Shown here one piece after another: positions 1 to 64,000 of a stretch of 64,000 bases of DNA (its first letter is position 1; each line of letters opens with the position of its first letter). The translations under genes and the position numbers were made by a program. The DNA is taken from contig NZ_CP129235.1 in NCBI RefSeq assembly GCF_030413635.1, positions 372,001-436,000 on the forward strand. The letters are read 5' to 3'. The notes below the pieces were generated by a model. That model saw nothing but the letters and a program-made list of their open reading frames with translations, had not been told where the DNA came from and did not search any database. The DNA is from Planococcus shenhongbingii (GTDB lineage: Bacteria; Bacillota; Bacilli; Bacillales_A; Planococcaceae).

Positions 1-1008
1 TATGGGGCCAAAAGTTCTGCGGAAATTACGGTCATACCCACAGCCCGCAATACGGGGAATTTCGACATTAAATTCAATGCCAATGCAGTGGAAATCATGA
101 AACAAGGGGACAAAGTCACCGGTGTCCGCTATTTTGATACGGTCACTTTTGAAGAATTTATCCAACCGGCGGAAGTGGTCGTGTTGACAAGCTATGTGAT
201 GAATAATGCTAAATTATTGATGGTATCAAAAATTGGTGAACAGTATGATCCTGCAACCGGCAGAGGAACGCTTGGCAAGAATTATGCATATCAAATTTTG
301 CCAGGAGCATCCGGCTTCTTTGAGGAAAAAATGAACACCTTTATGGGGGCTGGGGCTCTTGGAATGACAGTGGATGATTTTAATGGAGATAATTTCGACC
401 ATGCGGATCTGGATTTTATTCATGGGGCCAGTCTTTCCATCACACAAACAGGAAATCGGCCGATTCTGACAAACCCAATTCCGCCTGACACGCCATCTTG
501 GGGAGCGGAATTTAAAAAAGCGTCGATTGAAAATTTTACAAGAACTTTGAGTGTTGGAGGACAAGGGGCTTCCATGCCGCATAAAGAAAACTACATGGCG
601 TTAGACAGTACGTATAAGGATGTTTATGGCGTACCATTACTTCAGATCACCTATAATTTTACTGATCAAGACAAGGCCTTACACGCTTATCTAACCGAAA
701 AAGCTGCTGGCATCATGCAGGAAATGGGCGCCAAAACAGTAGTTGGTGGCAGCCCAATTTCTGACTATGATATTGTTCCATATCAGACAACTCATAATAC
801 AGGTGGCACTATCATGGGGGCAGATCCGGCAACCAGTGTGGTGAATAATTTCTTGCAGCATTGGGACGCTGAAAACCTTTTTGTCGTAAGTGCTGGCAAT
901 TTCCCACATAATGGCGGTTACAACCCGACTGGAACAGTGGGGGCACTTGCTTATCGCTGTGCGGAAGGTATTATCAATTACAGTAAAAATGGCGGAGCGC
1001 TCGTATAA
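1..1008 (+). CDS. GMC-family flavin oxidoreductase, C-terminal part (5' end outside window)
   Basis: The frame is open from the first base, so this is the last 335 residues of a larger protein. The visible part carries the GMC C-terminal domain: a GGTIMGADPATSVV stretch and near the end FPHNGGYNPTGTVGALAYR, where family members place the catalytic His-Asn/His pair and the FAD-contacting loop. Such proteins oxidise alcohols or sugars; those beside a gluconate 2-dehydrogenase subunit 3 are exported as a complex. tatA and tatC follow after 18 bp, which suggests the enzyme, or a Tat-signal partner encoded upstream, is a dedicated Tat substrate. The substrate cannot be told from this fragment. Confidence 0.9.
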   Translation, partial: YGAKSSAEITVIPTARNTGNFDIKFNANAVEIMKQGDKVTGVRYFDTVTFEEFIQPAEVVVLTSYVMNNAKLLMVSKIGEQYDPATGRGTLGKNYAYQILPGASGFFEEKMNTFMGAGALGMTVDDFNGDNFDHADLDFIHGASLSITQTGNRPILTNPIPPDTPSWGAEFKKASIENFTRTLSVGGQGASMPHKENYMALDSTYKDVYGVPLLQITYNFTDQDKALHAYLTEKAAGIMQEMGAKTVVGGSPISDYDIVPYQTTHNTGGTIMGADPATSVVNNFLQHWDAENLFVVSAGNFPHNGGYNPTGTVGALAYRCAEGIINYSKNGGALV

Positions 1009-1026
1009 CAAAGGAGGAGAAAGTTT

Positions 1027-1233
1027 ATGGGAGGTTTAGCATCAATTGGCGTACCTGGATTAATCATTATTTTAGTCATCGTACTTATTTTATTCGGTCC
1101 GAAAAAGCTGCCGGAAATTGGCGGAGCAGTCGGAAAAACATTCTCGGAATTCAAACGGTCCACAAAAGGGCTAATGGATGATGACGAAGACGAAACGGTT
1201 GAAAAGCAAGAGAAAAAATCCGAAAAATTATGA
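1027..1233 (+). CDS. tatA: Twin-arginine translocase subunit TatA
   Basis: A 68-residue protein with one N-terminal membrane helix (about residues 8-23, [15 protein letters not shown]), the family FGPKKLPE hinge, an amphipathic helix ([14 protein letters not shown]) and a charged acidic tail. TatA oligomerises around TatC to pass folded proteins across the membrane. The start follows AAAGGAGGAGA. It lies between the GMC oxidoreductase and tatC, forming a minimal TatAC system of the Bacillus kind with no tatB. Confidence 0.95.
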
Positions 1234-1243
1234 AGGTGGTTAA

Positions 1244-2089
1244 ATGGATCCGTATGGAGAACGCAAACTAATTAGCCCGCTCAGCAAGAAAGCAGCTCTT
1301 CTGGGAGAAAGTGCTGAAAAAATTTTAGAAGAGCCGCCGGTCAAACCGGAGCCGCCTAAAATAGAGCAACCGGAAGAACAGGCAGAAAGTTTGGTGGATC
1401 ATTTAGGTGAATTGAGAAAGCAGTTGATAAAGAGCATTTTTGTCTTTTTATTCTTCTTGCTGTTGGTTTTTTCGACCTTGAATTTTTGGTTTCCTTATAT
1501 CGTAAAAGGCCATGATCTGGTGATTCTAGGGCCTTTGGAAGTCATTAAATTTTATACTTCAATTTCGGCAACGCTGGCGCTTGGTCTTTCTTTGCCATTT
1601 CTCTGTTATTTTCTATGGCAATTCGTTAAGCCTGGTTTGCTGGAGACAGAAGCACGGTTTGTTGGCCTGTATTCGCCGGCTATGCTGATCTTGTTTCTTC
1701 TTGGCATATCGTTTGGCTACTTTATTGTCAATCCTTTGAGTTTCCAGTTTCTAATCGGAATGGGTGAAGCGAATTTCGCAGTCATGATTTCGGCAAATGA
1801 ATATATTCATTTTCTGATTATGACCACTATCCCGTTGGGGCTTCTTTTTGAAATGCCGATTGTTGCTTTATTCTTGTCCTCAATCGGATTACTGACGTCT
1901 GAATCAATGAAAAACGTACGGAAATGGTCGTACTTAGTGATTGCGATTGTATCGGCTTTAATTACTCCGCCAGATTTCATCAGCCAATTAATTGTGCTGA
2001 TTCCAATGGCTGTTCTTTACGAAGTAAGCATTTATATTGTGAGAAGAATAGAAGTGAAGAAAGCCAATGTTGAATCTTCTGCCATGTGA
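1244..2089 (+). CDS. tatC: Twin-arginine translocase subunit TatC
   Basis: 281 residues. TatC is the six-helix membrane receptor for twin-arginine signal peptides. The conserved DHLGELRKQL cytoplasmic start lies near residue 50 and an FEMP motif lies between later membrane helices. The first ~45 residues are a soluble Pro/Glu-rich extension (PEPPKIEQPEEQ) that typical 240-260 residue TatC proteins lack. The ATG sits 11 bp after the tatA stop behind AAGGTGG, so the two are co-transcribed. Confidence 0.95.
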   Translation: MDPYGERKLISPLSKKAALLGESAEKILEEPPVKPEPPKIEQPEEQAESLVDHLGELRKQLIKSIFVFLFFLLLVFSTLNFWFPYIVKGHDLVILGPLEVIKFYTSISATLALGLSLPFLCYFLWQFVKPGLLETEARFVGLYSPAMLILFLLGISFGYFIVNPLSFQFLIGMGEANFAVMISANEYIHFLIMTTIPLGLLFEMPIVALFLSSIGLLTSESMKNVRKWSYLVIAIVSALITPPDFISQLIVLIPMAVLYEVSIYIVRRIEVKKANVESSAM

Positions 2090-2102
2090 AACGATGAAAA
2101 GG

Positions 2103-2130
2103 AAAAGCTGCATTTCGGTGCAGTTTTTTT
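2103..2130 (+). terminator. Terminator after tatC
   Basis: Hairpin AAAAGCTGCA / TGCAGTTTTT with a 6-nt loop, followed by a T run. Confidence 0.8.
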
Positions 2131-2270
2131 ATATTTTAATTTATAAGAAAATTCCGATATTAAATGGCATTCCTTTTAAAACTTCTATACACTAAAGGGG
2201 TAAGGAAGTATAAGTATAGGTGGAAATCCCGCAGAAACAGAATCGGGAAACCAAGAGGAGGAGGAGCGGC

Positions 2271-2744
2271 ATGACGATCAATGTAGAAGAAATTGAAGAT
2301 CTGAAGACTGTAGATGTTTCAAAATTAGTAGAAGAAAGTGAAGCGGAAGGTTACCGCTTTCTCAAACGGCTGGTTAGCCAATACGAAGATGGCACCAATA
2401 CATTTAATCAGGCTGGAGAAGCATTGTACGGCGTATGGGATCAGCATGGCCATTTAATAGCCATCGGCGGCTTAAACCGGGACCCATATTCGAATAAAGA
2501 AGGAGTCGGCAGGCTGCGCCGCTTTTACATTTCTCCCAACTCCCGAAGACAGGGAATTGGCACGTTGCTTCTGAAAGAAATCATCAATCACGGGCGCGAT
2601 CATTTCAAAGAAATTGTGGTACGGACAGATTCAGCCGCTGCAGATGCTTTCTATCGAGCCAATGGTTTTTCAGCCGATCTTGGACTTCCGGAAGCAACCC
2701 ACGGATTAACACTGGACAACGGAGTAAAAGAAACGGCACGGTAA
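2271..2744 (+). CDS. GNAT family N-acetyltransferase
   Basis: 157 residues from the ATG behind AGAGGAGGAGGAG; the open frame continues upstream to a GTG at 2220 with no ribosome site. The acetyl-CoA binding motif A reads RRQGIGTLLLKEII, preceded by a beta-strand LRRFYIS, the usual GNAT core. Substrate unknown. A dispersed structured repeat begins right at its TAA stop. Confidence 0.85.
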   Translation: MTINVEEIEDLKTVDVSKLVEESEAEGYRFLKRLVSQYEDGTNTFNQAGEALYGVWDQHGHLIAIGGLNRDPYSNKEGVGRLRRFYISPNSRRQGIGTLLLKEIINHGRDHFKEIVVRTDSAAADAFYRANGFSADLGLPEATHGLTLDNGVKETAR

Positions 2745-2825
2745 AGTGAAACTTCAATCAGTGGATGTTCTTCCCACTGATTGTTAGTTGAACCAATCCG
2801 ACTGACAGTTAAAGCAGAGTGAAGA
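2742..2825 (+). repeat. Dispersed structured repeat, copy A (degenerate 3' half)
   Basis: Starts at the TAA of the GNAT gene with TAAAGTGAAACTTCAATC. Hairpin 1 pairs CAATCAGTGG (2755-2764) with CCACTGATTG (2774-2783); then TTAGTTGAACCAATC and a shortened end (GTTAAAGCAGAG). The second hairpin seen in other copies is missing. Other copies lie at 7224, 49831, 52952, 53075 and, reversed, 33934. Confidence 0.8.
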
Positions 2826-2844
2826 GAAACTGTGCTATTCAATG

Positions 2845-2871
2845 GCGGCTTGCTATGGCAAGCCGCTTTTT
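2845..2871 (+). terminator. Terminator hairpin
   Basis: GCGGCTTGC / GCAAGCCGC perfect 9-bp stem with a 4-nt loop and T5. The same stem sequence recurs in the terminator at 3705. Confidence 0.75.
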
Positions 2872-3012
2872 GGCGGGATTAAGTCACCTCTGGCTTTTCG
2901 CAATTATTTGAAGAAATATTCCATAGAAGATCAAAGATATGGTACCTTAAAAAAGAAATTGCCTGAAGCAGATCCTGGTGAGGTTGAGGGCTATATTATA
3001 GAAAGAAAATAA
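2872..3012 (+). pseudogene. Possible gene remnant (C-terminal piece, GrpB/UPF0157-like?)
   Basis: One frame from inside the preceding terminator to TAA at 3010 reads as a plausible protein tail: FRNYLKKYSIEDQRYGTLKK, then an acidic stretch ending EGYIIERK. The spacing FR-x-YL ... Y-x-x-LK resembles the end of GrpB/UPF0157 proteins from memory. There is no start codon or ribosome site after the terminator, so it would be a truncated remnant. It may also be chance. Confidence 0.3.
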
Positions 3013-3057
3013 CAAATAGCGGCTGAAATTGAAAAGCTGGCAATGGAGGAATTACGA

Positions 3058-3471
3058 ATGGAAATGTCGGAATGGAAAGGTGCAGCGGGAGTTTGCATCA
3101 ATGAAAAAAATGAAGTGTTGCTGGTGCTGCAAGGTCCTCCAGGAGAAGAGAAGAAATGGACGGTTCCTGCAGGCGGCATCGAACAAGGCGAAAGCCTGCG
3201 TGAATGCATTGAGCGGGAATTCTATGAAGAAACGGGTCTTACAGTGAAAGTTACCGATGAATTGAAAGTTAGAAGTGGAGAGTACGAAAACGCCGCTGTG
3301 TCTTTTGATGTCCATTATTTCAAAGTGGAAGTTACAGGCGGAGAAATTACGCTTCAAGAAGGCGATGAATGGATTTCGGATGTGGCATGGAAATCGTTAG
3401 GCGAGCTTGCCAAGTTGGACATGGCGTATCCAGACGATGCAAAATTGATAGAATCGCTGATCCAACACTGA
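3058..3471 (+). CDS. NUDIX hydrolase
   Basis: 137 residues from the ATG 8 nt after GGAGG; an ATG at 3043 overlaps that ribosome site and is less likely. The Nudix box is complete: GGIEQGE, seven residues, then REFYEETGL (G-x5-E-x7-REUxEExGU), which binds the metal for pyrophosphate bond hydrolysis of a nucleoside-diphosphate-X compound. Substrate not predictable. Length is usual for small MutT/ADP-ribose-type enzymes. Confidence 0.9.
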   Translation: MEMSEWKGAAGVCINEKNEVLLVLQGPPGEEKKWTVPAGGIEQGESLRECIEREFYEETGLTVKVTDELKVRSGEYENAAVSFDVHYFKVEVTGGEITLQEGDEWISDVAWKSLGELAKLDMAYPDDAKLIESLIQH

Positions 3472-3535
3472 TAAAAGCATATATCATAAAGAAAAAGGGT
3501 ATTATATGAATAAGATTTTATATAGGAGGGATTCG

Positions 3536-3703
3536 ATGAGAAAAGATCGGGAAGATCACGAAGGTGAAGAGCTGATTCCGGAAGTCGAGCCGCGCCGCGA
3601 TATGCCAGACACTAAAGAAATAGATCCGATGCCAGACAGAGAACTAGAGTATGAAGAAAATTCGAATGAAAAGTATAGAGATAATCCACCGCATGAAAAA
3701 TGA
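3536..3703 (+). CDS. Small acidic hydrophilic protein, unknown
   Basis: 55 residues from the ATG behind ATAGGAGGG (an upstream in-frame ATG at 3506 lacks a ribosome site). Composition is extreme: Glu, Asp, Arg and Pro dominate (LIPEVEPRRDMPDTKEIDPM), with no hydrophobic core, so it is probably disordered. It is followed at once by a strong terminator, which supports a real short transcription unit. Not a family I recognise. Confidence 0.65.
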   Translation: MRKDREDHEGEELIPEVEPRRDMPDTKEIDPMPDRELEYEENSNEKYRDNPPHEK

Positions 3704-3704
3704 G

Positions 3705-3729
3705 GCAAGCCGCTTGCGGCTTGCTTTTT
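3705..3729 (+). terminator. Terminator
   Basis: GCAAGCCGC TT GCGGCTTGC stem followed by T5. Confidence 0.85.
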
Positions 3730-3771
3730 ACATAAGTGTTTATCATTGCTTAGCTGTAAGGGGGAATAATC

Positions 3772-4719
3772 ATGCCGCAATATTTATTTGAAAACGCGAT
3801 TTGGCAAGAAGAAGGAGATATTGAAGATAAAGATTTCCTTAAATTTTTGCCGAACAATAAAAAAATGCATTCTTGGATTAAGGATTCACGCGACATAACC
3901 GTTAATATTTTGCATACAGAAACGTCAGAAAGCGGAAATGAAGCAATCTGGGGATCTCTTATTTATCGCCAAAACCCAAAAAAGAAAGATGACTTGGAGG
4001 TATTTCATTTTTATTTATCGAAAGATATTTTGGTGACAAATGAATTGGATTTTGAGACAGATGAGGACTTGGATAAAGATTCTGTCCTTAGGCAAATGAA
4101 AGAAACGGAATCCACAACTGAGTTAATGATGATTTTGCTGGGAGATATGATCAGTTCAATTCTCCATAAAATTGATGTGTTCGAAGAACAGCTCCGCAAC
4201 TTGTTGTGGGAAATAAGAGAAAGAAATGATAAAAAAACCTTAGATAAAATTGAAGTTGTACGCCATGAAATTCTTTTATGGCAAAACTTAGTGATGGGAT
4301 TTTTAGAAATAAGGATGGCTATTTTTGAAACGTTCGGCAAAGATGTAGAAAAAGAGAAAGAATACATACGGACCTCGGCGCGCATTGACCGCTGCATTAT
4401 GTTGATTAGGTCGTATAAAGACGAGATCAATAATATGGTGGATATGGAGAATGTAGTGGCCAATTACCGCGGAAACGAAATAATGAAGACATTAACTGTT
4501 CTAACGACGCTTTTCACTCCAGTGATGGCATTTGGTGCGTTATGGGGAATGAATTTTGAAAAAATGCCGGAATTGAGCTGGACTTATGGTTATTTAGGCT
4601 CGTTGATTGTGATTGTCGCTTCAACGGTTTTTCTCTATTTTTATTTGAAAAACCGAGGATGGACAGGAGATATATTAAAAACCGCTTTAAGCAAAAGTTC
4701 CAAACTGAAAAAACAGTAA
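3772..4719 (+). CDS. CorA-type divalent cation transporter
   Basis: 315 residues. A soluble N-terminal domain is followed by a long helical stalk and two C-terminal membrane helices (about 241-262 and 272-292). The signature GMN lies at the end of the first helix (WGMNFEKMPEL, about residues 258-267), the Mg2+/Co2+ selectivity loop of the CorA superfamily. The start follows AAGGGGGAATAATC. It is probably a homopentameric Mg2+ channel in the cell membrane, but the family also has Zn2+ exporters (ZntB), so the ion is an inference. Confidence 0.9.
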   Translation: MPQYLFENAIWQEEGDIEDKDFLKFLPNNKKMHSWIKDSRDITVNILHTETSESGNEAIWGSLIYRQNPKKKDDLEVFHFYLSKDILVTNELDFETDEDLDKDSVLRQMKETESTTELMMILLGDMISSILHKIDVFEEQLRNLLWEIRERNDKKTLDKIEVVRHEILLWQNLVMGFLEIRMAIFETFGKDVEKEKEYIRTSARIDRCIMLIRSYKDEINNMVDMENVVANYRGNEIMKTLTVLTTLFTPVMAFGALWGMNFEKMPELSWTYGYLGSLIVIVASTVFLYFYLKNRGWTGDILKTALSKSSKLKKQ

Positions 4720-4776
4720 AAGCGAATGGATGTCCTGTTTGAAGAACCAAGAGTCCTAATTACCGTAAAAGAAAAA

Positions 4777-4818
4777 CAAAGGAGCCAACCCATATTCATT
4801 GGGGCGGCTCCTTTGTTT
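4777..4818. terminator. Terminator between convergent genes
   Basis: AACAAAGGAGCC / GGCTCCTTTGTTT stem around a 19-nt loop; it can serve both the CorA-type gene (+) and the gene at 4872 (-). Confidence 0.65.
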
Positions 4819-4871
4819 GCAAATAAACTGAATAGCTAATGGAGTATAGCTTGACGCTGTTTTTCAACTCT

Positions 4872-5180
4872 TTAATAACGGAATTTATCTTTTTCAAGTT
4901 CCTCCAGCAAATCGGAATAGCGCTGAAGGTCTTGATCTCCATGCTTTTCGATATAGGAGGCTATAAGTTCTTTCAGTTCTTTCCGATGGCGTTCAACGGC
5001 GACGAGTTTCTCTTTTAGCGTTTGACGTCTCCACAGCTCAAGTTCTTTCACATCATCCATTTTCTCAAACATATCAATTTCAGCAAGCAGTACAAGCGCA
5101 GAGTTTTTCTTTTCATCGTACTTTTTCAGCGCTTTTTCAATCTTTTTAGTCTCATTATCAAAAGCCATTTTTGAGTACAT
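4872..5180 (-). CDS. Hypothetical coiled-coil protein
   Basis: 102 residues from ATG at 5180; a GTG at 5195 and an ATG at 5168 are alternatives, as the ribosome site (GGGTGGG) is weak. Almost all of it is charged helix with heptad-like Leu/Ile spacing (KKIEKALKKYDEKK ... ELWRRQTLKEKLVAVERH), so a soluble coiled coil is likely. It is a lone gene divergent from the ABC-F leader promoter. No family recognised. Confidence 0.65.
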   Translation of the reverse strand: MYSKMAFDNETKKIEKALKKYDEKKNSALVLLAEIDMFEKMDDVKELELWRRQTLKEKLVAVERHRKELKELIASYIEKHGDQDLQRYSDLLEELEKDKFRY

Positions 5181-5303
5181 TGACAAGGTACCCACCCGCC
5201 CTTCATAGAAACTTCTTATTAAGTATTCTTTTCCCTAATTAACTGAAATATAAGCTTTTGTGTATTCTTTCTTTATTATAAATGAGAATTTTCTGATTTT
5301 CAA

Positions 5304-5332
5304 TTGACGTTTTATGATGATTCAACTAAGAT
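5304..5332 (+). promoter_or_regulatory. Sigma-A promoter of the ABC-F leader
   Basis: -35 TTGACG (5304-5309), 17-bp spacer, -10 TAAGAT (5327-5332). The start site would fall near 5339, about 22 nt before the leader peptide ATG. Confidence 0.7.
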
Positions 5333-5360
5333 GAAAGAAATGATGAAGGAGGTGGGTAAG

Positions 5361-5495
5361 ATGAATCAAACTGGTAAGCGCATGACTGAATGTCAGGAGT
5401 ATCTCTACATTCTTCATGGCGTTACTTTCACAAAAAACATGCACGGGATAAGTCTGTCCTTTTTTAAACAATTGCATGAAGTGAAAAACCAGTGA
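5361..5495 (+). CDS. 44-residue leader peptide upstream of ABC-F gene
   Basis: The ATG stands behind a near-perfect ribosome site AAGGAGGTG (5346-5354). The peptide begins MNQTGKRMTECQEYLYILHG and ends LHEVKNQ. It is followed by a strong intrinsic terminator and then the ABC-F gene. Promoter, short translated ORF, terminator, then an antibiotic-resistance-type gene is the arrangement of ribosome-stalling attenuators known for several ABC-F genes. The peptide itself is not one I recognise. Confidence 0.65.
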   Translation: MNQTGKRMTECQEYLYILHGVTFTKNMHGISLSFFKQLHEVKNQ

Positions 5496-5524
5496 GAGAC
5501 ATCTGCCTGCAAACGGATTTTACC

Positions 5525-5553
5525 AAAGGCATGCGTCTGCGCATGCCTTTTTT
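5525..5553 (+). terminator. Attenuator-type terminator before ABC-F gene
   Basis: AAAGGCATGCG TCTG CGCATGCCTTT, an 11-bp perfect stem followed by T6, between the leader peptide stop (5495) and the ABC-F ATG (5592). Read-through is needed to express the ABC-F gene from the leader promoter. Confidence 0.85.
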
Positions 5554-5591
5554 GCATTGTATGTGTCTCTTCAACCGAAAGGAAGAGAACA

Positions 5592-7226
5592 ATGATCATC
5601 AGCCAATTCCAACAAATTATGTGCCATTTTGCGAATCAGAAATTATTTAATCATATTAAAGGGGAAATTGCCGAAGGCCAGCGGATTGGACTTGTCGGCA
5701 GGAACGGCGAAGGAAAGACGACGCTGCTGAATGTCTTGGCTGGAAAACTGCATCCGACAGAAGGCGCAGTTACCTGGAAAAAAGGCTGCGCAATCGGACT
5801 TTTACAGCAGTCTCCGAATGAAAACGGAGAACAAAAAGTCCATCAATTGCTGAGGAACGTGTTTTCAGAATTGCTTACCGTACAACTTCAGCTCGAGGAT
5901 ATGGAGAAACAAATGGGCATGGCAGCTCCGGAAGAAATGGAACGGATCTTGCGGCGTTATGGTGCCATGCAGGACGATTTTATTCAGCGGGGCGGTTACG
6001 AAATTGAAGTCCGAATCGATCAGATTCTTAATGGCTTGAAAATCAAATCATTAAAAGAAGAACAATGGGGACATTTGAGCGGCGGCGAACGGACAAAAGT
6101 AGGTTTGGCCAAATTGCTTTTACAGGAACCGGAGTTACTGCTGCTGGATGAACCAACAAACCATTTAGACTTAGAGGCGATTGAATGGCTTGGTTCTTTT
6201 ATTAGCCATTATAAAGGCACCATTGTGCTGGTTTCACATGACCGGTACTTCCTGGATGAAACAGTCACTCAAATTTGGGAGTTGGACCAAGGAGATTTGA
6301 TTCAATATAAAGGAAATTATTCAGCGTATGTAAAAGAGCGCGAAGCCCGTCTGCTGATTGAATTTCAGCAATACCAAGACCAGCAAAAGAAAATCCGGAA
6401 AATGAAAGAAACAATCAAGCGCTTGAAAGAATGGGCAAATCGGGCGAATCCGCCAAATGCCGGAATGCACCGCCAAGCAAAAAGTATAGAAAAAGCGTTA
6501 GCTCGTATTGAGTTGCTCGATCGTCCTGTCCTATCCAGAAAACAGATGGCTCTCGATTTTCAGATGGCAGACCGAAGCGGAAAAGATGTGGTCCGGATGG
6601 AAAGTATCTGGAAAGGCTTTGGAGAACGGATATTATTCCACGAACTAAACCTGCATGTCCGATTCGGGGAGCGGGTAGCGATTGTCGGCTCCAATGGCAC
6701 GGGAAAGACAACGCTTTTGAACATGATATTGGATACAGAAAAGCCGGATGCCGGGGACATCATTCTTGGGAACAGTTTATCCATCGGTTATTTATCTCAG
6801 CATACATTGGAAATGGATAATAACCGAAGCGTGTTAGAAGAGTTCCGGGATGTTGTGCCAGTGTCAGAATACGATGCCCGCCCTATATTGGCGCAGTTCT
6901 TGTTTTTTGGCAATATGGTGTTCCAGCCTGTGCGCCAGCTAAGCGGAGGAGAACGCATGCGGCTCCGGCTTGCTCAATTGATGCACATGAACCATAATCT
7001 ATTGATTTTAGACGAACCGACAAACCATTTAGATCTGGAAGCGAAAGAAGTTATGGAAGAAGCACTGTCCAATTTTCCCGGAACAATCATCTCGGTTTCC
7101 CACGACCGCTATTTCCTGGATAAGCTGTTTCCTGTAACTTATTGGCTCCATAATCAGTCAATTGAACGTTTTGATGGGAATTATTCTTTTGCGAAAGAAA
7201 AAAAACAGCCCGTCAGCACGGGATAA
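5592..7226 (+). CDS. ABC-F family ATPase (ribosomal protection type)
   Basis: 544 residues with two ABC domains on one chain and no membrane segment. Domain 1 has Walker A GRNGEGKTT and signature LSGGERTKVGLAKL; domain 2 has GSNGTGKTT and LSGGERMRLRLAQL. Both end LLxLDEPTNHLDLEA followed by SHDRYFLD. The linker between them (about residues 240-315) is charged helix, the part that reaches into the ribosome in ABC-F proteins. Both catalytic glutamates are present. The upstream leader peptide and attenuator point to an antibiotic-induced resistance factor like VmlR/VgaA rather than a housekeeping ABC-F, but the drug class is unknown. Confidence 0.85.
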   Translation: MIISQFQQIMCHFANQKLFNHIKGEIAEGQRIGLVGRNGEGKTTLLNVLAGKLHPTEGAVTWKKGCAIGLLQQSPNENGEQKVHQLLRNVFSELLTVQLQLEDMEKQMGMAAPEEMERILRRYGAMQDDFIQRGGYEIEVRIDQILNGLKIKSLKEEQWGHLSGGERTKVGLAKLLLQEPELLLLDEPTNHLDLEAIEWLGSFISHYKGTIVLVSHDRYFLDETVTQIWELDQGDLIQYKGNYSAYVKEREARLLIEFQQYQDQQKKIRKMKETIKRLKEWANRANPPNAGMHRQAKSIEKALARIELLDRPVLSRKQMALDFQMADRSGKDVVRMESIWKGFGERILFHELNLHVRFGERVAIVGSNGTGKTTLLNMILDTEKPDAGDIILGNSLSIGYLSQHTLEMDNNRSVLEEFRDVVPVSEYDARPILAQFLFFGNMVFQPVRQLSGGERMRLRLAQLMHMNHNLLILDEPTNHLDLEAKEVMEEALSNFPGTIISVSHDRYFLDKLFPVTYWLHNQSIERFDGNYSFAKEKKQPVSTG

Positions 7227-7350
7227 AGAGAAACTTCAATCCAAGGGGGTCTTTCCTCTTGGATTGTTAGTTGATCCAATCGGACTTTTACGGACAGTGG
7301 ATCTTCCGCTTGAAAAAGCGGAAGTCATACTGGCCGTTAAAGCGGGATAA
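7224..7350 (+). repeat. Dispersed structured repeat, copy B (full length)
   Basis: Begins at the TAA of the ABC-F gene (TAAAGAGAAACTTCAATC) and ends GTTAAAGCGGGATAA. Hairpin 1 is a 12-bp stem, 7237-7248 with 7255-7266 (CAATCCAAG / CTTGGATTG core). A fixed middle follows (TTAGTTGATCCAATCGGAC, TTTTACGG). Hairpin 2 pairs CTTCCGCTT (7303-7311) with AAGCGGAAG (7316-7324). A short reading frame across it is not a gene. Confidence 0.85.
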
Positions 7351-7442
7351 AAAGTATTTTCATATATTCAGCCAGAAAGCTTAAAGTTGCAAGGGAAGGG
7401 GTATAATTAAAGATCAATGACTTACTAATAAGGTGGAACCTA

Positions 7443-8249
7443 ATGGCTGCTATAGGAACAATACCTGATAATATATCCATGCTGAATGCTTTAGATCATA
7501 TCGGCGAAACGATTTTAATTGCCGACAACACATATACAATAAGATGGATGAATTCAGAAGCATGCAGATTGCTGGCTGAAATTGCCCCGTTGTATGGCAT
7601 AAAAGATTGCAAAGAATTCATCGGGATGAATATGGATGCTTTTCATGCTTATCCGGCGCGTCAAAGAGATATGATGAGCAACTTGACAGAAACGCACCGG
7701 GCGCGGATTAATATACGCAATGAAATAGTCACTGACATCGTGATTACACCGATTAAAGATAATGGTGAAATAATTTCCGGATATATCGTCATGTTAATGG
7801 ATGTTACCACGCAAGCGGAAGAACAGAAGCGTAGTGAGAAGCTGATTAAAGAATTGTCTATTCCAATACTTCACATTTGGGAAAAAACCATCGCATTGCC
7901 GCTAATCGGGGAATTTGATAGATACCGATCTGACGAGTTGATAGCTGTTGTATTAATGGAATGCGCTGACAAAAATATAGAGCATGTGCTGGTTGATTTA
8001 AGCGGCATTACGGAGTTTGAAACACAGATTCGTTATCAAATTCAAATGATGACAGACAGCCTGAAACTGATAGGAACAAATTGCATTTTAGTAGGAATCA
8101 GCCCGAAATTGGCGATGTCTATTGTATCGCTTGAAAGCACTACCCGTACATTCAGTTCGGCCTATGCAGGGTTGAAACACATCATCGAACTGCAAAAACA
8201 GAATGAAAACGAAAAGCGGAAACGCGTGTCCAGCTCAGATAGGCTTTAA
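7443..8249 (+). CDS. PAS-STAS domain protein (RsbR-like co-antagonist or sensor)
   Basis: 268 residues. An N-terminal PAS-like domain (about 12-125; LNALDHIGETILIADNTYTI) is followed by a STAS domain (about 140-255; HVLVDLSGITEFETQ ... LVGISPKLA). The DLSG loop is where STAS proteins of the RsbR/SpoIIAA group are phosphorylated or contact their kinase. RsbR-type proteins build stressosomes that release sigma-B, but no kinase, phosphatase or sigma factor is adjacent, so a free-standing sensor role is inference. Start behind AAGGTGG. Confidence 0.8.
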   Translation: MAAIGTIPDNISMLNALDHIGETILIADNTYTIRWMNSEACRLLAEIAPLYGIKDCKEFIGMNMDAFHAYPARQRDMMSNLTETHRARINIRNEIVTDIVITPIKDNGEIISGYIVMLMDVTTQAEEQKRSEKLIKELSIPILHIWEKTIALPLIGEFDRYRSDELIAVVLMECADKNIEHVLVDLSGITEFETQIRYQIQMMTDSLKLIGTNCILVGISPKLAMSIVSLESTTRTFSSAYAGLKHIIELQKQNENEKRKRVSSSDRL

Positions 8250-8254
8250 ACCAA

Positions 8255-8297
8255 AATAAAACAGCTTATCCAAAAGAGGATAAGCTGTTTTATTTTA
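8255..8297. terminator. Bidirectional terminator
   Basis: AATAAAACAGCTTATCC / GGATAAGCTGTTTTATT, a 17-bp perfect stem with A/T flanks, between the convergent PAS-STAS gene and the HxlR-family gene whose stop lies inside the right arm. Confidence 0.9.
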
Positions 8298-8622
8298 TTT
8301 CTGATGTTTCGGCCGGTTCGACCCAAGTTTGTGACCAGTTTTGGATTTCATCCATTACAGGTTTTAAAGAAAATCCTTTTTCGGTTAACTCATATTCAAT
8401 CCGGACTGGAGTTTCAGGATAAACGGTGCGGGTGACGAGTCCTTGAGCTTCCAAATTCTTTAATCGTTCCGACAAGAGACGGCCACTAATACCGATAACC
8501 TCAGTTAGGTGGCTAAAACGCTGAGGTCCGGATAACAGCTGATAAATGATCAAACCGGTCCATCGCTGGCTTAGAAGCGAAATTGCACTTTCGAATCGGG
8601 GACAAATGACAGTAGTATCCAT
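8290..8622 (-). CDS. catR: HxlR/DUF24-family redox repressor, CatR/YodB-like
   Basis: 110 residues, winged helix. The N-terminus VICPRFESAISLLSQRW places a single cysteine at residue 7, the redox Cys of B. subtilis YodB (Cys6) and CatR (Cys7). The C-terminal cysteines of YodB are absent here, which makes it CatR-like: quinones or diamide would release DNA through intermolecular disulfides between Cys7 residues. It is divergent from a CatE-like dioxygenase whose promoter carries TTAC-N5-GTAA, the CatR site as I recall it. Start ATG behind AAGGAGTGA. Confidence 0.85.
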   Translation of the reverse strand: MDTTVICPRFESAISLLSQRWTGLIIYQLLSGPQRFSHLTEVIGISGRLLSERLKNLEAQGLVTRTVYPETPVRIEYELTEKGFSLKPVMDEIQNWSQTWVEPAETSEIK

Positions 8623-8684
8623 TCAGATCACTCCTTTTTTATATAATAGCACAAATAGCTTGTAGAATAAAAGAATAAGGTTAC

Positions 8685-8713
8685 TTGACATATTTAACTT
8701 CTTTTAATATAAT
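8685..8713 (+). promoter_or_regulatory. Consensus promoter of the catE-like gene
   Basis: TTGACA (8685-8690), 17-bp spacer, TATAAT (8708-8713): a perfect sigma-A promoter that would need a repressor to keep it silent. Confidence 0.85.
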
Positions 8714-8716
8714 TAG

Positions 8717-8729
8717 TTACATAAAGTAA
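8717..8729. promoter_or_regulatory. CatR-type operator TTAC-N5-GTAA
   Basis: TTAC ATAAA GTAA immediately downstream of the -10, overlapping the predicted transcription start. A half site (TTAC at 8681) lies against the -35. This matches the inverted repeat reported for CatR control of catDE in B. subtilis. Confidence 0.75.
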
Positions 8730-8752
8730 CCAATGAAATGGGGATATTAATA

Positions 8753-9604
8753 ATGAACTTTCATGAGAAACCGGTAACGTATGTTGGAGAAGTAGGATTA
8801 AAAGTATTAAATTTAAAAGATATGACTAATTTTTATAAAGATATTATCGGGCTTGAAGTAATCGATGAAACAGAAAACACAGCAGTTTTAGGAGCAGGCG
8901 GAAACGCGTTGTTAAAGCTTGAAGCCATTGACGGATTAATTCCAAAAAGAGGCCGTTATGCTGGACTTTATCATTTAGCGATTTTACTGCCCAACCGGAA
9001 AGAATTGGCGAAATCGCTGATTCACCTTCATAACCAGGGAATTCGTCTTGGATCTTCTGATCATTTGGTCAGTGAAGCATTGTACTTGAGTGATCCGGAA
9101 GGCAACGGCATTGAAATATACCGGGACCGGGAACCAGAGGAATGGAATTGGAACGGCGGTCAAGTGGATATGGCGGTTGACCCAATTGATGCAGAAGGTC
9201 TTTTGCAGACAGCACAGGAAGCGGGAGAAGCTTGGCAGGGAATGCCTGCAGGCACTGTTATGGGACATATCCATCTTCATGTTTCAAACTTGCAGGAAGC
9301 TCAAAAATTCTATGTGGATGGTCTCGGGTTTGAAATCGTTACATCAATGGGCGGACAGGCACTGTTTATCGCGGATCAGAAATACCACCACCATATTGGC
9401 TTGAATGTTTGGAACGGCGTCGGCATCCCAGCGCTCCCGGAAAAAGAAGCTGGCTTGCATTACTATACATTGGTTTTGGAAAACGCAGAAAAACGCAGCC
9501 GCTTGGCTGAACATCTCCAAGCAATGGGAGCAGAAATTATTGAACATCCAGATTACCTCGAAACAAAAGATCCATCCGGAAACTTGATCCGTTTGACGGT
9601 CTAA
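8753..9604 (+). CDS. catE: VOC-family extradiol dioxygenase, CatE-like (catechol 2,3-dioxygenase)
   Basis: 283 residues from the ATG placed after GGGGAT; an ATG at 8738 has no ribosome site and would lie too close to the operator. Two tandem glyoxalase-fold modules are visible: EVGLKVLNLKDMTNFYKDIIG with SDPEGNGIEIY, and GHIHLHVSNLQEAQKFYVDG with TKDPSGNLIRL. Length and layout fit B. subtilis CatE, a metal-dependent ring-cleaving enzyme that removes catechols and quinone stress. The divergent CatR-like repressor supports this. Confidence 0.85.
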   Translation: MNFHEKPVTYVGEVGLKVLNLKDMTNFYKDIIGLEVIDETENTAVLGAGGNALLKLEAIDGLIPKRGRYAGLYHLAILLPNRKELAKSLIHLHNQGIRLGSSDHLVSEALYLSDPEGNGIEIYRDREPEEWNWNGGQVDMAVDPIDAEGLLQTAQEAGEAWQGMPAGTVMGHIHLHVSNLQEAQKFYVDGLGFEIVTSMGGQALFIADQKYHHHIGLNVWNGVGIPALPEKEAGLHYYTLVLENAEKRSRLAEHLQAMGAEIIEHPDYLETKDPSGNLIRLTV

Positions 9605-9605
9605 T

Positions 9606-9644
9606 AAAAAAAGCCGACTCTATCAATCAGAGTCGGCTTTTTTT
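9606..9644. terminator. Bidirectional terminator
   Basis: AAAAAGCCGACTCT / AGAGTCGGCTTTTT stem with T-rich flanks on both sides, shared by the catE-like gene and the convergent gene at 9623. Confidence 0.9.
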
Positions 9645-9907
9645 GTTGGCGGAAAAGGTTTTTCGCAACTCTCATCGAAATTGCGATAGGGGTTTTCATT
9701 TTTTGCTGTCGCTGTATTAACAGGGCTAGCTGTTGTGTTGAAAACTTCTGTTTCTTCTGTAGGGTGATTTTGCCGTGTTTCCATATATGCATACATTCTT
9801 TCCTGGCTTTTCAACTCTTCGAGTGGATTGCCGGAATAAGATAAAAGGATTAATCCAAATGCGCCGACGATTAAAGTGATGCCCAAAAGTGAAAGGAATC
9901 CCTTCAT
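9623..9907 (-). CDS. Small membrane-anchored protein, unknown
   Basis: 94 residues. One N-terminal helix (about 3-23, FLSLLGITLIVGAFGLILLSY) and a polar, probably extracellular or cytoplasmic tail ending ENPYRNFDESCEKPFPPTK. The ATG follows AGGCGGGA. The stop lies in the terminator stem. No family recognised. Confidence 0.6.
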   Translation of the reverse strand: MKGFLSLLGITLIVGAFGLILLSYSGNPLEELKSQERMYAYMETRQNHPTEETEVFNTTASPVNTATAKNENPYRNFDESCEKPFPPTKKADSD

Positions 9908-10059
9908 GATAAATCCCGCCTTTTTATATTTGCTCTATTTGCTTATGATTTAGAACGAATCTGAAAACAGAAAGTTCCCTCTTGCTGAAGATGCCTGTTA
10001 TAGCGATACTAGAAGGAAGAAAAGTATTTGTAGAATGAATCAAAAAAGGAGGAATGAGA

Positions 10060-11130
10060 ATGATTGCATTGGAGACGGAAATTTGCCAGCTCTTTGGCAT
10101 CCAACATCCGATTATTCAAGCGGGTATGGCTGGCGGCCCAACTACTGTGGAATTGGTAACGGCTGTGGGTGAAGCGGGCGGCCTTGGGACTCTGGGAGCG
10201 GCTTATATGGCACCGGAGGCGATGAAAAAAGCAATTGCTGATATTAAGGTGAAAACGCTAAAGCCTTTTGCGGTAAATATTTTTGCTTCAAATGAAAAAG
10301 ACGATTTTAGCCGATTGGAAGAAGTGCAAAAAGCATTACGCCCTTTCCGTTCCGAATTGAAAATTGAAGAAGTCTCATCATCTTATTCCTCTCCTGACTG
10401 GAGCAAAGAGCAGTTTCGTATTTGCATCGAAGAAGGCGTGCCAATCATCAGTACAGCTTTTGGTTGTTTGTCTCCTGATCAAATGAAAATAGCCAAAGAA
10501 CGGGGAATAAAAGTGATCACAATGGTCACTACAGTAAAAGAAGCGCTTCAGGCCGAGCAAGCGGGCGCTGATGCGGTTGTTGCACAGGGAAGCGAAGCGG
10601 GAGGGCATCGCAGTACATTTTCAATGGACCAGCATCCTAGTGGAGCATTGATTGGAACGATGTCATTGGTCCCTCAAGTCGTAGATGCTATCCGGATTCC
10701 TGTAATTGCGGCAGGAGGGATTACAGACGGGCGGGGACTCATTTCTTCACTTGTCTTAGGAGCGCAGGCGGTCCAAGTCGGAACCCGCTTTTTGAGTTCT
10801 AAAGAGTCGGGCGCACATCGGGTCTACAAGCAAGCAATTTTGGACAGCGATGAAGAAAGTACAGTGATCACCAAAAGTTTTTCAGGAAGACCGGCCCGTG
10901 GAATTAAAAATCGCTTTATCGAAGAATTCGAAAAGACAAAGATTGATCCATTGCCGTTTCCTTCCCAAAATACCATTACTAAAGATATCCGTGCTGCTGC
11001 CGCCCGAAACAATGACCCGGAATTTATGTCGTTATGGGCAGGCCAGTCAACCCGTTCGTTGACAGAAGAGCAAAGCGCAGCGGAAATAATAGAATCTATC
11101 ATAAAGCAGGCCCGGCAAATTCTCCGCTAA
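10060..11130 (+). CDS. Nitronate monooxygenase (2-nitropropane dioxygenase family)
   Basis: 356 residues from the ATG spaced 7 nt from AAGGAGG; an ATG two codons earlier is too close. TIM-barrel flavoenzyme features: HPIIQAGMAGGPTTVELVTAV at the start, VAQGSEAGGHRS (FMN phosphate and active-site loop) and IPVIAAGGITDGRGLISSLVLGAQAVQVGTRF. Oxidises alkyl nitronates such as propionate 3-nitronate using FMN and O2. Similar in size to B. subtilis YrpB. Single-gene unit. Confidence 0.9.
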   Translation: MIALETEICQLFGIQHPIIQAGMAGGPTTVELVTAVGEAGGLGTLGAAYMAPEAMKKAIADIKVKTLKPFAVNIFASNEKDDFSRLEEVQKALRPFRSELKIEEVSSSYSSPDWSKEQFRICIEEGVPIISTAFGCLSPDQMKIAKERGIKVITMVTTVKEALQAEQAGADAVVAQGSEAGGHRSTFSMDQHPSGALIGTMSLVPQVVDAIRIPVIAAGGITDGRGLISSLVLGAQAVQVGTRFLSSKESGAHRVYKQAILDSDEESTVITKSFSGRPARGIKNRFIEEFEKTKIDPLPFPSQNTITKDIRAAAARNNDPEFMSLWAGQSTRSLTEEQSAAEIIESIIKQARQILR

Positions 11131-11164
11131 TGGTTCATTTCTAAATATCCTTAGTGTCTGTTTT

Positions 11165-11200
11165 AATCCGATTTCTCCCAAAGGAAATCGGATTTTTATT
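11165..11200 (+). terminator. Terminator
   Basis: AATCCGATTTC / GAAATCGGATT stem with trailing T run. Confidence 0.85.
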
Positions 11201-11320
11201 GTTCAGAACCAATATGTAGAATAGGTGGATGCCTATGGTTGCCAGGAAATGAAACTTTTAAGTTGAATGTCCGTATACTTACTATAAGAAAAATAGCCGG
11301 AAGTTAAAGGGGAATTCATT

Positions 11321-13012
11321 ATGGGAAGTATATTATTGTTTGCAGCTGCAGTGTCGCTCGCGGCGGCTTTTATTGTTGTGCCTCTGACAGGAATAGGCGG
11401 TGGGAAAAAAGGAAATGACAAACCTGCCCAATCATTTATCGTGCCGGGAATCATTTTTGTTTTCATCATTGGAACGCTAATTGTGGCCGGGTATTATTAT
11501 TTTGCAAATCTCGATAGAAATATAATGTCATTGTGGCCGGTACTGTTAATCACTTCAGCTTTTGGTGCGCTGCTTTCACGCGGCAACGAGCAGAAAGTGA
11601 AATCATTATTGTTTGTAGGGGCAGTGGCTTTCGCAGGTTATGTATTGACCGCCCCTTTGTTTAATGCTTCTGAAAAATACGAAGCAGTAGCGATGGATGA
11701 GCAAGTGGAAATTGAGGCGTTCGATGAAATGCAAACCCCTGCCAGTGTCCCGCCAAAGTTTGCGCGCAACAAAATGAAAAAAGCATTCGGGCAAGTGCCG
11801 GATACGAGTTATTATGAACTTGGGAGCTTGCAAGTGCAAAAGGTTGAAGGAGAATATGTCTATATCGCACCTGTGGAATTTTCAGGATTTTTCAAATGGT
11901 GGAACGGAGATTCGACTCCAGGCTATTTCACCATGAGTGCAACCGATGCATCAGCAAATCCTAAATTTGTTAAGGCGGAAATGATTTATACGCCATCTTC
12001 TTATTTTAATAAAAACATCGAGCGCCATATGCGCCTGGAAAAACCGGAGGCGATTTTTTATGGGGATTCACAGTTGGAGATTGATGACAGCGGAAAGCCG
12101 TTTTATATCCGTTCCTATGGTGAATTCATCTCTGCCCGAAACGGTTTTGCTGTAAAAGGAATAATGGCCGTAGATCCGGCTACAGGCCAAGCGGAAAGTT
12201 ATCCGCTTGAAGAAGTTCCAGCGTTTATCGATGGAGCAGTTTCACCGGAATCAGTCAGTCTGGAAAACAGTTATTACGGAAACTATGTCCATGGCTTTTG
12301 GAACAGCAAATTCGGCAAAAAAGATGTGAAACTGCCATCAAATGAAGGGACAGAAGCAAATGTCAGCCCCATCTTTGATGCAGAAGGCGACATGTACTAC
12401 TTCACCGATTTTACCAGTCCGAAGGAAGGCGTCGATTCAATGCTTGGATATTCATTGACCAATGCCCGCACAGGAGATTCCACTTACTTTACAGGGAATA
12501 TGGAAGATTCCTATATGGATTCACAAGGAAATCTGCAGATTATTGAAAAGCAATTTATCGAAAAAGAGTGGGCAGGCGAGATGCCGGTGCTATACAATTT
12601 CTACGGGGAAGCGAGCTGGCTGACACCGGTTCTTGACTCGAACGGCTTTTTGCAGAATTACTTTATTGTTTCTGCCGCCAATCCAGAAATTTCCGTTTTT
12701 GCTGCTACTCCAAATGAAGCATTGCAATTGTATAAAACTGCGCTTCAAAGAGGCGGCAGCACAGTCAATGGCAGTTCTGACGCTGAAGAAGCAACGGCAT
12801 CAGGCGCCGTCGAGCGAGTGTTTAAAGAAAAAGCTGGAGACTTTACGGTTGTATCATTTTTATTGGAAGATGGAACGAACTTTATTGTTTCTTCCGAGAA
12901 TGTTCCATTAGCCATTTACTTAAAAGAAGCGGATCAAGTGCAAGTGACGTATTTAAAAACAGCAGACTTATTCTTGCCGGTAAAAGAAATGACGATTGAA
13001 GGACTAGAATGA
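11321..13012 (+). CDS. Large membrane protein of unknown function
   Basis: 563 residues. Four N-terminal helices (about 2-22, 39-62, 70-88, 93-112) are followed by about 450 soluble residues, predicted outside the cell. This part has repeated aromatic/Gly-rich segments (VYIAPVEFSGFFKWWNGDS, PGYFTMSATDASANPKFV) and a small C-terminal beta-rich domain. I do not recognise the family. Its own unit: TAAAGGGG-like site at the start, terminator after. Confidence 0.75.
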   Translation: MGSILLFAAAVSLAAAFIVVPLTGIGGGKKGNDKPAQSFIVPGIIFVFIIGTLIVAGYYYFANLDRNIMSLWPVLLITSAFGALLSRGNEQKVKSLLFVGAVAFAGYVLTAPLFNASEKYEAVAMDEQVEIEAFDEMQTPASVPPKFARNKMKKAFGQVPDTSYYELGSLQVQKVEGEYVYIAPVEFSGFFKWWNGDSTPGYFTMSATDASANPKFVKAEMIYTPSSYFNKNIERHMRLEKPEAIFYGDSQLEIDDSGKPFYIRSYGEFISARNGFAVKGIMAVDPATGQAESYPLEEVPAFIDGAVSPESVSLENSYYGNYVHGFWNSKFGKKDVKLPSNEGTEANVSPIFDAEGDMYYFTDFTSPKEGVDSMLGYSLTNARTGDSTYFTGNMEDSYMDSQGNLQIIEKQFIEKEWAGEMPVLYNFYGEASWLTPVLDSNGFLQNYFIVSAANPEISVFAATPNEALQLYKTALQRGGSTVNGSSDAEEATASGAVERVFKEKAGDFTVVSFLLEDGTNFIVSSENVPLAIYLKEADQVQVTYLKTADLFLPVKEMTIEGLE

Positions 13013-13020
13013 AAAACAGG

Positions 13021-13056
13021 AAAATCCTTTTGCTTATCGAGCAGAAGGATTTTTTC
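13021..13056 (+). terminator. Terminator
   Basis: AAATCCTTTTGCT / AGCAGAAGGATTT stem followed by TTTTCTTTT. Confidence 0.8.
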
Positions 13057-13127
13057 TTTTAATAGAGAAACTTAATACTTTATAGAACTTGTTTTTAAGA
13101 TTAAACTGTAGGGAAGAGGTGAGGCAC

Positions 13128-14255
13128 GTGCGAAAAGTATTTTGGATTATTATATTGCTTGTGCTTGTATATTTCGCACGGCCGCTTTGGGAAGATAAAG
13201 CAAGTGAATATGTGGATTTGAGCTTTTTGGATGCAGTTGACCAGAGAATCGATCAAGTGGCAAATGGTCCCACAGTAACTGATGCGTTAGATCAGGCCAA
13301 ACAGTTTACTGTTCAAGTGGGCGGCCAATTGCAGTCTTTTGTCAGTAAAAGTTCTGCGGAAATGCCTGCTGTTGTTGAAAAACCGGAACTGGCTCAAACG
13401 GAATCGCTATTCGCTGTCCACAATGTGACACTTGGAATGACCAAAGAAGAAGCACAAGCGAAAGTCGGTTTGCCTCTCCGTTTGATGGAGAATGAATATG
13501 GCTCTGATTGGCACAGCTACCATCAAAATTATCAAAATTATGTGTTGCTGTCATATGATCAAAATGGGAAAGTCAACGGCATGTTTACCAATCAGGACCT
13601 TATCTCGTCTACAAAAGATATTACTATGAAATCTAATAAAACTCAGGTTCGTTCAGCACTTGGCGTTCCTTTGAAAAGCCTTCAAAAAGGGAATGTCCAG
13701 TACATATTGGATACCCGGGAAGAATATGACGTCTTCAAAATCGACTCTATTTATGTGACTGTATTTTACGATATTCATGAAGAAGATACGGTCACGGCTA
13801 TTCAAGTGATTGACGGAGAAATGGAAGAGCAGCGGCCGAAGATTTATGCAGAACCAAGCAAAGAGCTAAAAGAAGGATTTGAATTTTTGTTGTTCGAGTT
13901 GACCAATTCAGCACGGATTCAAAGAGAACTGCCATTATTGAAGTGGGATGAAGCCGCCCGGACGACGACCCGCAAACATAGTGCTGATATGGCGAAGAAC
14001 CGATACTTCAGCCATACAAACCAGGCAGGGAAATCACCGTTTGACCGCATGAGCGACGACGGCATTACATTCTTTGTAGCCGGCGAAAACTTGGCTTATG
14101 GGCAGTACAGCAGTATTTTCGCTCATGAAGGATTGATGAATTCGATGGGACACCGTAAAAATATTGTCAAACCCGACTTTGGTTATTTAGGAGTCGGAGC
14201 AGCCTTTAATTCTGATCATCAGCCATATTTCACAGCTAACTTCTTTAATAAATAA
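13128..14255 (+). CDS. CAP-domain (SCP/PR-1) secreted or anchored protein, YlbC-like
   Basis: 375 residues from GTG behind GAAGAGGTGAGG; the open frame continues upstream without a ribosome site. An N-terminal hydrophobic segment (about 4-19, FWIIILLVLVYFARPLW) serves as signal or anchor. A middle domain (about 100-230, FAVHNVTLGMTKEEAQAKVG) matches the CAP-associated N-terminal domain. The C-terminal CAP domain (about 250-375) has ARTTTRKHSADMAKNRYFSH and GENLAYG, the usual His/Glu cavity residues. Function of the bacterial family is unclear. Confidence 0.85.
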   Translation: MRKVFWIIILLVLVYFARPLWEDKASEYVDLSFLDAVDQRIDQVANGPTVTDALDQAKQFTVQVGGQLQSFVSKSSAEMPAVVEKPELAQTESLFAVHNVTLGMTKEEAQAKVGLPLRLMENEYGSDWHSYHQNYQNYVLLSYDQNGKVNGMFTNQDLISSTKDITMKSNKTQVRSALGVPLKSLQKGNVQYILDTREEYDVFKIDSIYVTVFYDIHEEDTVTAIQVIDGEMEEQRPKIYAEPSKELKEGFEFLLFELTNSARIQRELPLLKWDEAARTTTRKHSADMAKNRYFSHTNQAGKSPFDRMSDDGITFFVAGENLAYGQYSSIFAHEGLMNSMGHRKNIVKPDFGYLGVGAAFNSDHQPYFTANFFNK

Positions 14256-14406
14256 CACAAAGGCATCCGTAAAATTTTTATGGATGTTTTTTCATTTGTT
14301 AGAGCATCCGGTATAGCGGTATAAAAAGTTTGGGATTGCTAATAAATAAAGTGTCGCATATTCATGGTAAACTGGGTATACAGAAAAAAGAAAGGAAGTG
14401 AGCTGT

Positions 14407-15486
14407 GTGACAAACAAGCTTTGGTTTCAAGCGGGTGTAGGCATTATATTGGCTTTAGTCATTATTCGTTTATTTATAGAAGTCCAGGCCATCTTTGACC
14501 CATTTTTCATTATTGCGCAAACTATATTTGTGCCTTTGCTGCTCGGAGGCGTTCTTTTTTATCTCAGCCGGCCGCTGCTTCATGTTTTAGAGAAGCGTAA
14601 ATTTCCAAGATGGGCAGGAGTCCTTACAATTCTGCTGCTGATTGTCCTTATTTTTTACTTGCTATATGCCATGATTGGCCCAATGGTAACAAAACAAGTC
14701 AATGCACTTGTTGAAAATGCACCGGCAATTATTCAAGGCGTAGAAGATTATACTCAATATTTATTCGATCAGCGTAATCGTTTGCCTGCATCAATTGAAG
14801 AACAGGTCAATAGCATGTCCGGAAGTATAGGGGAGTGGGCCAGCAATATCGGGGGATGGATTCTTTCATTCCTGGCAAGCTTTATTTCAGGTGTCGTTAC
14901 GCTTGTTCTTGTGCCGTTCTTCTTGATTTACCTTCTTTTAGACCATCAGAAGTTCGCACCATTTGTTGCCGGATTCTTTAAAGGAGAGCGAAAAACGTGG
15001 ATTCGGAAAACGTTAAGTGACGTCGACCATACGTTGAAGTCCTACATTCAAGGGCAGTTATTTGTCAGCTTTTTAGTCGGCATCATGCTGCTGATCGGGT
15101 ATCTGATTATCGGACTAGAATATGCATTATTGCTTTCAATCATTGGAATGGCGACCAACGTTATTCCGTTTCTTGGACCGTATATCGCCGTAATTCCGGC
15201 CATTATCATTGCGCTTGTCCAAGATCCGATTATGGCAGTTTACGTGGGAATCATTATGCTTGTTGCCCAGCAGATTGAAAGCAACCTCATTACGCCAAAC
15301 GTTATGGGGAACGCGCTTGACGTGCATCCGTTGACCGTCATCACCTTGATCTTAGCCGCTGGGAATATAGCCGGCTTATGGGGGATTATCCTCGCTATCC
15401 CTGTCTATGCGGTCATCAAGACGATTGCCAAAAACGTCTATGCACGCCGTGAAGAAATACGCGATACCGCAACAAAAGAAATATAG
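14407..15486 (+). CDS. AI-2E family transporter (UPF0118-type permease)
   Basis: 359 residues from GTG at 14407, spaced 8 nt from AAAGGAAG; the GTG at 14398 is part of that ribosome site. About eight membrane helices with the family pattern PFLGPYIAVIPAIIIAL and QQIESNLITPNVMGNALDVHPLTVI. Named after E. coli TqsA; members export autoinducer-2 or work as Na+/H+ antiporters, so the substrate is open. Similar to B. subtilis YrrI/YtvI/YubA. Confidence 0.9.
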   Translation: MTNKLWFQAGVGIILALVIIRLFIEVQAIFDPFFIIAQTIFVPLLLGGVLFYLSRPLLHVLEKRKFPRWAGVLTILLLIVLIFYLLYAMIGPMVTKQVNALVENAPAIIQGVEDYTQYLFDQRNRLPASIEEQVNSMSGSIGEWASNIGGWILSFLASFISGVVTLVLVPFFLIYLLLDHQKFAPFVAGFFKGERKTWIRKTLSDVDHTLKSYIQGQLFVSFLVGIMLLIGYLIIGLEYALLLSIIGMATNVIPFLGPYIAVIPAIIIALVQDPIMAVYVGIIMLVAQQIESNLITPNVMGNALDVHPLTVITLILAAGNIAGLWGIILAIPVYAVIKTIAKNVYARREEIRDTATKEI

Positions 15487-15492
15487 GGCTGC

Positions 15493-15526
15493 ACCCCCTG
15501 CAAATCATTTTGCAGGGGGTTTTTTC
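15493..15526 (+). terminator. Terminator
   Basis: ACCCCCTGCAAA / TTTGCAGGGGGT, a 12-bp perfect stem, then T6. Confidence 0.9.
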
Positions 15527-15541
15527 GTGAATAGATATTGC

Positions 15542-15570
15542 TTGACGATTAATAGTATACCCCCTAAACT
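15542..15570 (+). promoter_or_regulatory. Promoter of marR-MMPL operon
   Basis: TTGACG (15542-15547), 17-bp spacer, TAAACT (15565-15570). The spacer, -10 and start site lie inside the large palindrome that follows. Confidence 0.65.
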
Positions 15571-15600
15571 AATTATTATTAGTTGAGGGGGTATACTATT
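15551..15600. promoter_or_regulatory. Large palindromic operator before MarR-type gene
   Basis: Inverted repeat with two 23-nt arms (15551-15573 and 15578-15600), 4-nt centre, one mismatch. Each arm contains AGTATACCCCCT or its complement. It covers the -10 and start site, and its right arm contains the ribosome site AGGGGG of the TTG start at 15601. It is a probable autoregulatory operator, and as RNA it could also hide the ribosome site. Confidence 0.8.
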
Positions 15601-16053
15601 TTGGATATTCGAATAAAAGAGGCGGTCGATCTCTTTCAAGAAGTGATGTTCTACGGAACAGAACGCGTCATCAAATCCATCGATGATCCGCTATGGAAAG
15701 AGTTTTCACCGGAACAGATTCAAATGCTGAAACTGGTCAGCAAAGAAAAGCGCATCACCTCCAGCAGGCTAGCTGCATTGCAGGCGGTACATAAAAGTGC
15801 GATTTCCAGCCGCATCAAAAAATTGCTGCAAAAAGATGTTATCCGCTTTGTTCAGACGGAACAGCAGGACCGTCGCGAAAAATTGGTTGAACTGACGGAC
15901 CGGGGAAAAGAAGTCCTGGTGCAGTCGGATAAAGTATTAACGGATTATATCGAAAATTTATTGGCACAGCACGTAAACGATGAGGAAATCGATCAGTTCT
16001 TGACGATTTTCCGGAAGTTGAAAGACATTATTAAAGCGGATGGAGTGTCGTAA
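15601..16053 (+). CDS. MarR-family transcriptional regulator
   Basis: 150 residues from TTG at 15601, 9 nt after AGGGGG; an in-frame TTG at 15583 lies within the palindrome. Winged-helix pattern: ITSSRLAALQAVHKSAISSR (recognition helix) followed by the wing VIRFVQTEQQDRREKLVELTDRG, i.e. the MarR DR-R-x3-L-T-x2-G signature. Its stop abuts the ATG of an MMPL transporter, so it most likely represses that pump and itself through the upstream palindrome. Confidence 0.9.
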   Translation: MDIRIKEAVDLFQEVMFYGTERVIKSIDDPLWKEFSPEQIQMLKLVSKEKRITSSRLAALQAVHKSAISSRIKKLLQKDVIRFVQTEQQDRREKLVELTDRGKEVLVQSDKVLTDYIENLLAQHVNDEEIDQFLTIFRKLKDIIKADGVS

Positions 16054-18678
16054 ATGAAAACCGTCTTAAAACTGAAATGGCCGATTGCGATTGGCGTGAT
16101 GTTCCTAACCGTTGCCTTATTCCTACTGGCACCAAACTTAACGGAGCAAGCAGAGAAAGCGGGTTCGTTCCAGCTTTCACAAGAAGCTTCATCCCAAAAG
16201 GCAGCAACGATTTTAGCGGATGCGGAGGCTGCAGAACAAACGATTTCTTTAGTCATCCCCCTCAAAAGTGAATTGGAAGGGACGATGCGGGAAACACTGA
16301 CGGAAATGGCTTCCGAAATTGAAGCGCTTGGAGAACCGGTGACGAGCGTTTTGAATCCGGTAGAAAGTGCAGAGCTTGAAGAACAATTAGTTTCAGAAGA
16401 TCAGAAAACGGTTTTGATGCCAGTTACAGTTGATGGCACCGATGAAGAAGTGAATGCTGTAGCGGCAGACATCCGCGAATCGATTATCCCGGGAGACATG
16501 ACGGCTTATGTAACCGGTGAAGCAATCATCAATAATGACGTCAATATCAGCGCTCAAGAAGGCTTGAAACGAACAGAAATAATTACGGTCGTTTTGATCT
16601 TCGGTTTGCTGCTCGCGGTGTTCCGTTCAATCGTCACACCGTTCATCCCGCTTGTCGCTGTTGGGATTTCGTACTTATTGAGCCAGTCCATTGTTGCTTA
16701 TTTGATTGACTGGTTTGGCTTCCCGGTATCGAACTATACCCAGATTTTTTTGGTGGCGATTCTTTTCGGAATCGGAACAGACTACTGCATCCTGTTGCTG
16801 AGCCGCTATAAAGAGGAATTATCAGCGGGACATGGAGTGGAGGAAGCAATCTTTAATACGTACAAAACTGCTGGACGCACGCTTCTGGTCAGCGGAATCG
16901 CTGTATTTATCGGATTTTTTGCAATCGGTTTTGCGGAATTTCTAATTTTTAAGTCTGCAGTTGCCATAGCAGTAGGGATTTTTGTGTTGCTGCTGGTGTT
17001 ATATACTGTTGTGCCATTTTTTATGGCATTGCTGAAAGAAAAATTGTTCTGGCCGGCGAAAAAATCAGCTAGCCACAAAGACAGTAATTTATGGATTGCG
17101 ATGAGCAAACTATCAATCAACCGTCCACTTTTGTCGATGCTGGTTGTTGCGGTTATTACGGTACCTTTATTGTTTACATACAATAATTCACTGTCATTCA
17201 ATACCGTTGATGAAATTGGCTCGGGATTTGAGTCGGTAAAAGGATTGCGTGCAATTGAAGACGGCTTCGGCAAAGGGGATTCACTGCCCGTCGAAGTTAT
17301 CGTTAAGTCAAATGAAAATTTAACTGCAGAATCTGTCGTGCCTTATTTTGAAAAAATTAGCCAGGAAATCGAGAAAATTGACGGCGTAGCAGGAGTTCGC
17401 TCCATTACCCGCCCTACAGGTGAAGTAATTGAAGACCTTTATGCAGACAGACAATTGGGTCTGTTGTCAGCTGGATTGACTGAAGCAGGTACCGGCCTGG
17501 GCGAAGTGCAGGCCGGGCTGAATGACATCCAGACCAATCTGACGGGAATCAGTGAACAAACCAGTGGTGCAAACGGCATTGGTGAAGCTGCTGCGGGACT
17601 TGAGCAATTAAATGGCCAGTTGGGCCTTGTGACGCAAGGGCTGCAGCAAACGGGAAATGTGCAGCAGACGGTAGGTGCTTTGCCGCAAATCAGCGGTGGA
17701 CTGACTGAAATTCAGCAAGGATTGGCTGGAGCAGCAGGGCAAACCGGGGAACTGGGTGCAGGGTTAATGCAGCTGTCTGATGGCGTTGGCGCTTCGAATG
17801 CAGGACTTGTGGAAATCCAGAACGGCCTAGCCGAAGCAGCAGGCATGATGCAAAAAATGAGCGACAGCAAAACCGTTCGCGATACCGGACTGTTTATTCC
17901 GGAAGGCACGCTTGCAAGTGAAGAATTTGCGCAAGTACTGGACCGCTATGCTTTTGCGGAAGGCACCGGCATGAAAATGGAAGTCATCTTGTCGGACGAC
18001 CCTTATTCTCCAAACGCAATTGTTACAACTGCAAAAATCAAAGCAGCAGTCGAACGCACAATAGCAGATACACCGCTTGAAGAAACGGAAATCGCATTCG
18101 GCGGCATTGCTAGCATCAACAGCGATTTACAGGAAGTTTCTTCTAGTGATTTCACGAAAACTGTTACCATTATGCTGATCAGTTTGTTCGTGATTCTATC
18201 AATACTTTTCCGCTCATTGATCATGCCGCTATATATGATTGGATCTTTGCTGTTAACTTATTACACATCGATTTCGATTGCGGAATTGATTTTCGTCAAT
18301 GGCCTTGGCTATGACGGCATCAGCTGGGCTGTGCCATTCTTCGGTTTTGTCATGCTGGTAGCGCTCGGTGTCGATTACTCGATTTTCCTTCTCGACCGCT
18401 TCCGCGAAGAATCGGCAAATGGCGGCACTGTCCGCGATGCGATGAGAACGTCCATGGCGAAAATGGGTACGGTCATCATTACAGCAGCCATTATTCTGGC
18501 AGGTACATTCGGTGCAATGATGCCCTCTGGCGTCCTCAGTTTGGTTCAGATTGCGACGATTGTTATTACTGGCCTCTTGCTTTACGGCTTGATTGTCTTG
18601 CCTCTATTGATCCCGGCAATCTCAGTTTCATTTGACCGCGGAGTCTGGTGGCCATTCGGCAATAAAAAACATTCATAA
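16054..18678 (+). CDS. MMPL-family (RND superfamily) transporter, YdfJ-like
   Basis: 874 residues starting directly after the marR stop. Two RND halves: a first helix at 6-26, then helices about 175-335 with GIGTDYCILLLSRYKEE, and a C-terminal set with ALGVDYSIFLLDRFREE; the paired Asp-Tyr motifs carry proton transfer. Between them (about 465-615) the extracellular loop is a run of GL-x-x-(I/L)Q-x-GL repeats, coiled-coil-like as in YhgE/Pip proteins. It probably exports lipids or lipophilic drugs. Regulation by the upstream MarR-type repressor is inferred. Confidence 0.9.
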   Translation: MKTVLKLKWPIAIGVMFLTVALFLLAPNLTEQAEKAGSFQLSQEASSQKAATILADAEAAEQTISLVIPLKSELEGTMRETLTEMASEIEALGEPVTSVLNPVESAELEEQLVSEDQKTVLMPVTVDGTDEEVNAVAADIRESIIPGDMTAYVTGEAIINNDVNISAQEGLKRTEIITVVLIFGLLLAVFRSIVTPFIPLVAVGISYLLSQSIVAYLIDWFGFPVSNYTQIFLVAILFGIGTDYCILLLSRYKEELSAGHGVEEAIFNTYKTAGRTLLVSGIAVFIGFFAIGFAEFLIFKSAVAIAVGIFVLLLVLYTVVPFFMALLKEKLFWPAKKSASHKDSNLWIAMSKLSINRPLLSMLVVAVITVPLLFTYNNSLSFNTVDEIGSGFESVKGLRAIEDGFGKGDSLPVEVIVKSNENLTAESVVPYFEKISQEIEKIDGVAGVRSITRPTGEVIEDLYADRQLGLLSAGLTEAGTGLGEVQAGLNDIQTNLTGISEQTSGANGIGEAAAGLEQLNGQLGLVTQGLQQTGNVQQTVGALPQISGGLTEIQQGLAGAAGQTGELGAGLMQLSDGVGASNAGLVEIQNGLAEAAGMMQKMSDSKTVRDTGLFIPEGTLASEEFAQVLDRYAFAEGTGMKMEVILSDDPYSPNAIVTTAKIKAAVERTIADTPLEETEIAFGGIASINSDLQEVSSSDFTKTVTIMLISLFVILSILFRSLIMPLYMIGSLLLTYYTSISIAELIFVNGLGYDGISWAVPFFGFVMLVALGVDYSIFLLDRFREESANGGTVRDAMRTSMAKMGTVIITAAIILAGTFGAMMPSGVLSLVQIATIVITGLLLYGLIVLPLLIPAISVSFDRGVWWPFGNKKHS

Positions 18679-18685
18679 GTGACGG

Positions 18686-18711
18686 AAAAGCTGCCTCGGT
18701 GCAGCTTTTTT
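18686..18711 (+). terminator. Terminator
   Basis: AAAAGCTGC / GCAGCTTTT stem with T6. Confidence 0.85.
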
Positions 18712-18786
18712 CTGTTTAATGTAGGATTGCTTGATGCCATGTTATACTAGGCTAAGAATCAACAATAATGAAACGGGGTAACTAAC

Positions 18787-19239
18787 GTGCTTACATTTGA
18801 ACAAAAACTAGAAATAATTGAATCGTTTCCGGAACTGACACGTAAAGATGTGTCAATGAAACGTGTGAACTTCCATTACGAAGAAAGCCTGTATGACAAA
18901 AAAATCGTTGTCTATCACCTTCACCCGAACGGCAATGGATTTGTGTATGTAGGCAACTTGCCGCACTATGAAGCGGATGCGAAAGGCTTCGTCAATATCC
19001 GTGATTTCTCCGACAAGGAGCTTCGCAGCATTGTCGCAGATGCCTTGGATTACTTGTCTTTAGAGCCTGAACCTCCGTATGACAAAACGTGGACGAACCG
19101 CGATAACGAAAAACTGGACCTTGTCTATGAAGAGCCTTTCTGGAACATCTATACGGGCAAAAACCTGGAAGAAAGCTTCGGCACATTTAGTGACGCAGAA
19201 GATTATCTGATTGACCAAGGCTTTAAAGAACCGAAGTGA
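18787..19239 (+). CDS. Conserved-looking hypothetical protein
   Basis: 150 residues from GTG behind ACGGGGTAAC. Soluble alpha/beta protein rich in Tyr and Asp/Glu: VNFHYEESLYDKKIVVYHLH, then FVYVGNLPHYEADAKGFVNI and a helical acidic tail. No motif recognised. Its TGA overlaps the ATG of the following GNAT gene, so the two are translated as a pair. Confidence 0.8.
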   Translation: MLTFEQKLEIIESFPELTRKDVSMKRVNFHYEESLYDKKIVVYHLHPNGNGFVYVGNLPHYEADAKGFVNIRDFSDKELRSIVADALDYLSLEPEPPYDKTWTNRDNEKLDLVYEEPFWNIYTGKNLEESFGTFSDAEDYLIDQGFKEPK

Positions 19240-19694
19240 TGGATATTCGGCAACTGGAAAAAGACGAAGATTTGCCGATAGAGCTACTGCTTGAAGCGGA
19301 TCCTTCTGAAAAGTTGGTGCGTAAATACGTGTCAAAAGGGATATCTTTTATCGCAGAGAAAGATTTTCGTCTGATTGGGATTTACGTGTTATTGCCGATC
19401 TCTAATACCAAAGTGGAAATAAAGAATATTGCCGTTGCAGCGTCTGAAAGAGGCAAAGGCTGCGGCAAAAAACTGGTGCAGCATGCGTTGGCGGAAGCGC
19501 AGCGGCTTGGTTTTGAAACGGTCGAAATCGGCACGGGAAACTCGAGTTTTGATCAGTTGGCACTCTATCAAAAATGCGGTTTCCGAATGACCTCGATTGA
19601 TCGGGGCTTTTTTACCCGCCATTATCTTGAGCCGATTATCGAAAATGGCATCTTGTGCCAAGACATGGTGCGCCTTGAATACAAAATAAGATGA
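19239..19694 (+). CDS. GNAT family N-acetyltransferase, YvbK-like
   Basis: 151 residues from the ATG overlapping the preceding stop (ATGA type). Motif A is ERGKGCGKKLVQHAL, and motif B includes GTGNSSFDQLALYQKCGFR. From memory the pattern, including the HY-x-E-x-IIENGI-x-C-x-DM ending, resembles B. subtilis YvbK. Substrate unknown. Confidence 0.85.
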   Translation: MDIRQLEKDEDLPIELLLEADPSEKLVRKYVSKGISFIAEKDFRLIGIYVLLPISNTKVEIKNIAVAASERGKGCGKKLVQHALAEAQRLGFETVEIGTGNSSFDQLALYQKCGFRMTSIDRGFFTRHYLEPIIENGILCQDMVRLEYKIR

Positions 19695-19722
19695 AACCCT
19701 TCAATTTTGAAGGGTTTTTCTT
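19695..19722 (+). terminator. Terminator
   Basis: AAACCCTTCAA / TTGAAGGGTTT stem with T5. Confidence 0.85.
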
Positions 19723-19728
19723 TTCGAA

Positions 19729-19800
19729 GTAAATTAAATTACTCTAGAAAGAAAAATAATATTGCTTTTAAAAGTAAAATGAATTACGATTAAAAGTAAT
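19729..19800. promoter_or_regulatory. AT-rich region with GTAA/TTAC inverted repeats
   Basis: Directly before the HTH/F1-like gene are AGTAA-ATTAAA-TTACT and AATTAC-N8-GTAATT, plus two copies of TTAAAAGTAA. They could be binding sites for that gene's own HTH domain; this is inference only. Confidence 0.35.
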
Positions 19801-19817
19801 TAGGGAGGAGGAATGAA

Positions 19818-20846
19818 ATGGACGATATAAGATTGAATGTCGCATTACTGAGAAAGCGGGTGCCGAATTTAACGACCGCTGCTAAAGAAGCAGGCATTCG
19901 GCCGGCGACAGTTTCCAATTTATGCACCGGCAAAATCGATTTGGGGAAAGCGGAAGTGAAAACTTTGGTTGGTCTGGCTAAACTGGCAAAGTGTACAGTG
20001 GATGAACTCATTATCCGGGGGGAGAAGATGGCAATGATCGAAACTAAGATTAAAGCATTGGATTTTTTCGCACCATTAGTAAAGTACGGCACAACCGGCA
20101 TTGTTGCACGTCCAGGGATGGGGCAGCTGGTGATTATAGCTGAATTGCTTCATCGTTTTAAAGAACAGGAAGTAAAAACAGTTTATCTGATTCCGGAAAA
20201 CGATCATCCGGAACTGGAGGGAATAGTTGAACTGGCAGACCACATGACTCGCTCTGTTGCAGAAACTTTGGAATGGTTAAGGGAATATGGTGACAAAACG
20301 GTGCTGGTTACGGAAAAAGGAAGAGTAGATTCAGGGGAGCTGTTCGAATTGCAGGAAGCGCTCGGCGGCAAACAAGTCACGACGCTGCTGGTGGATTTGT
20401 CCGGCGAAGTAGTGGATGACGATTTTCCGTTTGGCCCGCTTGAAACCGTTTGGCAGTTGGATGCAGACTTAGCTGCGCGCCATCAGTATCCGGCTTTGAG
20501 TCCGCTTCATTCCACGTCTTCTTTGTTGGAAGAAGCCGGTTTGGATGAACGCCATTTTCTGCTTCGCCAACGTGCGCAAAAAACGCTTCGCCGCTACCGG
20601 GAGCTTCGGTCCATCGTCAATGCTCACGGAATGGAGCGCGTGCCGCAAGTGGAAATCGAAACGTATCGCCGTGGAGAACGGCTGGAAGCATATTTTACCC
20701 AACCTCTGTTTGTAGCTGAAGAGCTTACCGGCCAAGCAGGCGCAGCCGTTTCTCTGGCAGAAACTTTGAACGATGTGGAAGCCATTCTAAATGGCCAGAC
20801 AGATGCAAAGGAATTGAAAGAATTGCAATTTATTGGAACATTGTAA
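19818..20846 (+). CDS. HTH domain fused to degenerate F1-ATPase beta-like domain
   Basis: 342 residues, start behind GGGAGGAGG. Residues 1-66 form an XRE-like helix-turn-helix (NLTTAAKEAGIRPATVSNLC). Residues 73-342 follow F1 beta: KIKALDFFAPLVKYGTTGIV matches the region before the P-loop, WQLDADLAARHQYPALSPLH followed by STSSLL matches the catalytic-site region, and LRRYRELRSIV, FTQPLFVAEELTG and SLAETLNDVEAILNG match the C-terminal helical domain. The P-loop reads ARPGMGQL (97-104): the catalytic Lys and Thr are gone, so ATP hydrolysis is unlikely. A second ribosome site and ATG lie at the junction (20017-20036). Function unknown; a nucleotide- or partner-sensing regulator is one guess. Confidence 0.75.
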   Translation: MDDIRLNVALLRKRVPNLTTAAKEAGIRPATVSNLCTGKIDLGKAEVKTLVGLAKLAKCTVDELIIRGEKMAMIETKIKALDFFAPLVKYGTTGIVARPGMGQLVIIAELLHRFKEQEVKTVYLIPENDHPELEGIVELADHMTRSVAETLEWLREYGDKTVLVTEKGRVDSGELFELQEALGGKQVTTLLVDLSGEVVDDDFPFGPLETVWQLDADLAARHQYPALSPLHSTSSLLEEAGLDERHFLLRQRAQKTLRRYRELRSIVNAHGMERVPQVEIETYRRGERLEAYFTQPLFVAEELTGQAGAAVSLAETLNDVEAILNGQTDAKELKELQFIGTL

Positions 20847-20868
20847 GGAGCCTTGTGCTCCTTTTTTT
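20845..20868 (+). terminator. Short terminator
   Basis: AAGGAGC / GCTCCTT stem followed by T7, overlapping the stop. Confidence 0.7.
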
Positions 20869-20981
20869 ATTGGTTTTATATGTGCATTAGCAACTGCAAA
20901 TTAATGAAATTCAATCTGGACTAAATTTAAAAGAGGAAAAAAAGGAAAGATTTCGGTATGCTAAAAGCAAGAGGTGATCAC

Positions 20982-22628
20982 ATGTTCAAAAAAGTGACCT
21001 TATATACAAATCGGCTAAAGGAAATGAAAGGGTTTTATGAGTATCAAATGGGTTTTCGGATCGTAGAAGAAGACGATACCAGCTTTACGCTGGCTGTCGG
21101 TGATTCTCAATTGGTCTTTCAAGCATCAGAACGGCCAGCGATTTACCATTTTGCATTTAATATTCCAGGCAACCAGTTTACACTGGCGAAAGGCTGGGCA
21201 AGTTCGCGTGTCACACTGAACCGCCAGGAAGGCATGGACGAAGTCTATTATGCAAATTTCAACGCGGATGCTTTTTATTTCCAGGATCCTGCTGGCAACG
21301 TGGTCGAGTTTATCGCCCGGCGCCATATCGACCGTATGGGCAATTTTACTGTTGATTCCCTGCTCAATATCAGTGAAGTGAGTATTACAACGAAACATGT
21401 GAAAGAAGTAGGAGAACAAATCGAAGCCATGGACATTCCAGTGCGGGGCAATAAAGGAATCGAACCACATGCATTGAATTTTCTAGGCCAAGGAGATGCA
21501 TTTATCTTACTGGTAGCTCCGAAACGGACGTGGTACTTCTCGAAGCAAAAGAGCGAAGTCCATCCTTTATCGATTGAGCTGATGGATGGACGGCAGATTG
21601 GCATCACAGAAGAAGGAGATTTTCAGGAAGTCCAACCGACTAATCCGATTTCTGAAGGCTTGGAAAATATGGACTTTTCAGGAGTTGCCTTGCTGAAAAA
21701 AGAAGATGTTTGGTCAACTGCCAAGGGATGGGCAGACCGTTCAAATGAGCGGCCGAATGCACTGGACACCCGATTCGGGATTGCATCTGGCTGCAAAATT
21801 TTCACAGCAGTGGTCATCTGTCAATTAGTTGAAGAAGGAAAACTGGCGTTTGAAAATCGTTTATCGCAGCTATTGCCGGATTTCTTCCCGGATTTTGATG
21901 TTACTGTCCATCAATTGCTGACGCATACTTCTGGAATACCGGATTATTTTGACGAAGAAACGATGGAGAATTTTGAAGAGCTCTGGGTAAAGAAGCCAAT
22001 GTATTTAATGAAGTCCGGAGCGGATTTTGTGCCGTTGTTTAAAGATGAACCGATGAAATTTGCGCCCGGGGAAAAATTCCAATACAACAATGCCGGGTTT
22101 ATTGCTCTTGGGCTTATTGCAGAGAAAGTAGCGGGCCAGGCATTTATCAATATGGCAGAAGAGAGAATTTTTGCACGGGCGGGGATGGAGAAGTCAGGGT
22201 TTTTCAGCCTTGACCACTTGCCTAAGGGAGTAGCTTACGGCTATATTGATGAAGGAGATTCATGGCGCACCAACCAATATGCCATCCCGATCCAAGGCGG
22301 TGCAGATGGCGGGGCATTTGTGACGGCCAGTGATATGACCGCTTTTTGGGAACGGCTGATGGATTATACATTGCTTTCTGAAGAAATGACCAAAAAAATG
22401 CTGGCGCCCCATGTCTCGGCGGGACAAAACGATTATGGCTACGGCGTCTGGATTATGCAGAAAGCGGATTTTGTCTGGAAATATCATATCACGGGATACG
22501 ACCCGGGTGTCAGTTTCCATTCCGGTTTTTATCCGCAAGATGGAACAATCCTGACGGTTCTGTCCAATAAAAGCGAAGGGGCTTTTGAAGCATTGAAGTT
22601 AATCGAAGGAACTTTTAAGAAGGGGTGA
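20982..22628 (+). CDS. VOC-domain / class C beta-lactamase-like serine hydrolase fusion
   Basis: 548 residues from the ATG behind AGAGGTGATC (an ATG at 20958 lacks a site). Residues 1-~210 are two glyoxalase-fold modules (VTLYTNRLKEMKGFYEYQMG; FQDPAGNVVEF). Residues ~218-548 are a penicillin-binding/beta-lactamase fold beginning NMDFSGVALLKKEDVWSTA. S269-x-x-K272 (SGCK) and Y368-N-N are present. The third motif reads ITGYDPG instead of the usual HTG/KTG, with a His one residue earlier. There is no signal peptide, so it is cytoplasmic. Likely an esterase or amidase rather than a beta-lactamase. The fusion is uninterrupted. Confidence 0.8.
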   Translation: MFKKVTLYTNRLKEMKGFYEYQMGFRIVEEDDTSFTLAVGDSQLVFQASERPAIYHFAFNIPGNQFTLAKGWASSRVTLNRQEGMDEVYYANFNADAFYFQDPAGNVVEFIARRHIDRMGNFTVDSLLNISEVSITTKHVKEVGEQIEAMDIPVRGNKGIEPHALNFLGQGDAFILLVAPKRTWYFSKQKSEVHPLSIELMDGRQIGITEEGDFQEVQPTNPISEGLENMDFSGVALLKKEDVWSTAKGWADRSNERPNALDTRFGIASGCKIFTAVVICQLVEEGKLAFENRLSQLLPDFFPDFDVTVHQLLTHTSGIPDYFDEETMENFEELWVKKPMYLMKSGADFVPLFKDEPMKFAPGEKFQYNNAGFIALGLIAEKVAGQAFINMAEERIFARAGMEKSGFFSLDHLPKGVAYGYIDEGDSWRTNQYAIPIQGGADGGAFVTASDMTAFWERLMDYTLLSEEMTKKMLAPHVSAGQNDYGYGVWIMQKADFVWKYHITGYDPGVSFHSGFYPQDGTILTVLSNKSEGAFEALKLIEGTFKKG

Positions 22629-22632
22629 GGGC

Positions 22633-22740
22633 ATGAGTGGGCGAAATTTGGCAATCATAATAGTAGTCGGCACCCTTGTAGTATGCGCGTTGATTTTTTT
22701 CGGCTTTCAGCTGTACTTCGACATGAACCCGACTCAATAA
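22633..22740 (+). CDS. 35-residue membrane peptide
   Basis: ATG 4 nt after the fusion gene's stop, behind AAGAAGGGGTGAGG. The sequence MSGRNLAIIIVVGTLVVCAL continues IFFGFQLYFDMNPTQ: one membrane helix with a short tail. Tight spacing, a good ribosome site and a terminator just after its stop argue that it is translated. Unknown function. Confidence 0.65.
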   Translation: MSGRNLAIIIVVGTLVVCALIFFGFQLYFDMNPTQ

Positions 22741-22743
22741 ATG

Positions 22744-22785
22744 AAAGAAAACAGGCCGCGGAAAATCTGCAGCCTGTTTTCTTTT
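22744..22785 (+). terminator. Terminator
   Basis: AAGAAAACAGGC / GCCTGTTTTCTT stem around a 16-nt loop, then a T-rich tract. Confidence 0.8.
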
Positions 22786-22901
22786 GATTAAGAGCAAGAT
22801 TCAATTAAATTAGAAGTTTATGCATGCTTAATGAAAGCAGATCACAGGCAATAAAATCCGTAACGTAGGTTAGTCTAGTTGAGGCAAGGATAAAAAAGCA
22901 C

Positions 22902-22930
22902 AAAAAATGAGCTCCCCGTGAGGAGAGCCC
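22902..22930 (-). terminator. Terminator of the cold-shock gene
   Basis: On the minus strand GGGCTCTCC TCAC GGGGAGCTC (two G-U pairs) followed by ATTTTTTG. Confidence 0.75.
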
Positions 22931-22949
22931 ATAAGATAGTTAGGTTAGA

Positions 22950-23150
22950 TTAAGCTTTTTGAACGTTAGTAGCTTGAAGACCGCGTTGGCCTTGCTCGAT
23001 GTCAAAAGTAACTTCTTGACCTTCGTCTAAAGATTTGAATCCTTCGCTTTGGATAGCTGAGAAGTGTACGAATACGTCGTCTCCGCCTTCGCGCTCGATG
23101 AAGCCGAATCCTTTTTCTGAGTTAAACCATTTTACTTTACCTTGTTCCAT
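22950..23150 (-). CDS. cspB: Cold-shock protein (CspA/CspB family)
   Basis: 66 residues, the usual length. RNP1 KGFGFIE and RNP2 DVFVHFSAI give the single-stranded RNA/DNA-binding face of this five-strand barrel; it acts as an RNA chaperone. ATG follows GAGGAGG. An in-frame upstream extension to 23237 is untranslated leader, as the promoter and ribosome site show. Confidence 0.95.
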
Positions 23151-23266
23151 GTGTGTTTCCTCCTCGTATGCAATTGCATACATTGTATTACTATCCTTGC
23201 TCAAATCTTGCAGATGAACATCTGACACTTTATACAAAGTTATCCGAACAAAAATAATTCTTCCTT

Positions 23267-23295
23267 AGAATAACATGAGGTTACAGAAATTGCAA
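23267..23295 (-). promoter_or_regulatory. Promoter and long 5' leader of the cold-shock gene
   Basis: Minus strand TTGCAA (23290-23295), 17-bp spacer, TATTCT (23267-23272). The predicted start near 23260 leaves a leader of about 110 nt before the ATG, the length typical of temperature-responsive csp leaders. Confidence 0.6.
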
Positions 23296-23381
23296 GCCCA
23301 ATCTTAAAATTAACTAATCTATCTTCAGAAACCGTTTATATATATACTATAAGAATCGCATGGGAATGGGAGTGGAGGGCT

Positions 23382-23903
23382 TTGAAAAAAATTATGGTGA
23401 CAGGGGTATCTGCCGGGGCAGGGAAGTCGACTTTTGCTGCTGAGCTTGGGGAAAAGCTGGGCCTGCCAGTGCATCATCTTGATTCGATTTACTGGAAACC
23501 AGGATGGATAGAAGCGGAACCGGCAGAATTCAGAGCGGCGCAAGAAAAAGTTACGGCAGGGGAAAGCTGGATTATTGAAGGGAATTACAGCGACAGCTTT
23601 GATATCCGTTTTGCAAAAGCGGATACATTTATTTACTTGGAGCTGCCTTTAAGGGTTTGCTTGTACCGGGTATTAAAACGCTGGCTGACAAATATCGGCA
23701 ATACACGGCCGGATATGGCGGAAGGCTGTCCTGAAAAAATGGATTTGGAATTTCTGAAGTTCATCGTTACTACATATGCAGCACGCAAAGTGAAAATGCG
23801 GGAGCGAATGAGGAAATTTCAGGAAGTACGACCGGAAAATCAAATAATCTTTTTAGGAAATAAAAAACAGATTAATGGATTTTTGAAAAGCATTGCCCAT
23901 TAA
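23382..23903 (+). CDS. P-loop kinase-like protein (FlaR / adenylate-kinase-like)
   Basis: 173 residues from TTG behind TGGAGGGC. Walker A GVSAGAGKST at 8-17, then LPVHHLDSIYWKPGW and WIIEGNYSD, typical of the group annotated as topology modulation protein FlaR, small nucleotide-kinase-like ATPases. The real substrate is not established. Confidence 0.75.
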   Translation: MKKIMVTGVSAGAGKSTFAAELGEKLGLPVHHLDSIYWKPGWIEAEPAEFRAAQEKVTAGESWIIEGNYSDSFDIRFAKADTFIYLELPLRVCLYRVLKRWLTNIGNTRPDMAEGCPEKMDLEFLKFIVTTYAARKVKMRERMRKFQEVRPENQIIFLGNKKQINGFLKSIAH

Positions 23904-23998
23904 TAGAAAACGATGAATAATTTTAAAAACTGCAACATCTTCAGGAACTGAAGTGGTATTCTAGAGCTATAAAAATTATACGACTAGGAGAATAAACG

Positions 23999-24712
23999 AT
24001 GAAGTTCTTGTACGAAGGAACCGTCACAAACCAAGCGCTTCGGAAAACGGAGTCTATGTATATGAAACGGCTGTTCTTAGAGGACTTGCCTATTATTGAA
24101 CAAGTGCAAAAAGAAGTCATTGAATCGCTTCCAGAGAAAGCGGCGCTTCAACCATTATCAACTGAAGAATTTCTATTCATTTTGAATGAGCGTGGACTTC
24201 TTATTGGGGCATTCGTGGAGGATCAGCTGATTGGATTCCGGGCTCTTCTCATTCCGGAAATTGACGATGAACATTTGGGGTTGGACCTTGGCCTTCCGGA
24301 AGAAGAACTGCCGAATGTCATTTATCAGGAAATTTCTGTCGTGCTGCCGGAATACAGAGGCAATCGGCTGCAGCAGAAACTGGCTGAAGTGATTATGAAA
24401 GAACTGCCGAATCTGGAACAGCAGTTCCGCTATGTATGCTGCACCGTAGCGCCTATGAACATTCCCAGTTTAAAAGACAAATTTCTTCAGCAAATGCATA
24501 TTGGAGCGTTAAAAGAAAAATACAATGGCATGGACCGCTATATTTTGGTGAAAGATTTGGAGCATCCAACTATCCGGTATGAAAATCATATAACCGTAAA
24601 ACTGGATGATTTAGAAAAGCAGCGCCAACTTCTGGACCATGGCTATGTCGGCATTGGCTTTCAGTTAGTCAAAGGTTTCCATGAAATTGAATTTGTAAAA
24701 CCTGTTCTTTAA
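23999..24712 (+). CDS. GNAT-fold acetyltransferase-like protein
   Basis: 237 residues, ATG behind AGGAGAATAAACG. An N-terminal module precedes a GNAT core with IGFRALLIPEI, ISVVLPEYRGNRLQQKLAEV (motif A, with NRLQ in place of the usual GxG) and CCTVAPMNIPSLK. The altered acetyl-CoA loop makes enzyme activity uncertain. Its terminator is duplicated 690 bp downstream. Confidence 0.7.
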   Translation: MKFLYEGTVTNQALRKTESMYMKRLFLEDLPIIEQVQKEVIESLPEKAALQPLSTEEFLFILNERGLLIGAFVEDQLIGFRALLIPEIDDEHLGLDLGLPEEELPNVIYQEISVVLPEYRGNRLQQKLAEVIMKELPNLEQQFRYVCCTVAPMNIPSLKDKFLQQMHIGALKEKYNGMDRYILVKDLEHPTIRYENHITVKLDDLEKQRQLLDHGYVGIGFQLVKGFHEIEFVKPVL

Positions 24713-24727
24713 AAAGAACAGGTTTTT
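24697..24727 (+). terminator. Terminator of GNAT gene; first copy of a 31-bp direct repeat
   Basis: AAAACCTGTTCTTT / AAAGAACAGGTTTT hairpin with T5. The same 31 bp recurs at 25390-25420 with one change. Confidence 0.85.
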
Positions 24728-25389
24728 CAGGCTGTCGAGAAACTCTCGGCAGCCTTTTCTCATTTCGCTCCAGGACGGACGCTTTTCGCGGGGGGCGGCC
24801 CTAAGCCTCCTCGCTCGCTGGCGAAAATCGTGTGCTCCTGCATCGCTGCGCTAGCTTCGTCGCAAATGAACGGGGCAAATTACTTTGCCCCATTCATTCC
24901 CTGCGGGGTCTCAGGACTCGCCCTATTCCCGCAGAAGTCGCCGCCCTCCGCTGCATTCAACTTTATTTTGTCACCTTTTGTGATTCTCTAAAAGAGTGAT
25001 CTTTTGAGAAAGCTCTCTATTCTTTGTTCCTGCTCTTCAGATATGGAGTCAAACAGCGAAGGAAAACATACTGCTCCTGCGCAAGCTCGTCGCAAAGACT
25101 TAGCCTCGCAGGCTTCGGCTAATGTCTTGCCTGCGGGAAAGCGAGACAGCCGAGACCCTGCAACGCCCTTTCATGTTTCGAAGCTAGCGAAGCGATGCAG
25201 AAACAGGAGCGTAAGCGACGAAGCGGCTTGGCGCTCGCCCGCGGCTGAAAACCTATGCTCCTGCAGCGCTATGCGCTTCGTCGCAAAGACTTGGCCTCAC
25301 AATCTTCGGCCAATGTCTTCGCAGCTGGTTGGCGGAATATCGGTAAGGGGAGGTCACTAATACAAATTTCAACTTTCTCAACAAGCTGC
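24728..25389. repeat. Composite GC-richer repeat insertion between duplicated terminators
   Basis: A 662-bp stretch with no convincing gene. 24745-24965 resembles the intergenic Bacillales repeat with motifs GGACGCTTTTCGCGGGG, GCCTCCTCG, CTGCGGGGTCTC and CTATTCCCGCAGAAGTCG, and has an inner hairpin GGGGCAAA / TTTGCCCC. 25068-25135 and 25252-25320 are diverged direct copies of a segment containing TGCTCCTGC ... CGTCGCAAAGACTT ... CTTCGGC ... AATGTCTT. An inverted piece lies near 25195-25230. Open frames across it (25004-25360, 25255-25638) are artefacts of base composition. Confidence 0.75.
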
Positions 25390-25420
25390 AAAACCTGTTC
25401 TTTAAAAAGAATAGGTTTTT
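25390..25420 (+). repeat. Second copy of the duplicated terminator
   Basis: Matches 24697-24727 in 30 of 31 bases (C to T in the right arm). It still folds and ends in a longer T run, so it may act as a terminator in its own right. Confidence 0.85.
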
Positions 25421-25510
25421 TTATATTCCTAAAGAATTCTGAAACTTTTGTGGATTTATGCCGTATATTAAGTAGAATGATAAAGAATGGACGGGATGGG
25501 AGGTTTTGGA

Positions 25511-26047
25511 ATGGAGTTGTTCGGTTTATCCATGGAGCAGCTGTATATGTATACTCTTCTTTTCGCAGGTGCATTGACCTTGCTTTACGTCTTTTTCGGC
25601 GATATTGCGGATGCAGGGGATGGGCTTCCTTTTTTTAACCCGACGATCATTCTGGCATTCATCACTTTGCTGGCTGCGGCCGGTTATTTGCTCGAAGTGA
25701 CGACGAAATTGGATAGTTTTGCGATATTGGGAATCGCTGCGGTTGTGGCACTGTTGCTTGATATTTTGTTATATTTCTTTATTTTACTGCCATTGTCATC
25801 CGCAGAATCTTCGATTGCCTATACGGACGAATCGCTGCTGGGCCAAGTGGCGAAAGTGATTATTCCGATTCCAGTCGACGGCTACGGGGAAGTCATTATT
25901 GAAACTTACGGAGGAATCATTTCAAAACGGGCAACAGGGTTCGACAATGAAGCAATTGGCCAAGATCGGCAAGTATTGATCATTGAAGTAAAAGACGGCA
26001 CGTTGTATGTCAGGGATTATGAACCGCTATTTAGCAAAAGTAAATGA
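25511..26047 (+). CDS. yuaF: NfeD-like membrane protein YuaF
   Basis: 178 residues from the ATG 8 nt after GGGAGG; an ATG at 25487 is weaker. Three membrane helices (about 10-28, 42-62, 68-90) are followed by a C-terminal OB-like domain (about 110-178: LLGQVAKVIIPIPVDGYGEV, QVLIIEVKDGTLYVRDY). B. subtilis YuaF is encoded with flotillin YuaG and takes part in membrane microdomain organisation. The flotillin gene follows after 18 bp. Confidence 0.85.
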   Translation: MELFGLSMEQLYMYTLLFAGALTLLYVFFGDIADAGDGLPFFNPTIILAFITLLAAAGYLLEVTTKLDSFAILGIAAVVALLLDILLYFFILLPLSSAESSIAYTDESLLGQVAKVIIPIPVDGYGEVIIETYGGIISKRATGFDNEAIGQDRQVLIIEVKDGTLYVRDYEPLFSKSK

Positions 26048-26065
26048 CAATGAGGAGGGGTTAGG

Positions 26066-27595
26066 ATGGAAATGACTTGGATTGCATTAGGGATTGCTGC
26101 ATTTGTTGTATTAGCAATAATTGGGGTCTACATTACTAAGTATAAGACCGTAGGGCCAGATGAGGCATTGATTGTGACGGGAAGTTATTTGGGCACCAAA
26201 AATGTTCACACGGATGATTCAGGAAACCGGATAAAAATCATTCGCGGCGGAGGGACTTTCTTGCTGCCGATATTTCAGCAAGCGGCGCCGCTGAGTTTGT
26301 TGTCGAGCAAGTTGGAAGTAACAACTCCGGAAGTTTATACGGAACAAGGTGTCCCGGTTATGGCAGATGGAACGGCCATCATCAAGATTGGCGGCTCTAT
26401 TTCAGAAATTGCCACTGCTGCAGAGCAGTTTTTGGGCAAATCAAAAGAAGACCGGGAAAACGAAGCGAAAGAAGTGCTCGAAGGCCATTTGCGCTCGATT
26501 CTGGGATCCATGACAGTAGAAGAAATTTATAAGAACCGTGATAAGTTCTCCCAAGAAGTCCAGCGTGTCGCTTCACATGACTTGGCGAAAATGGGATTGA
26601 TCATCGTATCATTTACGATTAAAGATGTGCGGGATAAAAACGGTTATTTGGATTCACTCGGTAAAGCGCGGATTGCCCAAGTAAAACGGGATGCAGACAT
26701 CGCAACAGCAGAATCAGAAATGCAGACACGCATCAAACGGGCAGAAGCCGGAAAAGATGCACAGCGCGCTGAAATCGAACGTGCTACTGAAATCGCTGAA
26801 GCAGAAAAAGAGAATTTGCTGAAAGTGGCGGAATACAAGCGGGAGCAGGACAGCGCGAAAGCTCGGGCTGACCAGGCGTATGAGCTTGAAACCGCGCGCT
26901 CGAAACAGGAAGTCGTCGAACAGGAAATGCAAATCCGCATCATTGAACGCCAGAAGCAGATTGAGCTGGAAGAAAAAGAAATTCAGCGCCGCGAGCGCCA
27001 ATATGATTCTGAAGTGAAGAAAAAAGCGGACGCCGACCGTTATGCGGTTGAACAAGCGGCGCAAGCGGAAAAATCGAAACAATTAACGGTTGCAGACGCA
27101 CAGAAATACAGCGTCGAAGCAATGGCAAAAGCGGAAGCCGAAAAAGTGCGCCTGGATGGTTTGGCGAAAGCCGATTCTCTTCGCGCTCAGGGTGAATCAG
27201 AAGCGGATATTATCCGTATGAAAGGTTTGGCTGAGGCGGAAGCAAAACGCAAGATTGCGGAAGCATTTGAGATGTACGGAAAAGCTGCAACTCTTGACAT
27301 GATTGTGAAGATGTTGCCGGAGTATGCGAAAGAAATTGCCAGCCCGCTTGCCAACATTGACAAAATCACCGTGGTGGACACGGGAGGCGGAGAAGGCGGC
27401 GGAGCCAACAAGGTCACTGCTTACGCCACGAATCTAATGTCATCCCTGCAGGAAACTTTGAAAGAATCGTCAGGGATTGATGTCCGTGAAATGCTGGAAA
27501 ACCTAACGGGTAAAACAGATTATCCGCAAACGATTGAACAATTGCGCTACGAATTAGCTGAAAAAGAAAAGGAAATTAAACAACAGCAAGTTTGA
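26066..27595 (+). CDS. floT: Flotillin FloT (YuaG)
   Basis: 509 residues. N-terminal membrane anchor (about 4-24), a PHB/SPFH domain (about 30-210) and a long coiled coil rich in EA/AE repeats (about 215-400, e.g. TERA-type ATEIAEAEKE, GLAKADSLRAQGESEAD), all diagnostic of flotillins. It scaffolds lipid-raft-like membrane domains. ATG behind GAGGAGGGGTTAGG, co-transcribed with yuaF. Confidence 0.95.
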   Translation: MEMTWIALGIAAFVVLAIIGVYITKYKTVGPDEALIVTGSYLGTKNVHTDDSGNRIKIIRGGGTFLLPIFQQAAPLSLLSSKLEVTTPEVYTEQGVPVMADGTAIIKIGGSISEIATAAEQFLGKSKEDRENEAKEVLEGHLRSILGSMTVEEIYKNRDKFSQEVQRVASHDLAKMGLIIVSFTIKDVRDKNGYLDSLGKARIAQVKRDADIATAESEMQTRIKRAEAGKDAQRAEIERATEIAEAEKENLLKVAEYKREQDSAKARADQAYELETARSKQEVVEQEMQIRIIERQKQIELEEKEIQRRERQYDSEVKKKADADRYAVEQAAQAEKSKQLTVADAQKYSVEAMAKAEAEKVRLDGLAKADSLRAQGESEADIIRMKGLAEAEAKRKIAEAFEMYGKAATLDMIVKMLPEYAKEIASPLANIDKITVVDTGGGEGGGANKVTAYATNLMSSLQETLKESSGIDVREMLENLTGKTDYPQTIEQLRYELAEKEKEIKQQQV

Positions 27596-27606
27596 CAACC
27601 AGCTGG

Positions 27607-27645
27607 ATGGCATAAAAGCTTAATCGCTTTTATGCCATTTTTATT
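27607..27645 (+). terminator. Terminator
   Basis: ATGGCATAAAAGC / GCTTTTATGCCAT perfect stem followed by TTTTATTT. Confidence 0.9.
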
Positions 27646-27810
27646 TGAAGTAAAGCCGAATAAAAGAACGAATAGGCCGAAAATATAATAAATTAACAAT
27701 AGAAGAGTGAAAACGGGTTTGCGGACTTTAGTTAAAATGATAGAATATTAATACGAGCTTATGGGGAAAAATTCATAAGGATTAATTATTCAAAGATTAA
27801 GGGGTGTTCA

Positions 27811-29301
27811 ATGAATATACAATTCGGCCGCAGCCTGTATTTATCGGAAGAAGGCCTCTTTGGGCCTGAGACTCAGGAAATCAGTTCCATCGCCTATAAC
27901 TCTGCTGATGTGATAGGCGGTTCGGCGTTCTTTTGTATAATCGGAGAAAACACGGATGGCCATTTGTTTATTGCTGAAGCAATTGATAAAGGTGCTGTCG
28001 CCATCATTGGATCCGATCTGCCGAAATTAAAAAACTATGCAGACAAATATCCAACAAAAACATTTGTGGCAGTGGAAGATTCACGCCAGGCTTTAGCACA
28101 AGTTTCCGGTCATTTTTCTGGAAGAGCCCAGGACCAACTGGTAAAAGTAGGGGTCACAGGGACGAACGGAAAAACGACGACGGCAACTTACGTTTATAAT
28201 TTATTCAATTTACTCGGAATTTCCTGCGGCTTTCTAGGGACTACGGGAATTTATAATTCGGCTGGAAAATTGCCCTATAAAAAAAGCACACCAACTACAC
28301 CTCTTTCATCTGATATCCATCAAATCTTTTCCCAATTGGTTTCTTTTGGCGACCGGGCTGCTGCCATGGAAGTGTCTTCGATTGCACTTGACCAAAAACG
28401 GGTGGAAGGCATTTTGTTCGATGTAGCCATCCATACCAATATTTCTGAGGAACATTTGGAATATCATCAAACTTTTGAGCATTATTTAGAATGTAAATTG
28501 CGTTTATTCAAACAGACGAAAAATGCAGTTATCAATTTGGATGACCAAGGCATGGCAAAAGAGATTTTAGCGGCAGTTGATTATCCCGCACTCACTTATA
28601 GCCAAAAGCCGGATTCAGGTGCAGGGTTGATTTGGACGGATGTCCAGGTCAGAGAAAGCGGCATGCAGTTTGATTTGCAGTACCTGGGGCAGACTTTTAA
28701 AGTGGAAGTGCCATTATTCGGAGAATATAACGCCGGAAATCTGACAGCTGCAATAGGTGCAGCATTGCTGTCTGGCAGCACAATGGAACAAATCATTTCG
28801 GTGCTGCCGCGAATGCCGCAAGTCGAAGGACGTTTCCAGCTGATTGAAGGCCCGGAAGACCGAAAAATCATTCTGGATTATGCCCATACGCCGGTGGCTT
28901 TGGATTTGGTGATGAGAGAAGTGAAGAAGCTGCCCCATAACCGTTTAATCGCTTTGATCGCCGGAATCGGCATCCGGGATTTTTCCAAGATGCCGAAAAT
29001 GGCCAAAGCAGCTGAAGGAAAAGCGGATGTTCTCGTCGTGACTGTTGACCATCCCGGTTTCAATGATCCAAATGATGTGGTCAATGAAGTGTTAAAAGGG
29101 TTTACCGTTCCGTATAAACAGCAAGTATTGACAGCGCCTACCCGGCATGAAGCGGTAGTGGCGGCCCTGCAGGAAAGCGGCCCTAATGATATAGTTCTAT
29201 TATCAAGCGGCTGCATCAACGGCGCCCAGAATATTCGGGGAGAGTTTGTCCCGCATTCGGATGAAGACATCATTGCCGGGTTTTTCCTGCAGCAAAATTA
29301 A
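27811..29301 (+). CDS. MurE-like Mur ligase family protein (divergent)
   Basis: 496 residues with the three Mur ligase domains. The ATP loop GVTGTNGKTTT and the MurE-type STPTTPLSSDIH are intact, and the lysine usually carbamylated is present (LECKLRLFKQ). The C-terminal domain departs from MurE: the DNPR (DAP) position reads DHPG (residues about 413-416), GCGGDRDK reads AGIGIRDF, and the GKGHE region reads SSGCINGAQ. It stands alone between floT and fumC, not in a dcw cluster. It may add L-Lys, the expected diamino acid in this family of bacteria, or act on another substrate. Confidence 0.7.
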   Translation: MNIQFGRSLYLSEEGLFGPETQEISSIAYNSADVIGGSAFFCIIGENTDGHLFIAEAIDKGAVAIIGSDLPKLKNYADKYPTKTFVAVEDSRQALAQVSGHFSGRAQDQLVKVGVTGTNGKTTTATYVYNLFNLLGISCGFLGTTGIYNSAGKLPYKKSTPTTPLSSDIHQIFSQLVSFGDRAAAMEVSSIALDQKRVEGILFDVAIHTNISEEHLEYHQTFEHYLECKLRLFKQTKNAVINLDDQGMAKEILAAVDYPALTYSQKPDSGAGLIWTDVQVRESGMQFDLQYLGQTFKVEVPLFGEYNAGNLTAAIGAALLSGSTMEQIISVLPRMPQVEGRFQLIEGPEDRKIILDYAHTPVALDLVMREVKKLPHNRLIALIAGIGIRDFSKMPKMAKAAEGKADVLVVTVDHPGFNDPNDVVNEVLKGFTVPYKQQVLTAPTRHEAVVAALQESGPNDIVLLSSGCINGAQNIRGEFVPHSDEDIIAGFFLQQN

Positions 29302-29395
29302 CGGCTTTTTCGTATGGAAAGGTCGCTTTTTTTCTGCGGCTTGTGTTTAATAGAAGAGAAGACTACATAAAGAAAAGCGAATTGGAGTGAATGGA

Positions 29396-30778
29396 ATGCA
29401 ATATCGTACTGAAAAAGACACGATGGGCGAAATTCAAGTAGAAGCGGACAAAATGTGGGCAGCGCAGACACAGCGCAGTCTTCAGAACTTTGCAATCGGA
29501 ACTGAGCGCATGCCGCACGAAGTGGTTATGGCATTTGCCCAATTGAAAAAAGCTACAGCAAAAGCGAACCATAAGCTTGGAAAACTTTCTGAAGCGAAAA
29601 TGAAAGCGATTGAAACAGCTGCCAATGAAGTGATCGAAGGCAAATGGAATGACCATTTCCCGTTAGTTGTATGGCAAACAGGAAGCGGTACACAGTCTAA
29701 TATGAATATGAACGAAGTATTGGCGCGCCGTGGAAACGAAATTCTGGCTGAGCAGTCTTCTGAAGAAAAATTGCATCCGAATGATGATGTCAATATGTCT
29801 CAAAGTTCAAATGATACATATCCGACGGCTATGCATGTAGCGGGTGTTTTGGCAGTAACGGAAAACTTGGTTCCGGCTATTCAGAAATTGAAAGCGACGC
29901 TTGATGAAAAATCGAAAAAATTCGATGACATCATCAAAATTGGCCGTACGCATTTACAGGATGCGACTCCATTGACGCTTGGCCAGGAAATCAGCGGCTG
30001 GAGACATATGCTTGAGAAAAGCGAGCGCATGATCCGTGCGAGCGTTGAAGAAATGCGCGAATTGGCAATCGGCGGTACGGCAGTGGGGACAGGCATCAAC
30101 GCTGACCCAACATTCGGACCATCAGTTGCCGAGTTTATCTCAGAAGCGGTCGGCACCACATTTACTTCTGCTGAGAACAAATTCCATGCACTGACAAGCC
30201 ATGACGAAATGGTTTATACGCATGGTGCCATCAAAGCGCTTGCAGCTGACGCAATGAAAATTGCCAATGATGTACGCTGGCTGGCAAGTGGTCCGCGCAG
30301 CGGCATCGGTGAAATTACCATTCCTGAAAATGAGCCGGGCAGCTCGATCATGCCAGGGAAAGTCAACCCGACTCAAAGTGAAGCTTTGACAATGGTAGCT
30401 GTTCAAGTCATGGGCAATGACGCAGCAATCGGATTTGCAGCAAGCCAAGGAAACTTCGAATTGAACGTCTTCAAACCAGTGATCGCTTATAACTTCCTGC
30501 AATCGGTGCGTTTGTTGACAGACAGCTTAATCAGTTTTGATGACAACTGTGCAGTAGGAATTGAAGCGAACCTTGACGTTATCCAAAGCCATGTAAGCAA
30601 TTCATTGATGCTGGTAACGTCATTGAACCCTCATATCGGCTATGAAAAAGCGGCAGCGATTGCCAAGCAAGCACATAAAGAAGGCACGACATTAAAAGAG
30701 TCTGCGGTTAAGAGCGGACATTTAACAGCTGAACAGTTCGACGAGTGGGTACGCCCGGAGAACATGGTCGGAAAATAA
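29396..30778 (+). CDS. fumC: Class II fumarate hydratase
   Basis: 460 residues from the ATG after TTGGAGTG; an upstream GTG at 29387 overlaps that site. The start [13 protein letters not shown] aligns with known FumC starts. Active-site signature [16 protein letters not shown] and the [18 protein letters not shown] segment are complete. It interconverts fumarate and malate in the TCA cycle as a homotetramer and needs no iron-sulfur cluster. Confidence 0.95.
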
Positions 30779-30791
30779 TAAGATGGAAAGC

Positions 30792-30824
30792 AAGCAGCCG
30801 CGAATTCGCGGCTGCTTTTTTTTT
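30792..30824 (+). terminator. Terminator of fumC
   Basis: AAGCAGCCGCG AATT CGCGGCTGCTT, 11-bp perfect stem, then a long T run. Confidence 0.9.
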
Positions 30825-30885
30825 AGCGTGTGTGATTGGGTGGGATTCTGTAGTGAATATGCTGCGAAATCAGCTGCTTTGCTTT

Positions 30886-30980
30886 AGTTGGGCATAATTG
30901 ACCTAAGCTGGGCATCAACAAAAGTAAGTTGGGCATAACTAGTTCGAACTTGAGCATAATGAAATAAAAGCTGGCATAAA
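30886..30980. repeat. Array of five short motifs with 20-21 bp period
   Basis: Units begin at 30886 (AGTTGGGCATAA), 30906 (AGCTGGGCATCA), 30927 (AGTTGGGCATAA), 30948 (ACTTGAGCATAA) and 30969 (AGCTGGCATAAA). The 8-9 bases between units are unrelated. It fills much of the 312-bp gap between fumC and the next gene; a minus-strand frame running through it is not a gene. Confidence 0.8.
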
Positions 30981-31090
30981 CTGCAATGGCGACTGGAACC
31001 ATTCTTCACAAATCCGGCTTTACAAAAGGTTTTATTCCTTAAATGTCGAAGTACATACAAGAAGAACGAAATCATTAAAAGAGGTGCATT

Positions 31091-31753
31091 ATGCAAAAAA
31101 CATTTGTCATGTCATGGAGCGGCGGGAAAGATTCAGCGCTTGCGTACTACCGGGCAGTGATGGACGGCCATGTGCCGGTTGCGCTGTTTACAATGTTTGA
31201 AGAAGATGGCTCTAAATCACGCTCCCATGGCTTGCCGTTAGAGGTGATGGAAGCGCAAGCAGTCCGGATGGGTTTGCCGCTCATGATTGGAAAAGCGAGC
31301 TGGGCAGAATACGAAAAAGAATTTATTGAGCACTTGAAAATATTTAAAGCGCAAGGCATTGAAATGGGGGTTTACGGGGATATCGATTTAGAAGACCATT
31401 TGTTATGGATCCAAAAAGTAAGTGCGGAAGCCGGGATGGAAGTAAATCATCCGCTTTGGCAGGAACCGAGAAAAGACTTGTTGAAAGAATTAATAGAAGA
31501 AGGATTTAAGGCGGTTATTACAGTTGTGGATACGACGCGTCTGGATGAAGTATTTCTTGGACGTGCATTCACCCATGAATTAATTGAAGAATTGGAAGCG
31601 CTCGGAATTGATGCTTGTGGGGAAGAAGGGGAATTTCATACCATTATCATCGATGGACCGATTTTTATTGAACCGGTTCCAGTGGAATTCGGCAAAAAGC
31701 TGGAGGCTGGACATTATCGTATACTCGAGGTGAAACTTCAATCTGAGGAGTGA
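31091..31753 (+). CDS. Dph6-like PP-loop ATP pyrophosphatase
   Basis: 220 residues, ATG behind AAAGAGGTGC. The PP-loop SWSGGKDSALA lies near the N-terminus and the family EEGEFHT motif near residue 180. Archaeal and eukaryotic relatives are diphthine-ammonia ligases, but bacteria make no diphthamide, so this group must adenylate and amidate something else. Its stop lies 8 nt before a GNAT start, suggesting a two-gene operon. Confidence 0.8.
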   Translation: MQKTFVMSWSGGKDSALAYYRAVMDGHVPVALFTMFEEDGSKSRSHGLPLEVMEAQAVRMGLPLMIGKASWAEYEKEFIEHLKIFKAQGIEMGVYGDIDLEDHLLWIQKVSAEAGMEVNHPLWQEPRKDLLKELIEEGFKAVITVVDTTRLDEVFLGRAFTHELIEELEALGIDACGEEGEFHTIIIDGPIFIEPVPVEFGKKLEAGHYRILEVKLQSEE

Positions 31754-31758
31754 TTTGG

Positions 31759-32754
31759 ATGATTCAATTTATGGGTGTTGAAGAGCAGCATATTCGGCAA
31801 ATGGCCGTGCTTTTGGCTAAGCGCCATGAACGAGAACGGAAATTTTTCCCTTATTTCCCTGCAGAGTTCGAAGAATTTGATGAAGCAGAGACGGTGCTCC
31901 GTAAGATTCTGGAGCGGCCATATATCAGTGGGATTGTAGCAGTGAGAGGCATCGATGTTATCGGCTATTTGCTGTATGAATTTAAAGAAAGCGTGGAAAG
32001 AGGACGCTATGTTTGGATGGACTATGAATCCATCGCCATCAAGGAATCGGAGCACCCCCGCCTGCTGCGGCTCTTGTATGCTGATGCAGGAGCGGAGTGG
32101 GTGAAAAACGGTTACTTCCATCATGTAATGATGGTTCCGCTGGGAGACCGGAAAATCGTAGCTGAGTGGCTGGATCAGTCTTTTCGCTATGAACAAAAAT
32201 ATGCTGTCTTGCCGCTCAAAGATTTTGAACCGCAAACATTAACGCCTTTGCCGAATCTGGTTTTTCGAAAAGGAAGCGGCGAAGACGGGCCTTTACTGAA
32301 AAAGATGGCTTTATGGAACAGCATTCATCAAGCATCGGCCCCGTCCTGGCTTCCTATCACGAAAGAGACGATGGAAGACATTAAGAGCAGCTATGAAGAA
32401 TTATCTGCAGACGGAGATGCCTATTTATGGTTGGGCCAGCAAGGCGAACGGGTGGCCGGGTTTCACGTGTATTTCCGGAAAGCGGATCCTTTAAGCCTGG
32501 TGGCGCCGATGAATTGTGTGGAGTTGCCTGCTGCATCAACGAATCCGGACCTGCGTGGCAAAGGGGTAGGGAAAGTCATGGCCAACTACTGCTTTTCGGA
32601 ACTGAAAAAAGAAGGGTTTGATTATATTTTCGCCGACTGGCATTCACCTAACCATTTGGCTTCCTATTTCTGGCCGAAACTGGGGTTCCAGCCTGTCATG
32701 GTCCGCATGTCCCGGCAAATTGATCCGCGCATTTCCTGGGCGCACGGGAGATAA
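31759..32754 (+). CDS. Two-domain GNAT acetyltransferase
   Basis: 331 residues from the ATG spaced 8 nt from GAGGAG. Two GNAT-like halves: an N-terminal one without a clear acetyl-CoA motif (GIVAVRGIDVIGYLLYEF) and a C-terminal one with TNPDLRGKGVGKVMANYCF (motif A) and WHSPNHLASYFWPKLGFQP. Layout resembles tandem GNATs where only the second half is catalytic. Substrate unknown. Confidence 0.8.
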   Translation: MIQFMGVEEQHIRQMAVLLAKRHERERKFFPYFPAEFEEFDEAETVLRKILERPYISGIVAVRGIDVIGYLLYEFKESVERGRYVWMDYESIAIKESEHPRLLRLLYADAGAEWVKNGYFHHVMMVPLGDRKIVAEWLDQSFRYEQKYAVLPLKDFEPQTLTPLPNLVFRKGSGEDGPLLKKMALWNSIHQASAPSWLPITKETMEDIKSSYEELSADGDAYLWLGQQGERVAGFHVYFRKADPLSLVAPMNCVELPAASTNPDLRGKGVGKVMANYCFSELKKEGFDYIFADWHSPNHLASYFWPKLGFQPVMVRMSRQIDPRISWAHGR

Positions 32755-32779
32755 CACGATTATGAAAACTGCCTTTATT

Positions 32780-32822
32780 AAAAAATCTCCGCAGCCTCAA
32801 AAGAGGACGCGGAGATTTTATT
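32780..32822. terminator. Bidirectional terminator
   Basis: AAAATCTCCGC / GCGGAGATTTT stem with T/A runs on both sides, between convergent genes. Confidence 0.85.
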
Positions 32823-33864
32823 CTTTTCGGAAAACCCAGGTGCGCTGAACGACAAAGCCGAAGATAAAGAGGATCGTGTCTACAAATACTTTGAGAATGA
32901 CTTCCCCACGTCCCAGCCATTCAGCGTAAAGAAAGTGAACAGAACCGGCAGACATCATCATGATGAAAGCGGCCAATATGTAATAGCGGATAAAGGACTT
33001 TCTGGAACCTTGGCCAAAAACTTTGTTGCGGTTGATATAGTAATTGAATAGTGAAGAAAGAATCCGGGCTGCAACTGTTGCGAAAATAATGAACAATTGC
33101 GGCTCTTCGTTCCGCCAAAGCTGAATAAACAGCCAGTACAGACCGATATCCAAAGCGAAGGACGCCCCTCCGGATAAACCGTATAACAAAAAGATTTTGT
33201 AGACATGATAAGAATCCCGAAGTGGATGGAAATGGGAGGATTTGTTGTTGTCCAAGTAAACCGTCTCGATGGGCACTTCCGAAAGGGGAATCTTTTGAGC
33301 GCGCAGCGCCGCCAGCATATTCATTTCGTATTCAAAGCGCTCGCCTGCTACGCTCAGCAAAGGAGTGAGATGCTGGACTGGAATGCCGCGCAAGCCGGTT
33401 TGTGTATCAGTTAGAACCGCACCAGTGGCAAGCCGGAATAATAAACGTGTAAAGCGGTTGCCGAACCGGCTTCGGAAAGGCACATGCTCTTGGCTGAAAT
33501 CCCTTGCGCCAAGCACTACATGGCCAGGGAGTTCTGCAAGTTTCCTGGCTATTTTAACCATGTCCGATACTAAATGCTGGCCATCAGCATCTACTGTGAT
33601 AACCGCATCATAGGAAAGTTGATGGTTGAGTATGTAATGGAAAGAGGTTTTCAATGCCCGCCCTTTGCCTTGATTGACCGCATGGCGAAGCACCGTCACT
33701 TCAGGAATGGGAGAAAGCGTTTCGAAAAAACCGGCATATTCAGGGCCGCTGCCGTCATCGATGACAATGATTTTCTGAAATCCTGCTGCCAGTATTTCCT
33801 TGATCAAAGACCCGCATTTTGTATCTGGTTTATAAGCCGGAATGATAACTGCGAATTGTTTCAC
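32818..33864 (-). CDS. GT2 glycosyltransferase fused to GtrA-like membrane domain
   Basis: 348 residues from GTG behind AAAGGAGGCC; the frame upstream lacks a site. Residues 1-~215 are a dolichyl-phosphate-mannose-synthase-type GT2 domain (VIIPAYKPD, IVIDDGSG, DADGQHL as the metal-binding DxD). The C-terminal ~130 residues form four helices of the GtrA family (GLSGGASFALDIGLYWL; NYYINRNKVFG). Such proteins charge and flip undecaprenyl-linked sugars for decorating wall polymers. The sugar is unknown. Confidence 0.85.
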   Translation of the reverse strand: MKQFAVIIPAYKPDTKCGSLIKEILAAGFQKIIVIDDGSGPEYAGFFETLSPIPEVTVLRHAVNQGKGRALKTSFHYILNHQLSYDAVITVDADGQHLVSDMVKIARKLAELPGHVVLGARDFSQEHVPFRSRFGNRFTRLLFRLATGAVLTDTQTGLRGIPVQHLTPLLSVAGERFEYEMNMLAALRAQKIPLSEVPIETVYLDNNKSSHFHPLRDSYHVYKIFLLYGLSGGASFALDIGLYWLFIQLWRNEEPQLFIIFATVAARILSSLFNYYINRNKVFGQGSRKSFIRYYILAAFIMMMSAGSVHFLYAEWLGRGEVILKVFVDTILFIFGFVVQRTWVFRKE

Positions 33865-33921
33865 AAAAGGCCTCCTTTCAATTTCCAGCTGACTAAAAAT
33901 AATGATGAGAACTGCATGATA

Positions 33922-34001
33922 AAGCATTTTGGCTTATCCCGCTGTTTGAAGTTTCTCCAATAAAAAGAGTGACATAAGCATTTTTCTAAGCCGAAATGCT
34001 T
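33922..34001. repeat. 15-bp inverted repeat flanking repeat copy E
   Basis: AAGCATTTTGGCTTA (33922-33936) and TAAGCCGAAATGCTT (33987-34001) are inverted copies with one mismatch. Between and overlapping them lies a deleted copy of the dispersed repeat. Confidence 0.6.
33934..33957 (-). repeat. Dispersed structured repeat, copy E (internally deleted)
   Basis: On the minus strand GAGAAACTTCAA is joined directly to ACAGCGGGATAA: the two ends of the element without its middle. It confirms which sequences are the termini. Confidence 0.65.
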
Positions 34002-34088
34002 ATTGTGAAAATACCCTCTTTCTTCATTTCTATAACTCATCTTAAGAATTTCTTCAGAAAACCCCTCGCTAATCATTAGACAGCCTGA

Positions 34089-34119
34089 AAAAGCCCAGTT
34101 CAACTTGAACTGGGCTTTT
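34089..34119 (-). terminator. Terminator of the M15 peptidase gene
   Basis: AAAAGCCCAGTTCAA C TTGAACTGGGCTTTT, an almost perfect 15-bp stem. Confidence 0.85.
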
Positions 34120-34124
34120 GCATT

Positions 34125-34679
34125 TTATTCTTTTACATCTTCAGGCCGATAGCCTTGCTGCAATTCTTTAATCGACAAGCCGAACGTCATTTCCAAATGC
34201 GGGTAGTCTTTAAAGCGCTGCCAGTCGCCGCCCCACGTAAACCCGAGTTCTTTTCCGATGGCGGCCACTTCAAACCAATCGGCTTTTCCATTATTATTGT
34301 CATCGCGTTCCGTATCCCAGACGACTTTGCCATTATCGAGGCGCAGCGCAAAATCGATTGCCAGCCCGTAATTGTGGTAAGACTCTCCGCCGCGTGCATG
34401 CGTCACCACGTTGCCGGCTGTGCTTCTGCCTTTTGCATGCAGGCCGTTTTGTTCATTAGCGGAACGGAAGCCGTCGGTAATGATTATGTCAATTCCGATA
34501 TCCGCTGCCTTTGCTATCAATTCATTGCTTTTTTCCTCAACAATAGGGTGCAGTCCGGAAGGTGCAGGGCGCTGTTGCAACTCTTCACGGAATTCCTTTT
34601 CATTTTGTATCCATATGAAGAAAAAACCGCCGATCACCAATAAAAAAAGAATGGAAAAAGCGGTTTTGAACTTTTTCAA
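34125..34679 (-). CDS. M15-family peptidoglycan peptidase, CwlK/VanY-like
   Basis: 184 residues. N-terminal membrane anchor or signal (about 6-24). The M15 zinc motifs are present: ITDGFRSANEQ, SYHNYGLAIDF (His and Asp ligands) and DYPHLEM (third His). Similar to B. subtilis CwlK, an L-Ala-D-Glu endopeptidase, and to D,D-carboxypeptidases; which bond is cut cannot be told here. Acts on the wall outside the membrane. Confidence 0.85.
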   Translation of the reverse strand: MKKFKTAFSILFLLVIGGFFFIWIQNEKEFREELQQRPAPSGLHPIVEEKSNELIAKAADIGIDIIITDGFRSANEQNGLHAKGRSTAGNVVTHARGGESYHNYGLAIDFALRLDNGKVVWDTERDDNNNGKADWFEVAAIGKELGFTWGGDWQRFKDYPHLEMTFGLSIKELQQGYRPEDVKE

Positions 34680-34895
34680 ATCATTTCACCTCATCAGCAT
34701 TTATTTTATCTTATTTTGGCACTCAGTACGACTCCTGCGTTTTCAACTGGATGATCAACTGGCCGCAAAAGTCCAGTTGGATCAACTTGCCATAAATGAG
34801 GCGAAGACCCGGCATTGACTGAAATTAAAATCGTTAAAAGAGTACCGCAGGAAAATTTTTGATACGATAGAAGAAAGAATGGAAAGGGGATATCG

Positions 34896-35630
34896 ATGAT
34901 GGTTATTGAATTAATGAAATCTCACGCTTCTGTGCGTGACTATAAAGAAAAGCAGCTGACACGGGAAGAGGTCAGCGAATTGATAGCGGCGGCGCAGCAT
35001 GCAGCGACATCCCATTTTGTTCAGGCATATTCAATTGTCTGGGTGACAGATCCCGAGAAACGCAAAGCACTTGGGGAATTGTCGCGTAATCCGCAGCAAA
35101 TGGAAGGCGCAGGAGCGGTCTTTTTAATGTGCGCTGATTATAACCGCTTGAAGCACGCGGGTGATTTGCAAGGCGAAACGATTGTCTATGACCATGCGGA
35201 GAATTTGATTGTGGCTGTCACCGATGTTGCCTTACTGGCGCAGAACTTGGCGCTTGCAGCAGAATCGAAGGGATATGGCATCTGCTATATCGGCGGCGTG
35301 CGCAACAATATGGAAGTGATCAGTGAATTGGTCGGCTTGCCGGAAGGTGTTTTCCCGGTATATGGCTTGACAGTCGGCGTTCCTAACGAAGCCAATGAAG
35401 TAAAACCACGCTTGCCGGTCGAAGCGATTTTACATGAAAACGAATACGATGAAGAAAAATATAAAACTTTGCTGCCGGAATACGATGAAACCATTCAGCG
35501 CTATTATCAAGAACGCAGCACTAACCAAAAAGTTGCAAACTGGACCGAGCAGATGGCTTCGTTCCTTAAAAAACCGCGCCGCCAGGATATCAAGGATGTA
35601 TTGGCGAAAAAAGGGTTTTTATTCAAATAA
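34896..35630 (+). CDS. nfrA: NADPH-dependent FMN nitroreductase (NfsA/NfrA family)
   Basis: 244 residues. MKSHASVRDYKEKQLTREEV at the N-terminus holds the FMN-phosphate Arg, and YGICYIGGVRNN is the second FMN loop; the family reduces nitroaromatics, quinones or FMN with NADPH. ATG (34896 or the adjacent one at 34899) behind GGAAAGGGG. A NAD(P)-binding protein follows 24 bp later, perhaps co-transcribed. Confidence 0.9.
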   Translation: MMVIELMKSHASVRDYKEKQLTREEVSELIAAAQHAATSHFVQAYSIVWVTDPEKRKALGELSRNPQQMEGAGAVFLMCADYNRLKHAGDLQGETIVYDHAENLIVAVTDVALLAQNLALAAESKGYGICYIGGVRNNMEVISELVGLPEGVFPVYGLTVGVPNEANEVKPRLPVEAILHENEYDEEKYKTLLPEYDETIQRYYQERSTNQKVANWTEQMASFLKKPRRQDIKDVLAKKGFLFK

Positions 35631-35654
35631 CAGAACCAGAAAAGGGGAATGGCA

Positions 35655-36269
35655 ATGAAAATCGCAATTTTTGGTGCTACGGGCCGGGTTGGCGGACAAA
35701 TTCTGAAGCAGGCATTGGCAGACGGACACCAAGTGAAAGCACTTGTGCGTTCTCCAAAACTGGACGAGCATCCGAACCTTGAAGTGATTACTGGGAACGT
35801 CCGGAAAGCGGAAGATGTCGAACGGACGCTTGAAGGCGCAGACGCCGTGTTCAGCGCAATTGGAACAGACCGGACTACGACATTGTCTGAAGCTATGCCG
35901 CTGATCATCGGCGCGATGAAAAATGCAGGGATCCGGCGTCTCATTACCATTGGCACTGCGGGAATTTTGAACAGCCGGCTTACACCTGGCAAGCTCCGCT
36001 ACCAAGGCGGGGACTCGAACCGCAAACTGACATTTGCCGCCGAAGAACATGAAACGGTTTTTCGGTTATTGGAAGCCATTGACCTGGACTGGACGATTGT
36101 GTGCCCGACTTATTTACCGGACGGCGAGAAGCGCGGCGGTTACCGGACAGAAAAAGACTATTTGCCGGAAGGCAGCAAGGAAATTACGGTTGGCGATACG
36201 GCTGAATTTGCTTATCGGCAGCTTAAAGACACTGCATTTATTCGCAGCCGGGTCGGCATCGCATATTGA
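35655..36269 (+). CDS. NAD(P)H-binding SDR-like protein (NmrA/BVR-B type)
   Basis: 204 residues from the ATG spaced 7 nt from AAAGGGG; an ATG at 35649 is too close to it. Rossmann motif IAIFGATGRVGGQI, then VTGN-type EVITGNVRKAEDVERTL and GADAVFSAIGT. Related to flavin/biliverdin reductase-like and quinone reductase-like SDRs. Lies just after the nitroreductase, so a shared electrophile-detoxifying role is plausible. Confidence 0.8.
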   Translation: MKIAIFGATGRVGGQILKQALADGHQVKALVRSPKLDEHPNLEVITGNVRKAEDVERTLEGADAVFSAIGTDRTTTLSEAMPLIIGAMKNAGIRRLITIGTAGILNSRLTPGKLRYQGGDSNRKLTFAAEEHETVFRLLEAIDLDWTIVCPTYLPDGEKRGGYRTEKDYLPEGSKEITVGDTAEFAYRQLKDTAFIRSRVGIAY

Positions 36270-36334
36270 GCAGGGAAATTGTCCGCTGCGAGCGGCTTGA
36301 AATCGGACACGGGCAACTCCTCATAAAAATCATG

Positions 36335-36371
36335 AAAAAGCGGCACAAGCAACCAAGCTTGTGCCGCTTTT
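36335..36371 (+). terminator. Terminator
   Basis: AAAAGCGGCACAAGC / GCTTGTGCCGCTTTT, 15-bp perfect stem. Confidence 0.9.
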
Positions 36372-36515
36372 GCCTTTCGTGCAATCACGGGAGCGGTCGA
36401 AGCTTCTAATGATAATGAAGTTTAAAATCCCTGCAACTTATAAGGTGCTTAAAAAGCATATTATCATGAAAATTAGGGAATAAGAGGGGAAGAACAGGAA
36501 ACGGGAGGGATTGCC

Positions 36516-36935
36516 ATGAAAGAATTTGAAGACAAAGAACAGGTGCTGCTGGCTTATTATGTGCAATATTACCGCGGAGCCACAACTGAAGATATAAAAG
36601 CGCTGGACCAGCGGCTGTCACAGGAAATTGGAAAAGAGCGATATGATAAAGCAATGAGCGCCTTGCTGGAAGAAGGACTGATTATCGGCATGGAACAGGT
36701 TGAACAAAGGGAGAAAGAAGGTGCGCCTTCTCCGATGGCGACCAACGAAGGTATGCTTTATATCAATAATACGCTGAATCTGCAGTCCGATACCGTAGAA
36801 GAACACCAGCTGGGCTATTTAGACAACAATTTGAAAACAAGCAAATTGGAATTCACACTGGAACCGGTCCAAGCGTACGTTGAAGAATCGATCCGGCTGC
36901 AGGCTGAAGAAAAACCCAATTCCAACCAGCCGTGA
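36516..36935 (+). CDS. Hypothetical protein with possible winged-helix (YjcQ-like?)
   Basis: 139 residues, ATG behind CGGGAGGGATTGCC. An N-terminal helical stretch (EQVLLAYYVQYYRGATTEDI) and ERYDKAMSALLEEGLIIGME look like a small winged-helix as in YjcQ proteins, followed by TNEGMLYINNTL and an acidic tail. The family assignment is tentative. Confidence 0.6.
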   Translation: MKEFEDKEQVLLAYYVQYYRGATTEDIKALDQRLSQEIGKERYDKAMSALLEEGLIIGMEQVEQREKEGAPSPMATNEGMLYINNTLNLQSDTVEEHQLGYLDNNLKTSKLEFTLEPVQAYVEESIRLQAEEKPNSNQP

Positions 36936-36977
36936 ATTCCAGGCAAACCTAACTCTGAATAAATAAAACAAGAACTA

Positions 36978-37006
36978 GCGCCTCATCCAGTGAGGCGTTA
37001 TTTTTA
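36978..37006 (+). terminator. Terminator
   Basis: GCGCCTCA TCCAG TGAGGCGT stem, then TATTTTTATT. Confidence 0.75.
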
Positions 37007-37143
37007 TTGCCCGGACTTGGTTAAATAAGTACATTTTTCTAACGGATTTGAGATTTCAAATGTTAAGAATGTGTGAAAAAAACATTTTCCCCTTTTATTT
37101 TTGTACGAATTGCGTATAATGCTTATATCGGGGGAGTGATTGG

Positions 37144-37383
37144 ATGAATCGATACAAGATAGAAGAAATCAAAGAACAAAACAGTAAATCAGCAAAAGCC
37201 ATTGGTTTTGTATTCGCTGCAATACTTGTTTCACTCGTTTGGGGATTTTTACAAGATTCGCTACCGGCGTTTCTTCTGGCAGGTGTTTTCAGTTTAATCT
37301 TGTTCGCTGAAACACGCGAATACAAGAAAAGTTATCAAATCGAATTAGAAGCAGCTAAATTAGAAGACGATCAGATTTCTTAA
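37144..37383 (+). CDS. Small two-helix membrane protein
   Basis: 79 residues, ATG behind GGGGGAGTGATTGG. Two adjacent hydrophobic stretches (about 20-37 and 40-57, IGFVFAAILVSLVWGFL and LPAFLLAGVFSLILFA) with charged ends. Bracketed by terminators, so a single-gene unit. No family recognised. Confidence 0.65.
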   Translation: MNRYKIEEIKEQNSKSAKAIGFVFAAILVSLVWGFLQDSLPAFLLAGVFSLILFAETREYKKSYQIELEAAKLEDDQIS

Positions 37384-37403
37384 GTGACAATAGACAAAGT
37401 AAA

Positions 37404-37445
37404 CGAAAAGCCCGCCGGTTTCAATTGAAACCGGCGGGCTTTTCG
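37404..37445 (+). terminator. Very strong terminator
   Basis: A 19-bp perfect stem (CGAAAAGCCCGCCGG ... ) around AATT; symmetric, so it may also stop the minus-strand operon that ends at 37481. Confidence 0.9.
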
Positions 37446-37480
37446 TATGGGCTTGCCGATTGGCGCTGCTGACACCATCT

Positions 37481-37735
37481 TTACAAGTTAAGGCCAAAGA
37501 AACATAAAAAAATCACAATTACGACTGTTAAGTTGGTGATCATCGCTGCCCGTTTTCCAACCGGTTCCTCAAGAGAAGGAAAGCGATCAACAATTTTCAT
37601 CAAGCCGGCAATCAATACGACAATCAATATAAGCGTAACCACCAAATTCATGTCGTAGACGTGTACATCCAAGTAGCGGATGAAAATCACCGAAAACGCA
37701 AGGATCATACCGTTGACTAGATTTTTTCGTTTCAT
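37481..37735 (-). CDS. Small membrane protein downstream of methyltransferase
   Basis: 84 residues with three hydrophobic segments (about 6-22, 31-47, 65-82: LVVTLILIVVLIAGLMKIV; NLTVVIVIFLCFFGLNL). Its ATG overlaps the methyltransferase TGA (ATGA), so it is translationally coupled to it. No family recognised. Confidence 0.7.
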   Translation of the reverse strand: MKRKNLVNGMILAFSVIFIRYLDVHVYDMNLVVTLILIVVLIAGLMKIVDRFPSLEEPVGKRAAMITNLTVVIVIFLCFFGLNL

Positions 37736-38889
37736 AGCAATTCCTTCAATTCGTTTTCAAGGAAAGGTTTGGCAGACAATAACTGAGTAAATGCCTTATA
37801 GCGTTCAAACTGGCCAGGTGCCGGTTTTTTGCCGGTTTGGTAAGCCCGGATCAAGATATTCTTCGGTGTGTGTTCAATATCGATAAATTCTACCAGCTGT
37901 GTTTCATAGCCGACCAATGACAAAAGTTCGGCACGGATGGAATCAGTAGCGAGCGCGCTAAAGCGTTCTTTGATCAAACCATTTTGGAGCATGATGCCAA
38001 GTTCCGGTGCCGCAATTTGGCTATTGAGTTCGTGCTGGCAGCAAGGAACGCTTAAGATAACTTTGGCATTCCATTTTACAGCCCGGGACAATGCCATATC
38101 CGTTGCCACGTCACAAGCGTGAAGCGTGACGACCATATCGACCGCTGATTCTTCGTTATAGTCATTAATATCTCCAACTAAAAACTCCAATTGATCATAC
38201 TCCAAATCTTCCGCAATGCGCTGGCATTCTTCAATCACTTCTTTTTTCAGATCTAAGCCCGTAACTCGAAGATCAAGCCCTTTTTCGATCCGAAGATAAT
38301 GATACAAGGCAAACGTCAAATAGGATTTTCCAGAACCGAAATCGAGAATCCGGACAGTCCGGTCTTTTGGCAAATGCACCAGCGCATCATCAATAAATTC
38401 GATAAAGCGGTTGATTTGGCGGAATTTATCGTATTTCTGCTTTTTCACTTTGCCATCCGGACTTTGGACGCCGAGACGGACCAAGAATGGATAAGCGATG
38501 CCGTCTTCCAGCAAATACTGTTTTTTTCGGTTATGGGACAGCTCTGCGGATTTTGTTGCGGTTTGCTCTGCTTTCCAGGAAACTTTGAATTTCTTGGAGA
38601 GCTGAATTTGTATTTTTTCTTCTGTGAACTGGAACAAAGCCTGGCGGAATTCTTCAAACAAGCTTTCCAGTTTTTTAAGTGCATTTTCAATTGAGAGATT
38701 CTCATGCTTGAGGACATGTTCATACTGATATTCAAATTGAATAAAATAATCATTTTTAATTTCCACCGGCTTCAATTTCACCCGTTTTATTTCATTCGAT
38801 TTTAAACGCGGTTGGCTGATGGTTGCCGAGACAAGCGTGTGTTCTTGCAGGCGCTCGGATAGTTGTTCATGCATTGTGTGTAATTCCAT
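37732..38889 (-). CDS. SAM-dependent methyltransferase, METTL25/RRNAD1-like
   Basis: 385 residues, ATG behind AAAGGATTTGC. A helical N-terminal half (~1-165) precedes a class I methyltransferase domain: RILDFGSGKSYLTFALYHYL (SAM loop), VTGLDLKKEVIEEC, then VVTLHACDVATDMALSRAV and SVPCCQHELN, the last two typical of the METTL25/RRNAD1 type domain. Substrate unknown in bacteria. Coupled to a small membrane protein. Confidence 0.8.
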   Translation of the reverse strand: MELHTMHEQLSERLQEHTLVSATISQPRLKSNEIKRVKLKPVEIKNDYFIQFEYQYEHVLKHENLSIENALKKLESLFEEFRQALFQFTEEKIQIQLSKKFKVSWKAEQTATKSAELSHNRKKQYLLEDGIAYPFLVRLGVQSPDGKVKKQKYDKFRQINRFIEFIDDALVHLPKDRTVRILDFGSGKSYLTFALYHYLRIEKGLDLRVTGLDLKKEVIEECQRIAEDLEYDQLEFLVGDINDYNEESAVDMVVTLHACDVATDMALSRAVKWNAKVILSVPCCQHELNSQIAAPELGIMLQNGLIKERFSALATDSIRAELLSLVGYETQLVEFIDIEHTPKNILIRAYQTGKKPAPGQFERYKAFTQLLSAKPFLENELKELL

Positions 38890-38986
38890 TGCAAATCCTT
38901 TCGTATTCCATGATAGTTGTATTTTATCATGGCTAGAGGAGAAAGGGCGACTGCACAGTTTGCAGCCGGTTTCCTCTCAACATGTT

Positions 38987-39015
38987 TTGAATTTTGTGAT
39001 AATATGGAATAAGAT
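38987..39015 (+). promoter_or_regulatory. Promoter of acyl-CoA synthetase gene
   Basis: TTGAAT (38987-38992), 17-bp spacer, TAAGAT (39010-39015). Confidence 0.65.
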
Positions 39016-39029
39016 TGAAACCGTTTACA
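39016..39029. promoter_or_regulatory. CcpA cre site
   Basis: TGAAACCGTTTACA, a near-consensus catabolite-responsive element (TGWAANCGNTNWCA) directly after the -10 and over the predicted start site, where bound CcpA would block transcription when glucose is present. Confidence 0.75.
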
Positions 39030-39046
39030 TATAGAGGGGGATGGAT

Positions 39047-40690
39047 ATGGCAATTGTAGAAAAAACGGTAGGGCAGATTGTGCGGGAACGGGCAGCATTG
39101 CATCCACAAACAGAAGCATATGTTTATCCGGAACGGAACATCCGCAAAACGTACAAGGAATTTGATGAAGAAACGGACCTTTTGGCCAAGGCATTTATGG
39201 GAATTGGCATTGCTAAAGGGGAACATATCGCTATTTGGTCGGACAATAAGCGTGAATGGCTGCTGAGCCAGTATGCCACTGGCAAAATGGGGGGAGTCCT
39301 TGTCACAGTCAACACGAGCTATCAGTCGGCTGAACTGGAATATCTCCTGAAGCAATCAGATTCAACCACACTGATTCTAGGCGAAGAGTTTAAAGGAAGC
39401 AACTATATCGAGATTTTGAATGCCGTATCTCCAGAACTGAAAACCGCTGAAAAAGGGGCTATTGCAAGCGAAAAGCTGCCGCATTTTAAACGGGTCATTG
39501 TCATGGGTGAAAATCAGTATCCAGGCATTTTCACTTGGAGTGAATTTGAGGCCTTTGCCGATCAAGTGACGGATGAACAGCTGGAAGAGCGTTTTACGTC
39601 GATGGATCCGGAAGATGTCATCAACATCCAGTACACTTCCGGAACAACCGGTTTTCCGAAAGGGGTCATGCTGACGCATCGGAACGTCGTGAATAACGGC
39701 AAGCTGATCGGCGACACGATGAACCTGACGGAACAAGACCGCCTCTGTATTCCGGTGCCGTTTTTCCACTGTTTCGGTTGTGTGCTTGGTACGATGGCTG
39801 CTGTTACGCATTCCACGACCATGGTTATCGCAGAACAATTTGAGCCGAAACGTGTGCTGCAAATGGTCCAGGACGAGAAGTGCACGGCGCTTCATGGTGT
39901 GCCGACGATGTTCATCGCAGAGCTGAACCATCCGGAATTCGCATCTTTTGATACCTCCACTTTGCGTACGGGGATTATGGCAGGGTCACCTTGCCCGATT
40001 GAAGTGATGAAAAAAGTGATCAATGATATGGGGGCATCCGAAATTACAATTGCGTATGGCCAGACAGAGTCATCGCCGGTTATCACGCAGACACGTGCGG
40101 ATGACGATATTGAAAAGCGGGTGTCAACTGTTGGCAAGCCTCACGCAGAAGTCGAAGTGAAAATCGTGGATCCCGTCACTAATGAGCAAGTATCGACGGG
40201 CGTTCCCGGTGAATTGTGTACTCGCGGTTATCATGTCATGAAAGGCTATTATAAAAATGAAGAAGCGACCCGCAGCGCCATTGATGAAGAGGGCTGGCTC
40301 CATACAGGAGACATCGCTGTCGAAGACGAGGACGGTTATATCGCGATTACCGGGCGGATCAAAGACATGGTTATCCGTGGAGGGGAAAATATCTACCCGC
40401 GTGAAATCGAAGAGTTTTTGTATCAACATCCGTCGGTGCAGGATGTCCAGGTAGTCGGCGTGCCGGATCCGAAATACGGAGAAGAATTAATGGCATGGAT
40501 TATTTTAAAAGAAGGCCAGCATTTGTCTGCGGACGAGCTGCGCAATTACTGCAAAGGAAAAATTGCGCATCATAAAATCCCGCGCTATATTGAATTTACA
40601 AAGGAATATCCGATGACTGCATCGGGGAAAATCCAGAAGTTCAAACTGCGGGAAATGTCAGTGGAACGGACCGAAAAGACGGAAGTGTGA
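39047..40690 (+). CDS. AMP-binding fatty acyl-CoA synthetase (YngI-like)
   Basis: 547 residues from the ATG spaced from AGAGGGGG; an ATG at 39041 is too close. Adenylation motifs are complete: YTSGTTGFPKGVMLTHRN (P-loop), YGQTESSPV, GWLHTGDIAVEDEDGYIAIT, GRIKDMVIRGGENIYPREIE and the final ASGKIQKFKLRE Lys. Activates a medium or long chain fatty acid to its CoA ester. The overlapping cre site fits use of fatty acids only when sugar is scarce. Confidence 0.9.
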   Translation: MAIVEKTVGQIVRERAALHPQTEAYVYPERNIRKTYKEFDEETDLLAKAFMGIGIAKGEHIAIWSDNKREWLLSQYATGKMGGVLVTVNTSYQSAELEYLLKQSDSTTLILGEEFKGSNYIEILNAVSPELKTAEKGAIASEKLPHFKRVIVMGENQYPGIFTWSEFEAFADQVTDEQLEERFTSMDPEDVINIQYTSGTTGFPKGVMLTHRNVVNNGKLIGDTMNLTEQDRLCIPVPFFHCFGCVLGTMAAVTHSTTMVIAEQFEPKRVLQMVQDEKCTALHGVPTMFIAELNHPEFASFDTSTLRTGIMAGSPCPIEVMKKVINDMGASEITIAYGQTESSPVITQTRADDDIEKRVSTVGKPHAEVEVKIVDPVTNEQVSTGVPGELCTRGYHVMKGYYKNEEATRSAIDEEGWLHTGDIAVEDEDGYIAITGRIKDMVIRGGENIYPREIEEFLYQHPSVQDVQVVGVPDPKYGEELMAWIILKEGQHLSADELRNYCKGKIAHHKIPRYIEFTKEYPMTASGKIQKFKLREMSVERTEKTEV

Positions 40691-40710
40691 TAGCCGGTTT
40701 AAACAGATGA

Positions 40711-40757
40711 AGACCTACTTAGAGCGGGATTTGAAGCTCCAAGTAGGTCTTTTTTTG
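40711..40757 (+). terminator. Terminator
   Basis: AGACCTACTT / AAGTAGGTCT stem with 20-nt loop, then T7. Confidence 0.85.
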
Positions 40758-40871
40758 TTTAATGAAGATTTAAAAAGGGGAAACGAGTAAGGTAAGAAAA
40801 ACCTTAAGTTCAGGATATTTCTCGAATTCATAGTAGCAGTCACGGACTCGATGCGAAAAGGAGAGGAAATC

Positions 40872-41483
40872 ATGGCGAATGTAAAATTAGCGATTATTTA
40901 TTACAGCTCGACGGGAACCAACTATCAAATGGCAAAATGGGCGGAAGAAGCCGCGCAGCAAACAGGTGCCGAAGTACGGGTAGCGAGAATAAAGGAACTT
41001 GCTCCGCAAGAAGCTATCGATTCCAATCCGGCTTGGAAAGCGCATTTCGAAGCTACACAAGATGTGCCGGAGGCTGAACCCAGCTTACTTGAATGGGCGG
41101 ATGCCTTTATCTTCAGTATTCCCACGCGTTACGGTCAAGTACCTTCCCAATTTCAACAGTTTCTGGATGCAACCGGTGGGTTATGGGCAGAAGGTAAATT
41201 GGCGAATAAAGTCGTAAGTGCGATGTCTTCTGCCCAAAATCCGCATGGCGGCCAAGAAGCGACAGTTTTATCCGTCTATACGTCAATGTTTCATTGGGGA
41301 GCCATTGTTGCGGCACCGGGCTACAACAACCCTGCCTTGTTCAAAGCAGGTGGAAACCCATACGGCACAACTGTTACAGCCGGTCCAGAAGGCATGGTCG
41401 AAGACGTAGAAGATGCAGTTAAATACCAGGCGAACCACACGATCGAAGTAGCTCAGTGGATTAAAAACGGACAAACTCAATAA
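40872..41483 (+). CDS. wrbA: NAD(P)H:quinone oxidoreductase, WrbA family
   Basis: 203 residues from the ATG behind AAAAGGAGAGG. Flavodoxin-like FMN loop YYSSTGTNYQMAKWAEE, then FSIPTRYGQVPSQFQQFLDATGGLW and NPHGGQEATVLSVYTSMFHWG, all WrbA hallmarks. Reduces quinones by two electrons to avoid radical cycling; tetrameric flavoprotein. Confidence 0.95.
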   Translation: MANVKLAIIYYSSTGTNYQMAKWAEEAAQQTGAEVRVARIKELAPQEAIDSNPAWKAHFEATQDVPEAEPSLLEWADAFIFSIPTRYGQVPSQFQQFLDATGGLWAEGKLANKVVSAMSSAQNPHGGQEATVLSVYTSMFHWGAIVAAPGYNNPALFKAGGNPYGTTVTAGPEGMVEDVEDAVKYQANHTIEVAQWIKNGQTQ

Positions 41484-41503
41484 ATACATTCCGACAAAGC
41501 AGG

Positions 41504-41540
41504 CAGAGTCAAGAACATCTCGCCTGCTTTGTATGTTTCT
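41504..41540 (+). terminator. Terminator
   Basis: ACAAAGCAGGC / GCCTGCTTTGT stem, T-rich tail; it runs into the ribosome site of the next gene. Confidence 0.7.
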
Positions 41541-41562
41541 GATAAGGAGGGACAAAGGAAGC

Positions 41563-42294
41563 ATGGTGTGGCTCAGTTTTTTATTTGTGGTTGGATTTAT
41601 TCTTATTCATCTATTTTCTAAAAGCATGAAGTTTTTAAAAGTGCTTCCGCGCAGCCGTTTTCTTTCGCTTGCAGGCGGTATTTCAGTGGCTTATGTATTT
41701 TTGCATTTATTGCCGGAACTTGGCGTTTTTCAAGATGAGCTGCAAGGTGAATTAGAAGACTCGGCATGGCGCTTTCTTGAACATCACATCTATCTAATTG
41801 CCATGCTCGGACTGGTGTTTTTTTACGGTTTGGAACAAATGGTCAAGTCCACCAAGAGAAGGCATGAAAAATCAAACCGGCAGCATTCAAAAGATGGGGT
41901 TTTTTGGGTCCATATTGGTTCTTTCATAATTTATAATGCCTTGATTGGGTATTTGCTTATCCGTGAAGATTATGAAACGGTCTGGGGCATGCTGCTTTTC
42001 TTTATTGCCATGGGTGTCCACTTTCTCACAAACGATAAAGCACTCCGTGCCACCCATCAGGAAGAGTACGACAAATACGGAAGATGGCTGCTGGCCCTCG
42101 CTATTTTAGCCGGTTGGGGAGTCGGCTTATTAACAGAAGTAAATGAGTTGATCGTTTCGGTGCTTACTGCATTGCTTGCGGGAGGCATAGTGTTAAATGT
42201 ATTAAAAGAAGAATTGCCGGAAGAACGGGAAAGCAGCTTTTCTGCTTTTTGCAGCGGCATTATAGGCTACTCGATTTTACTGCTGCTGTTATAA
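41563..42294 (+). CDS. ZIP-like integral membrane protein
   Basis: 243 residues from the ATG after AAAGGAAGC (AAGGAGG lies further up). About seven or eight helices. AGGISVAYVFLHLLPEL resembles the ZIP-family HLLPE-type metal site in helix IV, and FIAMGVHFLTND the second His-rich helix. Whether it moves metals is uncertain: the His pattern is sparse and the family match is from memory. Confidence 0.6.
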   Translation: MVWLSFLFVVGFILIHLFSKSMKFLKVLPRSRFLSLAGGISVAYVFLHLLPELGVFQDELQGELEDSAWRFLEHHIYLIAMLGLVFFYGLEQMVKSTKRRHEKSNRQHSKDGVFWVHIGSFIIYNALIGYLLIREDYETVWGMLLFFIAMGVHFLTNDKALRATHQEEYDKYGRWLLALAILAGWGVGLLTEVNELIVSVLTALLAGGIVLNVLKEELPEERESSFSAFCSGIIGYSILLLLL

Positions 42295-42402
42295 AAAATG
42301 CTTTTTTTATAGCAATAAACCGCTTTTTTTGCTATGCTAACAAGATAATTATAATGAAATAGAACGAGGTTTTAAAAACTACAATTCTTTGAGGTGTCAA
42401 AG

Positions 42403-42582
42403 ATGATTTCAACTGAAGAAAAGCGAGTGTTCGAATACGAACTGAATAAGTTGAGCCGTGAATATCAGAACTGTGCGAACGATTCCTTGAAATCACAAAT
42501 AAAAGAAGATATTTCTTTTCTGCAGTCGGTTCTCCAAAGCTTTCAGCAAAAAAGTGTGAAGATGAATATATTCAATCAATAA
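42403..42582 (+). CDS. Small hypothetical protein
   Basis: 59 residues from ATG after GAGGTG. Helical and charged (EEKRVFEYELNKLSREYQNC ... ISFLQSVLQSFQQ), with its own terminator. Two-helix hairpin likely; no family recognised. Confidence 0.6.
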   Translation: MISTEEKRVFEYELNKLSREYQNCANDSLKSQIKEDISFLQSVLQSFQQKSVKMNIFNQ

Positions 42583-42618
42583 GCCCACTGGAATTTCTCC
42601 AGCGGGCTTATTGTTTTT
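42581..42618 (+). terminator. Terminator
   Basis: AAGCCCACTGG / CCAGCGGGCTT stem followed by ATTGTTTTTAT. Confidence 0.8.
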
Positions 42619-42759
42619 ATTAAATAGAAACGCAGTTGGACATTGTGAACAATGCTGTAACAATCACGGCTTTAAATGGGCTGAAACCGGGCGCCAAGAA
42701 CGGAAAATCACCTCTCTTGCTTTATAATGAAAGCAACAGCGATTAAAGGAGAGAACAGC

Positions 42760-44484
42760 ATGGTTGATTTAAAGCAACTGGCTTATGAACGTAAAAATAT
42801 TATGGTTTTCTTAATCATAGCATCGTTCCTGAAAGGACTGGCAATGATTGGGCAAGCCTTATTTTTTGTATTAATCGCAGATAGTGTTTTTCTCAAAAAT
42901 GCTTCGTTCCAAGATATGGTCCCTTACTTATTTGGGCTGCTTGGTGTTATTTTCCTGCGGGTGCTATGCGGTTATGTAATCGGCCGTTCAGGTGTAAATT
43001 TAGCAACGGAAGTGAAAACACATTTGCGTGAGAAGTTGATTCAGTCATTTGCGGCTAATCCGCTTCAAGCGTCAATTCAAGGGCAATCTGGACAAAAAGT
43101 CAGTTTGCTTCTTGATGCTGTGGATGAACTGGATGGCTACTACAGTAAATATATTCCACAAATGATTCAAAGTTACATTATTCCTGTTCTGTTGCTGATC
43201 GTCATTTTTTCTCAGCACTGGGTGACAGGTCTGATTATATTGATTACGGCGCCGTTTATTCCGATATTTATGGCGCTTGTCGGTATAAAAACAAAAGAAA
43301 AAGCGGATCAGCAAATGGAGAAAATGGGACAGTTTTCCGGTACTTTCCTGGATGTGCTGCAAGGGCTGACAACGCTTAAATTATATGGTCAAGCCGAGCG
43401 GCAACAGCAGACCATCAAAAAAAGCAGCCTGGATTTTCGAGACGCTACGATGGAAGTACTAAAATCAGCGTTTTTATCTTCACTAATGCTGGAGTATATT
43501 TCAATGCTAAGCATGGGGATTATCGCTTTGGAAATCGGATTACGTTTAGTGGTGTTTGATAGCCTAACATTTTTCACCGCATTTTTTGTGATGATTCTTG
43601 TTCCGGATTTCTTTAATATGCTGAAAGATTTCGGCAGTGCCTTCCACACAGGAAAAGGAAGTACGGCAGCAGCTAACCGGCTGTCAGCACATTTTGAAAA
43701 AGAAGCACCTTCGGTCGAATGGGGGCAAGGCATATTATCAAATGAGCCGCCGCATCTGACATTGAATGGTTTTTCGTTTCAATACGGTGAAGGTTTTAAA
43801 TTAGAACCGATTCAAGCGGAAATCCCGCCTTATAGCCAAGCGGCGATCATCGGAAAAAGTGGATCCGGAAAAACGACGCTTCTGCATGCTATTGCAGGTC
43901 TGTTGCCTCCGGAAAGCGGCAATGTGTTAGTGAACGGAGTGCCTCGTGATCAAATCGATGAAAAGTCCTGGTTTGAACAATTGAGTTACATTTCACAAAA
44001 TCCTTATTTGTTTGCAGGGACCATTAAAGAAAATATTGCGATCGGTGCCAGCAGAGAAACAACAGATGAAGAGGTCTGGGAAGCTGCCAAAAAGGCTGGA
44101 ATAGTAGAAATGGTGATGTCTTTGAAAGAAGGGCTGGATACACCGGTAGGCGAAGCAGGAAGAGGATTGTCTGGCGGCGAGAAGCAGCGGATTGCGCTTG
44201 CCCGGGCATTTCTGAAACAGCCTTCCGTTATCCTGTTTGATGAACCGACAACCGGCCTTGACCTTCAGACTGAAAAAATCCTGCAAGAATCATTAGCTGA
44301 ACTTGGAAAACGGGCGACAATTATAACCGTTGCGCACCGATTGCATACCATAAAACAATCTGACGTCATTCTGATATTGTCGGAAGGGAAGCTGGCGGCA
44401 GCCGGCAGCCATAACGAATTGCTGGAAACTTATGCGCCTTATGAAGAAATGCTGGCAGTGCAGCATGGAGGTATAGTGCAATGA
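42760..44484 (+). CDS. cydD: Thiol reductant ABC exporter subunit CydD
   Basis: 574 residues from the ATG behind AAAGGAGAG; an ATG at 42727 has no site. Six-helix ABC exporter domain then ATPase with GKSGSGKTTLL, LSGGEKQRIALARA and VILFDEPTTGLD. CydDC exports cysteine/glutathione, or handles heme, for assembly of cytochrome bd oxidase. Overlaps cydC by four bases. cydAB is not in this window. Confidence 0.9.
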   Translation: MVDLKQLAYERKNIMVFLIIASFLKGLAMIGQALFFVLIADSVFLKNASFQDMVPYLFGLLGVIFLRVLCGYVIGRSGVNLATEVKTHLREKLIQSFAANPLQASIQGQSGQKVSLLLDAVDELDGYYSKYIPQMIQSYIIPVLLLIVIFSQHWVTGLIILITAPFIPIFMALVGIKTKEKADQQMEKMGQFSGTFLDVLQGLTTLKLYGQAERQQQTIKKSSLDFRDATMEVLKSAFLSSLMLEYISMLSMGIIALEIGLRLVVFDSLTFFTAFFVMILVPDFFNMLKDFGSAFHTGKGSTAAANRLSAHFEKEAPSVEWGQGILSNEPPHLTLNGFSFQYGEGFKLEPIQAEIPPYSQAAIIGKSGSGKTTLLHAIAGLLPPESGNVLVNGVPRDQIDEKSWFEQLSYISQNPYLFAGTIKENIAIGASRETTDEEVWEAAKKAGIVEMVMSLKEGLDTPVGEAGRGLSGGEKQRIALARAFLKQPSVILFDEPTTGLDLQTEKILQESLAELGKRATIITVAHRLHTIKQSDVILILSEGKLAAAGSHNELLETYAPYEEMLAVQHGGIVQ

Positions 44485-46187
44485 AAGAACTAAAACAGAT
44501 ATTAATTTTGACCCTTCATGAAAAAAGAGATGTAGCGATTGCTATCTTCTTCGGTTTTCTTGCAGGGATTGCCGGTGCCGCCTTGATGGCTTCGAGCGGT
44601 TATTTAATTTCAAAAGCGGCTCTGACTTCTCAAATAACCATTTTGATTGTCATGGGTGCTTGTTTAAAGTTATTCGGGCTGGTATCGGCTTTAAGCCGAT
44701 ATGCGGAACGGTTGTTTTCACACCGGGCAACGTTTACAATGCTGAGCAATTTACGCGTGTCTTTTTTTGAGAAACTGTCTCCTTTGGCGCCGGGAATTTT
44801 TCAGAAATACCGGAGCGGGGATTTGCTGGCGCGCATCGTCGGGGATGTAGAGAGCCTGCAGAATTTCATGCTGCGGGTCTTTTATCCTCCGGTCGTGCTC
44901 GGCCTCGTTTTCCTTAGCACCATTTTCTTTGCTTCTTTCTTCTCGTTGGCTATCGCCATGGTCATATTGGCAGGCATGCTGTTGACAATTGTAGTGGTAC
45001 CTGCTATTTTTGCCTGGCGCCAGCGCAGAATTGACAGTGCTGTGCGGACCAGCCGGGCAGCACTGTCAACGGAAGCGACAGAATTTCTATTTGGCTTTAG
45101 GGATTTGAAGATATACCAGCAGCTGGAACGTAAAGAACGAGACTTAACGGTGTTTTCAGAACGCTATGCAGAACAGCAGCAGAAAGAGGGGCTGGAAGAA
45201 AATTTCGGTCAATCAGTCAATGCTTTTGTAGCGCTTCTGGCCTCCTTTTTTGTGCTGGGACTTGGAGCTTATTTCGTTTCAGCAGGAGAACTGGACGGTC
45301 TGTATTTAGCAATGCTCGTGATGGTATCCATCGCTGTTTTTGAAAACGTGGCGCCAATGGCTGTTTTTCCAGCGCATTTTGAAGAAAACCGAAAAGCGGC
45401 TGTCCGCCTTGAACAGGTAGTGACAGAGCCGGTTCGAAAACCAGGCGATCTAGCTTTGCCAGTGAAGCCAATTGAAATTGCTTTTGAAAATGTTTCCTTT
45501 ACGTATCCGGAAGAAGAACGTCCGGCATTAAGCAATATTTCTCTCCAGCTTCCATCTGGATCCAAAACAGCGATTGTAGGGCCGAGCGGTTCAGGGAAAT
45601 CTACGTTGCTCCAGCTTTTATTGAATGTCTTGCCAGCGGATAGCGGCATGATTTCAATTGGAGGAGAACCTCTGGAAAAGCTCCATCCAGAAAAATTATG
45701 GCGACGGATGAATGTGGTGCTGCAGGAAAATCATTTCTTCTTCGGCACAATTCGAAGCAATCTATTGATTGCCAATGAAAATGCGACAGATGAAGAAATG
45801 GAAACAGCCTTGGCAAGGGTACAGCTCAGTGCATTTTCACCAGACACAAAAGTGAATGAAAAAGGTGAAAACTTGTCCGGAGGCGAAAAACAGCGGCTTG
45901 CCATTGCGCGGGCCATGTTGAGAGGAGAAACACTTTGGCTGTTGGATGAACCGGTCTCTTCAGTTGATTCGATTACAGCAAAAGATATATACTCTCAATT
46001 GTTTGAACAAGGAAAAGACGACACCTTCGTCATTATCAGCCATGACTTAACCGGCCTGGAACAAATGGACCAGATCATTGTCATGGAACAAGGACAAATC
46101 GTAGAGGCTGGAACATATGAAGAAATCATGGAAAAACAAGGCCACTTTTTTGCACTTAAACAGATTGAGAAAAGCATATTCGCATAA
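44481..46187 (+). CDS. cydC: Thiol reductant ABC exporter subunit CydC
   Basis: 568 residues; its ATG overlaps the cydD stop. Membrane domain with ASSGYLISKAALTSQI near the start, characteristic of CydC, then ATPase with GPSGSGKSTLL, LSGGEKQRLAIARAML and LLDEPVSSVD. Forms the heterodimer with CydD in the membrane. Confidence 0.9.
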   Translation: MKELKQILILTLHEKRDVAIAIFFGFLAGIAGAALMASSGYLISKAALTSQITILIVMGACLKLFGLVSALSRYAERLFSHRATFTMLSNLRVSFFEKLSPLAPGIFQKYRSGDLLARIVGDVESLQNFMLRVFYPPVVLGLVFLSTIFFASFFSLAIAMVILAGMLLTIVVVPAIFAWRQRRIDSAVRTSRAALSTEATEFLFGFRDLKIYQQLERKERDLTVFSERYAEQQQKEGLEENFGQSVNAFVALLASFFVLGLGAYFVSAGELDGLYLAMLVMVSIAVFENVAPMAVFPAHFEENRKAAVRLEQVVTEPVRKPGDLALPVKPIEIAFENVSFTYPEEERPALSNISLQLPSGSKTAIVGPSGSGKSTLLQLLLNVLPADSGMISIGGEPLEKLHPEKLWRRMNVVLQENHFFFGTIRSNLLIANENATDEEMETALARVQLSAFSPDTKVNEKGENLSGGEKQRLAIARAMLRGETLWLLDEPVSSVDSITAKDIYSQLFEQGKDDTFVIISHDLTGLEQMDQIIVMEQGQIVEAGTYEEIMEKQGHFFALKQIEKSIFA

Positions 46188-46228
46188 GTAAGGATGTTCT
46201 TCATGCTTTTTTCTTCATTTAATCGGAT

Positions 46229-46277
46229 ATACTGTCCGAAAAGCTTAAAATACTGTCGGCAAATGAAAAATACTGTC
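46229..46277. repeat. Three ATACTGTC units with 20-21 bp period
   Basis: ATACTGTC at 46229, 46250 and 46270, each preceded by A/T-rich and followed by unrelated bases. It lies between the cydC stop and the terminator at 46325. Same period as the arrays at 30886, 63623 and 63824. Confidence 0.7.
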
Positions 46278-46324
46278 AAACAGCGTTAAATCTTTTTCAT
46301 GAAGAGCTGGCAGCACGAAAAAGA

Positions 46325-46378
46325 AAAACCGGAAGACTTCCCCTTTGAATTAAAAGGAAGTCTTCCGGTTTTATTTTA
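46325..46378. terminator. Bidirectional terminator
   Basis: AAAACCGGAAGACTTCC / GGAAGTCTTCCGGTTTT, 17-bp perfect stem between cydC (+) and the gene at 46371 (-). Confidence 0.9.
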
Positions 46379-46601
46379 ATAGCAGATTATTTCCCTGTTT
46401 GGCATCTTCTAATTTCATCTGTTCTAATTGGAGGCGCATCTTCTGAGTTTCAATAACAAAGTTCTCGTGTTTCAATTTTTCCAGTTCGATTTCACTTTCA
46501 ATCAATCTGTTTTTTAACTTGGTTTGCGTTTGGAAGTGAGAGGTAATAATGGCAACAAGCGGAATCGAAAATACCATAATGACGGCTACCAGACCAGTCA
46601 C
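46371..46601 (-). CDS. Small membrane protein with coiled-coil tail
   Basis: 76 residues from GTG spaced 6 nt from AAAGAGGTG; a GTG at 46610 is part of that site. One N-terminal helix (about 2-20, TGLVAVIMVFSIPLVAIIT) then a charged coiled coil (KLKNRLIESEIELEKLKHEN ... RLQLEQMKLED). The layout recalls PspB-type proteins, but there is no psp gene nearby. Confidence 0.65.
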   Translation of the reverse strand: MTGLVAVIMVFSIPLVAIITSHFQTQTKLKNRLIESEIELEKLKHENFVIETQKMRLQLEQMKLEDAKQGNNLLLK

Positions 46602-46610
46602 GACGTCCAC

Positions 46611-46982
46611 CTCTTTCCTGAAAATTCTGATTACTTTTAGTATACATGATTACCTGACAATGAAAAACAAATTTCTTCTAAATTTAAAAGCGATAGGACA
46701 TGTCATAGTTCTATTGAGGTGATTCGGCCATTTTGCATCAAAGTCTGTTCAGTGATGTGCCTCGTTTTGTGCTTCAAAGCCAATGCTACGGCGGGTTTTA
46801 TACACTTGGGCGAGAAGGAAGATGCAGGACGGATTCTCCAGACTTCCACTTATAAAATTTAAAAGATATGACAAGTGTCATGTCTAAACCAAACGTTTAT
46901 GACTTTTTTCATCTCTTCATTTTTTTTATGATAAGGATAATAAGTTATACGAGCGGACAAAGCTCGCATAAGGAGGAAGAAC
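46611..46982. other. Intergenic region before des
   Basis: 372 bp without a gene. It holds the predicted start region of the minus-strand gene (TATACT near 46637), a GGACATGTCAT sequence near 46696, the DesR-type palindrome at 46868 and a des -10 near 46927. I see nothing convincing in 46720-46860. Confidence 0.6.
46868..46881. promoter_or_regulatory. Candidate DesR binding palindrome
   Basis: ATGACA AG TGTCAT, a perfect dyad 60 bp before the probable des -10 (TATGAT, 46927-46932), with a further half site (TTATGAC) at 46897. There is no good -35, as expected for a promoter that needs an activator. Confidence 0.6.
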
Positions 46983-48002
46983 ATGAGCAGAGAAAAGACA
47001 GCCCAATTACGTAAATTTGTAGCGCCATTCGAAAAAGCCGATGTAAAAGCAAGTGTCCGACAAATAGCAAATACAATTCCACCATTTATCTTGTTTTGGT
47101 TTTTAGCCTACCAGGCACTGGATGTCTCCATTTGGCTGACAATCGCTTTATCAGCAGTAGCTGCAGGTTTTGTAATTCGTACGTTCATCATTTTCCATGA
47201 CTGCACACACGGATCATTCTTCAAGAATAAAAAAGCAAATGCAGTAGTCGGAACCATCACAGGGATTATGACATTGTTTGCTTATGAAAAGTGGAAACGC
47301 GAGCATTCCATCCATCACGCTTCAAGTGGAAATCTTGATAAGCGCGGAGTCGGCGATATCTGGGTCATGACAATTGAAGAGTATGTCGAAGCTTCTAAAT
47401 GGGAACGTTTCAAATACCGTATGTACCGCAATCCGTTGGTGATGTTCGGTTTTGGACCATTATTCCTAGTATTGATCTCTAGCCGTTTCAACCGTAAAGA
47501 TGCACGTAAAAAAGAGCGCAACAACACGTACTTGATCAACATTTCTCTAGTGGTTATCTATTCATTGCTTATCTGGGCAATTGGCTGGCAGGCATTCCTG
47601 ATCGTTCAAGGGTCAACAATGTTTATCGCCGGAGCACTAGGCATTTGGTTGTTCTACGTACAGCATACATTCGAAGATTCATACTTTGAAGATGAAAGCG
47701 AATGGGATTATGTAAAAGCTGCTGTGGAAGGAAGTTCATATTACAAACTTCCAAAAGTGCTTCAATGGGTAACAGGAAACATTGGTTTCCATCACGTTCA
47801 CCATTTAAGCCCGCGTGTTCCAAACTATAATTTGGAAAAAGCGCATGAATCTACTCCGCCGCTTCAACAGGCGACAACGATTGATATCAAATCTAGCCTT
47901 AAATCATTGCGTTATAAATTATACGATGCGAAAAACAAAACGTTTGTTACATTTGGCGACATTAAGCATTTGCTGAATGACCAAAAAAAATTGGCAGCAT
48001 AA
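46983..48002 (+). CDS. des: Membrane phospholipid acyl desaturase
   Basis: 339 residues, ATG behind AAGGAGGAAGAAC. The three His boxes of membrane desaturases are present: HDCTHGSF, HSIHHASSGN and HHVHH, with four membrane helices around them. It introduces a double bond into membrane acyl chains using iron and O2. It stands directly before desK-desR, the cold-sensing pair that controls it in B. subtilis. Confidence 0.95.
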   Translation: MSREKTAQLRKFVAPFEKADVKASVRQIANTIPPFILFWFLAYQALDVSIWLTIALSAVAAGFVIRTFIIFHDCTHGSFFKNKKANAVVGTITGIMTLFAYEKWKREHSIHHASSGNLDKRGVGDIWVMTIEEYVEASKWERFKYRMYRNPLVMFGFGPLFLVLISSRFNRKDARKKERNNTYLINISLVVIYSLLIWAIGWQAFLIVQGSTMFIAGALGIWLFYVQHTFEDSYFEDESEWDYVKAAVEGSSYYKLPKVLQWVTGNIGFHHVHHLSPRVPNYNLEKAHESTPPLQQATTIDIKSSLKSLRYKLYDAKNKTFVTFGDIKHLLNDQKKLAA

Positions 48003-48012
48003 CGGAGATTTC

Positions 48013-48050
48013 AAGAAAAAACCATTCCTGACTGAATGGTTTTTTCTTTT
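48013..48050 (+). terminator. Terminator between des and desK
   Basis: AAGAAAAAACCATTC / GAATGGTTTTTTCTT stem; allows des to be expressed more strongly than desKR. Confidence 0.85.
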
Positions 48051-48100
48051 TGCCGTTCTTTGGTATGATGAAGAATAATAGATGGACAAGGAGCGAGATT

Positions 48101-49237
48101 ATGCAAAGCTGGTATCAAATTTTTCCGAAAAACCCTTGGCTTAGTGTATATGCATGGGTTATCTTCTGTATCTTGCCTTTCTTTTTCATTTTCAGATCTT
48201 CTTCAGTTTTGGAAATCGTGGCAGGGATTGTTCTGCTCCTTCTGTTTTTTATTGCGTATCGGCTATCCTTCAACTCCCGTACCGGTTTTACCTATGTATG
48301 GATCAGTATAGAAATCGCCATCAATATCGGCATGACTTTCTTGTTCGGATATGTCTACCTGGCTATCTTTTTAGCTTTTTTCATTGGCAATATACGCAAT
48401 AAAGTAGGCTTTTTCATTGTTTATGGTATTCATATCGGCACGACGATATTGGCAGTGGTACTTGGCATGATTGAACATAGTACGTTATATGTATCGCAGC
48501 TTCCGTTCATCGTGTTAAGCATTTTGGGTGTCATTTTACTTCCTTTCAACACTTACAACCGCAATAAGCGCGAGAAGCTGGAAGGGCAGCTTGAAGATGC
48601 TAATAAACGGATTTCCCAGCTGATTGTCATCGAAGAGAGGGAGCGCATCGCCCGGGACTTGCATGATACTTTAGGCCAAAAACTGTCGTTGATCGGCTTG
48701 AAAAGTGATTTGGCCGGGAAATTGATCCAGCGCGATGCCGCTGCTGCCTTGATTGAAATTAACGATATCCGGCAAACTGCACGGACGGCTTTAAAAGAAG
48801 TCCGGGAGCTTGTGTCGGATATGCGAGGAACGAAACTGGAAGATGAATTGCTCCGGATCCAGCAAATTTTAAAAGCGGCAGAAATTGATTTTGTCTTATA
48901 CGGTTCTGCTAAACTGCAGAATACTCCGCTGCTTGTAGAGAATGTGCTCAGCATGTGTTTAAAAGAGGCTGTAACAAACGTGGTCAAACATAGCAAAGCA
49001 ACACGCTGCAGCATTTTGATCAAACAAAAACCTGAAGAAGTTCTGGTGCAGGTGCAGGACGATGGCATTGGTCTCGAAGGCGGCAGCCAACAGCAGGGAA
49101 ATGGATTGGCAGGAATGCGGGAGCGGCTGGAATTTGTCAACGGCAGTGTTGATATTAAAACGATGGACGGCACCACTTTGAACATCCGGGTTCCAAATGT
49201 GATTCTCTACAAAGAGAAAGAGGAGGAGTTAATGTGA
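48101..49237 (+). CDS. desK: Thermosensor histidine kinase DesK
   Basis: 378 residues from the ATG behind AAGGAGCGAG; an ATG at 48050 lies in the terminator. About five membrane helices (~10-155), then a linker coiled coil and HisKA_3 domain: ERERIARDLHDTLGQKLSLI places the phospho-His at residue 188, the same number as in B. subtilis DesK. ATP-binding end: KEAVTNVVKHSKAT, DDGIGL, GNGLAGM. Switches from phosphatase to kinase when membranes stiffen in the cold. Confidence 0.95.
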   Translation: MQSWYQIFPKNPWLSVYAWVIFCILPFFFIFRSSSVLEIVAGIVLLLLFFIAYRLSFNSRTGFTYVWISIEIAINIGMTFLFGYVYLAIFLAFFIGNIRNKVGFFIVYGIHIGTTILAVVLGMIEHSTLYVSQLPFIVLSILGVILLPFNTYNRNKREKLEGQLEDANKRISQLIVIEERERIARDLHDTLGQKLSLIGLKSDLAGKLIQRDAAAALIEINDIRQTARTALKEVRELVSDMRGTKLEDELLRIQQILKAAEIDFVLYGSAKLQNTPLLVENVLSMCLKEAVTNVVKHSKATRCSILIKQKPEEVLVQVQDDGIGLEGGSQQQGNGLAGMRERLEFVNGSVDIKTMDGTTLNIRVPNVILYKEKEEELM

Positions 49238-49833
49238 TTCGGATTGTATTGGCGGAAGACCAGCGGATGATGCTCGGGGCTTTGGGCTCTTTACTTGATT
49301 TAGAAGAAGACATGGAAGTGGTCGGCAAAGCCGGAAACGGGGAAGAAGCGATTGCGTTGGTTGAGAAACACCAGCCGGATATCGTCATCATGGACATTGA
49401 AATGCCTTTGAAAAGCGGGTTGGATGCAGCGGAAGTCCTGAAAGACCATCCGTGCAAAATCATCATTTTAACGACCTTTGCACGCTCTGGCTATTTTGAG
49501 CGGGCGCGAAAAGCAGGCGTCAGCGGCTATCTCTTGAAAGACAGTCCAAGTGAAGATTTAGCGGCTTCAATCCGGACGATTATGGATGGCCGCCGTATCT
49601 ATGCGCCGGAACTGGTGGATTTGGCATATGCTGAAGCCAATCCGCTGACCGAGCGGGAAAGCCAAGTAATGGAGTTGATTGCTGATGGCAAAAGCACCAA
49701 GGAAATCGCCAAGGAGTTATTTATTACAACCGGGACAGTCCGCAATTATATTTCCGTCATTCTCGACAAATTGGAAGTGGGCAACCGCATTGAAGCCATT
49801 TCCAAGTTTAAAGACAAAGGCTGGTTCAGATAA
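49234..49833 (+). CDS. desR: Response regulator DesR (NarL/LuxR type)
   Basis: 199 residues from a GTG that overlaps the desK stop, behind GAGGAGG. Receiver domain with D54 (DIVIMDIEMP), identical in position to B. subtilis DesR, and a C-terminal LuxR-type HTH (LTERESQVMELIADGKSTKE ... VRNYISVILDKL). Phosphorylated dimers activate des. A dispersed repeat starts at its TAA. Confidence 0.95.
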   Translation: MIRIVLAEDQRMMLGALGSLLDLEEDMEVVGKAGNGEEAIALVEKHQPDIVIMDIEMPLKSGLDAAEVLKDHPCKIIILTTFARSGYFERARKAGVSGYLLKDSPSEDLAASIRTIMDGRRIYAPELVDLAYAEANPLTERESQVMELIADGKSTKEIAKELFITTGTVRNYISVILDKLEVGNRIEAISKFKDKGWFR

Positions 49834-49950
49834 AGTGAAACTTCAATCGGTGGGGTATGCCCACCGATTGTTAGTTGAACCAATCGGACTTTTACGGGCA
49901 GTGGATCCGCTTGAAAAGCGGGGACTTGCTGGTCGGTGACGTGAGATAAG
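49831..49950 (+). repeat. Dispersed structured repeat, copy C
   Basis: Begins at the desR TAA (TAAAGTGAAACTTCAATC). Hairpin 1 is CAATCGGTGGG (49844-49854) with CCCACCGATTG (49860-49870), 11 perfect pairs. The fixed middle TTAGTTGAACCAATCGGAC and hairpin 2 (CCGCTT GA AAAGCGG) follow. The end is diverged (GACGTGAGATAAG). Confidence 0.85.
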
Positions 49951-49955
49951 AAAAG

Positions 49956-49986
49956 AAATCCGCTGTCTCAGGACAGCGGATTTTTA
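49956..49986. terminator. Bidirectional terminator
   Basis: AAATCCGCTGTC TCAG GACAGCGGATTT, 12-bp perfect stem between convergent genes. Confidence 0.9.
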
Positions 49987-49994
49987 CGTTCAAA

Positions 49995-50360
49995 CTATTG
50001 TCCATAAAGGATGTCTTCAAGCGAACCGTCTTTTGTATAGATGTGCAGTTCTCCATTGTTTTTATTGGCGTAGCGCTTTGCTTCGCCCATCAAATCTTCT
50101 TTGGTCTCTTCGATTAAAATCGCTTTTTTGCTGTTCTTCTTCTTAAGCTGCCAGCCTTCGTCATGCGCTTTGATTTCAAAAATCACTTTTTCTTCGTCGC
50201 CTTCTACACTTTTGCGTGCGCGATCAAGTGCGATGGGGATGGCGCGTCCTTCTTCATAACCGTCACGCAGCAGTGCGTTGGCAATTTCAATCGCTTTGTT
50301 CCTCACCTCGGAGTTTAAGTTTTTAAATGAATCCGGGTAATCTTCTTTGCTCCATGGCAC
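49995..50360 (-). CDS. DUF2188-containing stress protein, YdaT-like
   Basis: 121 residues from GTG spaced 8 nt from GGAGG, giving a PWSKEDYPDSFKNL start as in YdaT; an ATG at 50366 is too close to the site. The N-terminal half has EVRNKAIEIANALLRDGYEE (a ChaB-like helical pattern), and the C-terminal half, KAHDEGWQLKKKNSKKAIL with YANKNNGELHIYTKDG, is the small DUF2188 fold. B. subtilis ydaT belongs to the general stress genes; function unknown. Confidence 0.8.
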   Translation of the reverse strand: MPWSKEDYPDSFKNLNSEVRNKAIEIANALLRDGYEEGRAIPIALDRARKSVEGDEEKVIFEIKAHDEGWQLKKKNSKKAILIEETKEDLMGEAKRYANKNNGELHIYTKDGSLEDILYGQ

Positions 50361-50468
50361 GATCATCGCCTCCTTGTTTTTTCTTTTCCCCGTTCACTTC
50401 CGGAACAAAACAAAATTTTTCTGGTAAAAAATCAAGAAGATGATAAACTAAAAAACGGAGGTGGAGAA

Positions 50469-51962
50469 ATGTCAGATTCAACGTTTCAAATTATTGCATT
50501 AACTATTTATATGGCAGCCATGCTGTTCATCGGCTGGTATGCCTACCGAAAAACCGTTAACCTTACAGACTATATGCTGGGAGGACGTGGACTTGGAGCT
50601 GCAGTTGGAGCTTTAAGTGCTGGAGCAGCGGACATGTCCGGTTGGCTTTTAATGGGATTGCCAGGAGCAATTTACGTAGGTGGACTTGTAGAATTCTGGA
50701 TTGCGATCGGTTTAGTAATCGGAGCTTACTTAAACTGGTTCTTTGTCGCACCGCGTTTGCGTGTCTACTCGTTTGTTACAAGTGACTCGATTACGATTCC
50801 CAGCTTTTTGGAAAACCGCTTGAAGGATTCATCGCGCTTGTTGCGCATTGTTTCCGGAGCGATCATTTTAATCTTTTTCACGTTTTATGTTTCATCAGGG
50901 ATGGTGGCCGGTGGCGTCTTTTTCGAAAGCTCATTTGGCCTTGACTACCATTTAGGTTTAATCATTGTTTCTGGAGTAGTTGTCGCCTATACATTATTCG
51001 GTGGATTCTTGGCTGTTAGCTACACGGATGTGGTGCAAGGGCTTATGATGTTCTTGGCGCTTATCCTGGTGCCGGCTATCGGAATATTCGCTACCGGAGG
51101 GTTCAGCGGAACGGCAGCAAGTATCCGTGAAGTGGATCCGGCTCTTTTGAACTTCACTACCGGAGCCTCTCTTATCGGGGTTATTTCTGCTGTGGCATGG
51201 GGCCTCGGGTACTTTGGCCAGCCTCATATCATCGTTCGTTTTATGGCGATCAGCACATTGAAAGAAGTGCGCCAAGCTCGCCGTATCGGCATTAGCTGGA
51301 TGATTTTGAGTCTTTTGGGAGCTGCATCAACTGCACTTGTCGGTATTGCTTATTTCCAGCAAAATCCGAACCTGAATCTTGGAGATCCGGAAGGCGTCTT
51401 CATCGTCCTCGGACAAATTTTCTTCCATCCATTAATTGCAGGATTTATGTTAGCAGCTGTTCTTGCTGCAATCATGAGCACGATTTCTTCACAGTTGATC
51501 GTAACTTCATCTGCTTTGGTAGAAGATCTTTACAAAATCGCATTTAAAAAATCATCAACTGATAAGCAGTACGTGACTTTAGGCCGCTTAGCAGTGCTTG
51601 TGATTTCCTTGATTGCGGGCTTCCTTGCATGGGAGCAAAATGACACTATTCTGGATTTGGTTGCCTACGCTTGGGCAGGATTCGGTGCTGCATTCGGCCC
51701 GCTAATCTTGCTGGCTCTATTCTGGCGTAAGCTTACGACATGGGGCGCATTGTCCGGAATGGTCGTTGGAGCGGCTACAGTTATCATCTGGGATAGCCTC
51801 GATGCAGAATTCGCCGTCAACCTTTACGAAATCATTCCAGGATTCTTCCTATGCTTGCTTGTAGCGGTAATTGTAAGTTTAGTTACGTACAAGAAGAATG
51901 ACCAGATTGAAAAAGAATTTACTGAAACAGAACGCTTGATCAAAGAAAAACCAGCAAAATAA
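50469..51962 (+). CDS. putP: Sodium/proline symporter (PutP/OpuE)
   Basis: 497 residues, ATG behind ACGGAGGTGGAG. About thirteen helices. The SSS-family proline signature is clear: LTDYMLGGRGLGAAVGALSA then GAADMSGWLLMGLPGAIYVGG, and GYFGQPHIIVRFMAI. Imports L-proline with Na+. Nutritional (PutP) or osmoprotective (OpuE) use cannot be separated here; no put catabolic gene is adjacent. Confidence 0.9.
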   Translation: MSDSTFQIIALTIYMAAMLFIGWYAYRKTVNLTDYMLGGRGLGAAVGALSAGAADMSGWLLMGLPGAIYVGGLVEFWIAIGLVIGAYLNWFFVAPRLRVYSFVTSDSITIPSFLENRLKDSSRLLRIVSGAIILIFFTFYVSSGMVAGGVFFESSFGLDYHLGLIIVSGVVVAYTLFGGFLAVSYTDVVQGLMMFLALILVPAIGIFATGGFSGTAASIREVDPALLNFTTGASLIGVISAVAWGLGYFGQPHIIVRFMAISTLKEVRQARRIGISWMILSLLGAASTALVGIAYFQQNPNLNLGDPEGVFIVLGQIFFHPLIAGFMLAAVLAAIMSTISSQLIVTSSALVEDLYKIAFKKSSTDKQYVTLGRLAVLVISLIAGFLAWEQNDTILDLVAYAWAGFGAAFGPLILLALFWRKLTTWGALSGMVVGAATVIIWDSLDAEFAVNLYEIIPGFFLCLLVAVIVSLVTYKKNDQIEKEFTETERLIKEKPAK

Positions 51963-51964
51963 GT

Positions 51965-52006
51965 AAAAGGCTTCAACCTTCTTAAGTGGAAGGTTGAAGC
52001 CTTTTT
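51965..52006 (+). terminator. Terminator
   Basis: AAAAGGCTTCAACCTTC / GAAGGTTGAAGCCTTTTT stem. Confidence 0.9.
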
Positions 52007-52133
52007 ATTATGCTGAAAAGGGATAAGGATAGTAATGGCGAAAGGTATTAGAGAAGGGCTTTGAGTCAGTGGAGCTTTATTTTCCTAGGGCTTTAAAGCA
52101 AATAAAATTAAGAAATTGAAAAAGAGGTGCTGT

Positions 52134-52856
52134 ATGTTCTTGGATCATGTCGTTCATTTTATAAGTGAGCCGCCGCAGATGGCGGTGGACTATTGGAAAA
52201 AGCAAGGAATGCATGCGGCTTTAGGCGGCCGGCATTTAAACTGGGGCACGCATAACGCTCTTTTCTATACTAAAGACAGCTATATTGAATGGCTGGCGGT
52301 AGAAAAGCCGGAAGTTGCAGAATCAGCTAACCATCCCCTAACGGAACTGTTGCTGCACGATAAAACTGGATTCGGTACCATTTGCCTGCGGACAGACTCG
52401 ATGGCTGAATTAAACAACCGATTGAACGGGGAGGGTTTTGAAACTTCAGGAGTTCTGGATGCGGAACGGAAGACCGATTCAGGTGAGTTGATCCAGTGGA
52501 AGATGCTTTTCATCAAAGAACAGGTGACGGATCAACTGCCCTATCCTTTCTTCATTGAATGGCAGGAAAGCGATGAGCAGCGGTATGAGTCACTGCGGAA
52601 AAGAGGAGCCATTGCGCCGGCTAATGAAGAACTGGCAATCGAACGGCTTATCTTTGGAGTGAAAAATCCGGAAACAGCGAAAAGAAAATGGCTTCAAATT
52701 TTAGGCGGTTCGCTGGAACTGCCTAATTGCCGGATTGAATTCCGACATACAGAGCAGAAGAGGGAACGTCTGGAAGAAGTCTGTTTTGCTCAAGGTGAGA
52801 AACGACTATCTTTTGAAGGCGGAGTTTATCGCTTAACAGAGCACCTGGATGTATAA
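52134..52856 (+). CDS. Glyoxalase-like (VOC) domain protein
   Basis: 240 residues from the ATG after AGAGGTGCTGT. FLDHVVHFISEPPQMAVDYW and LGGRHLNWGTHNALFYTKDS with YIEWLAVE are typical of the glyoxalase_3 type domain; the second half (about 170-240) is a weaker repeat of the fold. Metal and substrate unknown. Confidence 0.75.
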   Translation: MFLDHVVHFISEPPQMAVDYWKKQGMHAALGGRHLNWGTHNALFYTKDSYIEWLAVEKPEVAESANHPLTELLLHDKTGFGTICLRTDSMAELNNRLNGEGFETSGVLDAERKTDSGELIQWKMLFIKEQVTDQLPYPFFIEWQESDEQRYESLRKRGAIAPANEELAIERLIFGVKNPETAKRKWLQILGGSLELPNCRIEFRHTEQKRERLEEVCFAQGEKRLSFEGGVYRLTEHLDV

Positions 52857-52951
52857 TAGTATTAAGGCAACTAAACTGAGCGGGAATTTGCAAAAGGAGA
52901 GTGCCATGCTCTTCTTTTTTGTCTTATTGAAGGCGAATGTTCCACTTGCGG

Positions 52952-53080
52952 TAAAGGGAAACTTCACTCAGTGGGAGCTTCATCCCCGTTGAGTGTTAGT
53001 TGAGCCAATCGGACTTTTACGGTCAGTAGAACTTCCGCTTGTCAAAGCGGGAGTCTTACTGCCCGTTAAAGCGGGATAAA
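52952..53080 (+). repeat. Dispersed structured repeat, copy D (full length)
   Basis: From TAAAGGGAAACTTCACTC to GTTAAAGCGGGATAAA. Hairpin 1 pairs CACTCAGTGGG (52965-52975) with CCCGTTGAGTG (52985-52995), 11 pairs of which two are G-U. Hairpin 2 is CTTCCGCTT / AAAGCGGGAG. It lies in the 300-bp gap before hflX. Confidence 0.85.
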
Positions 53081-53146
53081 GGGAAACTTCACTCAGTGGG
53101 AGCTTCATCCCCATTGAGTCTTACTGCCCGTTAAAGCGGGATAGAG
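53075..53146 (+). repeat. Dispersed structured repeat, copy D' (tandem, internally deleted)
   Basis: Begins in the end of copy D (GGGATAAAGGGAAACTTCACTC), repeats hairpin 1 with CCCATTGAGT as its right arm, then jumps to CTTACTGCCCGTTAAAGCGGGATA. The middle and hairpin 2 are gone. It ends 6 nt before the hflX ribosome site. Confidence 0.8.
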
Positions 53147-53157
53147 GAGGAAAATAG

Positions 53158-54429
53158 ATGGACATCTTGATAGAAAAAGCAATTTTAGTAGGCGTTCAAC
53201 TGCAGAAAGATCTTCATTTTGAGTATGAACTGGAAGAGCTGCGCAATTTGGCAGAAGCCTGCAATGTTGAAGTGGTCGGTGAAGTATACCAAAATCTGGA
53301 GCGCATCAACCCTTCCCATTACGTAGGGAAAGGAAAAGTCGAAGAAATCAAAGCGTTTTATGAAGAAGCGGATGCGAACTTGGTCATTTTTAACGACGAA
53401 CTATCGCCGTCACAAATTCGGAATCTTGAAGAAGACTTGGAATGTAAAGTAATCGATCGCACGATGCTTATTTTGGATATATTTTCACGCCGCGCTAAAA
53501 CGCGTGAAGCTCAAGTCCAAGTAGAGCTGGCGCAGCTTCAATATATGCTGCCGCGGCTAGTTGGCCTGCGCGCATCTCTTGGCCGCCAAGGCGGGAGCAG
53601 CGGCGGGGGCTATGCAAACCGTGGTGCTGGGGAAACTAAACTGGAACTCGACCGACGGAAAATTGAAGAGCAAATATCAAAACTCCATAAAGAATTGGAG
53701 CAGATCAGAGCGCAGCACACGACGCAGCGAAAGCAGCGGACGAAAACCGGTACACCGGTCGTCTCCCTAGTCGGTTATACGAATGCGGGAAAATCTACCA
53801 TTATGAACGGGCTATTGACGAAGTCTGGACAGCAAGAAGAAAAACAAGTATTTGAAAAAGATATGTTGTTTGCTACGCTGGATACATCAGTTCGTCAAAT
53901 CCGCCTGGAAGACAATAAAAACTTCCTGCTGACAGATACAGTCGGCTTTGTCAGCAAGCTTCCGCATCATTTAGTGCAGGCTTTCCGTTCTACACTCGAA
54001 GAAGCGCGGAATGCCGATTTGCTGCTGCATGTAGTGGATGTTTCCAATGAAGAGTACCGGTACATGATGGATGTTACGAACTCAACATTGCAAGATGTCG
54101 GTGTGGAAGGCATTCCGACCATCTTCGTTTACAATAAAGCGGATTTAGCAGGCATCCCGTACCCTAAAATTAGCAGAGGAGAATTATGGATCTCCGCTAA
54201 AAAGGGAATGGGGCTAGACGAATTACTGGAGATGATCAAGGAGCATATCTTTGTGGATTATGTTACCTGCCGAATGATCATTCCTTTCGAACGCGGAGAT
54301 GTAGTTGCCTATTTAAATGATTCCGCCACCATACTCGAAACGGAATATGAAGAAGACGGCACTTTGATGAAAGTGGAACTGGGCCGCGCTGATTATGACC
54401 GCTTTGAGCAATATGTGATTGGAAGATAA
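53158..54429 (+). CDS. hflX: GTPase HflX
   Basis: 423 residues, ATG behind AGAGGAGG. N-terminal HflX domain (SRNL-type ERINPSHYVGKGKVEEIKAF), Gly-rich linker LGRQGGSSGGGYANRGAGET with ELDRRKI helix, then the GTPase: GYTNAGKSTIMN (G1), DTVGFVSKLPHHLVQAFRST (G3/switch II) and YNKADL (G4). Splits stalled or hibernating 70S ribosomes. Confidence 0.95.
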   Translation: MDILIEKAILVGVQLQKDLHFEYELEELRNLAEACNVEVVGEVYQNLERINPSHYVGKGKVEEIKAFYEEADANLVIFNDELSPSQIRNLEEDLECKVIDRTMLILDIFSRRAKTREAQVQVELAQLQYMLPRLVGLRASLGRQGGSSGGGYANRGAGETKLELDRRKIEEQISKLHKELEQIRAQHTTQRKQRTKTGTPVVSLVGYTNAGKSTIMNGLLTKSGQQEEKQVFEKDMLFATLDTSVRQIRLEDNKNFLLTDTVGFVSKLPHHLVQAFRSTLEEARNADLLLHVVDVSNEEYRYMMDVTNSTLQDVGVEGIPTIFVYNKADLAGIPYPKISRGELWISAKKGMGLDELLEMIKEHIFVDYVTCRMIIPFERGDVVAYLNDSATILETEYEEDGTLMKVELGRADYDRFEQYVIGR

Positions 54430-54430
54430 T

Positions 54431-54484
54431 AAAAGAGAGCTTGTCAGGCCGTTTTAGACGGGTGGGCAAGCTCTCTTTTTGTTT
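54431..54484 (+). terminator. Terminator of hflX
   Basis: AAAAGAGAGCTTG / CAAGCTCTCTTTT stem, 23-nt loop, T run. Confidence 0.85.
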
Positions 54485-54565
54485 TTACGAGCAACTGGCT
54501 TTTTGAGATGAATAAAGTATGAAAACTCCGGCGCTTTTATTCGTTATGCCCAACTCACCCAAAAC

Positions 54566-54598
54566 GAAAGCCGGCCCAGTAAGTTTGGGCCGGCTTTC
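54566..54598 (-). terminator. Terminator of the ABC exporter gene
   Basis: GAAAGCCGGCCCA / TGGGCCGGCTTTC, 13-bp perfect stem; on the minus strand followed by GTTTTGGG. Confidence 0.8.
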
Positions 54599-54603
54599 AG
54601 CTA

Positions 54604-56325
54604 TTAAGACTGTTGAAATTGGATGCGGTGTAAATTAGCGAAAATGCCGTCGTGTTCAAGAAGTTCAGCATAGCCGCCTTGCTCAGCGATGCCGTCTTCA
54701 GTAACCACAATCACCCGGTCTGCATCACGAATCGTGGCGAGGCGGTGGGCAATGATAAGTGTCGTCCGGTTTTCAGCCAGTTCACCCAGTGCTTCCTGGA
54801 TGACGCGCTCCGTTTCGGTATCAAGTGCTGACGTTGCTTCATCCAGAATAAGAATTGGCGGATTTTTTAAGAACATGCGGGCGATGGCGAGGCGCTGTTT
54901 CTGTCCGCCGGATAATTTCAATCCGCGTTCCCCGATCTGTGTCTCATAGCCATCTGGAAGCTTGCTGATGAAGTCTTCCAAATGGGCTTTTTTAGCAGCT
55001 GCCAAGATTTCTTCATGGGTGGCTCCGCGTTTCCCGTAAGCGATGTTTTCACGGATAGTGCCGGTAAACAGGAACACATCCTGCTGCACAATGCCGATAT
55101 GCGAGCGCAGGGAATGCTTCGTCATATCGCGGATATCGATGCCGTCAATCGTAATCGATCCTTCCTGGATATCATAAAAGCGGGGAATCAATGAGCAAAT
55201 TGTCGTTTTACCAGCGCCGGATGGGCCGACAAAAGCTACGGTCTCACCGGCTTTTAATTTCAAATCAATGCCGTTCAAGACTTGTTTATGGTCGTCGTAA
55301 CCGAAGTGGACGTCATTGAACGTAATATCGCCTTTCAAGCCGTTAATCTCTACAGCATCTTTGCGATCCAGAATATCCGGTTCCTGCTCGATCAGTTCGC
55401 GGAAACGGCCAAATCCGGCCATTCCTTTCGGATACAATTCAAGCAAGGCACTGATTTTATCGATCGGTTTAATCAAGACATTTAAAAATAAGACAAAACT
55501 GACAAGTTCTCCGTACGACAGTTCGCCCTGGAAATTCAACCAAGCTCCATAGACAAGGACAATCAGAGTGAGCAAGCGCGTCATCATGTAAATGCTGGAA
55601 TGCGTAGCAGCCATGACTTTATACGCGACAAGTTTGGCTAGACGGAAGCGGCCGTTGTCATTCTTGAAACGGCTGATTTCAAATTCCTCGTTCGTGAACG
55701 ATTGGACAACACGAGCTCCGGAGACACTGTCTTCCACGCGGCCGTTCACATCTGCAATTTTTCCGTACATGCTGCTCCATGCCTGGTTCATTTTGATATT
55801 GCAGAATGTGATAAGCCAGACTAGGAAAGGAATGACAACCAGCGTAACAAGCGCCAGTTTCGGATTGATCCAGAACATAATGCCGAAAGCTCCGAAGAAC
55901 GTCATGATGGCAATAAAAAAGTCTTCTGGCCCGTGATGGGCAAGTTCCCCGATATCAAAAAGATCATTGGTGATGCGGCTCATGACATGGCCGGTTTTCA
56001 CATTGTCAAAAAAGCGGAACGATTGCCGCTGGACGTGAGTGAACAGCTCTTCGCGCATATCGGTTTCGATATTGATGCCGAGTTTATGTCCCAGGTAACT
56101 GACGATGTATTGCAGAAATGTGCTTAACAAAAATACGGCAAGCAGCAGCACGCTGACTGTTACAATCGTATTCCATTCACCTCTCGGCAGCAGATCATCG
56201 ATGAACCACTGGACGGCAACTGGAAAGGCCAGCTCCAAAATAGCGACAATGACGGCACTGGAGAAATCGATAACGAAAAGCCGCCTATGCGGTTTATAGT
56301 ACTTGAAAAAATGTTTTAATTTCAC
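54604..56325 (-). CDS. ABC exporter, fused permease-ATPase (multidrug/lipid type)
   Basis: 573 residues from GTG behind GAGGTGAC. Six-helix type I exporter domain (~15-310), then ATPase with GPSGAGKTTIC, Q-loop QQDVFLF, LSGGQKQRLAIARMF, ILDEATSALD and the H-loop AHRLATI. A half-transporter that should work as a homodimer (MsbA/BmrA type). Substrate unknown. Divergent from the lipoprotein gene at 56498. Confidence 0.9.
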   Translation of the reverse strand: MKLKHFFKYYKPHRRLFVIDFSSAVIVAILELAFPVAVQWFIDDLLPRGEWNTIVTVSVLLLAVFLLSTFLQYIVSYLGHKLGINIETDMREELFTHVQRQSFRFFDNVKTGHVMSRITNDLFDIGELAHHGPEDFFIAIMTFFGAFGIMFWINPKLALVTLVVIPFLVWLITFCNIKMNQAWSSMYGKIADVNGRVEDSVSGARVVQSFTNEEFEISRFKNDNGRFRLAKLVAYKVMAATHSSIYMMTRLLTLIVLVYGAWLNFQGELSYGELVSFVLFLNVLIKPIDKISALLELYPKGMAGFGRFRELIEQEPDILDRKDAVEINGLKGDITFNDVHFGYDDHKQVLNGIDLKLKAGETVAFVGPSGAGKTTICSLIPRFYDIQEGSITIDGIDIRDMTKHSLRSHIGIVQQDVFLFTGTIRENIAYGKRGATHEEILAAAKKAHLEDFISKLPDGYETQIGERGLKLSGGQKQRLAIARMFLKNPPILILDEATSALDTETERVIQEALGELAENRTTLIIAHRLATIRDADRVIVVTEDGIAEQGGYAELLEHDGIFANLHRIQFQQS

Positions 56326-56497
56326 TGAAAGTCACCTCAAGAAGTTTGATCATATGGAAAAGTATAATGGAAAGCGGGGAAATAAACGAATTTTAATTTC
56401 TGAAATCGAAATATATTTCAAAAGGCTTCAATTAATTGAAACTTCTTCCAACATAAGCCGTATTACATGGAAAGACAAATTTGGAAGGGTGAGAAGT

Positions 56498-57361
56498 TTG
56501 AAGAAATGGATGATGATGATTGGTGCCGGAACACTGGCAATGGGATTAGCTGCTTGCGGAGAGACTGCGGAACCGGCAGCGGGCAGTGAAGATAAAAAAG
56601 AAGCGGATAGTGAACTGACTCTGGAAGAAGTATTTACAAAGTCGACTGAAGCGTCGCAACAAATTAAGAGCTTCCATGCAGATATGATTACCAACCAATT
56701 GATGAGCATAGAATCAGTCGGGATGGAAATGGAAATGGCAATGAATATCGGGATGGATATGACAATAGAGCCACTTGCTTTTTATCAGACATCTGAAACT
56801 TCGATGGTCTCTGAAGAAATGGGAGACCAGGAACCGATGACCATGGAAATGTATATGACAGAAGAAGGCATGTATATGAATGACCCGACGATTGGTTCAT
56901 GGATTAAAATGCCGGAAGAGAGCATTCCAGACTTGCAGGCAATGATGGAGCAGCAGACTGCCGATCCGTCTCAGCAGCTGGAAGACCTTAAGGCATTCCA
57001 GGATGATTTTACATTTGAACAAACAGAAGATGAATACATCTTGAAATTGGATGCAGCAGGAGAAGAATTCCAGGCTTTGATTCACAAGCAAATGGAACAA
57101 GTAGTAGGGCAAATGGAATTGGAAGCCCAGACGGCTTTAGAGGAAATGAAAATCAATGCGGTAGCTTACGAGCTTTTCATTGATAAAAAAACCTTCCTGC
57201 CAAATGATATGAATGTCGATATGGACATAGACATGAATATCGAAGGTGACACGATGAGCATTAAATCGGATGTAGAAGCTGCTTACAGCAAATACAATGA
57301 AATTGAAGCCATCACCGTGCCGGAAGAAGTACTTGAACAAGCAAAGGAAATGTCATTTTGA
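56498..57361 (+). CDS. Met-rich lipoprotein (DUF6612/LppX-like fold?)
   Basis: 287 residues from TTG behind AAGGGTGAGAAG; a longer frame reaches back to 56303 but overlaps the divergent ABC gene. Signal peptide with lipobox GLAAC (Cys20), then an Asp/Glu-rich spacer. The mature part starts LTLEEVFTKSTEASQQIKSF, typical of lipoproteins annotated DUF6612 with an open half-barrel. Methionine is strikingly frequent (MEMEMAMNIGMDM; MTMEMYMTEEGMYMN). Surface-anchored; ligand unknown. Confidence 0.8.
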   Translation: MKKWMMMIGAGTLAMGLAACGETAEPAAGSEDKKEADSELTLEEVFTKSTEASQQIKSFHADMITNQLMSIESVGMEMEMAMNIGMDMTIEPLAFYQTSETSMVSEEMGDQEPMTMEMYMTEEGMYMNDPTIGSWIKMPEESIPDLQAMMEQQTADPSQQLEDLKAFQDDFTFEQTEDEYILKLDAAGEEFQALIHKQMEQVVGQMELEAQTALEEMKINAVAYELFIDKKTFLPNDMNVDMDIDMNIEGDTMSIKSDVEAAYSKYNEIEAITVPEEVLEQAKEMSF

Positions 57362-57370
57362 TTGAGAACT

Positions 57371-57397
57371 CGCACATACTCCGGTATGTGTTTTTTT
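57371..57397 (+). terminator. Terminator
   Basis: CACATAC TCCG GTATGTG followed by T7. Confidence 0.8.
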
Positions 57398-57590
57398 ATT
57401 GTTTTGCTTCTGTTTTGCGGAATATCAGTGAACTGATTAAAATTCAAACCTTATTTCTCCTTTATCATCAATTTCTCGCAAAATAACAGAAGTCCACTGA
57501 CTGAACAATCCCTTAAACCATTCAAATATGTCAAAGTTATAAACAATTCTTTTTATTCTCATCTAGTTGAAAATAATTCTCAGTTATTCA

Positions 57591-57618
57591 TTGACTCTTC
57601 TCACCAAACTGCTATACT
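57591..57618 (+). promoter_or_regulatory. Promoter of siderophore uptake operon
   Basis: TTGACT (57591-57596), 16-bp spacer, TATACT (57613-57618). Confidence 0.65.
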
Positions 57619-57634
57619 AAAACTTGTGAGTTAA

Positions 57635-57651
57635 GTGATAATCATTATCAC
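57635..57651. promoter_or_regulatory. Fur box
   Basis: GTGATAATCATTATCAC contains TGATAAT-C-ATTATCA, a perfect 7-1-7 Fur site, 16 bp after the -10. Iron-loaded Fur would block the operon. Confidence 0.9.
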
Positions 57652-57697
57652 TGTTTGATTAATCAATAGTTTTATTGAACACGAATGAGGGACAGTA

Positions 57698-58648
57698 ATG
57701 AAAAAAAGATATTTAATACCAGCACTGATCATACTGTCAGTTATTTCGCTGTTTGTCGGAGTAAGCAGTATCAGCATCACCGATCTGCTTGACTATCAAT
57801 CGGAAGAAACACAGATTTTCTTAATCAGCCGTCTGCCAAGGCTGGTTGCGATTCTGCTGGCAGGTGCTGGAATGAGTATGGCAGGACTCATTATGCAACA
57901 GCTGAGCCGCAACAAATTTGTGTCTCCTACGACGGCAGGTACATTGGATGCTACACGGCTTGGAATTCTCGTATCGATGTTATTGTTTGCCAATGCATCG
58001 ATGTTGGAAAAAATGACGGTAGCGTTCGCTTTTGCACTTGCCGGAACGTTCCTTTTTATGCAAATTCTTGACCGCATCAAATTCAAGGATGCTATATTCA
58101 TTCCTTTAGTCGGTTTGATGTTCGGAAATATCCTATCTTCAATCACTACCTTTTTCGCTTACCGGGCGGATGTTATTCAAAACATGTCTGCTTGGCTGCA
58201 AGGCGACTTTTCAATGGTGATGAAAGGAAGTTATGAACTTCTTTACATCAGCGTTCCGGTGTTTGTCATCGCGTACCTCTACGCCAACCGATTTACGGTT
58301 GCGGGAATGGGTGAGGATTTCTCTAAAAACTTAGGGTTGAAGTACCGGAGCGTTGTCAACATCGGCTTGGTTCTTGTCGCTTTGATAACAGCGACGGTTG
58401 TTTTGACAGTAGGCGTTATCCCGTTTTTAGGGTTGATCATTCCGAATATCGTATCGATTTTCAAAGGTGACCATCTGCAAAAAACATTGCCGCACACAGC
58501 TATGCTTGGAGCAATTTTCTTGCTGATGTGCGATATCTTAGGAAGAGTTTTAATTTATCCGTATGAAATTTCCATCAGTTTAATGGTCGGTGTCATCGGA
58601 AGCTTCATTTTCCTCTTCTTGTTGTTTAGGAGGAGAGCGTATGCGTGA
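57698..58648 (+). CDS. yclN: Siderophore ABC transporter permease, YclN-like
   Basis: 316 residues, equal to B. subtilis YclN as I recall it. FecCD-type permease: SRLPRLVAILLAGAGMSMAG, MQQLSRNKFVSPTTAGTLDA, VGVIPFLGLIIPNIV. Order permease-permease-ATPase-binding protein matches yclNOPQ, the petrobactin importer. The end overlaps the next gene by 8 bp. Iron-repressed through the Fur box. Confidence 0.9.
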   Translation: MKKRYLIPALIILSVISLFVGVSSISITDLLDYQSEETQIFLISRLPRLVAILLAGAGMSMAGLIMQQLSRNKFVSPTTAGTLDATRLGILVSMLLFANASMLEKMTVAFAFALAGTFLFMQILDRIKFKDAIFIPLVGLMFGNILSSITTFFAYRADVIQNMSAWLQGDFSMVMKGSYELLYISVPVFVIAYLYANRFTVAGMGEDFSKNLGLKYRSVVNIGLVLVALITATVVLTVGVIPFLGLIIPNIVSIFKGDHLQKTLPHTAMLGAIFLLMCDILGRVLIYPYEISISLMVGVIGSFIFLFLLFRRRAYA

Positions 58649-59588
58649 TCTACATAAGATGCTGATACTGGCAGCCTTAGCTTTGACTGCTTGTGGGTTA
58701 TATCTATTCCAGGATTTGAACGGGAGTTTCGATTACGCATTGCCAAGGCGCGGAGTGAAAGTGTTTGCTATGGTTCTGACCGGTGTCGCGATTGCGTATG
58801 CGACGGTGGTTTTCCAGACCATCACCCATAACCGCATCTTGACTCCGAGCATCATGGGTCTGGACTCGCTTTACATGCTGCTTCAGACATTGCTGATTTT
58901 CTTCCTTGGTTCAGACCACATCACCATTCTGAATAAACAAGTGAATTTCATGCTGTCAATTGCCGTCATGGTAATCTTCGCATTGTTGTTTTACCGGCTG
59001 CTCTTTAAAGGAGATAAGCCAATTTACTTCTTATTGCTTGTCGGCATCATTTGCGGCACATTTTTCTCAAGCATTTCCACGTTCCTTCAAGTGCTGATCG
59101 ATCCGAATGAGTTTCAGGTCGTGCAGGACCGGATGTTTGCCAGTTTCAATAATGTCAACGCCGATCTTGTCTGGACGTCACTTGCGATTGTCGCACTTCT
59201 GATTGCATTTGCCTGGCGGCATAACGGGTCGATGGACGTCTTATCGCTTGGCCGGGATACAGCGGTCAACTTGGGCGTCAACTATGATTCGCTTGTCAGA
59301 GGAATGCTGGTGCTTGCTGCAGTTCTCATTGCGATTGCAACGGCGCTGGTCGGACCGATTACATTTTTCGGTTTGATCGTCGCCAACCTATCCTATCAAT
59401 TCTTTAAGTCCTATAAACACTCGGTTCTTATTCTCGGTGCTGCTGTCATTAGTATAATTGCGTTAGTTGGTGGGCAATGGGTAGTGGAACGGGTTTTCAC
59501 GTTCAATACTACCTTGAGCGTCATCATCAACTTTATCGGTGGAGTTTACTTCATCTACCTACTATTAAAGGAGAGTCGATCTAAATGA
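58641..59588 (+). CDS. yclO: Siderophore ABC transporter permease, YclO-like
   Basis: 315 residues from the ATG behind AGGAGGAGAGCG; a longer upstream frame is inside yclN. Second FecCD permease: VKVFAMVLTGVAIAYATVVF, THNRILTPSIMGLDSLY, LVGPITFFGLIVANLSYQF. Pairs with the YclN-like subunit to form the channel. Confidence 0.9.
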   Translation: MRDLHKMLILAALALTACGLYLFQDLNGSFDYALPRRGVKVFAMVLTGVAIAYATVVFQTITHNRILTPSIMGLDSLYMLLQTLLIFFLGSDHITILNKQVNFMLSIAVMVIFALLFYRLLFKGDKPIYFLLLVGIICGTFFSSISTFLQVLIDPNEFQVVQDRMFASFNNVNADLVWTSLAIVALLIAFAWRHNGSMDVLSLGRDTAVNLGVNYDSLVRGMLVLAAVLIAIATALVGPITFFGLIVANLSYQFFKSYKHSVLILGAAVISIIALVGGQWVVERVFTFNTTLSVIINFIGGVYFIYLLLKESRSK

Positions 59589-60346
59589 TCCAAGTACGTG
59601 AATTGACAAAGCTTTACGGCAAGAAGCAAGTTGTGGAAAATGTCTCCGTTGATATTCAGCGTGGCCAGATCACTTCTTTTATCGGGCCGAACGGGGCAGG
59701 GAAATCCACGCTTCTTTCCATGGTCAGCCGTTTGTTGGATGCGGATACAGGCGAGGTGCTTATTGACAAGACCAATACGAAAAAGTTGAAGTCCAATGAG
59801 TTCTCAAAACGTGTATCCATCCTGAAGCAGTCCAACTACATGAATGTACGCTTAACAATTCGCGAACTGGTATCATTTGGCCGCTTCCCTTATTCAAAAG
59901 GGCGCCTGAATGACGAAGACGAAAAAATGGTCGATCAAGCGATCGGCTACATGGATTTAAAAGAACTTGAAGATTCTTATCTGGATGAATTGTCCGGAGG
60001 GCAGCGCCAGCGCGCGTTTATCGCCATGGTTATCGCCCAGGATACAGATTATGTCCTGCTTGATGAACCGTTGAATAACCTGGATATGAAGCATTCGGTT
60101 CAGATTATGAAAATCCTTCGCCGTTTAGTGGATGAACTCGGTAAAACTGTTGTCATCGTCCTTCATGATATCAACTTTGCATCGGTTTATTCCGATCGCA
60201 TTGTGGCCTTGAAAAATGGCCGTGTCGTCAAAGACGGAACGACAGAAGAAATCATCCAAAGTGATGCATTAAAAGAAATCTACGATATGGATATTCCAAT
60301 CCAGCAGATGAACAATTGCAGAATTTGCGTTTATTTTAATTCTTAA
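59585..60346 (+). CDS. yclP: Siderophore ABC transporter ATPase, YclP-like
   Basis: 253 residues; ATG overlaps the preceding stop. Walker A GPNGAGKSTLL, LSGGQRQRAFIAMVIAQD, VLLDEPLNNLDM, H-loop LHDINFA. Its NGAGKS/DEPLNNLD pattern is typical of Fe3+-siderophore importers. Confidence 0.95.
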   Translation: MIQVRELTKLYGKKQVVENVSVDIQRGQITSFIGPNGAGKSTLLSMVSRLLDADTGEVLIDKTNTKKLKSNEFSKRVSILKQSNYMNVRLTIRELVSFGRFPYSKGRLNDEDEKMVDQAIGYMDLKELEDSYLDELSGGQRQRAFIAMVIAQDTDYVLLDEPLNNLDMKHSVQIMKILRRLVDELGKTVVIVLHDINFASVYSDRIVALKNGRVVKDGTTEEIIQSDALKEIYDMDIPIQQMNNCRICVYFNS

Positions 60347-60366
60347 TAAAGAGGAGCTCAAATAAT

Positions 60367-61320
60367 ATGAAAAAATGGTTATTGGTAGCATTCACATTAA
60401 TGATGGTTGCTTTTCTAGCGGCTTGTGGTTCAAAAGAAGAGGCAACTGAAGCGGATACAGCAAGTGCAGAAGAAAAAGAAACAATGACTGTCACTCATGA
60501 ACTTGGCGAAACGACTTTTGATAAAAATCCTAAAAAAGTAGTAGTATTCGACTTTGGCGTTCTTGATTCAATGGACAAATTAGGTATTGATTCTGTAGTG
60601 GGTGTTCCACAAGAATCATTGCCGGCTTACCTTGATAAATATGGCGACACAGAGAAATACGAAAATGTAGGAACGTTGAAAGAAGCGGACTTCGAAGCAA
60701 TCCATGCGTTAGAACCGGATTTGATCATCATTTCTGCTCGTCAAGCTGATATGTACGAAGAGTATGCGGCTATCGCGCCGACTATCCACATGGCAGTAGA
60801 CACAACTAAATACATGGATTCTTTCAAAGGCAATATGACAACTCTTGGAGAAATCTTCGGTAAAGAAGATCAAGTGAAAGAAGAATTGGCTGCAATTGAA
60901 ACACAGATTGAAGATGTAAAAACAACCGTCAGCAAATCAGATGACAAAGCTTTGATTACTTTAGCAAATGAAGGCAAAGTAAGTGCGTATGGAGCAGCTT
61001 CACGTTTCGGTCTCATCCATGACGTGTTCGGTGTAAAACAAGCTGATGAAGGAATTGAAGCTTCAACTCACGGACAAAGCATTTCTTTTGAGTATATTCT
61101 GGAAACTAATCCGGATCTGATGTTCGTAGTTGACCGTAATGCAGCAGTTGGCGGAGACGCAAGTGCTAAAGATTCTCTTGAAAATGAATTGGTGCAAAAA
61201 ACAAACGCCTATAAAAATGACAGAATAATTTACTTGGATCCGGACTACTGGTATCTATCAGGTGGCGGATTGCAATCTGTAAGCCAAATGGTGATGGACA
61301 TCCAAGCTGCATTTGAATAA
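60367..61320 (+). CDS. yclQ: Siderophore-binding lipoprotein, YclQ-like
   Basis: 317 residues, the length of B. subtilis YclQ, ATG behind AGAGGAGCTC. Signal peptide with lipobox FLAAC (Cys20). FepB/TroA-type binding fold: PKKVVVFDFGVLDSMDKLGI, ALEPDLIIISARQADMYEEY. Captures the ferric siderophore, probably petrobactin-type, outside the membrane. Confidence 0.9.
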   Translation: MKKWLLVAFTLMMVAFLAACGSKEEATEADTASAEEKETMTVTHELGETTFDKNPKKVVVFDFGVLDSMDKLGIDSVVGVPQESLPAYLDKYGDTEKYENVGTLKEADFEAIHALEPDLIIISARQADMYEEYAAIAPTIHMAVDTTKYMDSFKGNMTTLGEIFGKEDQVKEELAAIETQIEDVKTTVSKSDDKALITLANEGKVSAYGAASRFGLIHDVFGVKQADEGIEASTHGQSISFEYILETNPDLMFVVDRNAAVGGDASAKDSLENELVQKTNAYKNDRIIYLDPDYWYLSGGGLQSVSQMVMDIQAAFE

Positions 61321-61335
61321 GAAGTAAAGAATTTT

Positions 61336-61370
61336 CCGCTCCCGCTTTTTATAAAGCGGGAGTTTTAATT
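61336..61370 (+). terminator. Terminator of siderophore operon
   Basis: CTCCCGCTTT TTAT AAAGCGGGAG stem, then TTTTAATT. Confidence 0.85.
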
Positions 61371-61402
61371 AGCAATTAAACAAAAGCGAAGGAGTGGGAA
61401 AC

Positions 61403-61711
61403 ATGTTTGTGCAAATGAAGAGAATTGTTGTAAAAGAAGGCTTCTCAGACTTGGTTTTAAATCGTTTTTCAGGAGAAGGGAAACTGGAAAAACAGCCGGG
61501 TTATATTGATCGTACAGTGATGAAGAAAAATGTCCGCCGCGGCGACGAAGAAGTGATTGTCTATGTGCGCTGGGATTCGGAAAGTGATTGGAAGAACTGG
61601 GAGAAGCATCCCGACCATATCGCCGGCCACAAAGCGAATCTTGGCAAACCGAAGCCTGAACATATCATTGAAACTTCCCAAAGCACTTACCACGTCCATG
61701 CAGTAAGATAA
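61403..61711 (+). CDS. Heme-degrading monooxygenase-like protein (IsdG/HmoA family)
   Basis: 102 residues from the ATG behind AAGGAGTGGG; a GTG at 61394 overlaps it. ABM-domain fold with VRWDSESDWKNWEKHPDHIAGHKA, which contains the family Trp and heme-ligating His. The N-terminal Asn of the IsdG catalytic triad appears to be Lys (MFVQMKRI). Lies between iron uptake genes and an HrtAB-like pair. Could release iron from heme, or be a non-heme ABM protein. Confidence 0.8.
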   Translation: MFVQMKRIVVKEGFSDLVLNRFSGEGKLEKQPGYIDRTVMKKNVRRGDEEVIVYVRWDSESDWKNWEKHPDHIAGHKANLGKPKPEHIIETSQSTYHVHAVR

Positions 61712-61713
61712 TG

Positions 61714-61748
61714 AAAGGCGAACCGACACCGGTTCGCCTTTTATTTTT
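61714..61748 (+). terminator. Terminator
   Basis: AAAGGCGAACC GACACC GGTTCGCCTTT, 11-bp stem, then TATTTTT. Confidence 0.9.
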
Positions 61749-61864
61749 GGAGTTCCAGGGATAAAATAAAATGTTGTGGTTATATAAATAATATATATGT
61801 TTTGTATAAGTTATTTGGTAAAATAAAAGCAAAGACTGCATATTAAAAATCAGGAAGTGATTAG

Positions 61865-62932
61865 ATGTTTTTAGCATGGAATGAAATACAAAAAAACAAA
61901 CTGCGTTTTGTTTTAATCATCGGCGTTTTAATGCTTGTAGCGTATCTGGTGTTCTTTTTATCCGGTCTGGCCAATGGATTAGCCAGTTTGAACCGCGAAG
62001 CAGTAGATAAATGGGAAGCGACTGCCGTGGTGCTGACCGAGGAATCGGATAAGAGCCTTGTATCGTCTTCAATGAGCATTGAGGATGCGGGGCAGATGGC
62101 AGTGGACGAAATAGCCGTTTTGGGCCAGATCAGCGCCATTGCCAGCAATGAAAATCAGAAAGCCAATGTCTCCATTTTCGGCATCAAAGAAGATGAATTC
62201 ATTATGCCGGAAGTGGTGGAAGGTGAAGCATTTGCTGGCGGCAATGAAGTCATTGCAAGCGATGCTTTAAAAGAAGATGGTTTTAAATTGGGGGACGAGT
62301 TGAAATTGTCTTCAACTGAAGAAACCTTAAAAATTGTCGGATTTACCGAGGACGCCCGCTTTAATGCCGCACCGGTCCTTTACGGAGACTTGCCGACTTT
62401 TCAGCGAGTGAAATTCGGCGAAGCAGCTGAAGTGAACGAAGACCAGATTAATGGTGTAGTTGTGCGCACGGATGATATCGCTGCTATCACAAAAGATGAA
62501 GAATTAGATGCAATTGAAGTGGAGACTTTTATCGAGAGTTTACCGGGTTATACTGAACAAAGTTTGACCTTGAACTTCATGATTTATTTCCTGTTTGTTA
62601 TTTCATCTGTCATTGTGGCGATATTTCTTTACGTTTTAACTGTCCAGAAAATTAGCATGTTTGGTGTCATGAAAGCGCAAGGGGTGCCGAGTGGATATTT
62701 GGCGCGTTCCGTCATCGCCCAGACCTTTATTCTGGCAGCTATCGGCGTCGCCGTAGGTTTTGCGCTGACGCTTGCAACAGGAATCTTCCTGCCAAGTGCT
62801 GTGCCGGTTGCATTCGATATTCCGACGATGCTGGTTTACGGAGCTGTATTGATAGCAGTTGCGATAGCGGGAGCTGTCTTCTCGGTATGGACCATTGTAA
62901 AAATAGATCCGTTAAAAGCGATTGGAGGGTAA
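61865..62932 (+). CDS. FtsX-type ABC permease, HrtB-like
   Basis: 355 residues. One N-terminal helix (about 14-37), a ~190-residue extracellular domain, then three helices (about 235-260, 278-305, 312-342): the MacB/FtsX topology. MFLAWNEIQKNKLRF start and MKAQGVPSGYLARSV are usual for this group. Size and layout fit the heme-efflux permease HrtB, and a heme-monooxygenase-like gene is nearby, but no HrtR/HssRS regulator is seen, so the substrate is inferred. Confidence 0.75.
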   Translation: MFLAWNEIQKNKLRFVLIIGVLMLVAYLVFFLSGLANGLASLNREAVDKWEATAVVLTEESDKSLVSSSMSIEDAGQMAVDEIAVLGQISAIASNENQKANVSIFGIKEDEFIMPEVVEGEAFAGGNEVIASDALKEDGFKLGDELKLSSTEETLKIVGFTEDARFNAAPVLYGDLPTFQRVKFGEAAEVNEDQINGVVVRTDDIAAITKDEELDAIEVETFIESLPGYTEQSLTLNFMIYFLFVISSVIVAIFLYVLTVQKISMFGVMKAQGVPSGYLARSVIAQTFILAAIGVAVGFALTLATGIFLPSAVPVAFDIPTMLVYGAVLIAVAIAGAVFSVWTIVKIDPLKAIGG

Positions 62933-62935
62933 GTG

Positions 62936-63619
62936 ATGGCAGTGTTGGAATTAACTCAAGTAAAGAAAACCTTTGGCAGCGGCCATAAAAAAGTGGATGC
63001 TTTAAAGCCGACCAACTTTCATGCAGAAAAAGGAGAGATGGTTGCTGTCATTGGACCATCTGGTTCAGGGAAAAGTACGTTTTTGACGATTGCAGGCGGC
63101 TTGCTGTCGCCAACAAGCGGTGAGATTATTATCAATAACGAAAACATCACTTCGCTAAATGAAAAAGAACGTTCGAAAATCCGTTTAAAAGAAATTGGGT
63201 TTATTCTGCAGGCATCGAATTTAGTGCCTTTCCTGACGGTTGAAAAACAAATGAAGTTGTTGGATAAAGTGAAAAAAGGCAATATGAACAAGGGCGAGAA
63301 GGAACAGCTCTACAAGGATTTAGGAATTGGTGACCTCCGCAATAAATATCCTTCGGACTTATCAGGAGGCGAGCGGCAGCGTGTGGCGATTGCCAAGGCA
63401 CTTTATAGCAATCCATCCATTGTTTTAGCGGATGAACCGACAGCATCGCTCGATTCTGACCGCGCTTATGAAGTCATGCAATTATTGAAAGATGAAACAA
63501 AAAACAAAAACACCACTACTATTGTGGTGACGCATGATACCCGCCTGATCGAGTATTGTGATAAAGTCTATAAAATGGTCGATGGCGTATTGGAACAACA
63601 AACTCAGTTGGAGTTTTGA
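62936..63619 (+). CDS. ABC transporter ATPase, HrtA/LolD type
   Basis: 227 residues from the ATG 6 nt after GGAGGG; a GTG at 62933 is alternative. Walker A GPSGSGKSTFL, LSGGERQRVAIAKALYSNP, VLADEPTASLDSDRA and H-loop VTHDTRL. The LADEPTASLD wording is typical of ATPases paired with FtsX-type permeases. Partner of the preceding gene. Confidence 0.85.
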   Translation: MAVLELTQVKKTFGSGHKKVDALKPTNFHAEKGEMVAVIGPSGSGKSTFLTIAGGLLSPTSGEIIINNENITSLNEKERSKIRLKEIGFILQASNLVPFLTVEKQMKLLDKVKKGNMNKGEKEQLYKDLGIGDLRNKYPSDLSGGERQRVAIAKALYSNPSIVLADEPTASLDSDRAYEVMQLLKDETKNKNTTTIVVTHDTRLIEYCDKVYKMVDGVLEQQTQLEF

Positions 63620-63622
63620 AGG

Positions 63623-63678
63623 AATACGACCAGTAGTGGCTGAAATACGACCAGTAGACTAAAAAATACGATTCTGCT
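63623..63678. repeat. Three AATACGA units with 21-bp period
   Basis: AATACGACCAGTAG at 63623 and 63644 and AATACGATTCTGCTG at 63665, exactly 21 bp apart, starting 3 nt after the ATPase stop. Confidence 0.8.
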
Positions 63679-63762
63679 GCAAAAACGGGTGCAAATTATG
63701 TCTGTTTCGCCTTAGAAATAAGTTGAGGCAAGATAATGGGCGTTTCAAACTTCTTCACTTAA

Positions 63763-63791
63763 AAAACCACCATCATTGGTGGCTTTTTTTT
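63763..63791 (+). terminator. Terminator
   Basis: AACCACCA TCAT TGGTGGCTT stem, then T8. It probably serves the ABC pair. Confidence 0.8.
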
Positions 63792-63823
63792 ATGGGTTGA
63801 TGATGGAGAACCTTTCCGCACGA

Positions 63824-63893
63824 AAATACTATCTGTCCGGCGTGAAATACTTTCTTTTCCCGTACATTTATTTCCCTTTCGACATTAAATGCT
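63824..63893. repeat. AAATACT units with 21-bp period
   Basis: AAATACT at 63824 and 63845, a degenerate unit at 63866 (ATTTATT) and AAATGCT at 63887, all in 21-bp register, each followed by a C/T-rich stretch. Confidence 0.65.
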
Positions 63894-63951
63894 TTCCTAA
63901 TCCTTGCGCACTCTGCTAGATGCCCGCTTCACTGTCTAAAACAAAGTATTT

Positions 63952-63980
63952 TTGAATGGATGGAAAATTTAGACTATAAT
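63952..63980 (+). promoter_or_regulatory. Promoter of the gene entering at the window end
   Basis: TTGAAT (63952-63957), 17-bp spacer, TATAAT (63975-63980). Confidence 0.75.
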
Positions 63981-63994
63981 AGACGGAGGAGCTC

Positions 63995-64000
63995 ATGGAA
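63995..64000 (+). CDS. Start of a gene cut by the window end
   Basis: ATGGAA behind GACGGAGGAGCTC and a good promoter. Only two codons are visible; the product cannot be named. Confidence 0.6.

Follow-up and report, generated by a model that had tools for sequence, protein, structure and literature searches.

The window analysed here is a 64,000-nucleotide stretch of the Planococcus shenhongbingii genome, and the gene under study encodes a putative transcription regulator. Features of the locus are given below in window coordinates, with strand where a feature has one.

19717..19732, no strand: possible fourth, farthest palindrome TTTCTTTTCGAAGTAA, read by eye, 22 bp from the next and overlapping the tail of the upstream terminator
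19739..19754, no strand: operator-like site 1, imperfect, TTACTCTAGAAAGAAA
19762..19777, no strand: operator-like site 2, TTGCTTTTAAAAGTAA, with the -35 box inside at 19762-19767
19784..19799, no strand: operator-like site 3, TTACGATTAAAAGTAA, with the -10 box inside at 19785-19790
19802..19811, plus strand: ribosome-binding site AGGGAGGAGG, read from sequence
19818..20846, plus strand: regulator gene, 342 amino acids and stop
19818..20015, plus strand: HTH domain, residues 1-66 (weak HTH_26 match, model helices, near-invariant segment 28-40)
20025..20837, plus strand: F1-beta-like core, residues 70-340
20106..20129, plus strand: former P-loop ARPGMGQL, residues 97-104
20313..20315, plus strand: Walker-B Asp, residue 166
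20845..20863, plus strand: intrinsic-terminator-like hairpin 3' of the regulator gene

A sequence-only reading had proposed that the gene encodes an HTH fused to an F1-beta core, and this architecture was borne out. Helices are present at residues 8-64 in a structure model of the protein, and HTH_26 matches with an E value of 0.0033. Both Pfam scores are below the gathering cut-offs, at 18.1 bits against 22 for HTH_26 and 14.2 bits against 23 for HTH_3. Structural matches of the model (VIA rows) cover residues 70-340 only, with the HTH part outside, and a sequence search with the HTH part returned no PDB relative. Segment 28-40 is nearly invariant: the forms listed among 239 relatives match RPATVSNLCTGKI exactly or closely. 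The protein resembles autorepressors of the XRE/Cro-C1 type (HTH_26, HTH_3) in its small N-terminal helical DNA-binding domain and in the palindromes over its own promoter, but differs from them in its sub-threshold Pfam scores. We know of no member of that group with an F1-beta domain. Pfam matches with E values up to 1 included neither a MerR nor a TipAS domain. A defence or phage origin was considered and rejected: PADLOC gave no match, and matches to phage repressors were weak and confined to the HTH part.

Two variant layouts were seen in passing. Copies at G030:C4:11828-12586 and G012:C57:35815-36594 start matching the model only at position 93 or 83 and are apparently HTH-less, and relative P0205 (516 amino acids, Paenibacillus tarimensis by source name) combines the regulator with a C-terminal DnaJ-related domain (PF09350, taken from a precomputed list).

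Comparison of the core with true AtpD

Structural matches of the model gave the F1-beta fold over residues 70-340, with both the nucleotide-binding core and the C-terminal helical domain present. Profile comparison upheld the proposed relationship to F1 beta but placed the protein far below curated AtpD scores, at 102 bits with the full-length AtpD profile (TIGR01039) against a curated cut-off of 462.85. In addition to the fold, the protein shares with AtpD the Walker-B Asp, the YPA motif, the length of the DELSEED loop and a C-terminal sequence that follows AtpD from about residue 205. It differs in that the N-terminal beta barrel is replaced by the HTH, as first read, in a P-loop without Lys and Thr, in the absence of the catalytic Glu, in two internal deletions beside the Walker-B strand, and in its separate gene, which carries an operator-like array of its own. 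The DELSEED region, previously described as gone, is in fact aligned without a gap and altered; it reads GMERVPQVE, in which the acidic motif of AtpD is not kept. The beta-like proteins of G1-ATPase/MMOB1670 and MSC_0618, which are motor subunits, are other divergent F1-beta relatives. The window protein scores 91.9 and 96.2 bits with these profiles but does not reach their curated cut-offs of 850 and 570 bits.

Relatives were collected in two protein searches, one with the window protein and one with a distant relative, from which the best 120 of 711 and the best 120 of 859 matches were taken. The loss of the P-loop lysine, where ARPGMGQL stands in place of AtpD GxxxxGKT, was confirmed and is not private to this strain: among the 239 distinct relatives listed, the lysine position is Q in 238 and K in one. 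At neighboring positions, R98 is shared by 230 and G102 by all 239. The sole K belongs to P0221 (350 amino acids, P-loop ARAGLGKL) and could represent either the old state or a reversion.

Most aromatic positions of the adenine pocket are retained: among the same listed relatives, the residue at Y224 is Y, F or W in 235 of 239 and position 297 carries F in 204. The Walker-B Asp is conserved in 237. These residues favor an energy sensor, in which the core would still bind an adenine nucleotide without hydrolysis and report the ATP/ADP/AMP state, with target peptidases or amidases feeding nitrogen or energy metabolism. Loss of the P-loop Lys and Thr and of the catalytic Glu argues against this, as does a target set that was found to be small and lineage-specific, and we consider the energy sensor possible but doubtful.

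The overall F1-beta fold also speaks for a regulator of F1 assembly, with a core that binds free F1 subunits and an HTH that reports them, or of a decoy beta subunit. Competition for F1 partners had been raised in the sequence-only reading, but looks unlikely because the protein lacks both the barrel and the two segments that adjoin the Walker-B strand. In addition, no TTRC-N8-GTAA or TTAC-N8-GCAA site is present in the 13 kb surrounding the genome's own atp operon, and control of that operon by the regulator was rejected on this ground. We therefore regard a role in F1 assembly as extremely improbable.

The operator-like array and its specificity

Nearly every family gene examined carries over its own promoter a conserved tandem array of operator-like 16-bp palindromes (TTAC-N8-GTAA) spaced 22-23 bp apart, and this array is new. 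Regulator upstreams were taken from 91 of 130 loci, and sites were counted in the 83 distinct sequences of 180 bp each. These contain 178 exact TTRC-N8-GTAA sites, versus a mean of 1.06 (largest 4) after shuffling. At least one exact site is present in 81 of the 83; for L033, one of the two upstreams without a site, setting the correct start codon brings an array into the right place. The spacing between palindromes was 22 bp 58 times and 23 bp 22 times. In 78 of the 82 upstreams compared (L033 left out), operators 2 and 3 hold hexamers that resemble -35 and -10 boxes and are 17 bp apart, and the -10 ends 20-25 bases 5' of the start codon in 67 of those 78. In two sites the letters TTG and TA-T can be put down to the promoter boxes; neither the GTAA halves nor the site farther out can. 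The operator-like sites thus overlap the gene's own promoter, as those of a one-component autorepressor do, and the computed array lends backing to the DNA-bound role proposed earlier. In Paenibacillus campinasensis the array is absent at the regulator gene, and a degenerate one is present at the operon head only. An array longer than usual, with several consecutive operator-like sites 5' of the gene, was seen at G259:C31:40429-40510.

The regulator gene is patchily distributed. Within the window's family, 39 full-length and 3 partial copies were found in 200 genomes, and 299 genomes of the class yielded 12 strong copies, including 5 from the window's family. Source names of the listed relatives include Planococcus, Psychrobacillus, Sporosarcina, many Bacillaceae, Paenibacillus, Alicyclobacillus and Sulfoacidibacillus, as well as a Symbiobacteriaceae MAG. 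In a tree of 81 regulator proteins, Sporosarcina occupies two well-separated places (L020 versus seven others), a placement that fits with some gene transfer.

In the 3.98-Mb genome that contains the window, the tandem pattern occurs once, at the regulator promoter (reversed control 1+1, one per strand). Single-site matches occur in four further places (reversed control 3+3) and look like chance; only L134 lies directly 5' of an ORF. A stricter tandem pattern was found in 25 of the 200 family genomes, with none in the reversed control. All 25 are among the 42 gene-positive genomes, and none of the 158 gene-negative genomes has the pattern (Fisher p 6e-21); 17 of the gene-positive genomes lack it. 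A second set of 49 genomes, located by way of named loci and partly overlapping with the 200 family genomes, had the strict pattern in 27; the reversed control was again 0. Together, 57 loci were kept from the two strict-pattern searches, and 54 of these are at the regulator gene itself, including the L145 array (69051-69088), which by its coordinates belongs to the regulator gene G159:C49:68009-69034. When up to two mismatches were allowed, matches were obtained in all 50 chosen gene-positive genomes, with a non-zero reversed control in 9 of the 50, and part of these matches were placed. Two-mismatch candidates in G096 and G041 were rejected, as they adjoin or sit inside unrelated genes.

The weak HTH scores leave some room for an array that belongs to another, widespread regulator, the HTH acting elsewhere or not on DNA. 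Against this stand the confinement of the strict array to gene-positive family genomes and the finding that arrays away from the gene turned up in genomes that carry it, and we judge this reading very unlikely. The array could also be used by an activator, or by a different regulator that is always found alongside the gene.

Hydrolase genes as possible occasional targets

At the stringency used, most genomes, including the window's own, reveal no target beyond the regulator gene itself. The other 3 of the 57 strict-pattern loci come down to two places, one in Psychrobacillus lasiicapitis and one in Pseudoneobacillus rhizosphaerae, each directly 5' of an M3-family oligoendopeptidase gene. M3 genes with arrays (L195, L199, L206, L211, L215/L239 and L235) form one clade, clade A, with support 1.0; L245 and L246 were joined to it by identity (52% and 58%). 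An array lies upstream of the clade-A gene in all 8 distinct genomes having it (scores 18.0-19.6), versus 0 of 39 other M3 loci reaching an array score of 17, some of them from the same genomes (p 3e-9). Among random 530-bp flank pieces, 0.56% of 5578 reach a score of 17 (maximum 19.0), and the scores at M3 and FmdA targets, 17.3-19.6, overlap this top 0.56%. Clade A is present in 6 of the 200 family genomes, all gene-positive (p 6e-5). Two of these six, G107 and G091, have the end of the M3 gene just ahead of the regulator gene, at distances of 20 and 23 bp respectively, and an exact palindrome lies 5' of M3; in G091 the M3 reading frame is broken. The genome that contains the window lacks a close M3 relative (best E 4.5e-11).

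Broken clade-A M3 genes were observed in two genomes, at L261:3122-4797 and G158:C16:59177-60862 (two frames; one TAG reported). Because of these interruptions, the M3 target appears to be decaying in some cases.

The second partner is a gene of the acetamidase/formamidase family (FmdA, PF03069). A close FmdA clade (at least 71% identity) was found in 6 distinct genomes among 50 entries searched, counting G167 and G523 as one genome, and it adjoins the regulator in 4 of the 6, downstream in L025, L040 and G280 and in the same operon in L081. An alpha/beta hydrolase accompanies FmdA in two cases: in G167 the pair follows a two-mismatch array, and in L081 the pair precedes the regulator, with a degenerate triple array at the operon head. 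G493 has a weak array at FmdA (score 17.0), and short FmdA remnants lie 3' of the regulator in G486 and G509. None of 9 loci from a more distant FmdA clade has an array score of 17 or more. Links of M3 and FmdA to the regulator are confined to a minority of species.

A fixed partner across genera was sought among 80 loci and none was found, steady neighbors being genus-wide only; the largest non-self neighbor cluster covers 26 of the 80 loci, at scattered distances and on both strands. In the window, the next gene (20958-22628) encodes a TxDE part (toxoflavin-degrading type) joined to a beta-lactamase-family hydrolase, and is separated from the regulator by the terminator-like hairpin. This gene is directly 3' of the regulator in L004-L009, with one gene between them in L010.

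Proposed mechanism, ligand sites and known systems

Taking together the computed fold, the family-wide lysine loss, the geometry of array and promoter, and the gene links, we think it probable that the window protein is a one-component autorepressor with an F1-beta-derived sensor and occasional amide-hydrolase targets. The HTH would bind the TTAC-N8-GTAA palindromes, probably as dimers, about two helix turns apart on one helix face. Because the sites overlap the -35 and -10 boxes, we infer that bound dimers would cover both and that the regulator gene would repress itself. The former F1-beta core would no longer hydrolyze ATP and would serve as a sensor, in which a ligand changes DNA binding and the promoter is freed. 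In most genomes the gene itself would be the only clear target; in some species an array or a shared operon would add an amide hydrolase, either the clade-A M3 oligoendopeptidase or a member of the FmdA family. A compound degraded by such amide hydrolases is therefore a plausible signal.

Candidate ligand sites in the core are the old nucleotide pocket and the cleft between the two F1-beta domains. Aurovertin binds bovine F1 beta in this cleft (PMC9615146), and the residues listed there were mapped by their bovine numbers onto the window protein. Of the 16 positions mapped, 7 are conserved at 95% or more in the regulator family, a marginal enrichment (p 0.05), and the pocket-conservation argument for the cleft is weak. 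The bovine numbering was anchored on the residues around Y345. R221, R258, R264 and E290 in the cleft are family-specific, at positions where AtpD is mostly neutral, and for this reason aurovertin itself is no obvious ligand. The arginines would make the cleft suitable for an anionic ligand.

These residues bear on a target mimic and decoy, in which the core would capture an F1-directed natural product and derepress its own gene for more decoy, with some species also making a hydrolase that destroys the compound, in a TipA-like manner. Self-control as the common theme, the listed amide-hydrolase partners and the conserved part of the cleft favor it; the family-specific charged residues and the borderline enrichment do not, and we consider it decidedly unlikely. 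We likewise give little credence to a further proposal, that across Bacillales and some relatives the dead core is the ligand sensor of a self-controlled regulator whose ligand, an F1-directed or peptide-like natural product, is captured by the protein and destroyed by the target amide hydrolases.

TipA proteins are described as minimal autoregulated multidrug systems (PMC7762955). The proposed autorepressor would resemble them in joining a DNA-binding domain to a ligand domain and in being mainly self-controlled; TipA differs in its MerR-type HTH, its other ligand domain, activation rather than repression, and a known ligand. The open-licence literature searched contained no description of an HTH/F1-beta fusion. 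AlbA has reportedly been grouped with TipA-type autoregulated drug-binding regulators.

If the autorepressor reading is true, a transcription switch has taken over a rotary-motor subunit as its sensor. The array and the small hydrolase target set make the gene testable with one promoter, one protein and one ligand. Relatives carry the database names 'hypothetical' or 'F-type ATPase subunit beta', and we flag a recurrent misannotation here.
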